NCBI GenBank assembly: GCA_003280445.1
Contig: QCEW01000004.1
Span: 18,330 to 82,329, forward strand
DNA from: Prochlorococcus sp. AG-363-A03
GTDB lineage: Bacteria > Cyanobacteriota > Cyanobacteriia > PCC-6307 > Cyanobiaceae
DNA: 64,000 bases
Direction of reading: 5' to 3'
Shown: in pieces, positions 1-64,000 of the stretch
How positions within the stretch are numbered: the stretch's first letter is position 1
Layout: every line of letters starts with the position of its first letter
The notes under the pieces: generated by a model
What the model saw: only the letters and a program-made list of their open reading frames with translations
What the model was told of the DNA's origin: nothing
Databases searched by the model: none
Program-made: the position numbers and the translations under genes

Positions 1-243
1 AATAAATTTCCTAAAGTATATCTATATAATCCAACTCCAATTCACAAGTCTCTTTGGCACGTAGCTACAAATTGTGTTGCAGTAAAGAAAGATTATGATA
101 TTGATAGATATGTTTGGAAACAACCCAATCATTCTAAATTTTAATACTTTAAATGTTACTGTTAAATGTCATTATTCAATTTTTATCCTTATTTATATTT
201 ATAAGATAATTCCTTTATTTATTTTCAATATTTTAATTTAAGA

Positions 244-426
244 ATGTCAAAAAGAGATTTTGAAAGGTTCATATACAAAATTGATCAATTAAACCGTTTG
301 GTTGAATTAGTTAATAAATCTCCTGAGAAGTATAAATTAATTATTAGCTGTAAAACACATGAAGAAGTCGTGGAACTTGCAAACCAATGGGGATACGAAA
401 TAGGAAAGAGATGGGGAGATTATTAG
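244..426 (+). CDS. hypothetical protein, 60 aa
   Basis: ORF track; no recognised domain. Confidence 0.45.
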   Translation: MSKRDFERFIYKIDQLNRLVELVNKSPEKYKLIISCKTHEEVVELANQWGYEIGKRWGDY

Positions 427-448
427 CTTTTAAAGCGGAGCAATGAGG

Positions 449-700
449 TTACTGTCCTCCTCCATTACAGCTCCAAACCTTTGAGGGGATACCTTGTGTA
501 TTCTTCCCGTTGATTCGAAATGTTTTTGTTATGCATTCATTTTGTGAATCAGCCCATACTGAAATTGGTTCCAAATCAGATGATAACTGCTTAACTGATC
601 TTGATACCGAAATTATTGAGATTGAGGTGAATATAAGAGATAGAGTACTTAATCCTGCACAAATCAAGTATTTGTTTTTGTCCAATAAGTCCTTTAACAT
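449..700 (-). CDS. hypothetical protein, 83 aa, one N-terminal TM helix
   Basis: ORF with hydrophobic segment LICAGLSTLSLIFTSISIISV. Confidence 0.55.
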   Translation of the reverse strand: MLKDLLDKNKYLICAGLSTLSLIFTSISIISVSRSVKQLSSDLEPISVWADSQNECITKTFRINGKNTQGIPSKVWSCNGGGQ

Positions 701-847
701 TTTTAGAAGTAGATATATTATATAAACGTTACTTATGATTTAGAGAATGATCTGATTAAGTTATCTTTTGAAAATATTAGCGAATTAATAAATTATACTT
801 TCAATAACATAAAGACTATGTTGTTACTTTATTCTTGAGAAAAAAAT

Positions 848-1006
848 TTAATTCTTTTTCTCAAGAAAGTCTAAAATCTTTTTTAATCTATCTGTGTTTT
901 CAAAGCTTGGGCTAGCTGTAAGGAAAATTACTAAAACTATCATTAGCACCCCAATACTTGATACACCTAATAAAAGTTGTTGGAATGGATCTAGGGATTC
1001 AAGCAT
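848..1006 (-). CDS. small membrane protein, 52 aa (MLESLDPFQQLLLGVSSIGVLMIVLVIFLTASPSFENTDRLKKILDFLEKKN)
   Basis: Own reading of the minus strand; below 60-aa cutoff; one TM helix with charged tail. Confidence 0.6.
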   Translation of the reverse strand: MLESLDPFQQLLLGVSSIGVLMIVLVIFLTASPSFENTDRLKKILDFLEKKN

Positions 1007-1108
1007 TTTTATTTGCTTTAAACTTCTTTTGATACTCTATTAATGATAATTGAGCAAAAGCCTTTAAAACGCAATAAAAACTTTATGTTTTAGTTTTTAG
1101 ATAATTAT

Positions 1109-1276
1109 TTACTTCTTTTTAGTTTCTTTCGGCCATCTTGCCTTTAAATTTAGAGGATTTTTGAAATTTACTTCTACAGGTTTCCCTTGAGCTAATGAGA
1201 TCAAAGCTTTAAAAGCCCACCCACCAAAAATTAATAGCAAAGAGATTAAAAATATAAAACTTATGTTAGTAAGCAT
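1109..1276 (-). CDS. small membrane protein, 55 aa (MLTNISFIFLISLLLIFGGWAFKALISLAQGKPVEVNFKNPLNLKARWPKETKKK)
   Basis: Own reading of the minus strand; TM helix plus basic C-terminus. Confidence 0.65.
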   Translation of the reverse strand: MLTNISFIFLISLLLIFGGWAFKALISLAQGKPVEVNFKNPLNLKARWPKETKKK

Positions 1277-1601
1277 AAATCTTTTAAAATTTTAACTATA
1301 TTAAGTGTTATTTGATAGTTTTTTCTATTGTAAATGCCAATAATAGTTTATTTTCTTATATTTTAATAAATTCTCTTTGCTTTTGGTCTTAGACATTTAT
1401 CGGTTTTTTACTATTTCAATCGACCCTCACAATCATCTCATCCTTTCTCTAAATCTCATGCCTGCTAGCTATAAATACTTAGTATGTCATTTCTTTTAAG
1501 CTCTGATTGTGTTTGTTCCTTCATTTTATTATTATTTTTTTAACTTTTATTGATTTTTATACCATTTGGTATGAATATAAAAATGTTATTATTAATTTTG
1601 A

Positions 1602-1808
1602 ATGATCAACAGTACCTATTTATATTTCTTTTTTATAATTTTTGCTAGCTGTTCTATTTTTTACTTTTTTCATCTTTTTAGAGCTGGCAAAAACGAGGTA
1701 AATAACAAAATCCTTTTAAAGAATTTATTAGAAGGGTTAGATATGGAATTACCTGATGAATTAAAGGCTTTAGATAATTCTTCTACTGATGCTCAAAAAT
1801 TGTCATAG
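1602..1808 (+). CDS. small membrane protein, 68 aa
   Basis: ORF with N-terminal TM and acidic tail. Confidence 0.55.
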   Translation: MINSTYLYFFFIIFASCSIFYFFHLFRAGKNEVNNKILLKNLLEGLDMELPDELKALDNSSTDAQKLS

Positions 1809-1819
1809 TTTAATATCGA

Positions 1820-1990
1820 ATGCCAAAATTTAACTTTGATGATACAGAAACATCAGGAATTTGGTGGTCAACTAATGTTTCCATCAGAGACTTATGTGTT
1901 GAGCTTAAGGATGATACAAGTTGTGATGACAGTGAAATAGTTGAATTGCTCAGATCAATAGCAAAATCAATTGAAGTGAGTGGTTTATAA
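1820..1990 (+). CDS. hypothetical acidic protein, 56 aa (MPKFNFDDTETSGIWWSTNVSIRDLC...)
   Basis: Own reading; follows the preceding ORF by 11 nt. Confidence 0.5.
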   Translation: MPKFNFDDTETSGIWWSTNVSIRDLCVELKDDTSCDDSEIVELLRSIAKSIEVSGL

Positions 1991-2019
1991 GTTTAATTTA
2001 CCGCATTATCTGAAGTATA

Positions 2020-3057
2020 TTATTTATCCCATTGCAGTTTCCATTGAGATACTTTCCACTCCCTTGACCATGAATTACTTGTCTTATTCTGGTTTTCAAG
2101 TTTTACTTTAAGCCAGTCTGTAAGTGTTGTAGGAACAATATTTAACTCTTTCTGAATTATTTTAAGTTTATTCATATCAGCTCCATACCCTGATCTTTCA
2201 ATCCAATCAGCCATAATACCTATGTCGTATTCCAATAATTTTATTGCAACTCTCGGTATCATCAAATAACTAGTTTGATACCCTTCTGAAGAAACTATGC
2301 TTTTGAGTTTCATAGCCATTTCAACCCCCGTTAGCTCCTCTCCGGCAATATTGATAGATTGATTTTTATATTTCTCTGGTTTAGATAAAATACCTCTTAC
2401 CCATTTACCAATATCCCCTACTGCGATTGTTTGCCACTTGAAATTCTTACCTATTATTCCAGGAAATACTTTCTTTGAAATAGTATAACCTGGTAATTTA
2501 TTTTCGAAATTTTCAAAGTAACTGACTGGTCTTAAAATTGTAGTAATTTTTTTTAGATCTAATTTTTCTATATATTCTTCAATATCCCATTTGCTCGTAA
2601 AATGACCTGGGGCTGGATCATTTTTCAGTGGATCTTTTGCTTTACTAATTGAACTAAATATAAAATGATTTAATTGTCCTTTTTCGTATGCGATCTTAAC
2701 TTGATTTATCAAGTTAAAACCTTGTTCCATTTCATAAGACCTGACAATACTTCCTCTAAATAATTTCCATCCTTTTGTAGGGGTTGTATTTCCAAAAATC
2801 ACGTCTACTCCCTCAAAAGCTTTTTTAAGGCTTTCGGGATCCATTAAGTCACCTCTAACTAGTTCAACATTTTTCAGACTTTTAAGTCCTTTGGCTTTTG
2901 TGCTTTTAACATTTCTCGTAATTGCGCGAATTTTATATTTGTTTGTTTTATTTAGTTCCTTAACTACTCCTATACCTTGTCGGCTTGTAGCCATTGTCAC
3001 TGCAATGACTTTGGTTCTAGGAACATCGGACTCGATAGTTCTTCCTTGTTCAAGCAC
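2020..3057 (-). CDS. NAD(P)-binding NmrA-like / atypical SDR family protein
   Basis: ORF 345 aa with Rossmann-like N-terminus and VELVRGDLMDPESLKKAFEGVDVIF, ILRPVSYFENF segments. Confidence 0.8.
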   Translation of the reverse strand: MLEQGRTIESDVPRTKVIAVTMATSRQGIGVVKELNKTNKYKIRAITRNVKSTKAKGLKSLKNVELVRGDLMDPESLKKAFEGVDVIFGNTTPTKGWKLFRGSIVRSYEMEQGFNLINQVKIAYEKGQLNHFIFSSISKAKDPLKNDPAPGHFTSKWDIEEYIEKLDLKKITTILRPVSYFENFENKLPGYTISKKVFPGIIGKNFKWQTIAVGDIGKWVRGILSKPEKYKNQSINIAGEELTGVEMAMKLKSIVSSEGYQTSYLMIPRVAIKLLEYDIGIMADWIERSGYGADMNKLKIIQKELNIVPTTLTDWLKVKLENQNKTSNSWSREWKVSQWKLQWDK

Positions 3058-3269
3058 GATACAAAACCAATTGATAAGGAATGTAAATCATAAGTGAATT
3101 AATGTAAAGTTGTAGTGCTTTTACTTGAAGAAAGTGATGATGGATTGATTGAGGGGACAACTTTTAGCTGATAAAGTGCTGTCTTTTTTTGTGTTTCGGC
3201 TTCGTAAAGGAATGTTTTATTTGCTTTTATAGATTCCGAATTTTGGCTATGTATTAATTAGTTCTAAGT

Positions 3270-3479
3270 TTGATCATTATGGCAAATGAAGTTCTTGCTG
3301 AAATTGATCGACAAAACATTATCTTTGATGTTGTCGACGGCATACCTCTATCAGGAGATGAATCTGATGCAATTAAATCCTTCCGTTCCCAAATCGAATC
3401 TGATAATTTAATACTTGAATATTCAGCTGAAGAGTTAGGTTTTAATAATGTGTTATTTGAATACCTAAGTCAGGGGTAA
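3270..3479 (+). CDS. hypothetical protein, 69 aa (MANEVLAEID... start at 3279 also possible)
   Basis: ORF track. Confidence 0.5.
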   Translation: MIIMANEVLAEIDRQNIIFDVVDGIPLSGDESDAIKSFRSQIESDNLILEYSAEELGFNNVLFEYLSQG

Positions 3480-3498
3480 ACCTTTATCAAGAAAAAAT

Positions 3499-3900
3499 TT
3501 AATCTAGGCCTTGGAATAATTCTTTATGGACAGCAAAAGTATGGTATAAACATGTTCCATTTTCCGGTGATAATCTTTCCCCGTCTTTATTCCATGCCAA
3601 CGAGCAAACTAAGTCTCCGTCCCATTTTACATTGTGCTCATTAATTTCTTTGGACCATTTTCTTACACTATGAAAGTGATCAGGCATATATTTACCTATT
3701 TTTCTGCAAATCTCACACAGTAGTGATAATACTGGTGGTTTTGAATCTAATTGTAAATCTTTTGTTAGTGACGGCTGAGTAAATACACCAACATATCTAA
3801 TGTGATCAATAATCTTTTGTTCTTTATTATTTAACATAGCTTTTTTACAGGCCTCTTCAAATTCATTGACAGGTGTTAACGGGCGCAACTTAGACCTCAT
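3499..3900 (-). CDS. conserved hypothetical protein, 133 aa
   Basis: ORF; CEICRKIGKYMPDHFHSVRKW segment; no family recognised with certainty. Confidence 0.6.
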   Translation of the reverse strand: MRSKLRPLTPVNEFEEACKKAMLNNKEQKIIDHIRYVGVFTQPSLTKDLQLDSKPPVLSLLCEICRKIGKYMPDHFHSVRKWSKEINEHNVKWDGDLVCSLAWNKDGERLSPENGTCLYHTFAVHKELFQGLD

Positions 3901-4207
3901 TTAAACACTTTTAAATTTTGTTATCTTATCAAATCCTTTTCTTTTTTCATATTAATTTTTAAATTTTCCTAGGAGATTAAATTATATTTTTTTTATTTTT
4001 ATCTTTCTTTTTTCGAACTAATCATTTAACTGGACTAGAAATAGTTTGAGAACCTTTAAAGAATTTGTGATTGATTGAGATCTCTTCATGATTCTCTTTG
4101 TAAACCCAGTCATAGCTTACTTTCCCTAGAGTTAAATGTTACAAAGTACAATTTCAATGGTCATATTCCCTGATGACTGGTATTTATATTGGGTCTTACT
4201 AAAGAAC

Positions 4208-4357
4208 ATGCTTCCTTTAACTTTCGCTGGACTACTAAGTACACCAGCCCCTACTGCACCAATCATAGGTATCGCCTTTATGGCCCTTTTTGGAATTATG
4301 GCTGTCGTGGTTGGCCCTAATTACGATGGGTTCAATGATCCAAATACATCTAAATAA
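4208..4357 (+). CDS. 49-aa single-TM protein (MLPLTFAGLLSTPAPTAPIIGIAFMALFGIMAVVVGPNYDGFNDPNTSK); ORF-track start 4136 is an alternative
   Basis: Gapless 49-aa alignment to the product of 4651..4800. Confidence 0.7.
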   Translation: MLPLTFAGLLSTPAPTAPIIGIAFMALFGIMAVVVGPNYDGFNDPNTSK

Positions 4358-4650
4358 TTAGATTATCTAGTCTGAAGCAAGTGGGTTGATATGTATTGCA
4401 TGTTTACCCACTTTTTTTGTGTTTAAAAGAAATCACATGTTATTGATAAGATCTCTCAATTATTTATTCATTTAAATCATATGTGTACGATTAACAAATA
4501 AATATGTATAGAATGTTTTCTAATATTTAAACAATAGTTTCTTATGTGTGTCTCAAAAATTGTATTTCATTGTTCTTAGTTCAAAATCAATTAATAAATG
4601 AATAATTTTTTACTTTTTCTGCTATTTATAACTAGCTTTATTTATCCTTT

Positions 4651-4800
4651 ATGGACTATTCATTATTTGCTGGCCTAACTAGTACCCCAGCACCAACGGC
4701 AGTTTTGGTTGGAGTCGCATCAATTGCTTTATTTGCGATAGTAGGTTTAATGGTTGGACCTGATTACGATGGTATGAACGCTCCAGAGGTAAAAAAATAG
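4651..4800 (+). CDS. 49-aa single-TM protein (MDYSLFAGLTSTPAPTAVLVGVASIALFAIVGLMVGPDYDGMNAPEVKK), paralogue of 4208..4357
   Basis: Own reading; absent from ORF track; about 27/49 identity to neighbour, no gaps. Confidence 0.75.
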   Translation: MDYSLFAGLTSTPAPTAVLVGVASIALFAIVGLMVGPDYDGMNAPEVKK

Positions 4801-4858
4801 ATACTATTTGTTTAAATTACAAGATTAATAATAACTAATATAAATATCAATATTATTC

Positions 4859-5461
4859 TTAGTTACTTTTTAAATTACAAACTAATTTATTAAAAGAACT
4901 ATTATCAACTGGATTTATATGTATTACCTTATACTTCTTTAGATAGTTTTTAATATTCTTATTAAATAAATACCATGATTTATTAAATTTTTTATTTATT
5001 TCTTTAATATCTCTTCCTCTTTCAACTTGATCTCTTTCTATTCTTCTTTTATAACAGATTTCTTTTTCCTCATTACAAACTATATTTATAGTTTTTTGAT
5101 AGTTTAAATCTAGCCTATGAGCAAATATCCCTTCTAATATTATGACTTGATTGTCTACTTTATAGTTAATCCTTTTTTTTGATTGAGATGAATATTTTCT
5201 TTTAAAGTCATATTTATAAGATAAAATTATTCGGTCTTTGTTATGTATAGATCTAAGTGTCTTGATTATTTTGTTTTTCATAATACTCAAAGGCCTATCA
5301 TAAATATCATATAAAAATATTGATAAAAGTCTAATTATTATATTGTCTCTATAGTAAGAATCTGTTTTTATTAATATTGAATTAAAAAATATCTTGGATA
5401 ATTTATTACTTAAATAAGACTTTCCAGATCCAGATGGTCCAGTAATAACGATTATTTTCAC
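4859..5461 (-). CDS. uridine kinase / phosphoribulokinase-family P-loop kinase-like protein
   Basis: Walker A GPSGSGKS, LIKTDSYYRD, VIILEGIFA. Confidence 0.7.
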   Translation of the reverse strand: MKIIVITGPSGSGKSYLSNKLSKIFFNSILIKTDSYYRDNIIIRLLSIFLYDIYDRPLSIMKNKIIKTLRSIHNKDRIILSYKYDFKRKYSSQSKKRINYKVDNQVIILEGIFAHRLDLNYQKTINIVCNEEKEICYKRRIERDQVERGRDIKEINKKFNKSWYLFNKNIKNYLKKYKVIHINPVDNSSFNKLVCNLKSN

Positions 5462-5519
5462 TATTTAATTGCTTATGTTTATATAGTTTAATTATAAATT
5501 TATTCTTAATAATAAATTA

Positions 5520-5660
5520 TTAGGCTAGCTTGTTATAATTAAGTTCCTCGGTAGTCCAGTTTCTATTATTAAATCTATTTTCAATGAATCTAAGAACTAT
5601 TATTATTACAGGAATATGCATAAGTCCACCTAGTACCACTGTGATTTGGTTGTAAGGCAT
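5520..5660 (-). CDS. small membrane protein, 46 aa (MPYNQITVVLGGLMHIPVIIIVLRFIENRFNNRNWTTEELNYNKLA)
   Basis: Own reading of the minus strand; below ORF cutoff. Confidence 0.55.
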   Translation of the reverse strand: MPYNQITVVLGGLMHIPVIIIVLRFIENRFNNRNWTTEELNYNKLA

Positions 5661-5758
5661 AATCTTTTCAGTTGTTTTTATAAATATACTTTATTTATCA
5701 TTTGATATCTTAATATGTATCTTTTAGTCATATAAGTAATATTCAACTTAGGTATAAA

Positions 5759-5986
5759 TTACTTTATTTCTGACAGTTCTTTTTCAAAAAACCAATTTAT
5801 TTCTCCATTCGTAGATTTAACGACCAGGCCAAATTGATTTCCATCAACCATTTTATATCCAATCAGTTCGACTACAGGATCCTTCCTTATTGTTTCTAGA
5901 ATATTGTGTGGCAGTCGATCTTTTACTTCATTTATCTCTACTCTTAAATATTGTCCCTTTTGAAGAGTTGAAGAATCTCTTATCAT
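5759..5986 (-). CDS. DUF2862-like protein
   Basis: ORF 75 aa; small cyanobacterial protein with LQKGQYLRV...VVELIGYKMVDGNQFGLVV. Confidence 0.6.
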   Translation of the reverse strand: MIRDSSTLQKGQYLRVEINEVKDRLPHNILETIRKDPVVELIGYKMVDGNQFGLVVKSTNGEINWFFEKELSEIK

Positions 5987-6024
5987 TGATAATCTTTATT
6001 TTATTTATGCATAAGATAATTCAG

Positions 6025-6315
6025 TTATCCAATTATTGACAGGGATAATTGATTTTCAATTCCACTATATTTAATGTATTCTTGAAATTCTGATGAGTTA
6101 AATGCCCTTTGAGCAGCAGCTTTAGATTCAAATTCAACTATTACCCCTAATTGTCCACCATCCCATTCGTTTAAATCAGAATTTTGATTTACATCTTTAG
6201 CAATTATCGTTCCACCCACTGATCTAAGCCATGGAACAACGGTTTTTACGTATTCGATGAATTGTGCTGTACTTTCAATCTTGGCCTGCTTTAGCCAATA
6301 ACCTTTAGTGCCCAT
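6025..6315 (-). CDS. DUF1330 family protein
   Basis: GGQLGVIVEFESKAAAQRAFNSSEFQEY is typical of DUF1330. Confidence 0.8.
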   Translation of the reverse strand: MGTKGYWLKQAKIESTAQFIEYVKTVVPWLRSVGGTIIAKDVNQNSDLNEWDGGQLGVIVEFESKAAAQRAFNSSEFQEYIKYSGIENQLSLSIIG

Positions 6316-6466
6316 CTCTTAATATTTTCTTTAGATTGTCTCATGATCTAGACGATTTTTCTTGAAAAAATGAAATTCTTTAATGTTTATAATTTATAGG
6401 TATATTTACTAACCTTTGTTACCTATGTCTTAGGTGTTAATTAATTCTAATGTTGGTTGCTAGGAA

Positions 6467-6694
6467 TTAATTAATAGGATTTATTGTTTCGAGTTTTGCC
6501 TTTAACTGCATTGCAAGGTGTTGTCTACCTACTGCCAGTACTTTCAAAGTGTCTTCATGCATCCTTAATTGCGCATCTGCTACTTGCATCCCTTTAACAA
6601 GTTCCTGGACTTCTTTGGGCAATTTTTTAAGATCATATTTTTTATCCTCAAATGTAAGAACGGCATCCCTTTCATTTGATGTGCTATTTGACAT
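6467..6694 (-). CDS. small conserved protein (DUF6447-like)
   Basis: ORF 75 aa: TFEDKKYDLKKLPKEVQELVKGMQVADAQLR. Confidence 0.6.
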   Translation of the reverse strand: MSNSTSNERDAVLTFEDKKYDLKKLPKEVQELVKGMQVADAQLRMHEDTLKVLAVGRQHLAMQLKAKLETINPIN

Positions 6695-6739
6695 TCAATT
6701 AATGGAAAATTTATATATAATATAGCATCGATAACATTC

Positions 6740-8476
6740 TTAAAAACTCTTTATAAGTTGTTTATCGCAAAATTCTTTATATCTTCCGTGCTTGTTAATT
6801 AATTCATTATGGTTGCCAAGTTCACATATTTTGCCATTCTCAATAACAGCTATTTTATCTGCTTTTTGTATAGTTGATAATCTGTGAGCGATTATCAAGA
6901 CTGTTCGACTATGCATAGCTTGTTTAAGACCTTTTTGAACGGATTCTTCTGCTTCCGCATCCAAAGCACTTGTAGCTTCATCTAGTAATAATATTGTCGG
7001 ATCACCTAGTAATGCTCTTGCAATTGAGATTCTCTGCAATTGACCTCCAGAAAGATTAGTACCTCTTTCCTCTATAAATGTTTCATAACCATCAGGGAAT
7101 TGTTCAATAAAATCATGAGCATTTGCAATCTTTGCGGCATTTATAATGTTTTCTCTTGTTGTGGGCCTTCCAAATCTAATCGCTTCAGCAATGGTTCCAG
7201 AAAATATAAATGTTTTTTGAGGAACTATACCTATTGATTTTCTTAAATATTTTGTATTTATTTTGTTTAAATTATATTTATCAATAAATATTGATCCATT
7301 TTTAGGTTCTATGAACTTTAATATTAATGAAAAGATTGTACTTTTGCCTGCACCCGAGGGGCCAACTAAGGCAATAATTTTACCGCTATCTATATTTAAA
7401 CTTACATCATCTATAACTTCATTATCATGGTTATATGAAAAGGATACATTCTTAAATGTAATTTTTCCATCTATTCTATTGGGTGTGAAACCCATATCAG
7501 ATGTAGATATTTCTTGTTGATTAGCAGTAATTTCATTTAATCTTCGAAGAGATGCTTGACCTTGCTTTAATTCGTTGTAGTTTGTAGTTATATGGCTTAT
7601 TGGATCAATTAACATTATTATTGCTGTAAAATAACTACCAAACTCTTCGTTAGATATACCCCCTGTTTGTATTCTAGATGTGCCAATTGCGAGTATACTC
7701 AAAATACCCAGTATTTCTATTAATCCAATAATTGGATGTTGTAATGCGACAAGTTTAAGCATATTATATTTAGCTTCTTTATGTAATTTAACTTGTTTAT
7801 CAAAATCATTTTGTAACCACTCTTCTACTGCAAATGCTTTAACCATCGGCAACCCTTGAATTGCCTCTGAAAGCAAAGCTGCTAAAGAACTAATTTTGTT
7901 TTGACTTTTTTCAGATGCTTTTAATACTCTGCCCCCAAAATCACTAACTAATAATGAAATTAAAGGTGCCAATATTATTGTTGCAAGTGATAGATTCCAG
8001 TCAATAAATACCATGTAACCAAATACTGCTAATAATTGAAATATCGATGGTGTCGTATCTTGAATAGATTTATAAATAACTTCCCCAACTCGATCAACAT
8101 CCTCTGTAAGTCTGTACGCAATATCTCCAGATGAGAGCTTTTCTATGAAAAGAATATTACTTTTCTGAAGTTTTCTAAATAGGGTTGTTCGTAGATCTTG
8201 GCTTAACGCTAATGCGGGTTTTGCGAGGAGACTATCTTGTAGATATTGCGCAGTTTTTTGAATTATAAAAATAATTAATGCTTGTAAAATTACGGTTAAA
8301 ACTTGTTTTGTATTTCCTTGACCAATAGCAGGTATTAGCTTTCCTGACAGCCATGCGAGTATCGGCCAGCAAATTACGTATACAAACATGCTTACTCCAC
8401 CCAACAGCAAGATTGGCAAATGTCCCTTGAGTCTCCCTATCAGGTAAATGAAATTTATTTTGTTTTTTTGTTTCAT
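6740..8476 (-). CDS. ABC exporter, fused TM and ATPase domains (MsbA/MdlB-like)
   Basis: Walker A GPSGAGKS, LSGGQLQRISIARALL, LLLDEATSALD. Confidence 0.93.
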   Translation of the reverse strand: MKQKNKINFIYLIGRLKGHLPILLLGGVSMFVYVICWPILAWLSGKLIPAIGQGNTKQVLTVILQALIIFIIQKTAQYLQDSLLAKPALALSQDLRTTLFRKLQKSNILFIEKLSSGDIAYRLTEDVDRVGEVIYKSIQDTTPSIFQLLAVFGYMVFIDWNLSLATIILAPLISLLVSDFGGRVLKASEKSQNKISSLAALLSEAIQGLPMVKAFAVEEWLQNDFDKQVKLHKEAKYNMLKLVALQHPIIGLIEILGILSILAIGTSRIQTGGISNEEFGSYFTAIIMLIDPISHITTNYNELKQGQASLRRLNEITANQQEISTSDMGFTPNRIDGKITFKNVSFSYNHDNEVIDDVSLNIDSGKIIALVGPSGAGKSTIFSLILKFIEPKNGSIFIDKYNLNKINTKYLRKSIGIVPQKTFIFSGTIAEAIRFGRPTTRENIINAAKIANAHDFIEQFPDGYETFIEERGTNLSGGQLQRISIARALLGDPTILLLDEATSALDAEAEESVQKGLKQAMHSRTVLIIAHRLSTIQKADKIAVIENGKICELGNHNELINKHGRYKEFCDKQLIKSF

Positions 8477-8514
8477 TCCATCAAACTATCAATGTTTAAT
8501 TTAAACGCACGAAT

Positions 8515-8733
8515 ATGAAATTAGATCAATTTCTAAAATTTATTGGGATCGTTCAGACTGGTGGAGAAGCAAAATTGATTATTAAATCAGGAAAAATATC
8601 AGTTAATGGCATAGTTGAAAACAGAAGAGGTAGAAAATTAATTGAGGGTGATCAAATTATTTTTGCAAATGAAACATACATTGTTCCAAATTCTGATCCT
8701 CCAGGCCGTAAGTTGGCAAGGAGCGAAAAATGA
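8515..8733 (+). CDS. S4-domain RNA-binding protein (YbcJ/RlbA-like)
   Basis: LDQFLKFIGIVQTGGEAKLIIKSGKISVNGIVENRRGRKL. Confidence 0.85.
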   Translation: MKLDQFLKFIGIVQTGGEAKLIIKSGKISVNGIVENRRGRKLIEGDQIIFANETYIVPNSDPPGRKLARSEK

Positions 8734-8742
8734 GGAGCTAGC

Positions 8743-9483
8743 GTGCGTAAACCGGTAATCGCAGGGAATTGGAAAATGAACATGACTTGTACTGAGGCGA
8801 TTGAGTACATGCGTGTATTGATCCCATTATTGAAAGAGATACCAAAAAAAGATAGGGAAGTTGTTATTGCCCCCCCATTTACAGCCCTATACCCTCTCTC
8901 CGAGTTCATTAAGGATAAAAGCGAATATCTTTCTTTATCTAGCCAAAATGTTCATTGGGAGGATAGCGGAGCCTATACAGCCGAGGTCTCTCCTCTTATG
9001 CTTAACGAGCTTTCGGTTAAATGTGCAATTGTTGGACATAGTGAACCACGAAAATATTTCAGTGAAAGTGATGAACAAATAAATAAGAGAGCCAAATCGG
9101 CTCAAGATCATCAATTAATTCCAATTGTTTGTGTTGGAGAGACTATTGAACAAAGAGAGCTTGGTGAAGCAGAAAGGGTTATTAGAAGACAAGTTGATCA
9201 GGGTCTTGAAGGCATTGATGTAAAAAGACTCATAGTCGCTTATGAACCAATTTGGGCAATAGGTACTGGTAAAACTTGTGAAGCAAATGAGGCTAATAGG
9301 ATTTGCGGACTTATACGCAAATGGACTGGTTACGAAGACGTTATTATTCAATATGGTGGATCAGTTAAATCCAACAATATTGATGAGATTATGTCTATGT
9401 CAGATATTGATGGTGTATTAGTTGGTGGTGCCTCTTTAGATCCTACAAATTTTGCGAGAATTGCTAACTACGAAAAAATCTAG
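8743..9483 (+). CDS. tpiA: triosephosphate isomerase (GTG start)
   Basis: [41 protein letters not shown]. Confidence 0.96.
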
Positions 9484-10303
9484 TAATTATCTGCCAGGAA
9501 ATTGGGAAAGAGAAACCCATTTAATGGCAATATTAAACATCACTGAAGATTCATTTAGTGATGGAGGAATTTATATTGACTTACCGTCTGCAATTAATCA
9601 TGCATCATTATGTATTAAACAAGGAGCACACATTTTAGATATTGGAGCACAGAGCACACGACCTGGTGCGTCTGAGGTTGGCGCCGAAATTGAGATTAAA
9701 AGACTGGTTCCTTTAATAAAAGAATTAAAATTATTACATCCCGAGATTCCAATTTCTGTTGACACCTTTCATCATTCTGTCGCCGAGAAAGTAATCGATG
9801 TTGGTGCTGATTGGGTTAATGATGTCAGTGGAGGTCGTCATGATCCTGAAATCTTTACTGTTATTGCTGATAAAGATTGTCCTTATATTTTGACTCATAG
9901 TCGTGGAAATAGTATGACAATGGATTCTTTAGCTACATATTCAAACGTAGTTAAAGAAGTAAAAAATGAATTATTAAAACAAATCGATTTAGCAGTATCT
10001 AAAGGTATAAAAACTGAACAAATTATTATTGATCCTGGAATTGGTTTTGCTAAGAATGTTGATCAAAATTTAACCTTGCTTAAGCATATAGAAGAATTTG
10101 TTTCTATGAATTATCCAGTATTAATAGGTGCTTCTAGAAAAAGATTTATTGGATCAGTTATTAATGAATCAGATCCTACTAAAAGAATATTCGGAACCGC
10201 TGCAGTAGCCGCTAGATGTGTTTTTGCTGGAGTTGATATTTTAAGAGTTCATGATATTAAAGAGATCTCTCAGGTAACGATAATGACTAAATCAATTATT
10301 TAA
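9452..10303 (+). CDS. folP: dihydropteroate synthase
   Basis: [46 protein letters not shown]; start may be internal, overlaps tpiA end. Confidence 0.94.
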
Positions 10304-10310
10304 TATATGA

Positions 10311-13300
10311 CTAATCTTCTGTATTAACACCTTCGATTCTATCTTCAACTTCTTGGTAAAGTTCTTTTAACTGTTCAATATTTTCCTCAGATGTTTCCCA
10401 GTAGCCTCTCCCATTAACTTCTAATAATGTACCAACTATTCTTCTAAAACTATGAGGATTCAATTCCATTAACCTTTTTCTCATTTCAGGATCATTTATA
10501 AAAGTTTCATTTGACTCTTCATATACGAAATTATCAACTTGCCCGCTAGTTGCACTCCATCCTAATGTGTAGTTAAGTCTATTAGATACCTCTCTTACTC
10601 CCTCATATCCAGACTTAAGCATTCCTTCATACCATTTTGGGTTAAGTAATTTTGTTCTAGAATCTAATCTAATGGTTTCACTTAAAGATCTGACCTGAGC
10701 ATTGGCTGTAGTTGTGTCTGCTATGTAACTGCTTGGTGCTTTACCATCATCTCTGAGGTTTTTAATTAAATTCGTTGGATCAGAATCAAAATAATGACTT
10801 ACATCTGTTAGTGATATTTCCGACGAGTCAAGATTTTGGAATGTAACATCAGCAGTTTTCATAACTGATTCAAAAACGTCTCTGTTTTGATTCATTTCAC
10901 CAGGATTATCTGCATTGAATGCATAAGTTTTTCTGGATAGGTACATTTCTTGCAATTCATTTTCTTCTTCCCATGTTGAATTCTCTACTGCCAAATTCAC
11001 ATTTGAGCTATAACTTCCACTTGCATTTGAGAACACTCTACTTGCAGATTCTCTAATACTTTTACCTTCTTTTTCTGCCTGTTCTAGAGCATGTTTTCTT
11101 ACGAAATTTTGATCAAGTGGTTCATCTGCCTCTGCCGCCATTTTTACTGCTTGGTCAATTAGTGCCATTTGGTTAATAAACAAATCCCTAAATACACCAG
11201 AACAGTTAACTACTACATCAATTCTTGGTCTTCCTAATTCCTCAAGAGATAGGAGCTCTAATTTATTTACCCTTCCTACTGAGTCTGGTTTTGGCTTTAC
11301 ACCTACAAACCAGAGGATTTGGGCTAATGATTCACCATAGGTTTTAATGTTATCAGTACCCCAAAGCACACAAGCAATGGTTTCAGGCCATGCGCCTTGC
11401 TCCTCTTTTTGTCTTTCAATAAGCTTGTCAACTACACCTTTGGCTGAAGCTACTGCAGCTACGGTTGGTATCGACTGAGGATCTAATGCATGAATATTCT
11501 TACCACTTGGCAATACTCCTGGATTCCTTATAGGATCTCCACCCGGGCCAGGAATAACATAATCTCCATCTAAAGCTTTTAAAAGGCTCTCCATTTCTTT
11601 ATCAGCACATATTTGTTCTAGGCAAAATCTCAAATAATCAAATAATTTATCTAGTGAACTTGTATTTACATTTTCAAAACCTGCTCTCTTCGTCGAAGCT
11701 TGCCATGGAGATGGGATAGAGAATCCAATTCCTCTCAAGAACTCAACAATTAGAGTCCAAAGATTCTTCTTCATATTTACTCTCCCATCTCTCCCTGTTA
11801 GAGACTTAACCATTGAGCCAACAGCATCTCTTGATGTTTCTGTAATTAATTTATTAAGTTCAACATCTTCTAATTTACCTCTGTTATTTCCTTCGTAGAC
11901 TTCGTCAATTGATTTCCCTTTTGATTCAGCTAATAAACCTGGTAAAGATCTGATTCCATCGTCATCTCTTTCTATGGATGCGATACTTACTAAAGTTGCA
12001 ATAGCTTCTTCAGCAGTGGCTGGTTTTCCAATAGTGTGTAAGCCACAAGGTAATAATCGACTTTCTATTTCCATTAATTGTTTATAAACATTTCCCACTA
12101 CCAAATCTCTTTCATCTATTTCTAATTCGGAGGCATCTTTTTCAGGCAGTTTTACATCTTCTTGAAGATTACATTTCTTTGAAGTTTCAACTATTGCATT
12201 AACAATTTGAATTCCTCTACCACTTTCTCGAAGTTGTTGATAGGAACCAACTAACTCTCCAAGTTCTTTTAGACCTTTATAAAGACCAGCATTTTCAGCA
12301 GGAGGGGTTAGATAACTAATTGTTGATGCGTACCCTCTTCTTTTTGCGATTGTTGCCTCTGAAGGATTATTTGCAGCGTAATAATAAAGATTTGGCAGAC
12401 CTCCAATTAATGAATCGGGATAACAAGTCTCACTCATACCCATTTGTTTCCCAGGCATGAATTCAAGAGATCCATGGGTTCCAAAATGAAGAACTGCGTC
12501 TGCCTTCCATACCTTTTCTAAATAAGTGTAATAAGCTGCAAAGCCATGATGAGGACTAGCACTTCTTGAATAAAGTAATCTCATGGGATCGCCTTCGTAT
12601 CCAAACGTTGGTTGTACTCCAACAAATACATTCCCAAATTCTTTTCCATATATAAGAAGATTTTGTCCGTCACTATTTAAATTTCCGGGTGGCTTTCCCC
12701 AGTTCTCTTCTAGTCTTTCAGAATATGGAGTTAATTTCTCATATTCTTTTACACTCATTCGATGAGCTATTGAAAGTTCAGGCGAACCTTGTAAAGCTTC
12801 AGGGTCATTTATTAATGTCTCCATGAGCTCTTTTGGGCCCTTAGGTAAATCTTTTATGTCATAACCTTTTTTCTTCATTTCTTCTAAAACTCTATATATA
12901 GAGCCAAAGACATCTAAGTAAGCAGCTGTTCCAACATTTCCTTTATCAGGTGGAAAACTAAATACAGTAATAGCTAATTTCTTCTGATCACGTTTTTTAA
13001 TTCTTAGTGATGACCATCTAATAGCTCTTTCAGCTATTGCATCTACTCTGTCTTGGAGTGTATGAGCTTTGCCTGTGGCATCATCTCTACCAGATAAAAC
13101 TATTGGTTCAATGGCACCATCTAATTCAGGAATAGCAATCTGAAGTGCAACTTGAACTGGATGAAGACCTAGATCACTTCCTTCCCATTCTTGAGTAGTT
13201 TGAAAAACGAGTGGAAGAGCAACCATGTAAGGTCTATTGAGCTTCTTTAAGGACTCGACAGCTTTTGGGTGATCTTGCCTAGCAGGACCTCCAACCAGTG

Positions 13301-14324
13301 CAAATCCTGTGAGAGAAACAACGCCATCTACAATCGGTTTGTCAGTGTTGATTGGATCGTAATAAAATTCATTTACAGGCTTAGAAAAATCTAATCCACC
13401 ACAAAAAATCGGAATTACTGTTGCGCCCCTATATTCCAGTTCTTGAATTACTGCGACATAGTGAGCATCATCTCCAGTTACTATATGGCTTCTTTGTAGA
13501 ACAAGACCAATTACAGGACCCTCTTTAGCTTTATTTGAGAGATCATCCCTAGAAGCTGTCCAATTTAGATATTCTTTTTTGTCTTCAAACATATTTGGCG
13601 CTAAAGGATGCCAAATCCCTAGATCTGGAAAAACTTCTGGCTCTGCAACTTCAATTTTCTCGTCTTCTCTATTTAATTCTGGAAAAACATATTTGTCTCC
13701 CAACATTAGTAGGAAATTTCTTAGATTATCTGGAGTCCCTCCTAGCCAATATTGAAAACTAAGCATAAAACTACGAGCATCTTGAGCCTTGTCTACTGGT
13801 AGATATTTAAGGATTGAGGGAAGAGTATTTAAAAGCTTCAACATTGAATCTTGAAAGCCAGCGCCGCCTGCTTCCTTCCTTTTCTTCATGAAATCGCCAA
13901 TGATGCTTTTACTTTGTCCTAACTGGGCCATGGAGAAAGTGCCCAATTTGTTCAATCGCATTACTTCTGGCATTGATGGAAAAACTACTGCAGCTTTAAG
14001 ATTTTCCTTATGAGGTTCGACTGCTTCAACAACTTTTTGCGCTAAATCTTCAATAAAAATCAATGAAGCTACGAATAAATCGGCATTTTCTATATCTTTT
14101 TTAAAGCTTTCATAATTGGCTGTATCTCTAAGTTCTTCAATTAAATATCCATTGAGTTCAATTCCAATAGGACCATTTTGTGAATTTAATGAGTTTGCAG
14201 CCTGTGTAAGAGCATTTTGGTATTGAGGCTCAAGAACGACATAAACGGCCTTCATCACTGCTTTATGCTTGTGATTCTCGACAGGTGAAACTCTGCGATT
14301 GGCTGAGCGAACCTGTGTAAACAT
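10311..14324 (-). CDS. chlH: magnesium chelatase subunit H
   Basis: 1337-aa [22 protein letters not shown] and overall CobN/ChlH architecture. Confidence 0.97.
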
Positions 14325-14390
14325 CTTTTTCTTCTATCGGAATTCGACCAAGCCTAGTGTTCAGTGGTCCTTTAGTGTGTTATTTAGTTA

Positions 14391-15287
14391 ATGCGTGTTA
14401 CAAGGGATATCAAATATGATTATGAAAAAAGCAATTCAATGAGTTCTGCTAATCAATCAATACCGGTTTTAGTCGCAGGAGCTTTAGGGCGAATGGGATC
14501 TGAGGTTATTAAAGCAATTAAATTATCCAAAGATTATCAACTTGTTGGCGCAATTGATAGTCAGAAGGCAAATGAAGGTCAAGACATCGGATCACTAATA
14601 GGCTTAGGACCACTTGATGTATTGCTCTCAAGTGATTTCGAAGGTTCTTTGTGTGCTGCCAGTCAGAACGTTCCTAAAGATGTATCAAATAATGGTGCTG
14701 TATTAGTTGATTTCACGCATCCCAAAGTTGCTTATAAACATACCCGTACTGCAATTGCTTATGGAGTCCATCCTGTAATTGGAACTACTGGAATTAGCAA
14801 AGATCAATTAGAGGATCTTTCTAAATTTGCAGAAAAGGCTTCTCTTGGTTCTGCGATTATTCCAAATTTTTCAGTAGGCATGGTTTTACTTCAGCAAGCT
14901 GCTGCTGCAGCGGCTCGTTTTTATGAGTTCGCTGAATTGACAGAAATGCATCACAACAAAAAAGCTGACGCCCCTAGTGGAACGTGCATTAAAACAGCTG
15001 AATTGATAGAAGCACAACGCTCTACTTTTAATAAACCTTTAATAAAAGAAGAAGAATCTATCGAAGGATCAAGAGGTGGATCTCGTTCTAGTGGTCTAAG
15101 ACTTCATTCGGTAAGATTGCCTGGCCTTGTTGCTCATCAACAAGTCATGTTTGGTTCCAATGGAGAGACTTATGAGTTAGCTCATAACACAATTGATCGT
15201 TCTGCTTATATGCCTGGAGTGCTATTGGTTGTAAAAAAAATTAGATCTTTAAATAAATTGATTTATGGCTTAGAGCAAATCCTTTAG
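14391..15287 (+). CDS. dapB: 4-hydroxy-tetrahydrodipicolinate reductase
   Basis: VAGALGRMG, VIGTTGI, EMHHNKKADAPSGT; start possibly downstream (MSSANQS). Confidence 0.95.
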   Translation: MRVTRDIKYDYEKSNSMSSANQSIPVLVAGALGRMGSEVIKAIKLSKDYQLVGAIDSQKANEGQDIGSLIGLGPLDVLLSSDFEGSLCAASQNVPKDVSNNGAVLVDFTHPKVAYKHTRTAIAYGVHPVIGTTGISKDQLEDLSKFAEKASLGSAIIPNFSVGMVLLQQAAAAAARFYEFAELTEMHHNKKADAPSGTCIKTAELIEAQRSTFNKPLIKEEESIEGSRGGSRSSGLRLHSVRLPGLVAHQQVMFGSNGETYELAHNTIDRSAYMPGVLLVVKKIRSLNKLIYGLEQIL

Positions 15288-15299
15288 TTATGAAGACAA

Positions 15300-15947
15300 A
15301 TGTTATTACCGATTAAACAAAATGAAATAAATAAATTGATCCCTTCTGTAGCAACAGGAAAGCAATTTAATTCAGCGTTGGGTAATCCTCAGAAGATTTT
15401 TCAACGGATTTTGATCTCAGCCATTGGAGGTGTAATTACTCTTCTCATCAGCCAAAGTCAAGTAACAAGTCAGTTTTACTCTTTATGGTTGGTTTTAGGC
15501 GTAGTTTTCCTTTTATATATTTTATGGGGACCAATTCTCGAAGCTAGTAGAAAAAATTCTAAGTTTAAAAGTTTCTCCTTCTCAGCATTAGTTGATGGCT
15601 ATATTTCGGATGTTTTTGTTGAAGATAGGGTTGAAAATCAACTGGAACAAGCAAATAGAGATGGTAGGTTAGAAGTGTTAGAGAAAAAAAGAACTTGGGT
15701 CGTTTTAGATATAGAGGATGAAGATGGTTTTATAGGAAATATAAGTTTTCCATTACAAAATAAGTTCAATATCCTTACGAAAGGAATGAGAATTAACTGT
15801 GTTGTATTTAGTAATAGAAGAGATTTTAATAATATCCAGGCAATTAGTGATGCTTGGTGTCCCGAAATTAATTTATGGGTAGGATCTTATCCATTTCTTC
15901 TGCGTCCTGCATTTGAAGAATTTGTTAATATGAGAATTTCAAGCTAA
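15300..15947 (+). CDS. conserved cyanobacterial membrane protein
   Basis: ORF 215 aa, two TM segments, RTWVVLDIEDEDGFIGNISFPL. Confidence 0.75.
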   Translation: MLLPIKQNEINKLIPSVATGKQFNSALGNPQKIFQRILISAIGGVITLLISQSQVTSQFYSLWLVLGVVFLLYILWGPILEASRKNSKFKSFSFSALVDGYISDVFVEDRVENQLEQANRDGRLEVLEKKRTWVVLDIEDEDGFIGNISFPLQNKFNILTKGMRINCVVFSNRRDFNNIQAISDAWCPEINLWVGSYPFLLRPAFEEFVNMRISS

Positions 15948-15980
15948 ATATCTTTTGTTGTAACTGTTATAATAACTCCT

Positions 15981-17093
15981 ATGAATATAGCAATTATTGG
16001 TTCTGGATTAACTGGTTCATTGGCAGCAATATCACTAGCAAATGCCGGATGTAGAGTTGATCTATATGAAAGATTATCTGATGAAGAACTTATAGATAGA
16101 GATCGAACATACGCTATTACACATTCCTCAAGAAAGATATTAGAAAGGATTGGAGTATGGTCACATTTAGTTTCAAATTTAGTCCCTTTTCAATATCTAA
16201 ACGTGATTGATTATGAATTAAATAAAAAATTTCAATTTCTCATTAATGATTTAAGTTTATCAGATCAAAAGTATTGTGCAGTAGGTTGGATTGCAGAACA
16301 TAAAAAAATTATGTTCTCAATTTTAAAATTCATTTCAGATATTGATCATATTAATAAGATCCCTACATCTGTTATACCTAATACAAATAACTACGAACTG
16401 ATAATAGCAGCAGATGGTTCGGGTTCTGCTACAAAAAAGAAGCTTAAAACTCCCTCATTTAATTTTAATTATGATCAGATGTGTATTACTGCTAAGGTTC
16501 TATTAAGAGGTGCTAAATCTAATGAGGCATTTGAAATACTAAACTCCCAGGGTCCATTTGCTGTTTTACCTCTAGGAGGTGATTTATTTCAAATAATATG
16601 TAGCCAATCCTTAGAGAATGCTACTAATAAAATGAATTTGTCAAAGTCATTATTTTTAGATTATTTAGCAACACTTCTTCCTTATGGTGTTCAACCAGAT
16701 ACTATTATCGATAAACCTAATTCCTTTCCTATAAATTTTGTTTTTAATTATTCATTCTATTCTGGTAAATACATATATTTAGGTGAGACAGCACACAAAT
16801 TTCATCCAGTTGGTGGACAAGGTTTAAATCTATGCTGGAGAGATGTTGACTGCCTTACAAAATTAATATCTGTGCCAATATTTAAAAAGAATCACAGAAT
16901 CATACCTTTTCTCTATTCCCTTTCAAGGTTGGTTGATGTTTTATTAATATCCATATTTACTGACAGTTTGGTTAGATATTCTAGAAGCAACATTAGTATA
17001 TTTAAATTACCTAGAACTTTTGTTTTCTTTGTCTTGAAAAAATATGGTTTTATTAGAAAATTTATACTTAATATAATGACAAATGGATTGTAG
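15981..17093 (+). CDS. FAD-dependent monooxygenase, UbiH/VisC/COQ6 family
   Basis: IIGSGLTGSLAAISLANAG and GETAHKFHPVGGQGLNLCWRD. Confidence 0.88.
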   Translation: MNIAIIGSGLTGSLAAISLANAGCRVDLYERLSDEELIDRDRTYAITHSSRKILERIGVWSHLVSNLVPFQYLNVIDYELNKKFQFLINDLSLSDQKYCAVGWIAEHKKIMFSILKFISDIDHINKIPTSVIPNTNNYELIIAADGSGSATKKKLKTPSFNFNYDQMCITAKVLLRGAKSNEAFEILNSQGPFAVLPLGGDLFQIICSQSLENATNKMNLSKSLFLDYLATLLPYGVQPDTIIDKPNSFPINFVFNYSFYSGKYIYLGETAHKFHPVGGQGLNLCWRDVDCLTKLISVPIFKKNHRIIPFLYSLSRLVDVLLISIFTDSLVRYSRSNISIFKLPRTFVFFVLKKYGFIRKFILNIMTNGL

Positions 17094-17108
17094 ATTTTTT
17101 ATGATTAT

Positions 17109-17318
17109 ATGATTGATACTATTAACAGAATTAATCCACCTGATGATGAATTGTGCAATTTTATTATTGACAAACTTGGAATAAGTCAATCTGCTTTGGA
17201 ATTAGGAATAAAAAGATCTTCTTTGGAAAATTCTCCATTGCCTATTGTTATGTGGAGTTATGGTTTAATCACTTTGGATCAACTACAAATAGTACTTTTG
17301 TGGTTAAAAGATAATTAA
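17109..17318 (+). CDS. DUF2949 family protein
   Basis: SQSALELGIKR...LPIVMWSYGLITLDQLQIVLLWL. Confidence 0.75.
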   Translation: MIDTINRINPPDDELCNFIIDKLGISQSALELGIKRSSLENSPLPIVMWSYGLITLDQLQIVLLWLKDN

Positions 17319-17833
17319 TATTTTATTATACTTTCTACAAACAAATTTGAATCTAATTTGTTCCTTCCTCCAAGTTCTGTAAGTTCTACAAGAAAAGCGT
17401 ATCCAATTAAATTCCCTCCTGCTTCTCTGATCAACTTACCTGCGGCACTCGCACTTCCTCCAGTCGCAAGAAGATCATCTACAACAATCACTTTACTATC
17501 TTTTTCGATTGAATTCTGTTGAATTTCTAATCTGTCTTCGCCATACTCAAGCTTATAATTTACGCCTATTACTTTTCCAGGTAATTTATTAGGTTTTCTT
17601 ATAGGAACAAATCCTATCTCATGTTTAAATGATAAAGCCGATGCAGAAATAAATCCTCTCGATTCTATACCAGCTATGTAATCTGGTTTTGTAGTAGATA
17701 TTAACTTTTGTAGAGGTAACATTATTTCATTCCATCTCTTCGGCTCTTTATATATTGGATTTATGTCTTTGAAGACTATTCCATCTTTTGGGAAATCTAT
17801 TATTTCATTGATATATTTTTTTAGGTCTTCCAT
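17315..17833 (-). CDS. apt: adenine phosphoribosyltransferase
   Basis: IDFPKDGIVFKDINPIY, GIESRGFI, VIVVDDLLATGGSASA. Confidence 0.95.
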   Translation of the reverse strand: MEDLKKYINEIIDFPKDGIVFKDINPIYKEPKRWNEIMLPLQKLISTTKPDYIAGIESRGFISASALSFKHEIGFVPIRKPNKLPGKVIGVNYKLEYGEDRLEIQQNSIEKDSKVIVVDDLLATGGSASAAGKLIREAGGNLIGYAFLVELTELGGRNKLDSNLFVESIIKY

Positions 17834-17919
17834 TCTTTAAAAATAAAATATTGGTGTGCGGTTTTATAAAACTAACAATAAAGCTAGCGAATCTTCTAAT
17901 TCCTGTCATTATTTAGGGT

Positions 17920-18516
17920 ATGAAAAAAGCTAATTTAGTTACTAATCAAAATAAATCCGTGATTAAAGGCTCAAAAAATCTTGAGATATCTGCTGAAAAG
18001 AATTTTTTAAATTGCATGATTGCCAACGATACGCCGAGGAAACTTGATTTCTTGATTTTAGTTATTGAAACTCTTCAGATTAATGCGAACGATTCTATAT
18101 TATTGAAAGCAAAAGAAATAGGTTTATCTGATGATTTCTCTAGCAGAGTTCAATTTTGGAAAATGAGATGTTCAAACCCTTTGAGGAATTCGTACACATT
18201 TTCATCTCTATCTGTTATGCAGATTAATTCTCTTGTAGAACTTATTTCTTCTATGGCTGAAAATCTTTATCCTCTTATTAGGCAATTACTTTCTACAAAA
18301 GAATCTAAGACACTTAATCAAGAGAGATGGTATTTGTTTAGTTCAAGACTTAAGGTACTTATCCGTGAAAGAATGAATTTACAACGTAGCTATATTGATA
18401 CCTTATTAAGTGACGAAAATAATGAATTTTTTAGGGAGTTATTAATCATCCTCTCTCTCTCGTGTGGAAAAGGAGGAGCTTCTCGTTTGAAAGCTTCTTT
18501 ATATCATCAATCATAG
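17920..18516 (+). CDS. DUF3038 family protein
   Basis: ORF 198 aa; adjacent to a DUF4335-like gene as is common in cyanobacteria. Confidence 0.7.
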   Translation: MKKANLVTNQNKSVIKGSKNLEISAEKNFLNCMIANDTPRKLDFLILVIETLQINANDSILLKAKEIGLSDDFSSRVQFWKMRCSNPLRNSYTFSSLSVMQINSLVELISSMAENLYPLIRQLLSTKESKTLNQERWYLFSSRLKVLIRERMNLQRSYIDTLLSDENNEFFRELLIILSLSCGKGGASRLKASLYHQS

Positions 18517-18525
18517 AAATTATTA

Positions 18526-19119
18526 ATGATTAACTTAAATTATAAATTTATTCAAAATTCTTCTTCACTAGAACTTGCAGGTATGCCCGACGTTTCAAAT
18601 GGAGACTCAGAAGATACGATTGGTATCCTATCTTCATGGACATTGAAAATTATTGGTTCACCTCTATTAGAAGGGGAGAAGGTGCATCTTGATAATTTGA
18701 TGCAAGTAATTCTTCAATATTCAAGATCTTATATATCTGGAATTCGGAAAACATTTACATCTACTAAAAATCTTGTGACTATATCTCCTTTCGGTGTTAG
18801 TCATAAATTATTACTAAATAGCACTAGACAAGGAGTGAAGCCTTTAGAAATTATTCTAGATGACTCTGAATTATCTGATCTCACTCGATGTCTAGATCTT
18901 TTAAGATTTGATTCTAGATTTAATATCAAATGGGATATTAATCCTGATATACCCTTTAGCAAGAAATATATCCTTACTAATATTTCTAATTCTAGGAACA
19001 AATCAAATTTCTTTTACGCAGTAATTATATTTATAGTTACTTGTTCTTTTCTATTACTTATTCCAACAAATAATAAGTTTGAAAAAATAGAATCAACAAA
19101 ACAAACTCAAAGTTTATAG
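18526..19119 (+). CDS. DUF4335-like protein
   Basis: ORF 197 aa immediately after the DUF3038-like gene. Confidence 0.65.
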   Translation: MINLNYKFIQNSSSLELAGMPDVSNGDSEDTIGILSSWTLKIIGSPLLEGEKVHLDNLMQVILQYSRSYISGIRKTFTSTKNLVTISPFGVSHKLLLNSTRQGVKPLEIILDDSELSDLTRCLDLLRFDSRFNIKWDINPDIPFSKKYILTNISNSRNKSNFFYAVIIFIVTCSFLLLIPTNNKFEKIESTKQTQSL

Positions 19120-19320
19120 AATTCATCTGAATTACAATATATCTATTTTCATCTAATTTAAAACTATATCTCTATAATAATTTTAAATGTATATATTACC
19201 TTGTTTAACAAAATTTAAATTAATATAACGAAAAATTATAATTTAAATACTATTTTTTAAGATTTAATTATTCTCAATTTAAAAAAAATGATTTAAAATA
19301 AGATTAAAGAATTAGTTTAA

Positions 19321-19971
19321 ATGCAACTTTCATATAATGATAGGGAGAAAATTGATATTGCTGACGACCAAATTTTTTATCAACAACCAAGATATGTTCA
19401 TCACCTCAGTGATTCATTCAGAATTCGACTAACCAAGCTATACTCAGAATACCTTCTTAATCATCACGTAATTTTAGATTTAATGAGTAGTTGGGTAAGC
19501 CATTTACCTGATGATGTTAAATATAAAAAAGTTATCGGTCATGGGATGAATGAAGCTGAGTTATCTTCTAATCAAAGACTTGATAAGTTCTGGGTTCAAA
19601 ATTTAAATAAGACACAAAATATGCCAATTGAAGATTCTTCTATTGATGTCGGATTAATCGTTGCCGGCTGGCAGTATCTCCAGTTTCCTGAAAAAGTCTC
19701 ATTAGAACTATCAAGGGTTATCAAATCTGATTCATTATTGATAATCTCCTTCACCAATCGAGCATTCTGGACAAAAGCTCCAAACATCTGGACATATTCG
19801 TCAGAGGAAAAAAGAATTGAATATGTAACTAGTGTCCTTACTTCTAATGGATGGAGGATAGAAAAAATATTAAATGAGAAAACTCAAGATAAAAAGCTTT
19901 TTGGCTTTTACTCATCAGAGAGTGATCCTTTTTTTTCTGTGATTGCAAGAAACAATAAGTCTAATTACTGA
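19321..19971 (+). CDS. SAM-dependent methyltransferase-like protein
   Basis: ILDLMSSWVSHLP and IDVGLIVAGWQYLQFPEKVSLELSRVIKSDSLLIISFTNR. Confidence 0.75.
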   Translation: MQLSYNDREKIDIADDQIFYQQPRYVHHLSDSFRIRLTKLYSEYLLNHHVILDLMSSWVSHLPDDVKYKKVIGHGMNEAELSSNQRLDKFWVQNLNKTQNMPIEDSSIDVGLIVAGWQYLQFPEKVSLELSRVIKSDSLLIISFTNRAFWTKAPNIWTYSSEEKRIEYVTSVLTSNGWRIEKILNEKTQDKKLFGFYSSESDPFFSVIARNNKSNY

Positions 19972-20024
19972 TCTACTTTTTATTAATACTTGTATTTAGT
20001 ATAAGTTCATAATAGTTTTTTTTT

Positions 20025-20333
20025 ATGTCCTGTTCTCTAATTAAATTTAGTTCTGAGGATTGTGGAACTTGTCACAGGATGAGCTTCTTTGATTCTAAAG
20101 TTGCGACCGAATTAGGTATAGAATTTATTAGCGTAAAACTACAAGATACAGTGGTTTATAGAAAATATAGACCAATATTATTAAAGCAATATCCTACAAA
20201 AGAAGGTATGGGCTGGCCTACTTATCTATTAGTTAATGATCCGGAGGGAGACTTTGAGATTATTGGTGAGCTTAAAGGTGGTATTGCTAAGGGTGATTTT
20301 AGAGAGAGACTTTCAAACCTAATAACTAATTGA
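20025..20333 (+). CDS. thioredoxin-like protein
   Basis: LIKFSSEDCGTCHRM CxxC motif. Confidence 0.75.
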   Translation: MSCSLIKFSSEDCGTCHRMSFFDSKVATELGIEFISVKLQDTVVYRKYRPILLKQYPTKEGMGWPTYLLVNDPEGDFEIIGELKGGIAKGDFRERLSNLITN

Positions 20334-20340
20334 TCTTCAA

Positions 20341-20574
20341 TTAATTGACTGGTTGCATCAAGCCACCACTTCCAGAGTCAGAATCATCATCGTCGTTTCC
20401 GGCGTCTACAGTCAAAAGTGTATATATTCCTAATGCCAATAGACTTATCATTCCGCTAAAGATGCTGAGTCCATATTGGTTTGAACTAATTTCTATTACT
20501 TCACCCAAGGTAAAAATACTCAAATTTTGGTGACTATAGCAATCTTTTACTTTTAAAGCATTTTGTTCAACCAA
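20341..20574 (-). CDS. hypothetical membrane protein with acidic DDDDSDSGSGG tail
   Basis: ORF 77 aa; one TM segment. Confidence 0.6.
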   Translation of the reverse strand: MVEQNALKVKDCYSHQNLSIFTLGEVIEISSNQYGLSIFSGMISLLALGIYTLLTVDAGNDDDDSDSGSGGLMQPVN

Positions 20575-20619
20575 TTGATTAATTGACTTCCTATTTGTCT
20601 GAATTGAGAATTTGATTTA

Positions 20620-23600
20620 TTAAGCGTTTATTTCTGAATTCATAAGTTTTAGCCATTCTGTTAATTGATCTAGAAGTTTATCGCTATCCAAGATTCCCAG
20701 TCCTCGAATAGTCACCGTTGAACACCTATCCCCTTTCTTGTAAATAAATCTTCCATGAAGATGATTAGCCAAACCTTTTCTTAGTAACTTGAATGCTGGC
20801 TCATCCATCATTGTCTCAAGCTCAACATTTGGTTTGGATAACTTGATTCTTGAGAAGCCACACTTTTTAGCGATTATTTTTAATTTCATTACTTCTATTA
20901 ATGATTCAACTGCTTTTGGTAATGTTCCATATCTATCAACCAAGTTGCTAGCAAATTGAACTAATGAATCATTGTTTTCGCATTGTGTGGCTAATCTATA
21001 TGCATTTATTTTTTCATCTGGATCAGTTATCCAATCTCCCGGTATAAAAGCTGTAACAGGTAGATCTATTTGAGTATCGTCAACACTAGGAATATCTTGC
21101 CCCTGTATTTCGGCAATAGTTTCCTGCAATAATTCCATATACAAATCAAATCCTATTGTTTCCATTTGTCCGCTTTGTTCAATACCTAAGATATTTCCAA
21201 CGCCTCTAATTTCCATGTCCCTCATGGCTAACTGATAACCACTGCCCAAATCACTAAATTCTTTTATAGCCTTTAAACGTTGCCTTGAGGTCTCATTTAA
21301 TTTCTCATCGCTTGGATAAAATAACCAAGCATGTGCTTGTACTCCACTTCGGCCTACTCTGCCTCTCAATTGGTAAAGTTGAGATAAACCAAACTTGTGA
21401 GAATCTTCAATTAAAATAGTATTTACTCTTGGAATATCTAATCCACTTTCTACAATAGTTGTACAAAGCAAAATATCGGCTTCTCCTGCATTAAATGCAA
21501 GCATTGCATTCTCTAATGCTCCCTCTTCCATTTGACCATGTGCAATCAATAATTTCACATTTGGGATCATAATTTTTAATTTCTCTGCTACATCTTCTAT
21601 TCCTTTTATTCGAGGAACAATATAAAATATTTGGCCACCTCTATCAATCTCTTGTGAAATTGCACTTCTTATTATTTCATTATCGAGGGGTGCTAAGTGT
21701 GTTTTAATTGGCCTTCGTAGGGGAGGCGGTGTTGTTATTAAACTCATTTCACGGACACCAGAAAGACTCATATAGAGTGTTCTTGGAATTGGAGTCGCTG
21801 AAAGGGTTAATACATCTACACTTTTTTTTAACTCTTTTATTTTCTCTTTTTGATTAACTCCAAAACGTTGTTCTTCATCTATAACTAGAAGTCCCAAGTC
21901 CTTATAAACTAATTTTTTGTTCAAGAGCTGATGTGTACCAACAACTGCATCAATTTGTCCATCTTTCAGGCCACTAACTATATGTTTTTTTTCACTATTT
22001 GTTTTAAATCTATTGAGTAATGAAACTTTTATAGGATAAGGAGCAAATCGATCAGAAATAGTTCTCCAATGTTGTTGAGATAATACAGTCGTTGGTGCTA
22101 ATAAAGCTATTTGTTTTCCTGAGGTAATAGCCTTAAATATTGCTCTTATAGCAACTTCTGTTTTCCCAAATCCAACATCGCCGCACACTAATCTATCCAT
22201 AGGCTTTTCACTTTCCATATCAGATTTAACCTGAGATGTAGCTGTTGCTTGATCAGGTGTAAGTGCGTATGGAAATGAGTCTTCTAATTCGTTTTGCCAG
22301 GGTCCATCACATGGAAATTTATACCCTTTTTCTTTACTTCTTTCTGCATATAACTTAATTAAATCAATAGCAACTTTTTTAACGGATTTCTTTGCCTTTT
22401 CCTTTATTTTGTTCCAATTAGCTCCTCCTAATTTACTAATTGTAGGAGTCTTTGCATTTGAACTTCTATACCTACCTAAACTTCCAAGTTGATCTGCAGC
22501 AACACTTAGCTTTCCATCCATATATTTTATTACCAAATAATCTCTTGAATCTCCATTAATATTTAATTTTTCAATTTTCTGAAATAAACCAATTCCATGA
22601 TTTCTATGAACAACATAATCGCCTGGTTTCATCTTATTAGGATCTATCTTTTTACTTTGCGATTGTTTTCTTCTTCTTATATAACCAGTCGTAGAAATAT
22701 TTTGTTGTCCGAAAAACTCCTTATCCGTTAATAGTGCAATTTTCCATGCAGGAAGATAAAATCCTTCAATTTCACCCTCATTTTTATTTTTAATAGCTAC
22801 TGGAATATTGTCATCGATAATATTTTTTATACCATTAAGATCGGTATTATTTGGTATAAACTTTGATATACATTCATGTTCTTCTAACAAAGAAACTGCA
22901 CGACTAGGTTGTGCTGAAATTATCCAAATAGAATATTTATTCTTAATATAATCTTTTAAAGATAAACTTATTTTGCCGTATTGATTAGGTAGCCAATTAT
23001 GAACTTTGCTTGAAATACTAAAAACATTCGTTTTCTTTGTAGTGTCTTCTAAATCTGTTATATCAATACCTTTATAATGATTTAGAGAATCATATATATC
23101 ATTAATGTCTTTATGAAGATTAGGTTTAAATATAGTCTTTATTGCTTCTCTACCTTTTATAGAAGTAATTACATCTGTATAATTTTCATTAACGATATTA
23201 TACCAAGCTTTTCCATGAGATATACCTTGAAGCCTCTCATCAACCACAATAAATGTCTTATCATCTAAGTAATCTAATAATGATGAAGGCTTATCAAATG
23301 CAACTCCTAAATATTTCTTTGCTGAATCCAATTTATTTGAATTTACTAACTCAGAGAACTCATCATTAGTAAATAAACTCGATATATCCTTGTTGTCAGT
23401 TGATATAAGCTTATTAATGATTAGTGGATCAAAACCTGTGGGTGTTATGCATATATTGTTGATTTGATCTAATGACCTTTGTGAAATTGGATCAAATTCT
23501 TTAATCTTATCTAATAGATCACCAAATAGCTCTAATCTAATTGGAAGTTCACTACTAACAGGGTAAATATCAATAATATCTCCACGTCTTGTCCATGTTC

Positions 23601-24123
23601 CTTCTTGATCTATATTATTAGACTTGATATATCCACTTTCACTCAATTTTAAAGATAAATCACTTAGATTTATTTCATCTCCTACGTTTAATTTAATACA
23701 CTTTTCTTTAAGGTATTCAAATGGGGGCAGATGTGGTTGTAAAGATCTTTCTGTTGCAATTATTGCGATATTCTCATCATCTTTTAATTCCAATATATCG
23801 CTTAGTACTTGTAATTGACCCCAAATTATTTCTGAAGTAACCTGCATAGTTTCATATGGTGAGACTTCACTTGTTGGATATAAACATGTCTTTGTCCAAC
23901 CGCAGTCTTTTACAAGTGGGTACCATCTAGTAGCATCTTCTAATGTTGGTACAATTACCAATAATTTTTTGGATTCTTTTTTTGCCAGTGATGTTGTGAT
24001 TAATGCTTTTGCTGTTCGCGAAGCCCCAGTTAATATTAATCTTTCTTTTCTATTTGTTCGTTCAATTAACTCATTTGTTAATTGATGTTTTTGTAAATAA
24101 TTTGCTATTGATTCTAGTGACAC
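20620..24123 (-). CDS. mfd: transcription-repair coupling factor
   Basis: 1167-aa ORF; CGDVGFGKTEVA, DEEQRFGV, YQLRGRVGRSG. Confidence 0.97.
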   Translation of the reverse strand: MSLESIANYLQKHQLTNELIERTNRKERLILTGASRTAKALITTSLAKKESKKLLVIVPTLEDATRWYPLVKDCGWTKTCLYPTSEVSPYETMQVTSEIIWGQLQVLSDILELKDDENIAIIATERSLQPHLPPFEYLKEKCIKLNVGDEINLSDLSLKLSESGYIKSNNIDQEGTWTRRGDIIDIYPVSSELPIRLELFGDLLDKIKEFDPISQRSLDQINNICITPTGFDPLIINKLISTDNKDISSLFTNDEFSELVNSNKLDSAKKYLGVAFDKPSSLLDYLDDKTFIVVDERLQGISHGKAWYNIVNENYTDVITSIKGREAIKTIFKPNLHKDINDIYDSLNHYKGIDITDLEDTTKKTNVFSISSKVHNWLPNQYGKISLSLKDYIKNKYSIWIISAQPSRAVSLLEEHECISKFIPNNTDLNGIKNIIDDNIPVAIKNKNEGEIEGFYLPAWKIALLTDKEFFGQQNISTTGYIRRRKQSQSKKIDPNKMKPGDYVVHRNHGIGLFQKIEKLNINGDSRDYLVIKYMDGKLSVAADQLGSLGRYRSSNAKTPTISKLGGANWNKIKEKAKKSVKKVAIDLIKLYAERSKEKGYKFPCDGPWQNELEDSFPYALTPDQATATSQVKSDMESEKPMDRLVCGDVGFGKTEVAIRAIFKAITSGKQIALLAPTTVLSQQHWRTISDRFAPYPIKVSLLNRFKTNSEKKHIVSGLKDGQIDAVVGTHQLLNKKLVYKDLGLLVIDEEQRFGVNQKEKIKELKKSVDVLTLSATPIPRTLYMSLSGVREMSLITTPPPLRRPIKTHLAPLDNEIIRSAISQEIDRGGQIFYIVPRIKGIEDVAEKLKIMIPNVKLLIAHGQMEEGALENAMLAFNAGEADILLCTTIVESGLDIPRVNTILIEDSHKFGLSQLYQLRGRVGRSGVQAHAWLFYPSDEKLNETSRQRLKAIKEFSDLGSGYQLAMRDMEIRGVGNILGIEQSGQMETIGFDLYMELLQETIAEIQGQDIPSVDDTQIDLPVTAFIPGDWITDPDEKINAYRLATQCENNDSLVQFASNLVDRYGTLPKAVESLIEVMKLKIIAKKCGFSRIKLSKPNVELETMMDEPAFKLLRKGLANHLHGRFIYKKGDRCSTVTIRGLGILDSDKLLDQLTEWLKLMNSEINA

Positions 24124-24185
24124 TACTTCTTTCTTCTAAATTTATAGATTTAACCATAACATTTTATTTGTCGTCTTGAGAAGAC

Positions 24186-24854
24186 TCAATCAGTAAGATA
24201 TTGATTTCGAATTGATTTTAGCTTTTCAACAAATGATACTAATTGTTTTTCATTAAGCTCTTTCCTTGTAGAAACATTAAATTCTTTTTTTAAATACTCT
24301 CTTCCTTGTAAATTGTCCCAGGATAGATCTCTCAGAATTTTGTCCGATTCATCTATTAATGTTGTAATATTTCTTTCAAGAACTTTAGATTGGTTTTGAT
24401 TATCTATATTTTTTAGAAGGCTTAAATACTTAATTATATCAGAGTAGTTAGTTATTTTATTTCGACTTTTATAACCCATGTTGTTTTCAAGAAAAGTTAT
24501 TTCATCATTTCTAGACCATTGTAATCGTTGAATTTCTGAATCTATTTCTGTTAATTCATTACTCCAATCAACCGGCTCTTTAACGAAATTATTGTTATTA
24601 ATACTTTCACTTTTGGGCAATTCAACTTTTAAAGGGGTTGTAATTTTATCCTCGTGAATTAACTGATTGTTTGTCTCACTATTGAGTAGTCCATTTATTC
24701 TTTTATTAAGTCTTGAAATTGCTTTATCTTCTGCATCTTCTACTGTTAGCCCTTCTGCTAGTGCACTTCCTAGATTCTTTTCATTCAACCAACCATTTAC
24801 CTGAACAACGGCTTTATTGTCAGTTAGGTGGCAAAGCTTAGATTCAATCCTCAT
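24186..24854 (-). CDS. conserved cyanobacterial hypothetical protein
   Basis: ORF 222 aa. Confidence 0.7.
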   Translation of the reverse strand: MRIESKLCHLTDNKAVVQVNGWLNEKNLGSALAEGLTVEDAEDKAISRLNKRINGLLNSETNNQLIHEDKITTPLKVELPKSESINNNNFVKEPVDWSNELTEIDSEIQRLQWSRNDEITFLENNMGYKSRNKITNYSDIIKYLSLLKNIDNQNQSKVLERNITTLIDESDKILRDLSWDNLQGREYLKKEFNVSTRKELNEKQLVSFVEKLKSIRNQYLTD

Positions 24855-24939
24855 AACCCTTTTGAATTAGCCGAAATAGAATTATTAGCGTTAACATATA
24901 CCAAACAGGCAGTGCAAATAGCTCTTCTTTGGTAATTTA

Positions 24940-25662
24940 ATGGATTCAGCATCTCTTAGATCCTTAACTCCGTTACTTGATGGTATCGACAGATGGGTTG
25001 AATTAGCACCTCTTTTGCCAATTATTATCTCTTTAGAGCTTGTATTATCAGCAGATAATGCTGTAGCTCTAGCTTCGATAACTAAGAATCTTAATAATAT
25101 TGATCTTCAACAAAAAGCACTGAATATAGGTATATTTATCGCTTTATTATTGAGAATACTCGTAATTCTTACAGCTCAATTCTTCTTGACTTTTTGGCCA
25201 GTAAAGCTTATTGGTGGTATTTATTTATTGTCTTTGTCAATATCAAAGTTTTTTTCTATCGATGAAAATTTATCTGTTGATAATGATAAAGGAAGCACTG
25301 AGAATGCTCAAATTTCGCTACTTAAGGTAATACTTTTATTGTCCGTAACTGATTTAGCCTTTTCAATAGATAGTATTACAGCTGCGGTTGCAATCAGTGA
25401 TCAATTCCTGTTAGTTATCACTGGAGCAATTATTGGAGTTATTGCATTACGATTCACCTCTGGTTTATTTATAAAGTGGCTCGAGATATTTGTCAATTTG
25501 GAAAAAGCTGGTTATATCGCAGTTGGTATTATTGGAACAAAGCTAATCTTTCAATTAATCTTTTATCAATTAGTTATTCCTGAATACTTATTCTTCTTGC
25601 TAATGGTATGTCTCTTTCTTTGGGGTTTTTCTCGAAAGGAGGAAGATATGGAAAATATTTAA
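24940..25662 (+). CDS. TerC-family membrane protein
   Basis: [14 protein letters not shown] and DLAFSIDSI motifs. Confidence 0.88.
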
Positions 25663-26669
25663 GTTCCGATAATGTTCTTAATGCTTAAATTAGATTGAGC
25701 AGATAAGGTATAACTATCTGTTACTTTTTTTCCTTCAAGTTGACCATATTTAATATGTATTGGATAGTCACCTGACATTATCACTAACCCATTTTGTTTA
25801 TTTACCATAAGGATTTCACCAGGTATTGCTTTCTCTATTATTTCACTATTAATATTATAAATTTCATTTAAATGTTCGTTATTTGCTATTAAGCTAGCAT
25901 TTAATATTTTTATTCTTTTACCATTATGAAGTGTATAGGCATTTGGATATAGTCCTTGTATTCTCTTTAAAATCTTTTTTGCATTTTGGCTCCAATCTAT
26001 TAAATAATCTTCTTTTTTTATTTGTCTTGCATAACTCGGATTACCATTTAACTTAGATTGATCGATAGCTTTTAATTCTTCTAGCATTGACGATTTGTCT
26101 AAGCTTACGACTTGTCTTATCCTTTCTAGTGACCTTACTAAAAGCTTTGATGATATTCCCGACAGTCTATTAGTAAGTGTCTCTAAATTATCAGATTCAG
26201 TAATCAACGTTGCCTCTTGTTCAATAACTGGTCCTGTATCTAGCCCTTCCTCCATTGACATAATACAAATACCTGTCTTTGAGTCTTCATTAATAATGCT
26301 CCACTGAATAGGGGCTGCTCCTCTCCATACAGGTAGTAAGGAAGCGTGACTATTCCAGCATCCCAGTCTTGGCAAATCTAAAATATATTGCGGAAGGATT
26401 TGACCAAAAGCCACAACTACGTAAACATCAGCGTTCAAATTTTCAAGTATTTCTTTAGTATTTTGATCCTTACTTATTGAATGTGTAGTAAAGACAGGTA
26501 TACCTAGATCTGTAGCAGCTTCTTTAACTGAGGATGGGTTCAATTTCTTCCCTCGACCTCGCTTTCTATCTGGTTGAGTAATTACTGCTATTACTTCATT
26601 CCCGGCTTTAACAATATCTATTAAATTTTCAGCAGCATATCTAGGAGTACCCCAAAAGATTATCTTCAC
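25659..26669 (-). CDS. fmt: methionyl-tRNA formyltransferase (GTG start overlapping tldE stop; ORF-track start 26702 is less likely)
   Basis: [37 protein letters not shown] overlap at 26666-26669. Confidence 0.93.
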
Positions 26670-28054
26670 GCTTCTCCAGTTATTGACATGTCCTGAACCC
26701 AAACATGAGGACTTATACCCTGATGTGTAACTATCTGTTCATTTTCAATTTTAACAATACTCTTCAAGACATTCAGAATATCTCCCGCAACGGTTGCAGC
26801 CTCAATTGATGTTTTCTTGCCGTTAGATACAATCCAACCATCAAAAGGTAAGGAGAACGAACCTTGACTAGCTTTAACTCCTGAATGAATGGCAGATAGT
26901 TCATCTATTAAAATGAATTCTTGAAGTGTCTTTTTTACATTTAGACTTTGGTCTTTATCCATTTCTGGTTTGCATTTACTTACAACTAACCAATCGGGAG
27001 AAACAGAGACTTTAGCTCCTAATCCAGCATGCCCTGTTGGTGTAACACCAAACTTTCTTGCAGTTGCCTCTGAATGAAGCAAATTGGTCAATATACCTCT
27101 AGAGACCAAATTTATATTTTGTGTTGGAGTACCTTCACCATCAAAACTAAAAGCTCCTACGTTGTCAGGATGTAGACCTTCATCGCTTATGTTTAAATTT
27201 GAAACTGCAATTTGAGTACCAATTGAGTGTTCATTCATCAAACTTACTCCGTCCATAATGGAACGTGCATTAAACATTGAACTAAACGCACTAATTAATT
27301 GAAGAAAAGCCTCAGGAGTAAAACATGTTAGATACTTATTCGTTTCAATTGATTTATATTTCAAGTGGCTAATTAACTTTTCAGATGTTTCTTTTATGCA
27401 TGAGTTTATATCAAGTTTATCCAAGCTTGAATTTACTCTTATGCCTCCTGCACTTCTAGGTTTTTTATTTTCTTCCTCGGCTTTAGCATACAAATAAATA
27501 GAAGATTGTGATAGTTTCATGTGTCTATTAGCTCCTTCACTATTTATATATATCCTTTCAATATAACTTTCATTTAATCCATTATATGGAACGGAATCTA
27601 TTGACTGATGAGTATCAATTAATTTTTTTTCTGCATATTTCATAATGTTTAGTAGTTCTTCAATCGTATGAGGATCGGACACCTTTGGATTTATTTCTGC
27701 TAATTCAGCTTTAGCTAATGATGAAAACTCTGGTGATTCTTTTTTGTTCCCAAAAACGCTTGCTTCAATTGCTCCTCTCATCGCTTTTCTTATGCCTTCA
27801 CTTGTTAAGTCAGAAGTACTAGTTATGCCTACTTGATTATATTTATTCCATACTCTTAAAGTCATTGAGTGCCTTTGAGAACCTTTTAACTGTTTTGCAT
27901 TGCCTTTTTGTACCTGAACAGATATATCTCTACTGGATGACGCACCCATGTCCCATTTTGTAATTTTAGACTCATGACTATATTTTGTTAGAAGACTATT
28001 CAATAACAATGGATCTAATTCGCCGATCTTATGATTAGTAATTGAATTGTTCAT
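26666..28054 (-). CDS. tldE: TldE/PmbA-family protein
   Basis: PmbA-like; adjacent to tldD. Confidence 0.9.
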
Positions 28055-28056
28055 TT

Positions 28057-29502
28057 TTACCTTCCTCCTACAGTTATTGAATCAACTTTTATATGTGGTT
28101 GACCTACAGTGACGTTTACACTTCCACTTACAGACCCACAAAAACCAGCTGCAAGATCAAGATCATCGGCACACATAGATATTCTTGGTAGTATTTCTTT
28201 TGCTTCACCGATTAATGTTGCACCCTTAACTGGCTTATCAAGTTTTCCATTCTTTATTAAATACCCCTCCTCAACTGAGAAGTTAAATTGACCTGTTGGT
28301 CCTACGCTACCTCCACCCATCGATTTACAATAAAGTCCTTCATCAACACTTTTAATTAATTCTTCAGGTGTGAAATTACCTTGCTTTATATATGTATTTC
28401 TCATACGACTAGCAGCAGCAAATGAGAAATTTTGCCTCCTACCACTCCCTGTTCTTGGATGGCCTGTTCTTAAAGAGCCTGCTCTATCTGATAGAAATTT
28501 TTTTAATATCCCATTTTCAATAAGTAAAGTATTTTGTGGTTCCATTCCCTCATCATCCATTGATAGTGATCCAAATGCATGATTTGAAAGACCTTCATCA
28601 ACAGCACTTACAGCCTTATGCGCGATTTGCTTATTAATAGAGTCATGAAAAGGGGATGTTCCTCTTTCTAATTGAGTCGTTTCGAGAAGGTGGCCACAAG
28701 CTTCATGGAATATGACTCCTCCAAACTTATTGGCAAGAACGACAGGCATTTGACCAGCTTCAACATATTCTGCGTAAAGCATCTTCTGAGCACTTTCATT
28801 TAATTCATAAGCACTTTTATCGATTTCCCAATTTCTTAAATCGTCAGTATTGCCTGAACTGCCATATCTTCTAGCAGAAGTCGACCTGTTTTTGCCTTGT
28901 TGTGCTATTACATTTACTCCAACAGTTTGATGAAGACGGATGTCTCTGGCAAATATTCCATCTGAAGCAGCGACGAGGACTTCTTGCCAATTCCTTGAAT
29001 AACTAGCTCTTCTGACTTGTAGATTTTTATTTTTACCAGCGAGTGATTTGGTCGCTTCTAACAGTTTGATAGTTGATTCCTCGAGATCTGGTGAAAGATT
29101 TAACCAATCATTTTTTTTTGTACCAAAATCCTTCATATCTGACAAACCATCAAATCTATCTCTATTTATTGTTGCAGTTACAAGACCTAACATCCCTAAC
29201 GCTTGATTCAGAGCAAATAGAAGACCAGCTTTGGTGAGATCGTTTGTGCTTACAAAACCGTCTTTTTTTCCAAGAAATACTCTAATTCCAGCTCCAATAC
29301 CAAAAGAGGGGCTTACATTTGAAATATCATCTTGTTCAGCCAGAAGGGATATGTTGTCAGATTTCTCTATAAAGATTTCAACAAGGTCTGCCCCTGCGGC
29401 TTTGCCCAGAGCTAATAGATCTTCAATTTGTGGTTTTAATGTTTCGTCAAATGTATGAAATAATAAATTTTCATTTTGTTTAGCTAGTAATGAGTTAGTC
29501 AA
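28057..29502 (-). CDS. tldD: TldD metalloprotease
   Basis: VIFHEACGHLLETTQLERGTS. Confidence 0.94.
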   Translation of the reverse strand: MTNSLLAKQNENLLFHTFDETLKPQIEDLLALGKAAGADLVEIFIEKSDNISLLAEQDDISNVSPSFGIGAGIRVFLGKKDGFVSTNDLTKAGLLFALNQALGMLGLVTATINRDRFDGLSDMKDFGTKKNDWLNLSPDLEESTIKLLEATKSLAGKNKNLQVRRASYSRNWQEVLVAASDGIFARDIRLHQTVGVNVIAQQGKNRSTSARRYGSSGNTDDLRNWEIDKSAYELNESAQKMLYAEYVEAGQMPVVLANKFGGVIFHEACGHLLETTQLERGTSPFHDSINKQIAHKAVSAVDEGLSNHAFGSLSMDDEGMEPQNTLLIENGILKKFLSDRAGSLRTGHPRTGSGRRQNFSFAAASRMRNTYIKQGNFTPEELIKSVDEGLYCKSMGGGSVGPTGQFNFSVEEGYLIKNGKLDKPVKGATLIGEAKEILPRISMCADDLDLAAGFCGSVSGSVNVTVGQPHIKVDSITVGGR

Positions 29503-29637
29503 CTTTTTTTTTTCTTATTATGGCATTTGATTAGGTCAACTGTGTATAAGAATATTAAGAAGATATGTTTATTATTACTATTTAATAAATAAAATAATTG
29601 TATTGGCTCTCTTTGTTGATTAGCAAATTACATCTAT

Positions 29638-30192
29638 TCAATTAGGACCTACCCATTTCTGACCATTTAATCTTTGAAGTACTCTTGAAATAAGTAATGG
29701 TAATGTAGTCTTTTTTTCGTCTATTAGAAAAGATTCAACAATGCTTGGATCTGAATTTGACTCAGCTAATAATATAGTTTTATCTGAGCTTATACTATCT
29801 TGATTGAAACAAAGCCAAAATTTTCTTTGGTAAGAAATTTCACAAAACACCATCCAGCAATCACCTCCTACTACTGGTCTTATTCCTTCTATTAACTTGA
29901 TATTGTTAACTAATGTACCCTTCTCTTCTATAGATGACTTTAATCCAGGAATAAAGTGTTTATTAATAAATTCACTAAATGGCTTATCCTCTAATTTAGG
30001 AGGTTTTACTGGCTTTTTAGGGGTAGCAGATGATTGCCCTTTAGTATTATCCATAGCTTTTTTTTGCTTATCTAATATATTTGAATCAATCTTTACAGCA
30101 GGAGACCGATCTGGAACAACTAAAGAATCAGAACCTAATTTTTCTACTTCATTTGTCGAATCGATTTCTTCGTCAGGTTTTTGATTTTCCAT
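29638..30192 (-). CDS. DUF2996-like cyanobacterial protein
   Basis: KPPKLEDKPFSEFINKHFIPGL...DCWMVFCEISYQRKFWLCF. Confidence 0.65.
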   Translation of the reverse strand: MENQKPDEEIDSTNEVEKLGSDSLVVPDRSPAVKIDSNILDKQKKAMDNTKGQSSATPKKPVKPPKLEDKPFSEFINKHFIPGLKSSIEEKGTLVNNIKLIEGIRPVVGGDCWMVFCEISYQRKFWLCFNQDSISSDKTILLAESNSDPSIVESFLIDEKKTTLPLLISRVLQRLNGQKWVGPN

Positions 30193-30264
30193 ATCTTTAT
30201 TTTAGCAAATCTATTATCAAGATTGTCTAGATATTTTTGATTAAATATATTGTTTATTTCTTGT

Positions 30265-30810
30265 TTACCAGTAAAAATAAGATTCATCATTCCAATCACT
30301 AGAAATTGAGTTAACCTGATTGATAGTTTCATCTTCCCTCGTTGGTTCATCGTATTGCTCTTCAAATTCATAAGATCCATCGTATTGAATATTATTATTA
30401 GTACTTATAAAACTCTCCTTAGTTCTATCTTTTCTTCCTATTACTCTAAAATTTGCGTTAATTGTAGGTGATGGATCATTAATATCTCTTTCAATTAAAG
30501 TATTATCGTATGACATGTTTTTATTGTATTTATGCTCATTATTTATTTCGTCTTCGCTTTCGTCTTTAAATTTTAGCTTTTCATATGGTGCGGCCTTATT
30601 TACTCTTGAAATATTAGTTGTAAAAAGATAAGAGAGTATAAAGCCTGATGTGGTTGATATCGCAATATATGTTCCTAATGATAATGATGGTGTATCCCAG
30701 ATTAGTATTCTTAATTTTGTATATTCCTTTTGATTACGTATGCTTAGACAAAGAATTAAAAGTAATGTAGCAAAAAAAGGAGATGTTCTTATTAATGAAT
30801 TAACTTTCAT
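30265..30810 (-). CDS. conserved membrane protein, two TM segments
   Basis: MKVNSLIRTSPFFATLLLILCLS; start overlaps ubiX stop. Confidence 0.7.
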   Translation of the reverse strand: MKVNSLIRTSPFFATLLLILCLSIRNQKEYTKLRILIWDTPSLSLGTYIAISTTSGFILSYLFTTNISRVNKAAPYEKLKFKDESEDEINNEHKYNKNMSYDNTLIERDINDPSPTINANFRVIGRKDRTKESFISTNNNIQYDGSYEFEEQYDEPTREDETINQVNSISSDWNDESYFYW

Positions 30811-31415
30811 TTGTTCGGACCATCCCATCTTTTAATACAATTAAAATCCTCTCCAAGAGAATCAAATAATCTAACTACAATAAAATCTATAATGTCTTCA
30901 ATAGTTTTAGGATTTGTATACCAGGCAGGAATTGGTGGAACTATTAAAGCGCCTGCCATTGCAAGACTTTTTATGTTATTAATATGAATTAGATTCAATG
31001 GTGATTCCCTTGGAGAAATAATCAATGGCCTATTCTCCTTTAAGTGTACATCGGCACATCTTTCTATTAAATCTAATGAAAATCCAGAAGCTATTCTTCC
31101 CAAAGTTCCCATTGAACAGGGAACGATAACCATTCCTTTTGTTTTATGACTACCACTAGCAATTGATGCTGAATGATCATTCCATCTATAGCAGGTTATT
31201 TTACCTGATTTAACTTCAAGCTTATTTCTCCAAAACTCAGATTGAGCGTTGGGTTCAACAGGAATATTAATATTACGTTCACTCTTTGCTACTTCATAGG
31301 CACCTTTGCTAAGAATCAAATCTACTGATTGATTATTTTCTAACAACAGTTGTATCGATCGTTCTCCTATCTGCATAGCAGAAGCTCCTGTAATTGCAAG
31401 AACAATACTTTTCAT
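30807..31415 (-). CDS. ubiX: flavin prenyltransferase
   Basis: MKSIVLAITGASAMQIG, VIVPCSMGTLGRIASG, IISPRESPLN. Confidence 0.92.
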   Translation of the reverse strand: MKSIVLAITGASAMQIGERSIQLLLENNQSVDLILSKGAYEVAKSERNINIPVEPNAQSEFWRNKLEVKSGKITCYRWNDHSASIASGSHKTKGMVIVPCSMGTLGRIASGFSLDLIERCADVHLKENRPLIISPRESPLNLIHINNIKSLAMAGALIVPPIPAWYTNPKTIEDIIDFIVVRLFDSLGEDFNCIKRWDGPNK

Positions 31416-31421
31416 TTAATG

Positions 31422-33713
31422 TTAATTGTTAGATAAAATATTAATAGTATTTTCATTATCTTCTTCTTTTTCCTTGACAAGTTCTAAATCAATTTGATTT
31501 TTCAATATGTCTACTTTTAATACCCTAACATCAACTTTTTGTGCAAGCTGATAAGTTTTTTTACTCTTTCTTCCCACTAATAAGTTCTGTCTAGATCTAT
31601 ATTCATACCAATCATCACCCAAGGTACTTACATGTACTAATCCTTCAGCAGTTAATTCATCAATTTCAGCAAAAAAACCATAACTTTGTACTCCAGTAAT
31701 AATAGCTGTTACTTCTTTGCCTATAATTTTCTGAGCTTCCCTACTCTGTGCAATAGAAATTATGTTATTTCTGAATGATTTTGATTTTTTCCTTATTTCA
31801 TTTAAATTTTGAACTAATCTGAGGTTTGAATGATTATCAATGTTCTCTTTTAGCTTAGGTGAAAATAAATTCCATTTTATATCTTTCCAGCTATCTTTTT
31901 TACCCAAATCAATACTTTCCTTACTACGACTTGTAGATTTGTTTTTACCATCAGATAGCAGTGAGCTAATCATAAATTGATTAAATATATTCCAGTAATT
32001 TAAAGAGGGACAACACCAAGGAGATTCAAAATTATTTGAATACATTTCAAAAATTAAATCATCATGATCATAATCTCTATAGACATTGGATAGTTTTAAA
32101 TGAACACCAGGAATTATATGCTTAACAAGCTTATGAAGAATTTTCTTTTCAGTACTTGTTTCAAATGCCTTTATTAATTCTGTTGTTGTTACAGTCCCAT
32201 CCACATTAACTATTATCTTTTTATCTAGGGCAAGGGCTGATTTAGTTAATTCATTGATAGATGATTGATCAATTTCTTCTTGCTCTTTATAAATAAAAGG
32301 TAATTTATAACCAACTAGATGTTTTGCAAGAATATGATTTGCAAGCCTAATATATACATCAATGATAGATTGAGAATCACTTCCATCATAGGTTTTAGAC
32401 CAACCATGAAAATCCCTTCCTGGATAAGTTTTATGTAATTCACTTAATCTTTCTAAATTTGGTATATGTTCATCTAATTTTATAGATAAATTATTATTGT
32501 TATTAATTAATTCTGCTGAATGGATAAGAGTATAAATAACTTCTAGATTATCTTTAATTGGTTTAAGTACAATTGGAACTGACTTTGATGTTGCTTTTCT
32601 ATTACATATAGCTTTAAGATGTTTTGGTGTGACAGTACCTACAGGTTTAATAATACTGAGTATAAATTTCCAGTCAGTTACATTCCCTTCGGCATTAATA
32701 TCAATTATTAATGAAATCGCTTCACATTCTTTATCAAGTTTAAATTGTGATGCTGATATAAGTGATTCGTTAAGGAAGTTTAGCCAGTTATTTCCTAAAC
32801 AAATGACTTCGCCTTTATCCTTAAGATATTGATCTAGCTTTCCTCCTAAATTGATTCTTTCAGAAATAGTTGGAGAATGAACCCATATTCTATTACCGCC
32901 TTTATAAGGTTCTGCATATAAAGCAGGCAGTGATGGTGAATTATTTGACTCCCAACTTTCAAACAATAACGAAGGTTGCGATGTTAAGTTTTCTCTTCCC
33001 TTTAATGGGATTTTTTTAGGAGCAATTTTAGGAGCGTCAAAATTTTTAGATATATTATTCTTTGAAAGTAATAACTCAATATCACCTTCTACTCCGCCAT
33101 TTATAGATAACTCTCTAATTATTGATCCTTTAGCTTTGAATTGTGCAATTGGATACTTATTAATCTTTATTTCATGAATTAAATCTTTATCTGGAAGGTT
33201 TTTATTAGAGTCTATTTCATTTTCTAATTCAATAGTTATTGGTATCCTGTCATCTAAGGGATAGGCCTTTAATACTCCAGTTGACTTATCTACCTCTACT
33301 TTTGCGAGCAGAATATCATTATTTCTTTGTAATACACATTGTATTGATCCCTCTGGTGCTCTCCTTTTTACTCCTTGCTTAGTGATTAAAACCATTACGG
33401 AATCACCATGCCAGGCATTATTCAAATTAGCTTCTCTAATATAAATATCTTCACCTTGATCTTCTCTAGAAACAAAGCAATAACCTTTACTACTACATCG
33501 TACCCTGCCACGTAAAAAGTCAATTTCTTGATTAATAGTTAGCTTCTCATCGTTGGTATGTTGGACAATTCTAAGTTTTGTCAGGGCCTTAATTGCAATA
33601 CCTAAATTATCTCTATCAAGTTTCTTTGTTAGCTTTAAGGATTTTTCAAGTTGTGATAATTCTAGTCCTTCCTCTCTGTCAAGATTTTCAAGTATTCTTA
33701 AAACTGATGTCAT
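31422..33713 (-). CDS. RNase R/II-like (RNB superfamily, Zam-like?) protein with degenerate RNB active site
   Basis: N-terminal cold-shock-like GRVRCSSKGYCFVSREDQGEDIYIREANLNNAWHGDSV, C-terminal S1 domain; RNB catalytic motifs not conserved. Confidence 0.82.
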   Translation of the reverse strand: MTSVLRILENLDREEGLELSQLEKSLKLTKKLDRDNLGIAIKALTKLRIVQHTNDEKLTINQEIDFLRGRVRCSSKGYCFVSREDQGEDIYIREANLNNAWHGDSVMVLITKQGVKRRAPEGSIQCVLQRNNDILLAKVEVDKSTGVLKAYPLDDRIPITIELENEIDSNKNLPDKDLIHEIKINKYPIAQFKAKGSIIRELSINGGVEGDIELLLSKNNISKNFDAPKIAPKKIPLKGRENLTSQPSLLFESWESNNSPSLPALYAEPYKGGNRIWVHSPTISERINLGGKLDQYLKDKGEVICLGNNWLNFLNESLISASQFKLDKECEAISLIIDINAEGNVTDWKFILSIIKPVGTVTPKHLKAICNRKATSKSVPIVLKPIKDNLEVIYTLIHSAELINNNNNLSIKLDEHIPNLERLSELHKTYPGRDFHGWSKTYDGSDSQSIIDVYIRLANHILAKHLVGYKLPFIYKEQEEIDQSSINELTKSALALDKKIIVNVDGTVTTTELIKAFETSTEKKILHKLVKHIIPGVHLKLSNVYRDYDHDDLIFEMYSNNFESPWCCPSLNYWNIFNQFMISSLLSDGKNKSTSRSKESIDLGKKDSWKDIKWNLFSPKLKENIDNHSNLRLVQNLNEIRKKSKSFRNNIISIAQSREAQKIIGKEVTAIITGVQSYGFFAEIDELTAEGLVHVSTLGDDWYEYRSRQNLLVGRKSKKTYQLAQKVDVRVLKVDILKNQIDLELVKEKEEDNENTINILSNN

Positions 33714-33804
33714 AATAAAAGTGGATAATTAGGATAATTAATTTAATTTCTTTGGATTTATGTCTTTAAAAATAAAAAACATAGTGTTTGGTAATGATTT
33801 TTGT

Positions 33805-34101
33805 TTACAAGCTATCATTATTATTTTCTTTTTTGCTTTGTATTAAAAGATTAATACCAATAATTAAGAATACTAATCCAGAAAGTAGTTTTAGGAGGAA
33901 TTCAGGAATAAGATTAGCAATTGATCCACCTGCTAATGCCCCTAGAAGCGTAGCTAGAATAAGAGCTAATGATGAGCCTATAAATACAGCTAAAGGCTTA
34001 TTAGTTGAACTACTTAAAGTTATAGTTGTTAATTGAGTTTTGTCTCCCATTTCAGCAAGAAAAACGGTGAGAAATGTTGTAAAAAGAAGCGTTAAAACCA
34101 T
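33805..34101 (-). CDS. UPF0016/GDT1 (TMEM165) single-domain transporter subunit
   Basis: FLAEMGDKTQLTT motif. Confidence 0.9.
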   Translation of the reverse strand: MVLTLLFTTFLTVFLAEMGDKTQLTTITLSSSTNKPLAVFIGSSLALILATLLGALAGGSIANLIPEFLLKLLSGLVFLIIGINLLIQSKKENNNDSL

Positions 34102-34110
34102 TAAATTTTT

Positions 34111-34464
34111 TCAAGTTCTAATTTTGAATAATGCCAATAAACCTTGTGTTACTAGGTATATTCCTAAACTTAACATAATTATTCCTGAAACAACTATATA
34201 CCTTTGCCTGGGTAAGTTATTTGCTATCCATCTACCGATTAAAACTCCGAGAAGGCTTGTAGAGATAAGTGCTAGTGCTGCGCCAAAAAAAATAATTATA
34301 GGTCTGCCAGACTGAGCAGAAAGAATTAATGTTGCAAGTTGTGTCTTATCTCCCAACTCTGCTAAAAATATTGTGCTAAAAGATGTAATTAAAACACTTA
34401 AAAAAGGAGTTGAGTCCTTTAGATCACTATCTTCTAGTTTAGAATTTGTAGTTGGTTTAACCAT
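34111..34464 (-). CDS. UPF0016/GDT1 (TMEM165) single-domain transporter subunit
   Basis: FLAELGDKTQLAT motif. Confidence 0.9.
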   Translation of the reverse strand: MVKPTTNSKLEDSDLKDSTPFLSVLITSFSTIFLAELGDKTQLATLILSAQSGRPIIIFFGAALALISTSLLGVLIGRWIANNLPRQRYIVVSGIIMLSLGIYLVTQGLLALFKIRT

Positions 34465-34703
34465 TACTTCCCATTAAGCGTTGTTATCTATTTTTATGTT
34501 TATAGAACAATTACATATTATATATAACCTATAGATAATCAAGTTAACAAGTCAGTGTCTGATTTATAGGATTTTATGCAAAATGAAATCTGTCTAAAAA
34601 ATATACGAATACCTATCATAAAAAATTCAAGATCAAATTTTTTTAATTATTCGATACTAATGCCTGTTGTTTAGTAGTATGGGTAAAATTTTTTCTAAAC
34701 ATC

Positions 34704-34787
34704 ATGGGAAACCTATTGCCACTTGTTGCAGTCTTTCTTGCTGGTCCTGCGATAATTGCTTTGATCTTCTATAGAAGAGGTGTTTAA
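34704..34787 (+). CDS. psb30: photosystem II protein Psb30/Ycf12-like, 27 aa (MGNLLPLVAVFLAGPAIIALIFYRRGV)
   Basis: Own reading; LAGPAIIALIFYRRG resembles Psb30/Ycf12 C-terminus. Confidence 0.75.
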   Translation: MGNLLPLVAVFLAGPAIIALIFYRRGV

Positions 34788-34790
34788 AGG

Positions 34791-36680
34791 CTAAGCAGCC
34801 TTTCCTAGAGCAATCTCTGCAAAAGTCAGAATCTTTTTTGCAAAAACTTTTTGTTTTGAATTTAGATTCTGAGTTGATCTGGATAAATTTGAAGTAATAC
34901 ACTGACCTTTCGCGTTTGTGATTAATATATTTTTATCGTCTATTAATTGACATTTGTATTGCTGGTTATGGAGTTGCAAATCAATAATTTCTTTATAATG
35001 TTTAATATCAATTATATTTAATTGAAGTGTTTTTATTTTTTTCCAACTATTAAATTCAACGTAAAAAGCAATATCTATAAAATCATTTTTCTTTATATTT
35101 ATATAATTATTCCATTTTATTGCCTCTATTGATGATGTCCCATCATCAATAGTCATCTTTAAATGGTTACCCTTAAGTTTGTATATGTCTACAATCCTAC
35201 ATTTTCTAGTCCAAAAGATTGGTGCAGGATTCATTATTCCAAATGGTCCAATTAATTTTAACTGTTTAAAGAGATCACTATTAATATCTTTTAGACTGAT
35301 GTGTACATCTGGATTTATTGACTTACTTAAATTAATATTTTTAAATTCTCTATGGGCTATAAAATTTAGTCTTTCCTTAAGTTTGTTAATATTTTCTTCT
35401 TTAATAGAAAAACCGGCAGCAGCTGAATGTCCTCCATGAGCTATTAGAAGATCATCGCATTCGTCTAAGGCGTGATTTACCTTTAAGCTGCTGTTTGATC
35501 TTACTGATCCTCTGAAATAACCATCATTAGCTGCTGAAAGTATTGCTGTGGGTAAATTAAACTTATCAACGATTCGTGCAGCCACTATCCCTATTACTCC
35601 ATGGTGCCAATCTCTATTAGTGAGTACTAAGAATTTTCTGTTGCTACTATATTCACTTACTGCTATTTCTAATGCTTCTTGTTCAATTAAGGATGTAATT
35701 CTTTTTCGTTCTTTATTCATTGCAAAACATTCTATGGAGAGCTTATCAACAGTTTCATTCGATTGAGTCGTAAAAAGTCTAATGATAAGTTTTGGATCAC
35801 CAATTCTACCAACAGCATTAATTAATGGTGCAATCTTATAACCTATATCCTCTGATGATATATCAATATTGTCAATTGATAGCTTTTTCAAAATAGATTT
35901 AATTCCTAGATTTGTTGTTCTATTAATTTTTGGCAAGCATTCCTTAAGCCATTTTCTATTGGCTCCTTTAAGTGGGGCCATATCCGCTACAGTACCGATA
36001 CAAAAGAATACATCTGCTGTAGTATTGTTTATATCATAATTTATTTTTTTGCATATATTTATTGCTAGCAAATAAGCGATACCAACGCCTGCTAAATATT
36101 TATAGGGAGAGTTAGTAGGTGTTCTCTCAGGGTGTATTAATGAAAAAAATTCTAATTTTTTGTTAGGAATCTTATGGTGATCTGTTATAATTAAATCAAT
36201 GCATAATTCATTTGCTTTTTTAATTGCTTCAAAAGCTGATATACCATTATCCACAGTAATTATAAGTTTTATTTGTTGATTATTTATTTCTTTTATTATG
36301 TTTAGATTAAGTCCATACCCTTCATCTTGTCTTGAAGGTATATATGGTTTTACTCTTGCACCAAGTTTGGTTAATAACTCAACCAATAATACGGTACTAG
36401 TAATACCATCAGCGTCATAATCCCCACATATTGCAACTTGTTCATTTCTTTCGCATGCCTTAATTATTCTTTTAGTAGCTTTGCATAACTCACTAAAATG
36501 GGCTTCTGCATTTGGCAGCTCTGATGGTGCTAGATATTCTTGCAATTCATTTTTTATATTTATACCTCTTCTAATTAAGACTTTCTGTAAAATAGTGTTT
36601 AAATTGTTATTATTTAAATTATCTTCTACTATTGGTTTAGGTAATATCCATTTTTTGATTTGATAATTATCTGTTTTCAA
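34791..36680 (-). CDS. recJ: single-stranded-DNA-specific exonuclease RecJ
   Basis: GDYDADGITST, ITDHHKIP, AHGGHSAAAGFS. Confidence 0.95.
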   Translation of the reverse strand: MKTDNYQIKKWILPKPIVEDNLNNNNLNTILQKVLIRRGINIKNELQEYLAPSELPNAEAHFSELCKATKRIIKACERNEQVAICGDYDADGITSTVLLVELLTKLGARVKPYIPSRQDEGYGLNLNIIKEINNQQIKLIITVDNGISAFEAIKKANELCIDLIITDHHKIPNKKLEFFSLIHPERTPTNSPYKYLAGVGIAYLLAINICKKINYDINNTTADVFFCIGTVADMAPLKGANRKWLKECLPKINRTTNLGIKSILKKLSIDNIDISSEDIGYKIAPLINAVGRIGDPKLIIRLFTTQSNETVDKLSIECFAMNKERKRITSLIEQEALEIAVSEYSSNRKFLVLTNRDWHHGVIGIVAARIVDKFNLPTAILSAANDGYFRGSVRSNSSLKVNHALDECDDLLIAHGGHSAAAGFSIKEENINKLKERLNFIAHREFKNINLSKSINPDVHISLKDINSDLFKQLKLIGPFGIMNPAPIFWTRKCRIVDIYKLKGNHLKMTIDDGTSSIEAIKWNNYINIKKNDFIDIAFYVEFNSWKKIKTLQLNIIDIKHYKEIIDLQLHNQQYKCQLIDDKNILITNAKGQCITSNLSRSTQNLNSKQKVFAKKILTFAEIALGKAA

Positions 36681-36740
36681 AAGGTTACCTAGATTGATTT
36701 CTTAGTAATCATAATTATATTTCTTTTATACTGAATTAAC

Positions 36741-37487
36741 ATGAATACGTTAGAAGCAGTCTTTTGGGATGTAGATGGAACGATAGCTGACACTGAGATG
36801 TGTGGGCACAGAACAGCTTTTAATTTGGCTTTTAAGGATTATGATTTGGATTGGCAATGGAATGAGAGTCAATATCTAGAACTTCTAAAAATTTCAGGAG
36901 GTTTAAAACGTATCATCCACTATCGAAACTCAATAAAAAGTGCTCTTAGTGACAGCCAATGTTCCAGAATTCAATCAAGAAAGCGTTTTCATTACAGCAA
37001 TTTAATTGAATCTGGAAAAATAACAGTGAGAGAAGGAGTACATAGGCTTATGAACGAACTCTCTTGCTTTCAAATAGAGCAATTTATTGTTACAACAAGT
37101 GGTAGAGATTCCGTGGAACCATTGTTGAAAAGCTCATTGGGTTCTCATTTGAAAAATTTTTCGGGGATAGTTACTTATGAAGATGTGAAAAGGCATAAGC
37201 CATACCCCGATGCATATCAGCTAGCACTTAAATTGAGTAAGAAATCTGAAATTAATTCCATAGCTATTGAAGACTCTATTATTGGGGTTGAGTCTGCTAA
37301 GGCTGCAAATCTAAATTGCCTTTTGACATTGTCACCTTGGACAAGTTCTATCAATAATATTTCTAGAAAAGCTAATGCATGTGTTAATGGCCTTGGTAAT
37401 GACGAAAATCCAGCTAAATTAATTTATGGTAAACAATTAATTAACAACAATGTCGATGTTGAATATTTGACACATATTATTAATTGA
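36741..37487 (+). CDS. HAD-superfamily hydrolase, CbbY-like
   Basis: FWDVDGTIADTE, KPYPDAYQLAL, AIEDSIIGVESAKAA. Confidence 0.88.
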   Translation: MNTLEAVFWDVDGTIADTEMCGHRTAFNLAFKDYDLDWQWNESQYLELLKISGGLKRIIHYRNSIKSALSDSQCSRIQSRKRFHYSNLIESGKITVREGVHRLMNELSCFQIEQFIVTTSGRDSVEPLLKSSLGSHLKNFSGIVTYEDVKRHKPYPDAYQLALKLSKKSEINSIAIEDSIIGVESAKAANLNCLLTLSPWTSSINNISRKANACVNGLGNDENPAKLIYGKQLINNNVDVEYLTHIIN

Positions 37488-37490
37488 TCA

Positions 37491-37820
37491 ATGCAGAATA
37501 CAAAATTTAGGAAATTTGTAGATTCATTGGAACAAACAATTAATCCAATTATCGCCGACAGTTGGAGCAAGAGAAGTTTATTGATACTTTCTTTACTGTT
37601 TGGTTTTTATTTTACCAATAGTTTACTTTCATTTTTACTGGATAAACCAATTAACACAATAGTCCTATCTATTCTTATATTATTCTTTATGGAGCTTTTA
37701 ATACGATCTACTTTGATATTAAATCATTCTAAATTTTCTATAATTTTAATATCAATAAATAATTTTAGAATTGGCTCAACATATGCACTAATTCTTGAGG
37801 CCTTTAAACTTGGTTCTTAG
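37491..37820 (+). CDS. DUF565 family membrane protein
   Basis: WSKRSLLILSLLFGFYFTNSLL. Confidence 0.75.
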   Translation: MQNTKFRKFVDSLEQTINPIIADSWSKRSLLILSLLFGFYFTNSLLSFLLDKPINTIVLSILILFFMELLIRSTLILNHSKFSIILISINNFRIGSTYALILEAFKLGS

Positions 37821-37826
37821 TCATCC

Positions 37827-38006
37827 TTAATCAGATTCATCTTCTGAAGACTCATTCATTGGATAAACAAATCCCTGCGCTCTTCCAGTAAGTACGGACT
37901 TTCCAATTGACAATGCCTTTTCAGCTGCGATAGTAGCTTTACCTTTCCATGTAGCATGCCTTTGATTTCTCTTCCCCTTTGAGGTTTTCTTCTTTGGTAC
38001 CGCCAT
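37827..38006 (-). CDS. rpmF: 50S ribosomal protein L32, 59 aa
   Basis: Own reading: [59 protein letters not shown]; below ORF cutoff. Confidence 0.95.
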
Positions 38007-38179
38007 TTTTGCTCAACTTTTACTGATAATATATTTTATAACGTCAAGCACCAATTTAACAAAAACACTTTGATGAAAAACTAACTTCTTGTTTCTTTTT
38101 CTATATAAACACAAGTTGGTAAAGACTTTGACTATAGTTTATATATAAGTTCTGTTGAATTAGTTGATTAAATTATCTA

Positions 38180-39907
38180 ATGAGTAAAAGTTATAGTCAA
38201 CTATTAAAAGCTATTGAAAGTGGAGATATTATTTCTATTATTTTAATCCCAAACAGGAGAGAGGTTTTAGTAGAGTTTTATAATGGAGAGAAAAAAATAA
38301 TACCAATATTTTATAATGATCAGAAAATTCTTCGAATATCAGAAGAATATAATGTTCCTCTTACAGTTAAAGATATTAGATCAGAACAGCGATTAGCGAA
38401 TTTCGTTACTGGTTTTGGTCTCACATTAATATTTGTTTTATCTCTTTCATTTTTAATTAGAAGATCATCGAAGTTGTTGAAAAATATGCAGAGTTTTTCT
38501 GGTCGATCCTCAAAGGTAAACGAAGATGATATTAGAAAATACACTTTTGACGATGTAGCTGGTTTAAATGAAGAGTCTGATGAATTAAAAGAAATAGTAA
38601 CCTTTTTAAAGCACCCTCAGAGATTGATTGAACTCGGTGCAAAGACTCCAAAGGGTATTTTATTGGTGGGCCCCCCTGGAACTGGGAAGACGTTATTAGC
38701 TCGCTCAATTGCAGGAGAAGCAGATGTTCCATTCTTTTCTATCTCCGCGTCAGAATTTGTTGAAATGTTTGTTGGCGTTGGAGCAGGAAGAGTACGAGAT
38801 TTATTTAAAAGTGCAAAATCACAATCTCCTTGCATAGTTTTCATAGATGAAATTGACTCAATTGGGCGTCAAAGAGGTGCTGGGATAGGAGGAGGAAATG
38901 ATGAAAGAGAACAAACTTTAAACCAACTTCTAACTGAGATGGATGGTTTTGAAACTAATAATGGGGTAATAGTAATTGCTGCTACGAATAGACCAGATAT
39001 TCTTGACTTGGCTTTAACAAGACCTGGAAGATTTGATCGACGTATTGAAATATCCCTTCCTGATAGAAAAGCGAGACTCAAGATTTTATCAGTACATGCA
39101 AGAACAAAACCACTATGTAATTCTGTGAATCTAATGGACTGGGCAATTAAGACCCCTGGCTTTTCTGGAGCAGATTTGGAAAATCTATTGAATGAAGCAG
39201 CAATATATGCTGCAAGAAATGATAAAACGATCATAAGCAGCAATGAACTTGATAATGCCCTTGAAAAAGCACGATTTGGTATTTTGTCTAAACCACTTTC
39301 TGATATCACAAAGAAGAGACAAATTGCTTATCAGATTATTGGAAAAACTTTAGTAGCGCTATTAATGCCAACTCAAGATAAATTAGAAAAAATCTCCTTG
39401 TTTAAGTCTCTGGGAGATTCAGCTGGAATGACTTATTTCACACCTGATGAAGAGACAATTGATAGTGGCTTGTTAACCAGAAATTACATATATAGCAAAA
39501 TAGTTATTTCACTTGGATCTAGAGCAGCTGAAACTATTATTTTTGGTTCTAATGAAGTAACACAAGGATCTCAAAGGGATCTAGAAAATGTTTATTTTTG
39601 GGCTAATCAAATGGTTACAAAATTTGGTTTTTCAAATCTTGGCCCTATTGCATTCGATACATCAAAAGATTCTATTTTCCTTGGCAAAGACATTATGAAA
39701 AATAGACAAGTGTATTCTCAAAAGACAAGTATGGAAATTGATAAACAGATAATAGAAATAGCACACAAGGCTATGAACCATGCTATTCAACTTCTATCTG
39801 ATAAAGTTTCCTTAATGGATACTCTTGTTGAAGAACTTTTAGTTAATGAAACACTTGAATCTAAATATGTGATTGATTCTCTTAATTCTTACATTTCTAC
39901 TAATTAG
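38180..39907 (+). CDS. FtsH-like AAA+ protein lacking the HExxH protease motif (pseudo-protease, FtsHi-like)
   Basis: [42 protein letters not shown] present; YHEAGH position reads YQIIGK. Confidence 0.92.
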
Positions 39908-39927
39908 GTATTTTTATTGCCTTACTT

Positions 39928-40524
39928 TTAGAGGGCTGAAAAGTATTCCTTACTGCCTTTAGGATCTTCCTTCATTGTTTTGTCACCAGGTGTCCATCCA
40001 GCAGGACATACTTCGTCTGGGTGAGACTCAACGTATTGATATGCTTGTAAGATTCTAAGAGTTTCATCAATATTGCGGCCAACAGGTGCTTTGTTGATAG
40101 TTGAATGCATAATTACACCATTAGGGTTAATTATAAATAAGCCCCTATCGGCTTCACCATCATCATTTAAAACATTATATGCTTGGCAAATCTCACGTTT
40201 GAGATCCGATACTAGAGGATAGTTAATATCACCAATTCCTCCCTCATTCCTGGGGGTTTGAATCCAAGCTAAATGTGTAAATTTACTATCAACAGAAACA
40301 CCTAGAACTTCGGTGTTTTTGCTACTGAAGTCGCTATATCTGTCGCTGAAGGCAGTAATTTCAGTAGGGCAGACAAATGTGAAGTCAAGTGGATAGAAAA
40401 ATAGCACAACATATTTTCCTCTGAACTGAGAAAGTGTTATGTCTTTAAATTCTTGATCAACGACTGCAGTAGCAGAGAAATCAGGCGCTTGCATTCCTAC
40501 CCTTAGGCACTCATTTGTCGTCAT
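39928..40524 (-). CDS. 2-Cys peroxiredoxin
   Basis: [14 protein letters not shown] and [10 protein letters not shown]. Confidence 0.95.
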
Positions 40525-40647
40525 GGAACTTTGTTTGTATTTTGATTGGTTTGGAGGGGTAGTTACTTCCCCTTTTCCTTTTTATAATTTATCATGTTAA
40601 AGAACAGAAAACTTACTCTTACTGTCTAAACGAGCAGATTTATAAAA

Positions 40648-41052
40648 ATGAATGAGCCTACAAGTTGGGATCCAACCCTTATTAAAAAATTTAGTAGTTC
40701 AAATCATTACAAGCTCTTAAATCAGTTAAAAAATGAAGTTAAAAAGTATCCACTAAATAATAAGAAGCAGACATCTTCAATTAAAAGCAAGGATGACAGT
40801 CAGGTCAGAATAAATAAATCGAATTCATCACCCTCTCAAAATGTTACACTATCAAATAATCCAAGTTATAACAGTCAATTAGACAGCAATAAATCAACTG
40901 TAAGCTTTAATAATGCTAAGAATTTTTCTATTTACAATAACAATAACTTAACTCGAAAAGATGAAAGTTTATTTACTGATCAATCCAAGTCAAATGAAGA
41001 CCAATCTTCACCAACCTTTAAAGACCGACTAAATCAAATAGATATGAAATAA
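40648..41052 (+). CDS. hypothetical low-complexity Ser/Asn/Lys-rich protein
   Basis: ORF 134 aa; predicted disordered by composition. Confidence 0.55.
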   Translation: MNEPTSWDPTLIKKFSSSNHYKLLNQLKNEVKKYPLNNKKQTSSIKSKDDSQVRINKSNSSPSQNVTLSNNPSYNSQLDSNKSTVSFNNAKNFSIYNNNNLTRKDESLFTDQSKSNEDQSSPTFKDRLNQIDMK

Positions 41053-41158
41053 CTATTACAACCAATTGTATTAAAGCTAATACGTAAAACAATCACAATA
41101 AATATTTATCGAAGTGAATTGATCTAAATAATTGATTAGCTTTTATCTTTTAATCAAA

Positions 41159-41232
41159 TGTCAGTGGAGAGACTTGAACTCTCGACCTCAGCGTTATGAA
41201 TGCTGTGCTCTAACCGGCTGAGCTACACTGAC
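41159..41232 (-). tRNA. tRNA with CAU anticodon, probably elongator tRNA-Met
   Basis: GTCAGTG TA GCTC AGCCGGTTA GAGC A CAGCA TTCATAA CGCTG AGGTC GAGAG TTCAAGT CTCTC CACTGAC A folds as cloverleaf (one A-C mismatch in anticodon stem). Confidence 0.93.
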
Positions 41233-41985
41233 TGACTTATACCTATATTATCAAAGATTTTTAATTCCCTTTATTCAAGAAGGGTTTCTCGAATAAGAGT
41301 TATCAAATCTGGTAATAAAGGTACACTTTCAACATGATAATTCAGGATGGCCTTCTACGGAAGAAATCTTTAGATCTAAATTATTCCTGAGTTACTAGAG
41401 TCAAGCATAGTCAAATACACTCACTTTTATTAGTTGTGATCGTTAAAACACTCTTAACTCTACATTACGAAAGTTTATGACAAGAAGCCTTGGCAAAAAT
41501 AATCCTAGTATTTTAAAATTATTAAACAACTAAGAAGATAGATAATTGTTTAATTTAGATCTTCAAATAAGCTGAAAAGTCATTTTAACTAATAAAATTG
41601 TATAGCAAAGTGAAAGAGAATATAAGTAGTTTTAATTTTGATTTACACTATAGTAAATAGTAAATTCTTTCGAAATTAATGAGCAGTTATTATTTAATGC
41701 TTACCAGCCTTTTGTAGATCATCCATATAAGATTAGATACACAAAGATTTCGAAGGTTTGTTATCTATTAAAATTAAGTGCTCAATGTACCTCAATATCT
41801 GATTTAGATAAAAAGCACAAAGCATGGGGACAAAAGGACCTAAAGCAAAATTCCTTTTTTGGATAATTAAAAGGATAATTTCAAAATAAATTTTTATATT
41901 ATTTTTGTAAGATTAACTTTCTATAGTAGTTGCATTTTTAAATAATATAGTTGCCACAATTAATATAATTTGCTACCACTAGTTT

Positions 41986-42038
41986 GAGGGTGATCGGAAC
42001 ATAATGAAGCTTCCCCAACAGCAAGCTTCGTCATCCTC
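41986..42038. other. nested inverted repeat / candidate structured RNA
   Basis: gagggtga/tcatcctc outer arms and gaagctt/aagcttc inner arms. Confidence 0.4.
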
Positions 42039-42347
42039 AACAATTTATGGGTTTAAACGATACGTTCCTCAATCCAAATATTATTTCTTACCCCCTTCTC
42101 CTAAAATGATTAGGACTATTTAAATACTTATTATCATCGTGATTGATATCGATTTTAATAAGCTAAAATTATCGAAAATCCTTCGTTATTATTATGTGAG
42201 AAATCGTAAATTTTGATGATCACAAAATGATCACCACGTTTTGGCAAAACCACAATGATTTTGATTCATCACTTAGTTGTTCCCAGCATCATAAGTTGTC
42301 TTTTCCCAAGTCAATTTTTGATGTTCCTCTAACTCTATATTGACCTT

Positions 42348-42554
42348 TTGAATTTGAAAAGAGCCAGCATATTTCCACGTTATTATTCAATACAATTCAT
42401 GATATTTATGACTTATTTATCAGTATATATTTGCATTTCATATGATTCACTCCACCCTTTAAATACAACAGTTCTTACTCTAGGTGTGTTATCAATTCCA
42501 ACAGTGGCTAATTGCATCAATCTAGAAGAATATAATTTTGATTCTTATCTTTGA
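42348..42554 (+). CDS. hypothetical protein, 68 aa
   Basis: ORF with two hydrophobic stretches. Confidence 0.4.
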   Translation: MNLKRASIFPRYYSIQFMIFMTYLSVYICISYDSLHPLNTTVLTLGVLSIPTVANCINLEEYNFDSYL

Positions 42555-42699
42555 ATAACGCTAATTTGAGATAACCATGCTGGCATAAGACTAATTTCTA
42601 GAAAATGAATAATATATTTTTTAAAAAAATTTATATTTACTCCTAAAAATCATGATTATGAAGTCTAATTAATTACTGTTGTTTTTCAGTCGAAAACTG

Positions 42700-42840
42700 C
42701 TATATTTCTTCGTCTTCATTTCCAATCCTAATTTCAACACCAACAAAAATAGCAAATAAAACTATGAATAAGCCAACTAAAGTCCTCCATAGGCCAAAAT
42801 GAGCTACAGATTCGTGAGCTTGAAAAAAATCTGGGATCAT
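42700..42840 (-). CDS. small membrane protein, 46 aa (MIPDFFQAHESVAHFGLWRTLVGLFIVLFAIFVGVEIRIGNEDEEI)
   Basis: Own reading; TM helix and acidic tail. Confidence 0.6.
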   Translation of the reverse strand: MIPDFFQAHESVAHFGLWRTLVGLFIVLFAIFVGVEIRIGNEDEEI

Positions 42841-42861
42841 AATTTAATGATACATCTTTTT

Positions 42862-43062
42862 CTATTCTTCCCAACCTTCCTCTGCCTTATCAAGTAAATC
42901 CTCAACAGTATTGTCGAAAGTTTCAGCAACTGACCTCAACATTTTTGAAATAGTCTCATCTGGGCAAGCTAGATCTTTTTGAATACCTTCAGCGCAGTCT
43001 TTAATTTCATCCCATGCATCTGTTAGGACTTGTGAATCTACTGGTTTCCAATCTTCAGTCAT
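42862..43062 (-). CDS. hypothetical acidic protein, 66 aa
   Basis: ORF track. Confidence 0.6.
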   Translation of the reverse strand: MTEDWKPVDSQVLTDAWDEIKDCAEGIQKDLACPDETISKMLRSVAETFDNTVEDLLDKAEEGWEE

Positions 43063-43198
43063 AAATAATCTCCCTTTTATGGGTTGATAGTCAAATATTT
43101 AATGATCCAATAGATTTTAGCTTTTAATTTACTAAAGACTATCTTGGTTTCTTCATTTACATGAAAGATGATGGCTGAAATGCTAATTTCTACGAGCT

Positions 43199-43354
43199 AT
43201 GAAAATCTTAATACAAGGAATTCAAGAGCTGCGAGCGAAAGCTGAGGCATCTCTTGATAAGACTACTCAGTTGCAACAGGCGTTAGCGCAACTCGAGGCA
43301 AACCTATCTAGAAAGGAAAACCAAAAGATCAGCGAGAAGTCACAGAAAGAGTAA
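43199..43354 (+). CDS. 51-aa coiled-coil-like protein, cassette copy 1 (A1)
   Basis: MKILIQGIQELRAKAEASLDKTTQLQQALAQLEANLSRKENQKISEKSQKE; homologous to 43831..43986. Confidence 0.72.
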   Translation: MKILIQGIQELRAKAEASLDKTTQLQQALAQLEANLSRKENQKISEKSQKE

Positions 43355-43446
43355 TCATTCATATGTCAAGAAGTTTCAAACTTATAATTTCTATTTACGT
43401 ATTATGAAAAACACCTATAAATAATAATAGAGAATAGTTTTTCATC

Positions 43447-43506
43447 ATGCTTTTACCTAAGCCAGTTAGACCTGTTGATTCTGAGAAGAAAGGTAAAGAT
43501 GATTAG
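43447..43506 (+). CDS. 19-aa microprotein, cassette copy 1 (B1: MLLPKPVRPVDSEKKGKDD)
   Basis: N-terminus MLLPKPVRP identical to ORF 44061..44123 in the same relative position. Confidence 0.55.
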   Translation: MLLPKPVRPVDSEKKGKDD

Positions 43507-43830
43507 ATATTGAAAGAAATTTCTTCATCAATCTAAGATTTATACACAAATTTATTGATATTTAGGAACATAGGTAACGATTATTCCCTTTTTTTGTAGC
43601 ATATATTGAATTCTAGTTCACAAGTTAATATAAGTTTATATTTACTTAGGTTGCTAATTAAAAATTAAACCATTCTAGCCAACAGATAAACACACTTAAT
43701 ATAGTTTTATCAAAAGATAATGAATTCATCTATTGACATTAAGAAATTCTTTGCCAAATTTATTCAGTGTTCTTCTTATCAATTTTCCCTTTCATTTTAA
43801 GGTAAAAATTATTTTTTGTTCATCTTATCT

Positions 43831-43986
43831 ATGAAAACAGCATCTAAAGAACTACAAAAACTTAGATCAATGGCAGAGACTTCTTTGAATAAGACAGCTG
43901 AACTACAACAAGTGCTGGCTCAAATTGAAGCCAACCTCTCTAGAGCTGAATCACAAAAAGTTACTGAAAAGACAAACCAAAACTGA
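43831..43986 (+). CDS. 51-aa coiled-coil-like protein, cassette copy 2 (A2)
   Basis: MKTASKELQKLRSMAETSLNKTAELQQVLAQIEANLSRAESQKVTEKTNQN; about 28/51 identical to A1, no gaps. Confidence 0.72.
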   Translation: MKTASKELQKLRSMAETSLNKTAELQQVLAQIEANLSRAESQKVTEKTNQN

Positions 43987-44060
43987 ATTCTAAATTCGTA
44001 TAATTAAATGCAGCATCCCAAGTAAAAAGTGCTAAAAAAAGATAAGATAAATTTATTTCA

Positions 44061-44123
44061 ATGCTTTTACCAAAACCCGTTCGACCATTGCAGAATAATA
44101 ACAAAAATAAAAAAAACTCATGA
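44061..44123 (+). CDS. 20-aa microprotein, cassette copy 2 (B2: MLLPKPVRPLQNNNKNKKNS)
   Basis: N-terminus identical to B1. Confidence 0.55.
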   Translation: MLLPKPVRPLQNNNKNKKNS

Positions 44124-44158
44124 TTTAGTTGAACCATGCGTATTAAATCTATGAAAGT

Positions 44159-44440
44159 TTAATGTAGTGTTTGAGGATACAATTTTGAGATTCTTTTAAG
44201 TTGCTTTTCCTTTTCTAGATTTCTAGTTTTTCGTTTAGCTGCTGATGTAACAAGAATTCCTGGTATGATCCAAATGCTTGCAATAACAAAGGTCATTAGT
44301 ACTTGATTCTTAAATAGTGTCTCTAACATTTTTAAATTAAATTCTAATTCCTCAAAAACATAAACGTGTTGTATAAAATTAGGGGTTAATCTACCTTTGA
44401 GATTTTTGGTGATTAGCTCTAGATTTTGCATCATTTTCAA
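44159..44440 (-). CDS. hypothetical membrane protein; start possibly internal (MLETLFKNQVLMTFVIASIWIIPGILV...)
   Basis: ORF overlaps the next one by ~50 nt; one TM and basic tail. Confidence 0.5.
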   Translation of the reverse strand: MKMMQNLELITKNLKGRLTPNFIQHVYVFEELEFNLKMLETLFKNQVLMTFVIASIWIIPGILVTSAAKRKTRNLEKEKQLKRISKLYPQTLH

Positions 44441-44582
44441 GAGTTGTACTAACTAGTTCCTGAAAATCACCCTTTGCAGATGCAATACTAAACATAATCA
44501 GAAACCCAACGCTAGCAATACCAATTACAAGCCAGGAACCAATACCTAAGTTTAGAGAAATTACAAAGTCAATATTTGACAT
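44391..44582 (-). CDS. small membrane protein, 63 aa
   Basis: SWLVIGIASVGFLIMFSIASAKGDF. Confidence 0.55.
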   Translation of the reverse strand: MSNIDFVISLNLGIGSWLVIGIASVGFLIMFSIASAKGDFQELVSTTLENDAKSRANHQKSQR

Positions 44583-44788
44583 TTAAAAAGGTCTTTAATA
44601 ATTAAATTCTAGTCTTTAAATATATAAATAAATTTAATTAAATATAATATTAACTCAAAAGAAATTTATATTTAAAAATTCCATTAACTAATCAAAGAGA
44701 AATCAAAGTCTAAAATAAATTTATAAATGAGAATTTTAGTATGATTTGCTACCAATATAATATAAATAAAATGTTTTAATATAATTTG

Positions 44789-44818
44789 ATCGGCAATATG
44801 CGTGAACATTTTGCCGAT
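44789..44818. other. imperfect 12-bp hairpin
   Basis: atcggcaatatg cgtgaa cattttgccgat, one mismatch. Confidence 0.5.
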
Positions 44819-45010
44819 TTGTAGCTTTTCTACAATTAACCATATATTTTAAATAGATAAGTTAAAGGTAAAGAGAAGATATCTTTATTATCCAAATAAT
44901 ATTGCATTAAATGGATTGTATAGTTTGACTTAATAAGATCTATTTAAAGATTAAATAAAGTATTAATGTTTTAATATACAGAACATAAGATCATATATGG
45001 ATAAGTTTAT

Positions 45011-45202
45011 CTAATGATTTATAAAATAGTGAATAACTAAGGAAAGCAAAATTCCTGTCCATATTCCCTTTAACCAACTAAGGACTAACATTTGGTAATT
45101 ACTTAAGCGAAAGTGATTCTGAATTGCTAGTGCAGCTCTTTTTTCAAATCCTAGTAATGAGTTTGTTTTTTTGTTCTGTATATTAAATAATTTTCTATTC
45201 AT
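45011..45202 (-). CDS. small membrane protein, 63 aa
   Basis: ORF with C-terminal TM. Confidence 0.5.
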   Translation of the reverse strand: MNRKLFNIQNKKTNSLLGFEKRAALAIQNHFRLSNYQMLVLSWLKGIWTGILLSLVIHYFINH

Positions 45203-45450
45203 ATGTCCAAAAAAAAATACCCTATTACACGTTATGTATTCATTAGTTTAATTGTTGTCTCTCTTAAACAAGGGTGATTGGATGTTATCCGAACAATTTG
45301 AATACACACGTGATTTGTTTATCACCAATAATATTTTTACTCTTAACCTTATCAACCTTCAACTATTTCAACGCTTATTTATCCAATGACATAAAAAAAT
45401 GTCAAAAGGTTGATATCAATTAATTATCTTCTACCTTTTTTCTGAATAAA

Positions 45451-45612
45451 ATGAAAAAAATTGAAAATGACAATATGAAAAAACAGAATGAAAGGATTAT
45501 CTCTTTAATCGAGGAATTGAATTCTACACTTGATCTCTATTACGAGAAAAACATCGACAAAGATTTTTTTTCAATAGATAAGAAAAATTTATCTACTTAT
45601 GTCAATAGTTAA
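45451..45612 (+). CDS. hypothetical protein, 53 aa (MKKIENDNMKKQNERIISLIEELNSTLDLYYEKN...)
   Basis: Own reading; below cutoff. Confidence 0.4.
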   Translation: MKKIENDNMKKQNERIISLIEELNSTLDLYYEKNIDKDFFSIDKKNLSTYVNS

Positions 45613-45786
45613 ATTTTATTTACTAAATTACTTTTAGGTCATTCTCATCAAGGTGGGGAAAAACTTGAAAATTTTTATAATTTTGATAGATTTAAATTAC
45701 AAACATCATTTTTTATTCACTAGGCAACCACTAAATAAAGAGTTGTTCTATTTAGTCAAAAGTTCTCAACAATCCCTTTTATACTA

Positions 45787-45897
45787 ATGACTTGCAACTG
45801 CCAGCACTGCAATGAAATTAAAAAACAACTTGATAGAGCTGAACAGCGTCAATCAGATTTATATAAAACAAGGAGTTCCAAATTAAATATTAAATAG
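45787..45897 (+). CDS. 36-aa Cys-motif microprotein (MTCNCQHCNEIKKQLDRAEQRQSDLYKTRSSKLNIK)
   Basis: Own reading; CxCxxC at N-terminus. Confidence 0.4.
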   Translation: MTCNCQHCNEIKKQLDRAEQRQSDLYKTRSSKLNIK

Positions 45898-45901
45898 TTA
45901 T

Positions 45902-46117
45902 TTATTGTTTATAAGGAACAACTGGTATCGTTATTCTTATCTGCTTATCTTTACTATTTGATTCATTTTTGATAATCTTCTTTTCCTTTTCACTACTTTT
46001 ATTATTAGTTGTTTGCTTTCTTGCCTCTAGATTAATAAAAAGGAAATATATGGATATTAACAATAAATAGGGCAATAGGTTTCTCACTTCCTTTAAGATA
46101 ACTGATATTGACTTCAT
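45902..46117 (-). CDS. small membrane protein, 71 aa
   Basis: ORF with one TM and basic tail. Confidence 0.45.
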   Translation of the reverse strand: MKSISVILKEVRNLLPYLLLISIYFLFINLEARKQTTNNKSSEKEKKIIKNESNSKDKQIRITIPVVPYKQ

Positions 46118-46310
46118 TTTTAGATAATTCTCCTATTTATAAATGTTTTTACTATAGTTACAAAATATTCTAATGCAAAGTATTAGTTATTTACTCTTTA
46201 GTTAATGAAATTCGTATTAAAAATTTTATATATAAAAAAACAATGTGATGATTACGGTTTCCAAGGGATAAGTGATGCAAATATAACGTTATGATTAAAC
46301 TTTTACTCGT

Positions 46311-46400
46311 ATGGGAAATTTGACTACAGAAAAGATTGAGGGTGATGAGAAACGTATCAGAGAATTGAAACTTTTAATCAAATCTTGGTCTAAAAAGTAA
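46311..46400 (+). CDS. 29-aa microprotein (MGNLTTEKIEGDEKRIRELKLLIKSWSKK)
   Basis: Own reading; charged amphipathic-looking. Confidence 0.35.
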   Translation: MGNLTTEKIEGDEKRIRELKLLIKSWSKK

Positions 46401-46451
46401 GTCACGATAGATTCTGATCTTGGTTAGCTTTATAAAAGATTATTTATAGTC

Positions 46452-46658
46452 ATGATCCATTTTTGTACAGCTTTGTTTTTTCCAGATTATGGAGATGCTG
46501 GAGTTCCATGGGATTTAGTTCTTTTACACTTTTATTTTTTCGCAATATTCATTCCATTTATTATTGTATTTAACGCCGCAAGAAGTTCAGATCGAGAAAA
46601 CCCATCGAGAATTAAAGATCAGAGTACAAGATATCCGGATTTACATCCACGAGCCTAA
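46452..46658 (+). CDS. small membrane protein, 68 aa
   Basis: ORF with TM LHFYFFAIFIPFIIVF. Confidence 0.55.
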   Translation: MIHFCTALFFPDYGDAGVPWDLVLLHFYFFAIFIPFIIVFNAARSSDRENPSRIKDQSTRYPDLHPRA

Positions 46659-46671
46659 AACTTCTGTATTA

Positions 46672-46851
46672 TCAGTCGATTTTTTGAATATAAAGTACAT
46701 CATAATTTTTTTCATCACTTTCAATAGCTTCTATCCATTCTCTGAATTCACTTTCAAGTGCTTTTTTGTTTTGACCCTGTAGTTTAGAAAGCCTCCTCAT
46801 AGCAGAGTTAATCGTTACTTCACAACTACCAAGTAAGCTAGTTTTTGACAT
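46672..46851 (-). CDS. 59-aa protein (start at MSKTSLLG...; ORF track extends to 46896), paralogue of 47091..47276
   Basis: NSAMRRLSKLQGQNKKALESEFREWIEAIES aligns with NGSLKRLNNLRGENKEALYDEYKEWLEVDD. Confidence 0.65.
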   Translation of the reverse strand: MSKTSLLGSCEVTINSAMRRLSKLQGQNKKALESEFREWIEAIESDEKNYDVLYIQKID

Positions 46852-47090
46852 TAAAGACAATTTAATTAATATCATGATATTTGCTCCTTTTATCACTGTT
46901 AATTAGTAAATCCCGTAATTACCTTAATTATTCCAACTTGAACAGATCTTTTAATATGGAAAAATAGAAATCATTTTTTATTTCTGTGTGTTGTAATGCT
47001 TTCTTTTTTTATTAATTCTGTAATAAATGAAACTGAAATGTATTTGTTAATGAATTAAAATTTAATTAGATACTTTACCTCTTTACCTCT

Positions 47091-47276
47091 ATGTCTTCAA
47101 GGCAATCTGGAGCTTTAAAAGCAGTTGAGGTGATGCTTAACGGATCTCTTAAACGTCTTAATAATTTAAGAGGTGAAAACAAGGAAGCACTTTACGATGA
47201 ATATAAAGAATGGTTAGAAGTAGATGATAATAATGTAATTAATGATGGTGTTCTATATTGTAATTACCTTGGATAA
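47091..47276 (+). CDS. 61-aa protein, paralogue of 46672..46851
   Basis: See partner. Confidence 0.65.
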   Translation: MSSRQSGALKAVEVMLNGSLKRLNNLRGENKEALYDEYKEWLEVDDNNVINDGVLYCNYLG

Positions 47277-47286
47277 AAATAATAAA

Positions 47287-47787
47287 CTATTTCCTTAACA
47301 AATTTAATTGTAAACATGCGGAATAACTTACAATCCCACATGCTACAGATAAATTTAAGCTTCTTACTCCACCAGTCCTTAATTGATTTTCACCTCCTGG
47401 CATAGGAATACCAGCAACTATCTCACACCTATCCATTATTTTATCGGGTAAACCTGTATCTTCTCTTCCAAATAAAAGAATATCAGTATCTTTAAAGATA
47501 AGATTAGAAATTGAATTACTACTTTTTTTAGTTAGAGCAATTATTCTTGAGTTTATAAAAGAATTTTTATATTGTTCAAATGATTCATATAAATGTAAAT
47601 CTACATAAGGCCAGTAATCTAAACCAGCTCTTTTTAAATATTTGTCTTCAAAGCTAAAGCCAGTTGGCTTAATAATATCTAACGACATATCGAAGGCCAG
47701 GCATGATCTACCAATTGTTCCAGTATTCTGTGGAATTCTTGGTTCAAATAATGCAACACGAGGCCTAGAAGAATTTAAAGAATTCAT
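47287..47787 (-). CDS. trmL: tRNA (cytidine(34)-2'-O)-methyltransferase, SPOUT family
   Basis: VALFEPRIPQNTGTIGRSCLAF, LLFGREDTGLP, SLNLSVACGIVSY. Confidence 0.92.
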   Translation of the reverse strand: MNSLNSSRPRVALFEPRIPQNTGTIGRSCLAFDMSLDIIKPTGFSFEDKYLKRAGLDYWPYVDLHLYESFEQYKNSFINSRIIALTKKSSNSISNLIFKDTDILLFGREDTGLPDKIMDRCEIVAGIPMPGGENQLRTGGVRSLNLSVACGIVSYSACLQLNLLRK

Positions 47788-48341
47788 GGTATGAGATCAC
47801 CAAATTTATCTAGGTCAATTGCAGTTCCATTGATTGCAAGCCACCTTCGTTTAGAATGCCGACTTATCAAGGAGGTTAGGGCGCTCTGTCGTTCACGAAA
47901 TAAATGACCTATTGGTGTGGCGGGAACAATTCCCCAGCCAACTTCCTCTGAAACAACAACAATACATAAATTATCTTCTGAAAGGCAATTAAGAAATTTA
48001 ATTTGGAAATCACCCCATTGATCGTCATCTTTTATTAGGTGCTGTTCCACTAAGCCACCTAATGAGTCAATTAATATTGACTGATTTCCTTTAATGGATT
48101 CAATTGCATTGCTGATGTCTTTTGGATGCTCAATTAGCCTCCAACTATCAGGTCTTCTCTGCCTGTGAATATCTATCCTATCTTGCCAATCTGAATCATT
48201 AGGTCTTGGTTTTGATGTTGCTATGTAAGTGACGGGATCTTGCTCCGATATCAAAAATTCAGCTAATTTACTTTTTCCACTTCTTGTGGGTCCTGTAATT
48301 GTTATAAGTCCTTTATAATTTTTAGCTATTGGTGTGATCAT
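47784..48341 (-). CDS. cobU: adenosylcobinamide kinase / guanylyltransferase
   Basis: TGPTRSGKSKLAE, YIATSKPRP, VVVSEEVGWGIVP. Confidence 0.9.
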   Translation of the reverse strand: MITPIAKNYKGLITITGPTRSGKSKLAEFLISEQDPVTYIATSKPRPNDSDWQDRIDIHRQRRPDSWRLIEHPKDISNAIESIKGNQSILIDSLGGLVEQHLIKDDDQWGDFQIKFLNCLSEDNLCIVVVSEEVGWGIVPATPIGHLFRERQSALTSLISRHSKRRWLAINGTAIDLDKFGDLIP

Positions 48342-48474
48342 ATTCTGAGCTATTGGATAAATCTATTAATAATGTTTTTTAATATATTATATCGAAATTG
48401 ATTAAAGAATAAAGGTAAGCATTTATATGTATAATAAAGAATCAACATATATATTTAAAATATTGAATAGATAA

Positions 48475-49092
48475 ATGTATAAAATTTCTATCTTAGTTAT
48501 AATATTTGGATCTTTTTTACTAATTTTATCAATTATAAATATTGGCACTGCTAATCAAGTTAATCCAACTCTAGTAAGAGCAGAGACAATATCTGGAATT
48601 GCTTCAATAGCATTAATAACAATAGGTTACCTATGGACTGAAATTAAACCTACTCAACCTTCTAAGGTTAGCTTGGATGGGAAAGAGGGTTTTGATCTTT
48701 GTAATAAATTAACTGACGATCAAAGAAATGAATTGGCGTGGGGAAGTAAGCAAATACTTACTGCAACGGCAGCTAGTACAATATTAATATATTGGGATAA
48801 TAAAGTAATACTTAGAAGAGGCTTAATATCTGAAGAAGTATTTGAACCTGGAGAAATATGTAAAAGATCAATTGATCAAAAACGATTAATCTCATTAGTT
48901 AATACTGAATTATTTCCAGGAAGAGATGAGTTTAATGGTGTGTTAAATAATTTACCAGCAGTAATTGTTTATCCTCTTAAAAATAGAGGCCTTACAATAG
49001 TTGGGGGTTGGTCAAAGAGATCATTTACCAATTCAGATGAAAAGTGGATATCAGGATGGTCAGATAAGATATATGTACTACTGAGTAAGTAG
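48475..49092 (+). CDS. DUF2930 / CCB-type cytochrome b6f assembly-like protein
   Basis: Two TM segments then a soluble domain; GLTIVGGWSKRSFTNSDEKWI. Confidence 0.7.
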   Translation: MYKISILVIIFGSFLLILSIINIGTANQVNPTLVRAETISGIASIALITIGYLWTEIKPTQPSKVSLDGKEGFDLCNKLTDDQRNELAWGSKQILTATAASTILIYWDNKVILRRGLISEEVFEPGEICKRSIDQKRLISLVNTELFPGRDEFNGVLNNLPAVIVYPLKNRGLTIVGGWSKRSFTNSDEKWISGWSDKIYVLLSK

Positions 49093-49737
49093 GAAGTTAA
49101 TAGTTGTTTCTACCTGTTTTTCGTTAGATGTAAAGACTAAAGTATTATCTTCTTTAAACCATTTTGCATAATCAGATATAATTTTTATATGATACTTCTC
49201 ATCACCTTTTGAATTATATATATATCTATTTAATTCACTATTGTCTATTTTAAGCAGGCTTGAATCAATATTATAAAATCCGCTAGTTGCATTTATTCTA
49301 GTATTATCAAAATTAATATTAACTGGATCATTTATATCAATAATAGAGGTATTTAAATCCCAATTAAAGGAATTAGTATTAATATAATAATCCTGATTGT
49401 CTAGAATTGATATGTTTACACTATTAAAAGCTCTAATAGAATTAGTTTTATTATTAAGAGTTGAATTGCCAGACTTAACTCTAAAGTCTTGACCATTTTT
49501 ATTAAGTAATTCAATTGAGCTGTCAGATATATCTATATCATTATTTATTGGGTCAATTATGGCTTTAGGACTAGTGATTCTTAGGCTGGTTTGATTATTA
49601 GGATTCTCCTGAAGTAGTTCAAAATCTTTAATGTAGCTTTTATTATCTATCTGAGTAGAAGATTTGTTAGATTTTTGACACCCAAATAGAGGTAGTGTAG
49701 TAATAATTACAAGAAAATAAATCGGTAAATGTTTCAC
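49078..49737 (-). CDS. LptC-like lipoprotein
   Basis: Lipobox LPLFGCQ followed by beta-rich LptC/YrbK-like sequence. Confidence 0.65.
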   Translation of the reverse strand: MKHLPIYFLVIITTLPLFGCQKSNKSSTQIDNKSYIKDFELLQENPNNQTSLRITSPKAIIDPINNDIDISDSSIELLNKNGQDFRVKSGNSTLNNKTNSIRAFNSVNISILDNQDYYINTNSFNWDLNTSIIDINDPVNINFDNTRINATSGFYNIDSSLLKIDNSELNRYIYNSKGDEKYHIKIISDYAKWFKEDNTLVFTSNEKQVETTINFLLTQ

Positions 49738-51287
49738 TATACAGAATTCTCATTAAATTCAATTTTATCCATTACAGGACAAGGGTCTTGTAGTCTATTA
49801 TCAGGATCTAACAAACCCCAATGTAATGATTTTTTATAATTGATAGTTGAAGAATCAATATTTAATTGATTTAATATTCTAATACTTAAATTAGGCACAA
49901 AAGGATTTAGCAATATTCCAATAATTCGACAAGACTCAAGTACAGAGTATATATCAAGAGCAACAATATCTTTATTTGTTATATCTTTAATTAGCTTCCA
50001 TGGTGCACGATCATTTAGGTAAAGATTTGCACTATTAGATAGATCTATAATTGCATTTGCTGCATTTTTAAAATTGCTATCTTTAAATGACTGCATATAT
50101 TCATTTATTTTTATCTCTGATTGAACTTTAAGAGGAGATTCAGGTAATAAAGAATTATCTAATGGAATTTTATCATTAAACCATTTTTTAGACATTGTAA
50201 TTGTTCTGTTTAACAAATTACCAATGGTATTACTTAAATCACTATTAACAATATCCACAAATCTTCTCATTTGAAAATCTCCATCTTCACCAAATTCAAT
50301 ATCTCTTAAAAGATACCATCTCATCGCATCTATACCCCCATATTCCAAGAGTTCAATCGGGTCGAGCACGTTACCTAATGATTTACCCATTTTTTGACCT
50401 TCTCGTGTTAAAAACCCATGCCCAAAAACACTTAAAGGGGGTTTCATACCAGCAGAAAATAGCATTGCTGGCCAATAAACCGCATGAAATCTGAGTATAT
50501 CCTTTCCAATTACATGTATATTTGCAGGCCAATTACATAAAGATTCCTCGGTGAGTTCAGGAGAGTTTTGATCACAAAGAGATCCACTAATATAACCTAA
50601 TAAAGCATCAAACCATACATAAAAAGTATGATCATTGTTTCCAGGAACATTTATACCCCATTTTAAGTTTACTCTAGAAATTGAGAAATCCCTTAACCCT
50701 TTTGAGACAAAATTGATAATTTCATTTTTTCTACTTTTAGGAGAAATAAAACCATCAATTTGAATTAATTTTTCAATTTGCTCTTGATATTTTGATAATT
50801 TAAAAAATAAATTTTCTTCATCTCTCCATTCTAATTCCTTTTTATGAATAGAACATATTGGACTTTTATCATCCTCATCTACATCTTTATATTCCTCACA
50901 TCCAACACAATACCAGCCACTTTGTCTACCCATATAAACATCATCAGAATTCAAAACTTTTGAATAAAATTGATGAACTAATGATGTGTGATCTTCAGAG
51001 GTTGTTCTTACGAAACGATCATAACTTATATTTAATTTATCCCATAAATATTTATACTTTTCTGTGATTTCATCACAATGTATTTGAGGTTGAAGGTTTT
51101 TAGCTTCTGCGGTGCGCTCTATTTTTTGACCATGTTCGTCAACGCCAGTTAGGAAAAGTACTGTATTTCCACTTAGTCTTTGAAATCGAGCTATTGCATC
51201 ACAAGCTATTGTTGTATATGAGCTACCTAGATGAGGCTTGTCATTAACATAATATAGTGGTGTTGTAATTGTGTATTTCATATTCAT
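49737..51287 (-). CDS. metG: methionyl-tRNA synthetase
   Basis: TTPLYYVNDKPHLGSSY, KMGKSLGNVLDP. Confidence 0.96.
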   Translation of the reverse strand: MNMKYTITTPLYYVNDKPHLGSSYTTIACDAIARFQRLSGNTVLFLTGVDEHGQKIERTAEAKNLQPQIHCDEITEKYKYLWDKLNISYDRFVRTTSEDHTSLVHQFYSKVLNSDDVYMGRQSGWYCVGCEEYKDVDEDDKSPICSIHKKELEWRDEENLFFKLSKYQEQIEKLIQIDGFISPKSRKNEIINFVSKGLRDFSISRVNLKWGINVPGNNDHTFYVWFDALLGYISGSLCDQNSPELTEESLCNWPANIHVIGKDILRFHAVYWPAMLFSAGMKPPLSVFGHGFLTREGQKMGKSLGNVLDPIELLEYGGIDAMRWYLLRDIEFGEDGDFQMRRFVDIVNSDLSNTIGNLLNRTITMSKKWFNDKIPLDNSLLPESPLKVQSEIKINEYMQSFKDSNFKNAANAIIDLSNSANLYLNDRAPWKLIKDITNKDIVALDIYSVLESCRIIGILLNPFVPNLSIRILNQLNIDSSTINYKKSLHWGLLDPDNRLQDPCPVMDKIEFNENSV

Positions 51288-51344
51288 AATATATCCAATT
51301 ATTATATTGTATTTTTAAAACTCTTGCACACTTATGATGAAAGC

Positions 51345-52631
51345 TTATTTTGTTAATGAAATTAATTCAAAAAATATCAAATTATTGTTATTAATATTGA
51401 CGATATTTTGAACGCTAAAGCTCTCTCCAATATTTATATTCTTTTTTGATTTTAGATTACATATAGTAGATAAATAATAGTCAAGAAAGTACAAAATACA
51501 AATGCTTTTATATCTGTTTACCCAATTCAATAAAATCACATTATATACGTTTAAAGCGTTTTTTTCGAACCATTTACTTAGCCAATAATTTTGATCTTCT
51601 CTATATCTCATAATATTTTGTCTTCCTTGATTATTAATCTCAAGAATCATTTGGTCAACATCTTCTTTAGATATAAGTTCACTATTATTAAGATATCTAT
51701 TTAATTGATAATTAACTATCAAGTCAGCATATCTTCTAATCGGTGATGTGGCATGTAGATAAGATGTTAATCCTAAACTCGAGTGAGACATTGGATTTAT
51801 AGAATAATATGACTTACCCATCGTTTTCTTAAGTACAAAATTATTTAAAACTTTATTATCAGAATTTTGAATATTATCTTTAGAAACTTTATCTATTCGT
51901 TGTTGGACTCTATATGGAACAGGAATTTTATTGACCTTAGTAAAATTTGAAATTAGATTTCCATACAAGATCATTGCTTCACTTATTAGTTGTCTCGATA
52001 ACGTTGGATCTATTATCTTAATGATGGGATTGTCATCTTCTACAATAATCTTACCAAATGATTCTAATATTTCAGTTGCACCTGAATTCATTCTCCAACA
52101 TTTTCTACTTTGTAAAATTTCAGAGATAATACTTAAATCTTCTTCTTCTTTTGGCGCATAATCTATTAGTTCATCAGCTTCTGTATAATTTAACCTGAAG
52201 TCTACTTTAATAATGCTCTGGACTATTTCTGTAGAGCTAATACTACCGTCTTCATTAAAAATAACACCTAAACTTAATGATTCTCTCTTATCTTTATCAC
52301 TAAGACTAAACACATCATTTATTAGAATTTCAGGAAGCATATAATAAGTATTAGTTGATAAATAAACAGTTGAAATAAGCTTCCTTGCCTTCTTATCAAT
52401 AGCTGATTGATAATCAAAATATGAAGTAGGAGAAGCAATGTGGATCCATAACTTATGCTGATTAGATATTTTTTCTAAAGAAATAGCATCGTCTATTTCA
52501 GACGTTTGCGAATCATCTATTGAATATGTTTTTAGATATGTAAGATCTTTAACTGAAGTATTAACATTATTTATTTGTTTAAATCTAGAAATTATATTTT
52601 TAACTTCATTATCTATTATTTTATTGCACAT
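51345..52631 (-). CDS. RNase II/R-family exoribonuclease, short form with intact RNB motifs
   Basis: YSIDDSQTSEIDDAIS and ATSPIRRYADLIVNYQLNRYL. Confidence 0.9.
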   Translation of the reverse strand: MCNKIIDNEVKNIISRFKQINNVNTSVKDLTYLKTYSIDDSQTSEIDDAISLEKISNQHKLWIHIASPTSYFDYQSAIDKKARKLISTVYLSTNTYYMLPEILINDVFSLSDKDKRESLSLGVIFNEDGSISSTEIVQSIIKVDFRLNYTEADELIDYAPKEEEDLSIISEILQSRKCWRMNSGATEILESFGKIIVEDDNPIIKIIDPTLSRQLISEAMILYGNLISNFTKVNKIPVPYRVQQRIDKVSKDNIQNSDNKVLNNFVLKKTMGKSYYSINPMSHSSLGLTSYLHATSPIRRYADLIVNYQLNRYLNNSELISKEDVDQMILEINNQGRQNIMRYREDQNYWLSKWFEKNALNVYNVILLNWVNRYKSICILYFLDYYLSTICNLKSKKNINIGESFSVQNIVNINNNNLIFFELISLTK

Positions 52632-52654
52632 TCTATTATTGATAGAATATTAAC

Positions 52655-52876
52655 TTACCCTTCTGGATTAACAAAGGGAAGTAAGGCAATAATTCGTGCT
52701 CTTTTAACTGCTGTGGTTAAATCTCTTTGTTGCTTGGCTGTTAATCCGGTAAGTCTTCTAGGTAAAATTTTTCCTCTATCCGTAATAAATTTCTTTAATA
52801 ATTCTACGTCCTTATAGTCAATAGGATCTCCAGGCTTTATAGGAGAGAGCTTTTGTTTAAAAGGTGAATTAGTCAT
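52655..52876 (-). CDS. rpsR: 30S ribosomal protein S18
   Basis: [50 protein letters not shown]. Confidence 0.97.
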
Positions 52877-52903
52877 TTTTAAAAAGTGTATAAAAGGAAA
52901 TGA

Positions 52904-53101
52904 TTATTTGATTTCTCTATGAATGGTCATCTTGTTTAATTCAGGACAGAATTTTTTAAGTTCAAGCCTCTCAGTAGTATTTCTACGATTTTTTTCTGTG
53001 GTGTATCTAGATACTCCTGCAGAACGCTTTTCTGAGCTAGGTACAGATCTAGACTCAGTACATTCTAAAGTGACCACTATTCTGGTACCTTTTTTAGCCA
53101 T
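52904..53101 (-). CDS. rpmG: 50S ribosomal protein L33
   Basis: [16 protein letters not shown]...[21 protein letters not shown]. Confidence 0.97.
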
Positions 53102-53217
53102 ATGAACTTAGCTCAACTTTTGTGAGTCTAGGGAACAAAGTACAATCTTACTAGGCTAAGCACCCTTTTTAATAAATTCACTTGAGCACCTATGTTTAAC
53201 TCCTGTAAGAGCAAATC

Positions 53218-55692
53218 ATGAAGGTATCAGTTTCTTGGTTAAAAGATCTTGTCGAATTTAACAATGATATTGATGAATTGGCTGAAAAGCTTTCTATGAC
53301 AGGTTTTGAAGTTGAATCATTAGAAGACTTATCAGACCAAGCAAAGAATGTAGTTATTGGTTTTGTTGACGAAATAAAACCACATCCAAATGCTGAAAAG
53401 CTGAAAATTTGTTCTGTAGATGTTGGTTTACCCAAAAAGCTGAGTATTGTTTGTGGTGCACCAAATGTTAAAGCTGGATATCACGTTCTTGTAGCGAAAG
53501 TTGGAGCCTATTTATCCGCAAAGTCATTAAAAATAAAATTGTCTAATTTACGAGGCGTAGAAAGTGCTGGAATGATTTGTTCATTGGGTGAACTAGGGAT
53601 TGAAAGTAGTAATGAAGGTATAGAAATTCTTGAAGAAAATGAGACAAATATCCCTCCAATTGGTTCAAATGCTGTCGATTTTCTTGGTTTGAATGACACC
53701 ATAGTTGAATTAGCTATTACTGCTAACAGACCTGATGGTATGTCTATGGTTGGTATAGCACGTGAGATATCAACAATAACAAATTCAAAAATAACATTAC
53801 CAACTTTAAATTTCAATAAAGACTTTGAAAGATTTGAGCCTCAAATAAGAGAAAAAGAAACGATAGGATCAGACTTTATTTACTCACTTACGTATATAGA
53901 TAATATAGACAATACTGGAAAGATAAATAAATCTATATCTAATAAATTAAATTCTTTAAGACAAAATTGTATAAACCCTATTGTAGACATAACAAATTTT
54001 TTAATGCTTGAGCAAGGCCAGCCACTACATGCCTTTGATGCAGATCTATTAGATAATATAGTTGGTAGAATAGTTATGCCAAATGATTTTGGTATTAGAA
54101 ATGGTAAAGAAGGCGAATCATTTATTGCACTCGATAAAAAAGAATATAAATTAAATCAAAATATAAAGGTAATTACATGCGGCGATATTCCAATTGCAAT
54201 AGCTGGGGTTATAGGAGGAAACAACAGTTCCGTAAGCGCTAAAACTACAAGAGTTTGGTTGGAAGCAGCTGTATTTACTCCAACATCAGTTAGAAATAGT
54301 AGCAGAGAAATAGGCCTCAGAACAGATGCAAGTAGTAGATATGAAAAGGGGATATCACCGAACATGACAACTGCTGTTTCACTAAGAGCTAGTGATCTTA
54401 TTTCGCTAGAATTAGGTGGTAATGTTAAATCGACTCATGTCAATAATGAATTTAATAGAAAAGATATTAGTGTCAATCTTAGAATAGACAAAATAAACAA
54501 GGTTCTAGGTAAATTTAGTTATATAGATAATAATCAATTAGACAAAAATTCTAATATATTACGTTATCTTAATAAGGATGATGTTGAGCCTCTCCTAACC
54601 AAACTTGGCTGTCTAATTACGTCAACTTCTAGTGGTTGGGATGTACAAATTCCTCCTTACAGATCATCTGATTTAACAAGAGAAATCGATTTAATAGAAG
54701 AGATAGCAAGACTAATTGGATATGATAATTTTGATTCAAATATGCCAGATCCTCTTGAGCCAGGAGTACTAAAACCTGCAAATTTGGTTGAAAGACGTTT
54801 ACGAAATTCCTTTATCCACAATGGTTTTCAAGAAGTAGTGACTTCATCACTTGTTGGTCCTGATAACACTGATGGAAGTGCTGTAATAATCAAAAATCCA
54901 TTGCTATCAGAGACTAGTAGATTAAGAACAAATGTATGGGATGAACACCTTAAAATTCTTCACAGAAATGTATCATTTGGTGCAGAAGGGTGTTGGATCT
55001 TTGAAATAGCAAAGACATACAAAAAAGAGAAAGAAAGCTTTGTTGAAACAAAATTATTATCAGGTGCTTTGACTGGGAATAAACGAATTAGTAAGTGGGG
55101 CTCAGCATCAAAACAAATAGCTTTAGATTATTTCGAAGCAAGAGGAAAGCTTATGCAATCTCTTGAAGTTCTTGGAATTGAAACTATTGATAAGCAACTT
55201 GTCGAAAAAGATTTCATGCATCCGGGTCGAACTTCTGAATTATTTGTTGAAGGAAAAAGCATCGGCTTCTTCGGACAAATACACCCTTCTCTCTCCGAGA
55301 AATATGATCTAATTAAAGAAACATACTTATTTAACCTTGAGTTTGATTCATTGATTAAGGCCTCGACAAGGAAAACAAATTGGACAAGAATTTACAAGGA
55401 TTACCCCACTGTTCCTTTCATGGAAAGGGATATTGCGCTTATTCATTCAAAAAAATATAGTTCCTTAGAAATAATTAACCTAATAAAGAAATCTGGTAGA
55501 CCACTTTTAGAGAAAGTGGAATTGATTGATCGTTACGAGGGGTCTTCTATTCCCGAGGATTCGATTAGCCAGGCTTTTAGAATAAAATACAGAGATCCTA
55601 AAAAAACCCTAATAGAAGAAGATATAAATCCAATACACGAAAAAATAAGAACTGCTCTTAAAGAAAAACTAAACGCGGACCTCAGAAGCTAG
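53218..55692 (+). CDS. pheT: phenylalanyl-tRNA synthetase beta subunit
   Basis: MKVSVSWLKDLV, CGAPNVKAG, GMICSLGELGI, B5 and FDX-ACB regions. Confidence 0.97.
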   Translation: MKVSVSWLKDLVEFNNDIDELAEKLSMTGFEVESLEDLSDQAKNVVIGFVDEIKPHPNAEKLKICSVDVGLPKKLSIVCGAPNVKAGYHVLVAKVGAYLSAKSLKIKLSNLRGVESAGMICSLGELGIESSNEGIEILEENETNIPPIGSNAVDFLGLNDTIVELAITANRPDGMSMVGIAREISTITNSKITLPTLNFNKDFERFEPQIREKETIGSDFIYSLTYIDNIDNTGKINKSISNKLNSLRQNCINPIVDITNFLMLEQGQPLHAFDADLLDNIVGRIVMPNDFGIRNGKEGESFIALDKKEYKLNQNIKVITCGDIPIAIAGVIGGNNSSVSAKTTRVWLEAAVFTPTSVRNSSREIGLRTDASSRYEKGISPNMTTAVSLRASDLISLELGGNVKSTHVNNEFNRKDISVNLRIDKINKVLGKFSYIDNNQLDKNSNILRYLNKDDVEPLLTKLGCLITSTSSGWDVQIPPYRSSDLTREIDLIEEIARLIGYDNFDSNMPDPLEPGVLKPANLVERRLRNSFIHNGFQEVVTSSLVGPDNTDGSAVIIKNPLLSETSRLRTNVWDEHLKILHRNVSFGAEGCWIFEIAKTYKKEKESFVETKLLSGALTGNKRISKWGSASKQIALDYFEARGKLMQSLEVLGIETIDKQLVEKDFMHPGRTSELFVEGKSIGFFGQIHPSLSEKYDLIKETYLFNLEFDSLIKASTRKTNWTRIYKDYPTVPFMERDIALIHSKKYSSLEIINLIKKSGRPLLEKVELIDRYEGSSIPEDSISQAFRIKYRDPKKTLIEEDINPIHEKIRTALKEKLNADLRS

Positions 55693-56034
55693 TCTTACTA
55701 GTCCTAAATTCGACTCACGACAAGTCCTACTCTAAGACCAATACTAGACTTATTAGATGAAATTTTAAGAATAATATTAAAAAAAAATATCGTATCTATT
55801 TGAGCAATTAGATTGTTTATTTGGAATAGAATTACACTTGGATCAATAACGTTTAATGCTAATTACGATAAACATTTCAAAATCATCGACAAATAGTCTT
55901 GTTTGTCCCAAAAGAGATTCAATAATAGACTCAGGAATAGTCTTATACTAGATCAATGAGAAACATTTTTAATGTTAATTCCAGACTCATATCTTATTAA
56001 TTTAAATCCCAGAGAATTCTTATGTTTATAGTAA

Positions 56035-56063
56035 TGCATAACTGTCTATAAAGCAGTTATGCA
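56035..56063. other. perfect 10-bp inverted repeat
   Basis: tgcataactg tctataaag cagttatgca. Confidence 0.55.
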
Positions 56064-56413
56064 GGCTTATAGAACTTGTCATACCAATTGATTATATGAT
56101 CAAAAGGACGAATGGACAAAGGATGGACATAAATAACCTAATGCTACATCAAAAAAGAATGAAACTCACCAGACTGCTAATAATAAAAAGTAATTTTTAT
56201 GCATTTAAAAATGTAATCGAAGACTTTATACATACCTTTAATATATTTTTTTATATAAAAAAGCATTAATAATATTTAGATTTAACTGATCTATTGTCGT
56301 CCGATTCGTTGGTTTGTAAATGAAAGATCAATTCGCTCAGATCTAATCTATTTCATCTTGTATGAGACTTATGTATAGACTAATAGTTAGACCCAATTAA
56401 GACGCTCGAGAAT

Positions 56414-57472
56414 CTAATTCTTATATAAATCTTTGAGTAATTGATAAGCCTCGTTCAGTTTTCTCATGGTTTCGTTTGATCCTCCAGCATCAGGATGATT
56501 TGAAAGGGCTTTTTCTTTATAGGCATCTCTTATAAAAGAAAGTGTTAGTGATGATCCAGCCTTAGTTGGTAAACCCAATAACTTGAGAGCACCATGAACA
56601 GTCATCGTAGACTCAAGCGTTTGGAATGAAGTCACATTTTGACTACGTTTGAATTTATTAACGAATCTACGAATTAGAGTTGGTATTCTACTTCTTAGGT
56701 TTTTAGTTGAAAAGGGGTCTTCAAGAGCACCTGCCAATATCACCACATCATCAAATGTTACCGAGTCAATTTTCCATTCACTGCAATAGGAATTAAGCAT
56801 TTTACAGGCAGCATTCCAGGTGAAAGGTATGCTTTCTGTGCCATCTACATTTGGCCAGATATCTCTAGCTAGCCATATCATTGATGCCTCAATCACACTT
56901 TCAGTAGGTTTTTGTCCGTAAATATAGATCCAATGTTTTTCTGCAGCATCTTTCGCCTTTAATAGATCATCAATATCAATAGTGGTAATTGAGGTATCTT
57001 CCATATTTTTAAAAGTTTTATCTTTACTCAAACTTCTCTTTAGGTTGGTAGTTTGTTTTCTAATAAAACCTGGTAATTCAATGCCTGTTGAGACAGTATC
57101 TTTTTTATTACTAACAACATCATTAGCTTTGACATCATTAACAGCAACATTTTTTATTTCAATGTTCTTATTACCAACTATCACAAGTGCTTTTTCTTCC
57201 TGGTTAGTATTGTCTATTCCGTTTTGAGGAGTTGAAGAATCATTACTGCTAATATGATTAAAATCTAATTGTTCATTTTCAATTAATTCATCATCTAAAT
57301 CGTTAGATAAAATAACCTCTAATAATCTTTCGAAAACTAGTCCTCTAGCCCTAAATCCCCATTCTTTGCGCAGTCGGTCAACGCCATCAACTAGATCAAT
57401 TGGTAAATCAATTGATATTCTCTTAACTTCCTTGCCTTCCCCTTCCTTCACAAGATCCTTATATCTAGTCAT
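56414..57472 (-). CDS. J-domain protein with N-terminal RHH-like region
   Basis: C-terminal AYKEKALSNHPDAGGSNETMRKLNEAYQLL with HPD; N-terminal VKRISIDLPIDLVDGVDRLRKEWGFRARGLVFERLLEVIL. Confidence 0.82.
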   Translation of the reverse strand: MTRYKDLVKEGEGKEVKRISIDLPIDLVDGVDRLRKEWGFRARGLVFERLLEVILSNDLDDELIENEQLDFNHISSNDSSTPQNGIDNTNQEEKALVIVGNKNIEIKNVAVNDVKANDVVSNKKDTVSTGIELPGFIRKQTTNLKRSLSKDKTFKNMEDTSITTIDIDDLLKAKDAAEKHWIYIYGQKPTESVIEASMIWLARDIWPNVDGTESIPFTWNAACKMLNSYCSEWKIDSVTFDDVVILAGALEDPFSTKNLRSRIPTLIRRFVNKFKRSQNVTSFQTLESTMTVHGALKLLGLPTKAGSSLTLSFIRDAYKEKALSNHPDAGGSNETMRKLNEAYQLLKDLYKN

Positions 57473-57641
57473 ATATTAATGGTCTTTTTATTTTTCAACA
57501 CACGTTTAGCTTTGAATTTATATAATTAATCTCTACTTACAAAATATGAAAATTTTCTAATATTATCTTAAAATTAAATTATGGCCACATAGATCAATAT
57601 TTTTAAGTATTATTTGCAAGTAAATCAAATATTAATCAGAT

Positions 57642-57821
57642 ATGAACTTCTGCGAATCATCCAAAAACTGGAGTGAAAGAAAAAAATTTTTTCAAGCTAG
57701 AAAATTAAATTTTTTAATATCCGTTAAAGAATCTTATGAGAGAAAGCTTGCCGCTATCACAGCATCAATATCAAAGCTAGAAGAACAAATGAATTCAACC
57801 ACTCCTAGTGTAGAAAGCTAA
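57642..57821 (+). CDS. hypothetical protein, 59 aa (MNFCESSKNWSERKKFFQARKLNFLISVKESYERKLAAITASISKLEEQMNSTTPSVES)
   Basis: Own reading; just below ORF cutoff. Confidence 0.5.
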   Translation: MNFCESSKNWSERKKFFQARKLNFLISVKESYERKLAAITASISKLEEQMNSTTPSVES

Positions 57822-57840
57822 ATTAATTTTAAGCTACTTC

Positions 57841-58677
57841 TTAAATTACATCTTTTAATATTTGTTCTGGACCAAATTTAATAAGAGTATCAACATCAGA
57901 TCTTTTTGTACCAAGAAAATAACCAGCGAAACCAAGCGCATTTATACTAAAACCTTTTGATCTATCAGTTTTGCGTGTTATAAGAGCAATCCACTCAGAT
58001 GTTATAAGTAAATTATATGGTTTTAATGGTTTATTAATTATATCTATATCACCTAAATTCATTTCATCTATCATAGAAATGTATGAGCTGAATAAATCGT
58101 TCTCGCTTGAGTTTTTGTTTTTACTTCTTTGTCTAATTGAAATAGAATGTGATATTTCAGAGTTGTTCCCCTTTGTGTTATTTAATAATGAGCAAAACCA
58201 ATCAAATCTAGGACAAATACACTCATTGTTGCGTCTAGGTAATAATTGAAAATGTCTATGAGGCTGACTGGCTCCAGCCTCTTTACTACTGTTAAAGAAC
58301 CATAAACCTGTGGTATCACTATCAACATTTTGAATAGCTTCAAAATCTTCTTTATTTAACCAGCCGTTTTGTGGCTTCCAGGTATTGGTTATTAATAACA
58401 TATGCCCTATCTGTACTGGATATTTATTTAATATCAATGTATGATTGTTGTTTATTGGCTGTATTTCTAGTCTAGAATCCCAAGGAATAAATGGATTTCG
58501 TTTTGGACCATATTCTATTAAATACTTAGGTATTGGACTTTTGAGAAAACGTAGCTCAAAATCACAACATTCTTCACTGGATTTATATTTTATAGTATTA
58601 AGAGGAATTACGGCTCCACAATTAACAGCTTTTCTACTAATCTCTAGAGCTCTTGACCATATAGATTGGCTCTTCAC
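57841..58677 (-). CDS. ATP adenylyltransferase / Ap4A phosphorylase
   Basis: GASQPHRHFQLLPRR HxHxQ motif; NKYPVQIGHMLLIT. Confidence 0.88.
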   Translation of the reverse strand: MKSQSIWSRALEISRKAVNCGAVIPLNTIKYKSSEECCDFELRFLKSPIPKYLIEYGPKRNPFIPWDSRLEIQPINNNHTLILNKYPVQIGHMLLITNTWKPQNGWLNKEDFEAIQNVDSDTTGLWFFNSSKEAGASQPHRHFQLLPRRNNECICPRFDWFCSLLNNTKGNNSEISHSISIRQRSKNKNSSENDLFSSYISMIDEMNLGDIDIINKPLKPYNLLITSEWIALITRKTDRSKGFSINALGFAGYFLGTKRSDVDTLIKFGPEQILKDVI

Positions 58678-59189
58678 CTCAAATAGACCTTTGATAAATA
58701 TATTTATAGATTATATAATTAATAATCTATAAATTTAAAATATAAATAAAAGCTTATTAACCAATGGCTAATCACAACTCCAAAAGCTGAAAGAACGTAG
58801 CAAATATTCTAGAGGTCATGGAATTTATGCCTTATAAGCCGACCAACGCATGAATGGTCAATTGCATGCAGACAAGTGATTCGACGCTCTAGGGACGATT
58901 TGCGGGCTTCTAGAGACGGCTTGATTGTTTGCAGAACTTTTTGCTTATTAGCTTAAAAATTTCTATTGAAAAACCTATTTATGAATTTTAAAAAGGATTA
59001 AAAGTATAAAGTCATGAATTAGTAATCAACTTAGTAAACTCTCGAGATCGGTTGTACTGGTTGGGGTTTATAGACAAGACTTGAAAATTCAAATTTATCA
59101 ATTTGCAAAATAGTTTCAGATTTTTGGCATATAAGGTTGACGAAAGCAGGGGGCAAAGAGGTAAAACCTCATTCAGTAATGTGTCCTCA

Positions 59190-59417
59190 ATGGATTGGGA
59201 CTTTTCTGAAGACGAAGCTTTTTTAGCTCTATGCGATGCGTTTCGCGAGAGCGGGGAAACATCTGCCATGGAATTTTTGGCAACTGGTGAGGGTGCTTTT
59301 CACTTTCAGGAATTAACTCAAAATGCAGCCGGAGAGGGTATTGATTTAAGTGACTCCGAATCAATGGCTGAGTTTCAAATGGAAGTATTAGAAACTATTG
59401 ATGAAATGAATAACTAA
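59190..59417 (+). CDS. hypothetical acidic protein, 75 aa (start at MDWDFSEDEAFL; ORF track starts 59103)
   Basis: DWDFSEDEAFLALCDAFRESGETSAMEFLATGEGAFHFQELTQ. Confidence 0.65.
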   Translation: MDWDFSEDEAFLALCDAFRESGETSAMEFLATGEGAFHFQELTQNAAGEGIDLSDSESMAEFQMEVLETIDEMNN

Positions 59418-59450
59418 TTTCTTAATTGATTTATAAATTGAGGAGAATAT

Positions 59451-62400
59451 TTAAATACCAAAGTATTTAGCTACTGGATGTAATGCAACAATAGCGGTTG
59501 TACTCTGTTCTGGATGAAGTTGCTCACTTTCATCCATGGAGATATTTATTTTTTTAGCATCAAGCCATAACAATTGTTTTCTAGAATCAGAAACTTCCGG
59601 ACAGGCTGGATAGCCAAAAGAATAACGACATCCTCGATATTTAACATCTAAGATATCTTTTATATTATCTGGTTCACAGTCTTCAAATCCACATTCGATT
59701 CTAATAACAGAGTGTATATACTCAGCAAGTGCTTCTGCTAGTTGGACAGTTAACCCATGAAAAAATAGATAATCAGAATATGAATCTTGACTAAATAGTT
59801 TATGAGAATATTTACTAGCTGAATCTCCCATTGTTACAGCCTGCATTGGCAAATAATCTGTAGGCTGATTATTATTTAAGTCATTATAAAAATCTGCTAT
59901 ACAAAATCTTTTTCCAGATCTTTGCCTAGGTAATAAAAAATCACCTAAAAGGCTTTGGTGATCTTTATCATATACTTTTAAATTATTACCATCTCTACCA
60001 CAAGGAAAATATCCATAAACTAATGATGGATTAATAAGCTTTTCATTTATTATTTTGTTCATCCAGTAATCTAACTTCGGTTCTGCTTTCTTAAGTAAAA
60101 AGTCCTTATAATCAGAAGAAGACATCTGCTTGGAACGTTTCATTTGCCATTGGCCTGCAAATAAAGCATTACGATCTAAGAATTTATAAACTTTAGTTAT
60201 GTCTATATCTTTTTCTAATAAAAACTTTGGCCCTATGAATGGTGGTTTAATAGGATCTATTTGAGATATATCTTTTGATCTTGAGTTATCTTCAATAGGC
60301 TTTTCATTGATTTTGTTGATATTAATTTTTTGATGAGTATTTGTATTTTTATAATTACCAATAGTAATTCCCTCGGGAGCACCTTCTTTAAAGCCTGAGA
60401 AATTATCCCAGTTATTTAATTCCTTTGCTTTCATATATGAATCCATAAATTTTAAATCTGTAAAAGCATCTTTACCGTAAATAACTTTCCCTTTATAAAC
60501 ACTTGCACAGTCTTGGTTAACAAATTTTGGAGTCAGAGCTGCTCCTCCAAGAATAATAGGTACAGATATATCTTCTTCATTTAATGCTTTAAGATTATCT
60601 TTCATAAATGCAGTTGATTTAACTAGAAGTCCGCTCATTGCAATACAATCAGCGTTATGCTCTTTCTGAGCATTAATTATTGAATTAACTTCTTGCTTAA
60701 TTCCTAAATTAATAACTTCATAACCGTTATTTGATAAAATTATATCTACAAGATTTTTACCAATATCGTGAACATCGCCCTTAACTGTAGCAATAATAAA
60801 TTTTCCTTTTGATTGATTTACCTCAGATTTGTCCATAAAATCCTCTAAATAAGAAACAGCAAATTTCATTGTTTCTGCAGATTGAAGAACAAAGGGTAAT
60901 TGCATTTGACCCGACCCAAATAATTCACCAACAACTTTCATTCCATCTAATAAAAATTCATTAATTATTACCAAAGGTTTATATTTATTTAAAGCAAAAT
61001 CAAGATTTGAATGTAAATTGTTTTTTTCACCATCAATAATATGATTCTTTAGTTTTTCTTCTATTGGTAATTTAATATCATCATTATTTGTACTTTTGTT
61101 TAAAAGTGTCTTTGAATCATCGAAATAACTAGTTAAGGTAGTTAAAGGATCATATGTGCAAACTTTATTTTCAAATTCTCTTCTATCATAAATAAGATCC
61201 ATGCAAATTTTTAACTCTTCTTCACTTATTTTATTTAAAGGTAATATCTTGGAGGGAGAAACAATTGCAGAATCAAGACCGGCATTAATTGCTTCATTAA
61301 GAAAGATAGAATTAAGAACAATTCTTGCACTAGAAGATAAACCAAAACTTACATTTGAAATTCCAAGGATTAAATGAACTTCTGGATGTTGATTTTTTAT
61401 TAACTTAATTGCTTTTATAGTTTCTAAACCATTCTTTCTATCTTCTTCTAATCCTGTTGAGATAGGTAATGCTAGAGGATCATAAAAAAGTTCATAAGAT
61501 TTTAATCCAGAATCAGTCGCATCTTTATATGCTCTTGTTGCTATTTCTGCTTTTTTATCAGCAGATCTAGCCATTCCATCTTCGTCAATTGTTCCAATTA
61601 CGACAGCTGACCCGTATCGCTTAGCAAGATCAATAACTTTATAGAATCTGTCTGGTCCATCCTCATAATTAGTAGAATTTAAAATACATTTTCCGCCAGC
61701 ATGTTTTAGCCCACTCTCCATTTTTTCATAATCAGTTGAATCAAGCATCAAAGGCAAATTAATATTATTAACAAGTCTTTTGACTAACATAGACATATCT
61801 TCGATCCCATTTCTTCCAACAAAATCTACATTTACATCTAAAACATGAGCATTTTCCTTCAGTTGAGATTTTGCAATTCCAACAAGTCCGTCCCAATCCT
61901 CCTCGTTTAGGAGTTCTCTTACTTTTTTAGATCCACTAGCATTTAATCTCTCGCCTACGATTAAGAAAGAGTTATCTTGCACATACGGAATAGACTCATA
62001 TATTGATGATGCAGCTGGAATTATAGATCTTTCTTTTGAAAGAGTATCCAATCTTTGCTCAGAAGATAAAAGCTCTTTAGATAAATCTGAAAGTTGCTTA
62101 ATATGTTCCGGTCTAGTTCCACAACAACCTCCAATTAGTTGAACTCCTAAATCATTAATAAAATGACTAAGTTGGAACTTAAGTTCCATTGGAGTTAATC
62201 GATAATGAGCCTTGCCACCTACATTCTCAGGAAGTCCTGCATTAGGTATACAACTTATATGAAATGGTGAATGCTCAGATAAATATTTAATATGATCTTT
62301 CATTTCTTCCGGGCCAGTTGCACAATTAAGGCCCAAAATATCAATATTAAATGGCTCCAGTATTGTTGTAATAGAAGAAATATCACTACCAATAAGCATC

Positions 62401-62999
62401 TGGCCGGTAGTCTCCATGGTTACCGACACCATTAATGGAATTCTCTTTCCAGAACCAATAGCTTCATTTACGCTTTGCAGAGCAGCCTTAATTTGAAGGA
62501 CATCTTGGCAAGTTTCAATAATAAAAAGATCAATTCCACCTTCAATCAGTGCTTTAGCTTGCTCAAGATATGAATTTTTTAGCTCATCAAAACTGATATG
62601 ACCTAGGGTTGGTAGCTTTGTTGTTGGTCCAATAGATCCAGCTACAAATCGTGGTTTTTCCGCTGATTGATATTTATTTGCAACATTCCTTGCTATTTGT
62701 GCTGCTTTTAAATTGATCTCATAAGCTTTATTACCAATTCCATATTCATCTAGAACAATTGAAGTGGCACCAAATGTATTTGTTTCGATTACATCACAAC
62801 CTGCATTTAAAAATGATTCATGTACTTTTTCGACACTGGAAACTGATGTCAATACAAGGTTTTCATTACAACCTTCTAATGAAGCTCCGCCATAATCATC
62901 TGCATTAAGTTGTTGATCTTGCAGAGATGTGCCGGTAGCGCCATCAAAGACTAATATCGGTCTCTTTTTAGAGTTGAGATAGCCTAAAAAATCAGTCAT
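59451..62999 (-). CDS. metH: cobalamin-dependent methionine synthase
   Basis: 1182-aa [31 protein letters not shown], activation domain. Confidence 0.97.
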
Positions 63000-63062
63000 A
63001 AATTATATATTTAACATATAAAAATGAAAATCATTAATTTAAATAAGTTATATAGTCTTATT

Positions 63063-63977
63063 TTAATCTATGTGTACACGTTTAACCCAATTTTCATATT
63101 CAGGAACTAAACCTTCTGTAATTTTAGTCAACTTTTTTCTTAATGAATTCATTATTGGCATATCTTTGCTCATTGATGTAGTTTCAATCATTTTTATAGG
63201 GGTAATCTTTGCCGCCGTTCCTGTAAGGAATACTTCATCAGATATAAACAGTTCTGTTTTATCTACTGGCCTTTCGATAACATTTAAACCATCTCTTTTT
63301 GCCAGTTCTATAACACTTGAACGAGTTATACCTTCAAGAATATCTTGATCAACACCAGGTGTAATTAATTGACCATCACGGACTATGAAAATGTTCATAC
63401 CGCTAGCTTCACTGATTTTTCCTTGACTGTTTAATAATAGTGCTTCATCAAATCCACTTTTTACTGCTTCAGTTTTGGCTAAGGAGCTAGTGATATAAGC
63501 TCCACTAATTTTACCTCTTAATGGAAGTGAGTTGTCTTGCTGACGAGTCCAGCTACTAACGCGACAAGTAACCCCATCAGGTGATAGATAATCACCGAGT
63601 TCTATTCCATAAATAAAGAAATTAGTCTCTATATTATGTAACCTTGGTGCAATTCCTAAGTCACTAGTATATACAAATGGTCTGATGTATACAGGTTGAG
63701 TCGGTTTGTTTTTAACAAGAAATGCTTCAAGAGACTTTAAGACAAAATCCTCATCTAATTCAGTCATCAAAAATCTAGCACTTTGACATAATCTTTTTGC
63801 GTGTTTGTCTGCTCTAAATAATAAAAATGATTTACTATTATTTGGATCAGGAATAGCCCGCATTCCTCCAAAAGCTGCAGTTCCATAATGAAGTGCATGA
63901 GTAGCTATAGATAGCTTCGCCTCATTAAATGGGATACATTGCCCTTCAAACCAAGCGAATGGAAGAAAATTATGCAT
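63063..63977 (-). CDS. ilvE: branched-chain amino acid aminotransferase
   Basis: ALHYGTAAFGGMRAI, YIRPFVY, EASGMNIFIV, EVFLTGTAAKITPI. Confidence 0.95.
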   Translation of the reverse strand: MHNFLPFAWFEGQCIPFNEAKLSIATHALHYGTAAFGGMRAIPDPNNSKSFLLFRADKHAKRLCQSARFLMTELDEDFVLKSLEAFLVKNKPTQPVYIRPFVYTSDLGIAPRLHNIETNFFIYGIELGDYLSPDGVTCRVSSWTRQQDNSLPLRGKISGAYITSSLAKTEAVKSGFDEALLLNSQGKISEASGMNIFIVRDGQLITPGVDQDILEGITRSSVIELAKRDGLNVIERPVDKTELFISDEVFLTGTAAKITPIKMIETTSMSKDMPIMNSLRKKLTKITEGLVPEYENWVKRVHID

Positions 63978-64000
63978 TATTAGTTCCAGCTAAGATGAAA

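Follow-up and report, generated by a model that had tools for sequence, protein, structure and literature searches.

Cyanobacterial micro-proteins of fewer than 80 amino acids, represented by a Synechocystis set (PMC5126843) and by the regulators reviewed in PMC7760959, are the products of short, lineage-restricted genes; many reportedly have promoters of their own, and several act by binding a larger protein. Short transcripts with a conserved small open reading frame (ORF) are also on record, namely Yfr6 and Yfr9 of Prochlorococcus MED4, whose ORFs encode 33 and 44 aa (PMC2518516). In strain NATL2A, the short intergenic transcripts Yfr106-Yfr108 are specific to the low-light clade and were reportedly found in the sea, confirmed by northern blot and treated as non-coding (PMC7368042). 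In the literature searched, Yfr6/Yfr9 and Yfr106-Yfr108 are the nearest published objects that we found to the locus described here. Yfr103 (PMC5069720) was considered as the possible peptide mRNA and set aside, being about 300 nt long, strongly conserved in structure and present in Synechococcus too. The string MLLPKPV was not encountered in the published text searched.

The locus lies in a 64,000-nt stretch of DNA (hereafter the window) from a Prochlorococcus assembly of 1.37 Mb in 64 contigs, 77% complete. The initial annotation had proposed a duplicated two-gene cassette, each unit consisting of a 51-aa coil-like protein and a peptide with a shared nine-residue N-terminus. The four ORFs are indeed where they had been placed, all on the plus strand: copy 1 of the 51-aa protein at 43199-43354 and peptide 1 at 43447-43506, separated by 92 nt, then copy 2 at 43831-43986 and peptide 2 at 44061-44123, separated by 74 nt. 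The 51-aa products align without gaps, 28 of 51 residues being identical (55%), just as reported; the similarity exceeds chance, since copy 1 used as query against the whole genome retrieves copy 2 at E=8e-12. A degenerate DNA pattern for the nine-residue peptide has two matches in the window genome and also occurs in 29 more same-genus genomes; in a search over 149 genomes it was absent from every other genus sampled, and a reversed control pattern gave no match at all. When peptides 1 and 2 of the same genome are compared over their first nine codons, pS is 0.59-0.96 and pN 0-0.1. With silent sites so diverged and pN so low, the duplication must be old, and it is the protein sequence that has been kept.

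No other element of the locus is as conserved as peptide 1 (19 aa, MLLPKPVRPVDSEKKGKDD). The sequence MLLPKPVRPVDSEKKGK, in some genomes altered at one or two places, is present in 30 of 41 same-genus genomes, that is, in 30 of the 30 that hold the locus. Among the 11 others, nine have no detectable trmL-like neighbour and two have the trmL-like gene near a contig end (partial in G031, 2.7 kb from the end in G023), so the absence of the peptide is best read as missing sequence. Residues 1-9, 11 and 14-17 are invariant across the 30 genomes and residues 10, 12 and 13 are changed in one to three of them; the last two positions are loosely held (D or E, then D, N or S), two genomes stop after residue 17, and the length ranges from 17 to 19 aa. 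G033, which we take to be strain NATL2A (hence our name low-light I for its genus group, g1), has the form MLLPKPVRPVDAEKKGKDS; the corresponding region there is about 895,530-895,710, minus strand. Mean variation at codon positions 1, 2 and 3 is 0.024, 0.002 and 0.231 over the 30 genomes, and dN/dS (Nei-Gojobori) is about 0.018, compared with 0.086 for copy 2 of the 51-aa protein. Of the single-base variants possible in the peptide, 27 of 34 silent ones are seen as opposed to 7 of 110 that would change an amino acid (p about 1e-11). This is the pattern of a coding sequence, and selection of such strength at the protein level makes it almost certain that peptide 1 is, as had been suggested, a translated gene.

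Peptide 1 also has the transcription signals that a small-protein gene would have: a promoter in 30 genomes and a terminator in 27 of 30. The promoter (43394..43422, plus strand) comprises TTTACG (43394-43399), a 16-nt spacer and TATAAAT (43416-43422); the 30 genomes all have the two boxes, or a close variant, and the distance from these to the ATG hardly varies. Mean identity over the 80 nt 5' of the peptide is 0.895, as against 0.52 in spacer DNA further on. A scan for consensus sigma-70 promoters returned nothing above shuffled sequences and missed this one, its -35 box being TTTACG. Immediately upstream, the block CAAGAAGTTTCAAA (43367-43380, plus strand) forms near-invariant columns in a 27-genome alignment and overlaps an inverted repeat, AAGTTTCAAACTT (43371-43383, plus strand), the whole element spanning 43367..43383. 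Six genomes were checked for the block together with the TTTACG that follows it, and each has the combination only once, always at the peptide locus; from its conservation alone we propose it as a candidate regulator site. On the 3' side, mostly about 40-65 nt beyond the stop codon, stands a hairpin that runs into a T tract. Its stems differ in sequence with pairing kept (e.g., AAGAACATAGGTATGAAAACATACTTGTGTTCTTTTTT, AAGAGCATATATGCATTTGCAATATATGCTCTTTTTTT, GAGAATATAGGTATATATATACCTATATTCTCTTTTTTT), and the stretch that separates it from the stop codon varies in both sequence and length. The three exceptions are G011, G032 and the window genome itself, where the terminator position (43563..43595, plus strand) shows only a weak remnant of the hairpin (GGAACATAGG...CCCTTTTTTT); with its own terminator degraded, the peptide mRNA of this genome may read on toward copy 2. 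The predicted transcript should have a short leader and a total length of some 130-180 nt. Since the peptide has a promoter and a terminator of its own, co-transcription of unit 1 is not needed, and these elements make a separate monocistronic transcript very probable. A search of the window with Rfam returned one tRNA and nothing else.

The 51-aa protein is modeled by AF2 (copy 2) as one helix covering residues 2-50, with pLDDT 93.9, and its heptad a/d positions (8-11-15-18-22-25-29-32-36-39-43) have a mean hydropathy of +1.9 versus -1.5 elsewhere. It has no Pfam or NCBIfam match above curated cut-offs, only sub-threshold hits, and Foldseek found no fold match in the PDB, as is unsurprising for a lone helix. 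The protein is confined to Prochlorococcus: of the 59 genus groups sampled from the taxonomic family, it was found in two (g1, low-light I, and g18); this distribution was obtained with a search profile built from an alignment with small errors in some rows, and the alignment used for identity was read from the DNA. All named relatives with the same gene are Prochlorococcus (among them AG-402, AG-363, AG-436 and one MAG). The g18 genomes (1.4-1.8 Mb), which we read as high-light Prochlorococcus, have a single copy of 48-50 aa, located 3' of both pstB and a hydrophobic ORF of 29 aa, and lack the peptide. That hydrophobic ORF (MKNFPYLPFLIFAGAIITTATIGLPVFTS; L099:2037-2126, equivalents in L117-L125) lies between pstB and the 48-aa homologue, and a strongly conserved sequence, GTATAAATACCTATATAGT, is found 5' of it. 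Neither high-light strains nor other picocyanobacteria showed a tiny peptide in the vicinity of their trmL-like gene; no homologue of either product was found in viruses or other cyanobacteria, and no phage or viral-contig relative of the 51-aa protein. Peptide matches in another Cyanobiaceae genus (G304, G241, G403, G266, G186 and G045; E 0.3-1) share about 13 residues in GC-rich sequence; with no in-frame ATG and unrelated genes on either side, they were dismissed as chance. A single viral contig matched the peptide DNA pattern, and this too was attributed to chance, the contig being GC-rich and having the pattern in no ORF of at least 20 aa.

Divergent relatives of the 51-aa protein exist at another locus. 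In three genomes only, a 58-aa membrane-protein gene (MGFTGNELMKAAEFLHIESSTGLF...) ends 1-2 nt before such a relative (L126, G030:C23:4942-5245; L127, G023:C21, minus strand; L129, G034:C1:847 kb, minus strand); the relative is truncated in G034, where the membrane gene also recurs at 567 kb. Elsewhere, a 44-aa ORF that shares the LQQVLAQI core (MKPLEDSNHLQQVLAQIQLN...) is nearly identical in four genomes (L100:3306-3440 in G000:C52, G033:C1:986590, G020:C1:1183528 and G037:C36:208). Upstream of the locus, on the minus strand, the window contains a gene for a 66-aa acidic protein (42862-43062), divergent from copy 1, that is 86% identical in the distant G030 and has no family match. A further set of mutually similar proteins of about 60 aa, sharing an (E/K)(Y/F)xEWL-type motif, is encoded at L114:3649-3834 (minus) and L114:4079-4258 (plus), both on the trmL side in G033, and at L100:1867-2034 (minus), on contig C52. 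Further out, at 42289-42520 (minus strand), the window has the pieces of a disrupted gene whose intact form is found in G033 (L114:8561-9103, 180 aa); its product resembles FMN-binding proteins of pyridoxamine-phosphate-oxidase type.

The members of the two units have fared differently. Almost every genome retains peptide 1 and copy 2; copy 1 and peptide 2 are variable. Copy 2, taken to start at the ATG at 43831 (an in-frame TTG further upstream would yield 56 aa), keeps its full length in 28 of the 30 genomes and is preceded by a TTGACAT box and downstream block (43733..43768, plus strand) with a mean column identity of 0.84, versus 0.52 in the preceding spacer, probably its promoter. The frame of copy 1 is intact in about 14 of 30 genomes and broken in about as many (about 14) by in-frame stops, frameshifts or loss of the start; the breakage is repeated, with 12 changes on a locus tree in which 4 of 26 inner branches are well supported, so that the number of losses is uncertain. 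Peptide 2 (20 aa, MLLPKPVRPLQNNNKNKKNS) has homologues in only eight genomes, which retain most of MLLPKPxRP and the KNKK tail, one of them with TTG for ATG. Its dN/dS of 0.23 over 17 codons indicates constraint, less than on peptide 1; the tree is too weak to tell whether it arose once. In G030 copy 2 is gone, and copy 1 is intact with peptide 1 and its terminator kept. In G004 copy 2 is truncated to 36 aa and copy 1 is a remnant; the peptide, its promoter and its terminator are all in place. The proposed duplicated cassette is thus upheld in one part only: the units stem from an old tandem duplication, and the genes have since been kept or lost independently. With copy 1 often broken, peptide 2 missing from most genomes and each gene type found without an intact partner of the other, the cassette is not supported as one functional unit. 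Read most simply, these sequences would point to two neighboring genes with separate transcription that were duplicated long ago, the spare copies being lost thereafter.

Other accounts of the locus deserve consideration. That the ORFs arose by chance in non-coding DNA, and owe their likeness to a recent duplication, is refuted for practical purposes: we found nothing in its support, the ORF lengths by themselves being unremarkable, and the silent sites of the peptide copies are near saturation with the protein sequence kept, and the codon-position pattern holds across 30 genomes. One could also envision a transcript that acts mainly by base-pairing and encodes the peptide in addition, as SgrS/SgrT does. 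Low-light-specific small RNAs are known from NATL2A (Yfr106-108, PMC7368042), and the RNA here would be short, with promoter and terminator of its own. However, conservation outside the ORF is limited to the promoter/leader and the shape of the terminator, with a variable 3' spacer; the short leader is conserved, but it overlaps the promoter region; silent sites of the ORF are free to vary, so that no RNA conservation independent of the codons is seen; and in the window genome the RNA folds no better than shuffled sequences (z -0.33). We regard such a dual function as quite improbable.

Two further possibilities, each unlikely and each rated a shade above the base-pairing RNA, would link the peptide to the 51-aa gene. 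In a leader-peptide attenuator, translation of the proline-containing peptide (three prolines among nine residues) would set terminator formation and thereby read-through into copy 2, an idea that draws on the conservation, in most genomes, of the order promoter, short ORF, terminator, 51-aa gene. Yet copy 2 has its separate conserved TTGACAT box, and G030 keeps the peptide and its terminator with no copy 2 to regulate, although copy 2 lies downstream elsewhere. The sequence from stop codon to terminator varies in length and composition, and invariance extends over nearly the whole peptide rather than a stall site. The other possibility is that peptide and 51-aa protein bind or neutralize each other, as a functional cassette or a pair of the toxin-antitoxin kind. 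The genes are adjacent, co-duplicated and very small, and in 29 of the 30 peptide-bearing genomes one or both of the 51-aa genes at the locus are full length. Against this, the 51-aa gene occurs by itself in high-light strains, G004 keeps its peptide although neither 51-aa copy there is intact, and no spread into phages or viral contigs was found. The hydrophilic character of the peptide also sets it apart from type I toxins that act on membranes.

The explanation toward which we lean, with the odds judged slightly in its favor, is that of two separate small-protein genes, a stand-alone peptide and an adaptor, duplicated in tandem before the low-light I clade diversified. Peptide 1 would be encoded by a free-standing gene, 17-19 codons long, whose promoter gives a short mRNA that ends at the intrinsic terminator, and it might be made when an activator binds CAAGAAGTTTCAAA. 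The proline-rich N-terminus (LPKPVRP) and charged tail of this hydrophilic peptide suggest a soluble regulator that could bind in an extended conformation to some larger conserved protein, with LPKPVRP as the docking surface; this assignment is plausible but tentative, and falls somewhat short of an even chance. The 51-aa protein, a predicted single amphipathic helix, would form a coiled coil, probably a dimer, and its gene pairing in three genomes makes it conceivable, if rather doubtful, that it serves as adaptor for a small membrane protein. Once both genes had been duplicated, a single good copy of either would have sufficed, leaving copy 1 and peptide 2 to decay or diverge. It is tempting to speculate that the peptide represents a new kind of free-standing regulatory protein of 17 residues, universal in low-light I and using a proline-rich docking motif to steer a core process; we consider this possible, though unlikely. 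If true, the gene would be among the shortest bacterial genes known with such strong selection and its own promoter and terminator.

Routine annotation passes over genes as short as 17-19 codons, and here such a gene is the best-conserved feature of its locus in an abundant clade of marine phototrophs. Being present in every low-light I genome with an assembled locus, and not found in high-light ones, it is a candidate for ecotype-specific regulation. To our knowledge, no characterized cyanobacterial regulator is as short as 17-19 aa. Peptide 1 has no sequence relation that we could find to the cyanobacterial micro-proteins, and it is confined to one Prochlorococcus clade. Whereas the RNAs of Yfr6 and Yfr9 are conserved over their full length, beyond the ORF, and overlap another non-coding RNA, the peptide 1 locus is conserved in promoter/leader, ORF and terminator shape only. 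The 51-aa protein is one more orphan small protein; the peptide is unusual in its length, in the strength of selection and in being a stand-alone gene, and still falls within the known range of bacterial micro-proteins.
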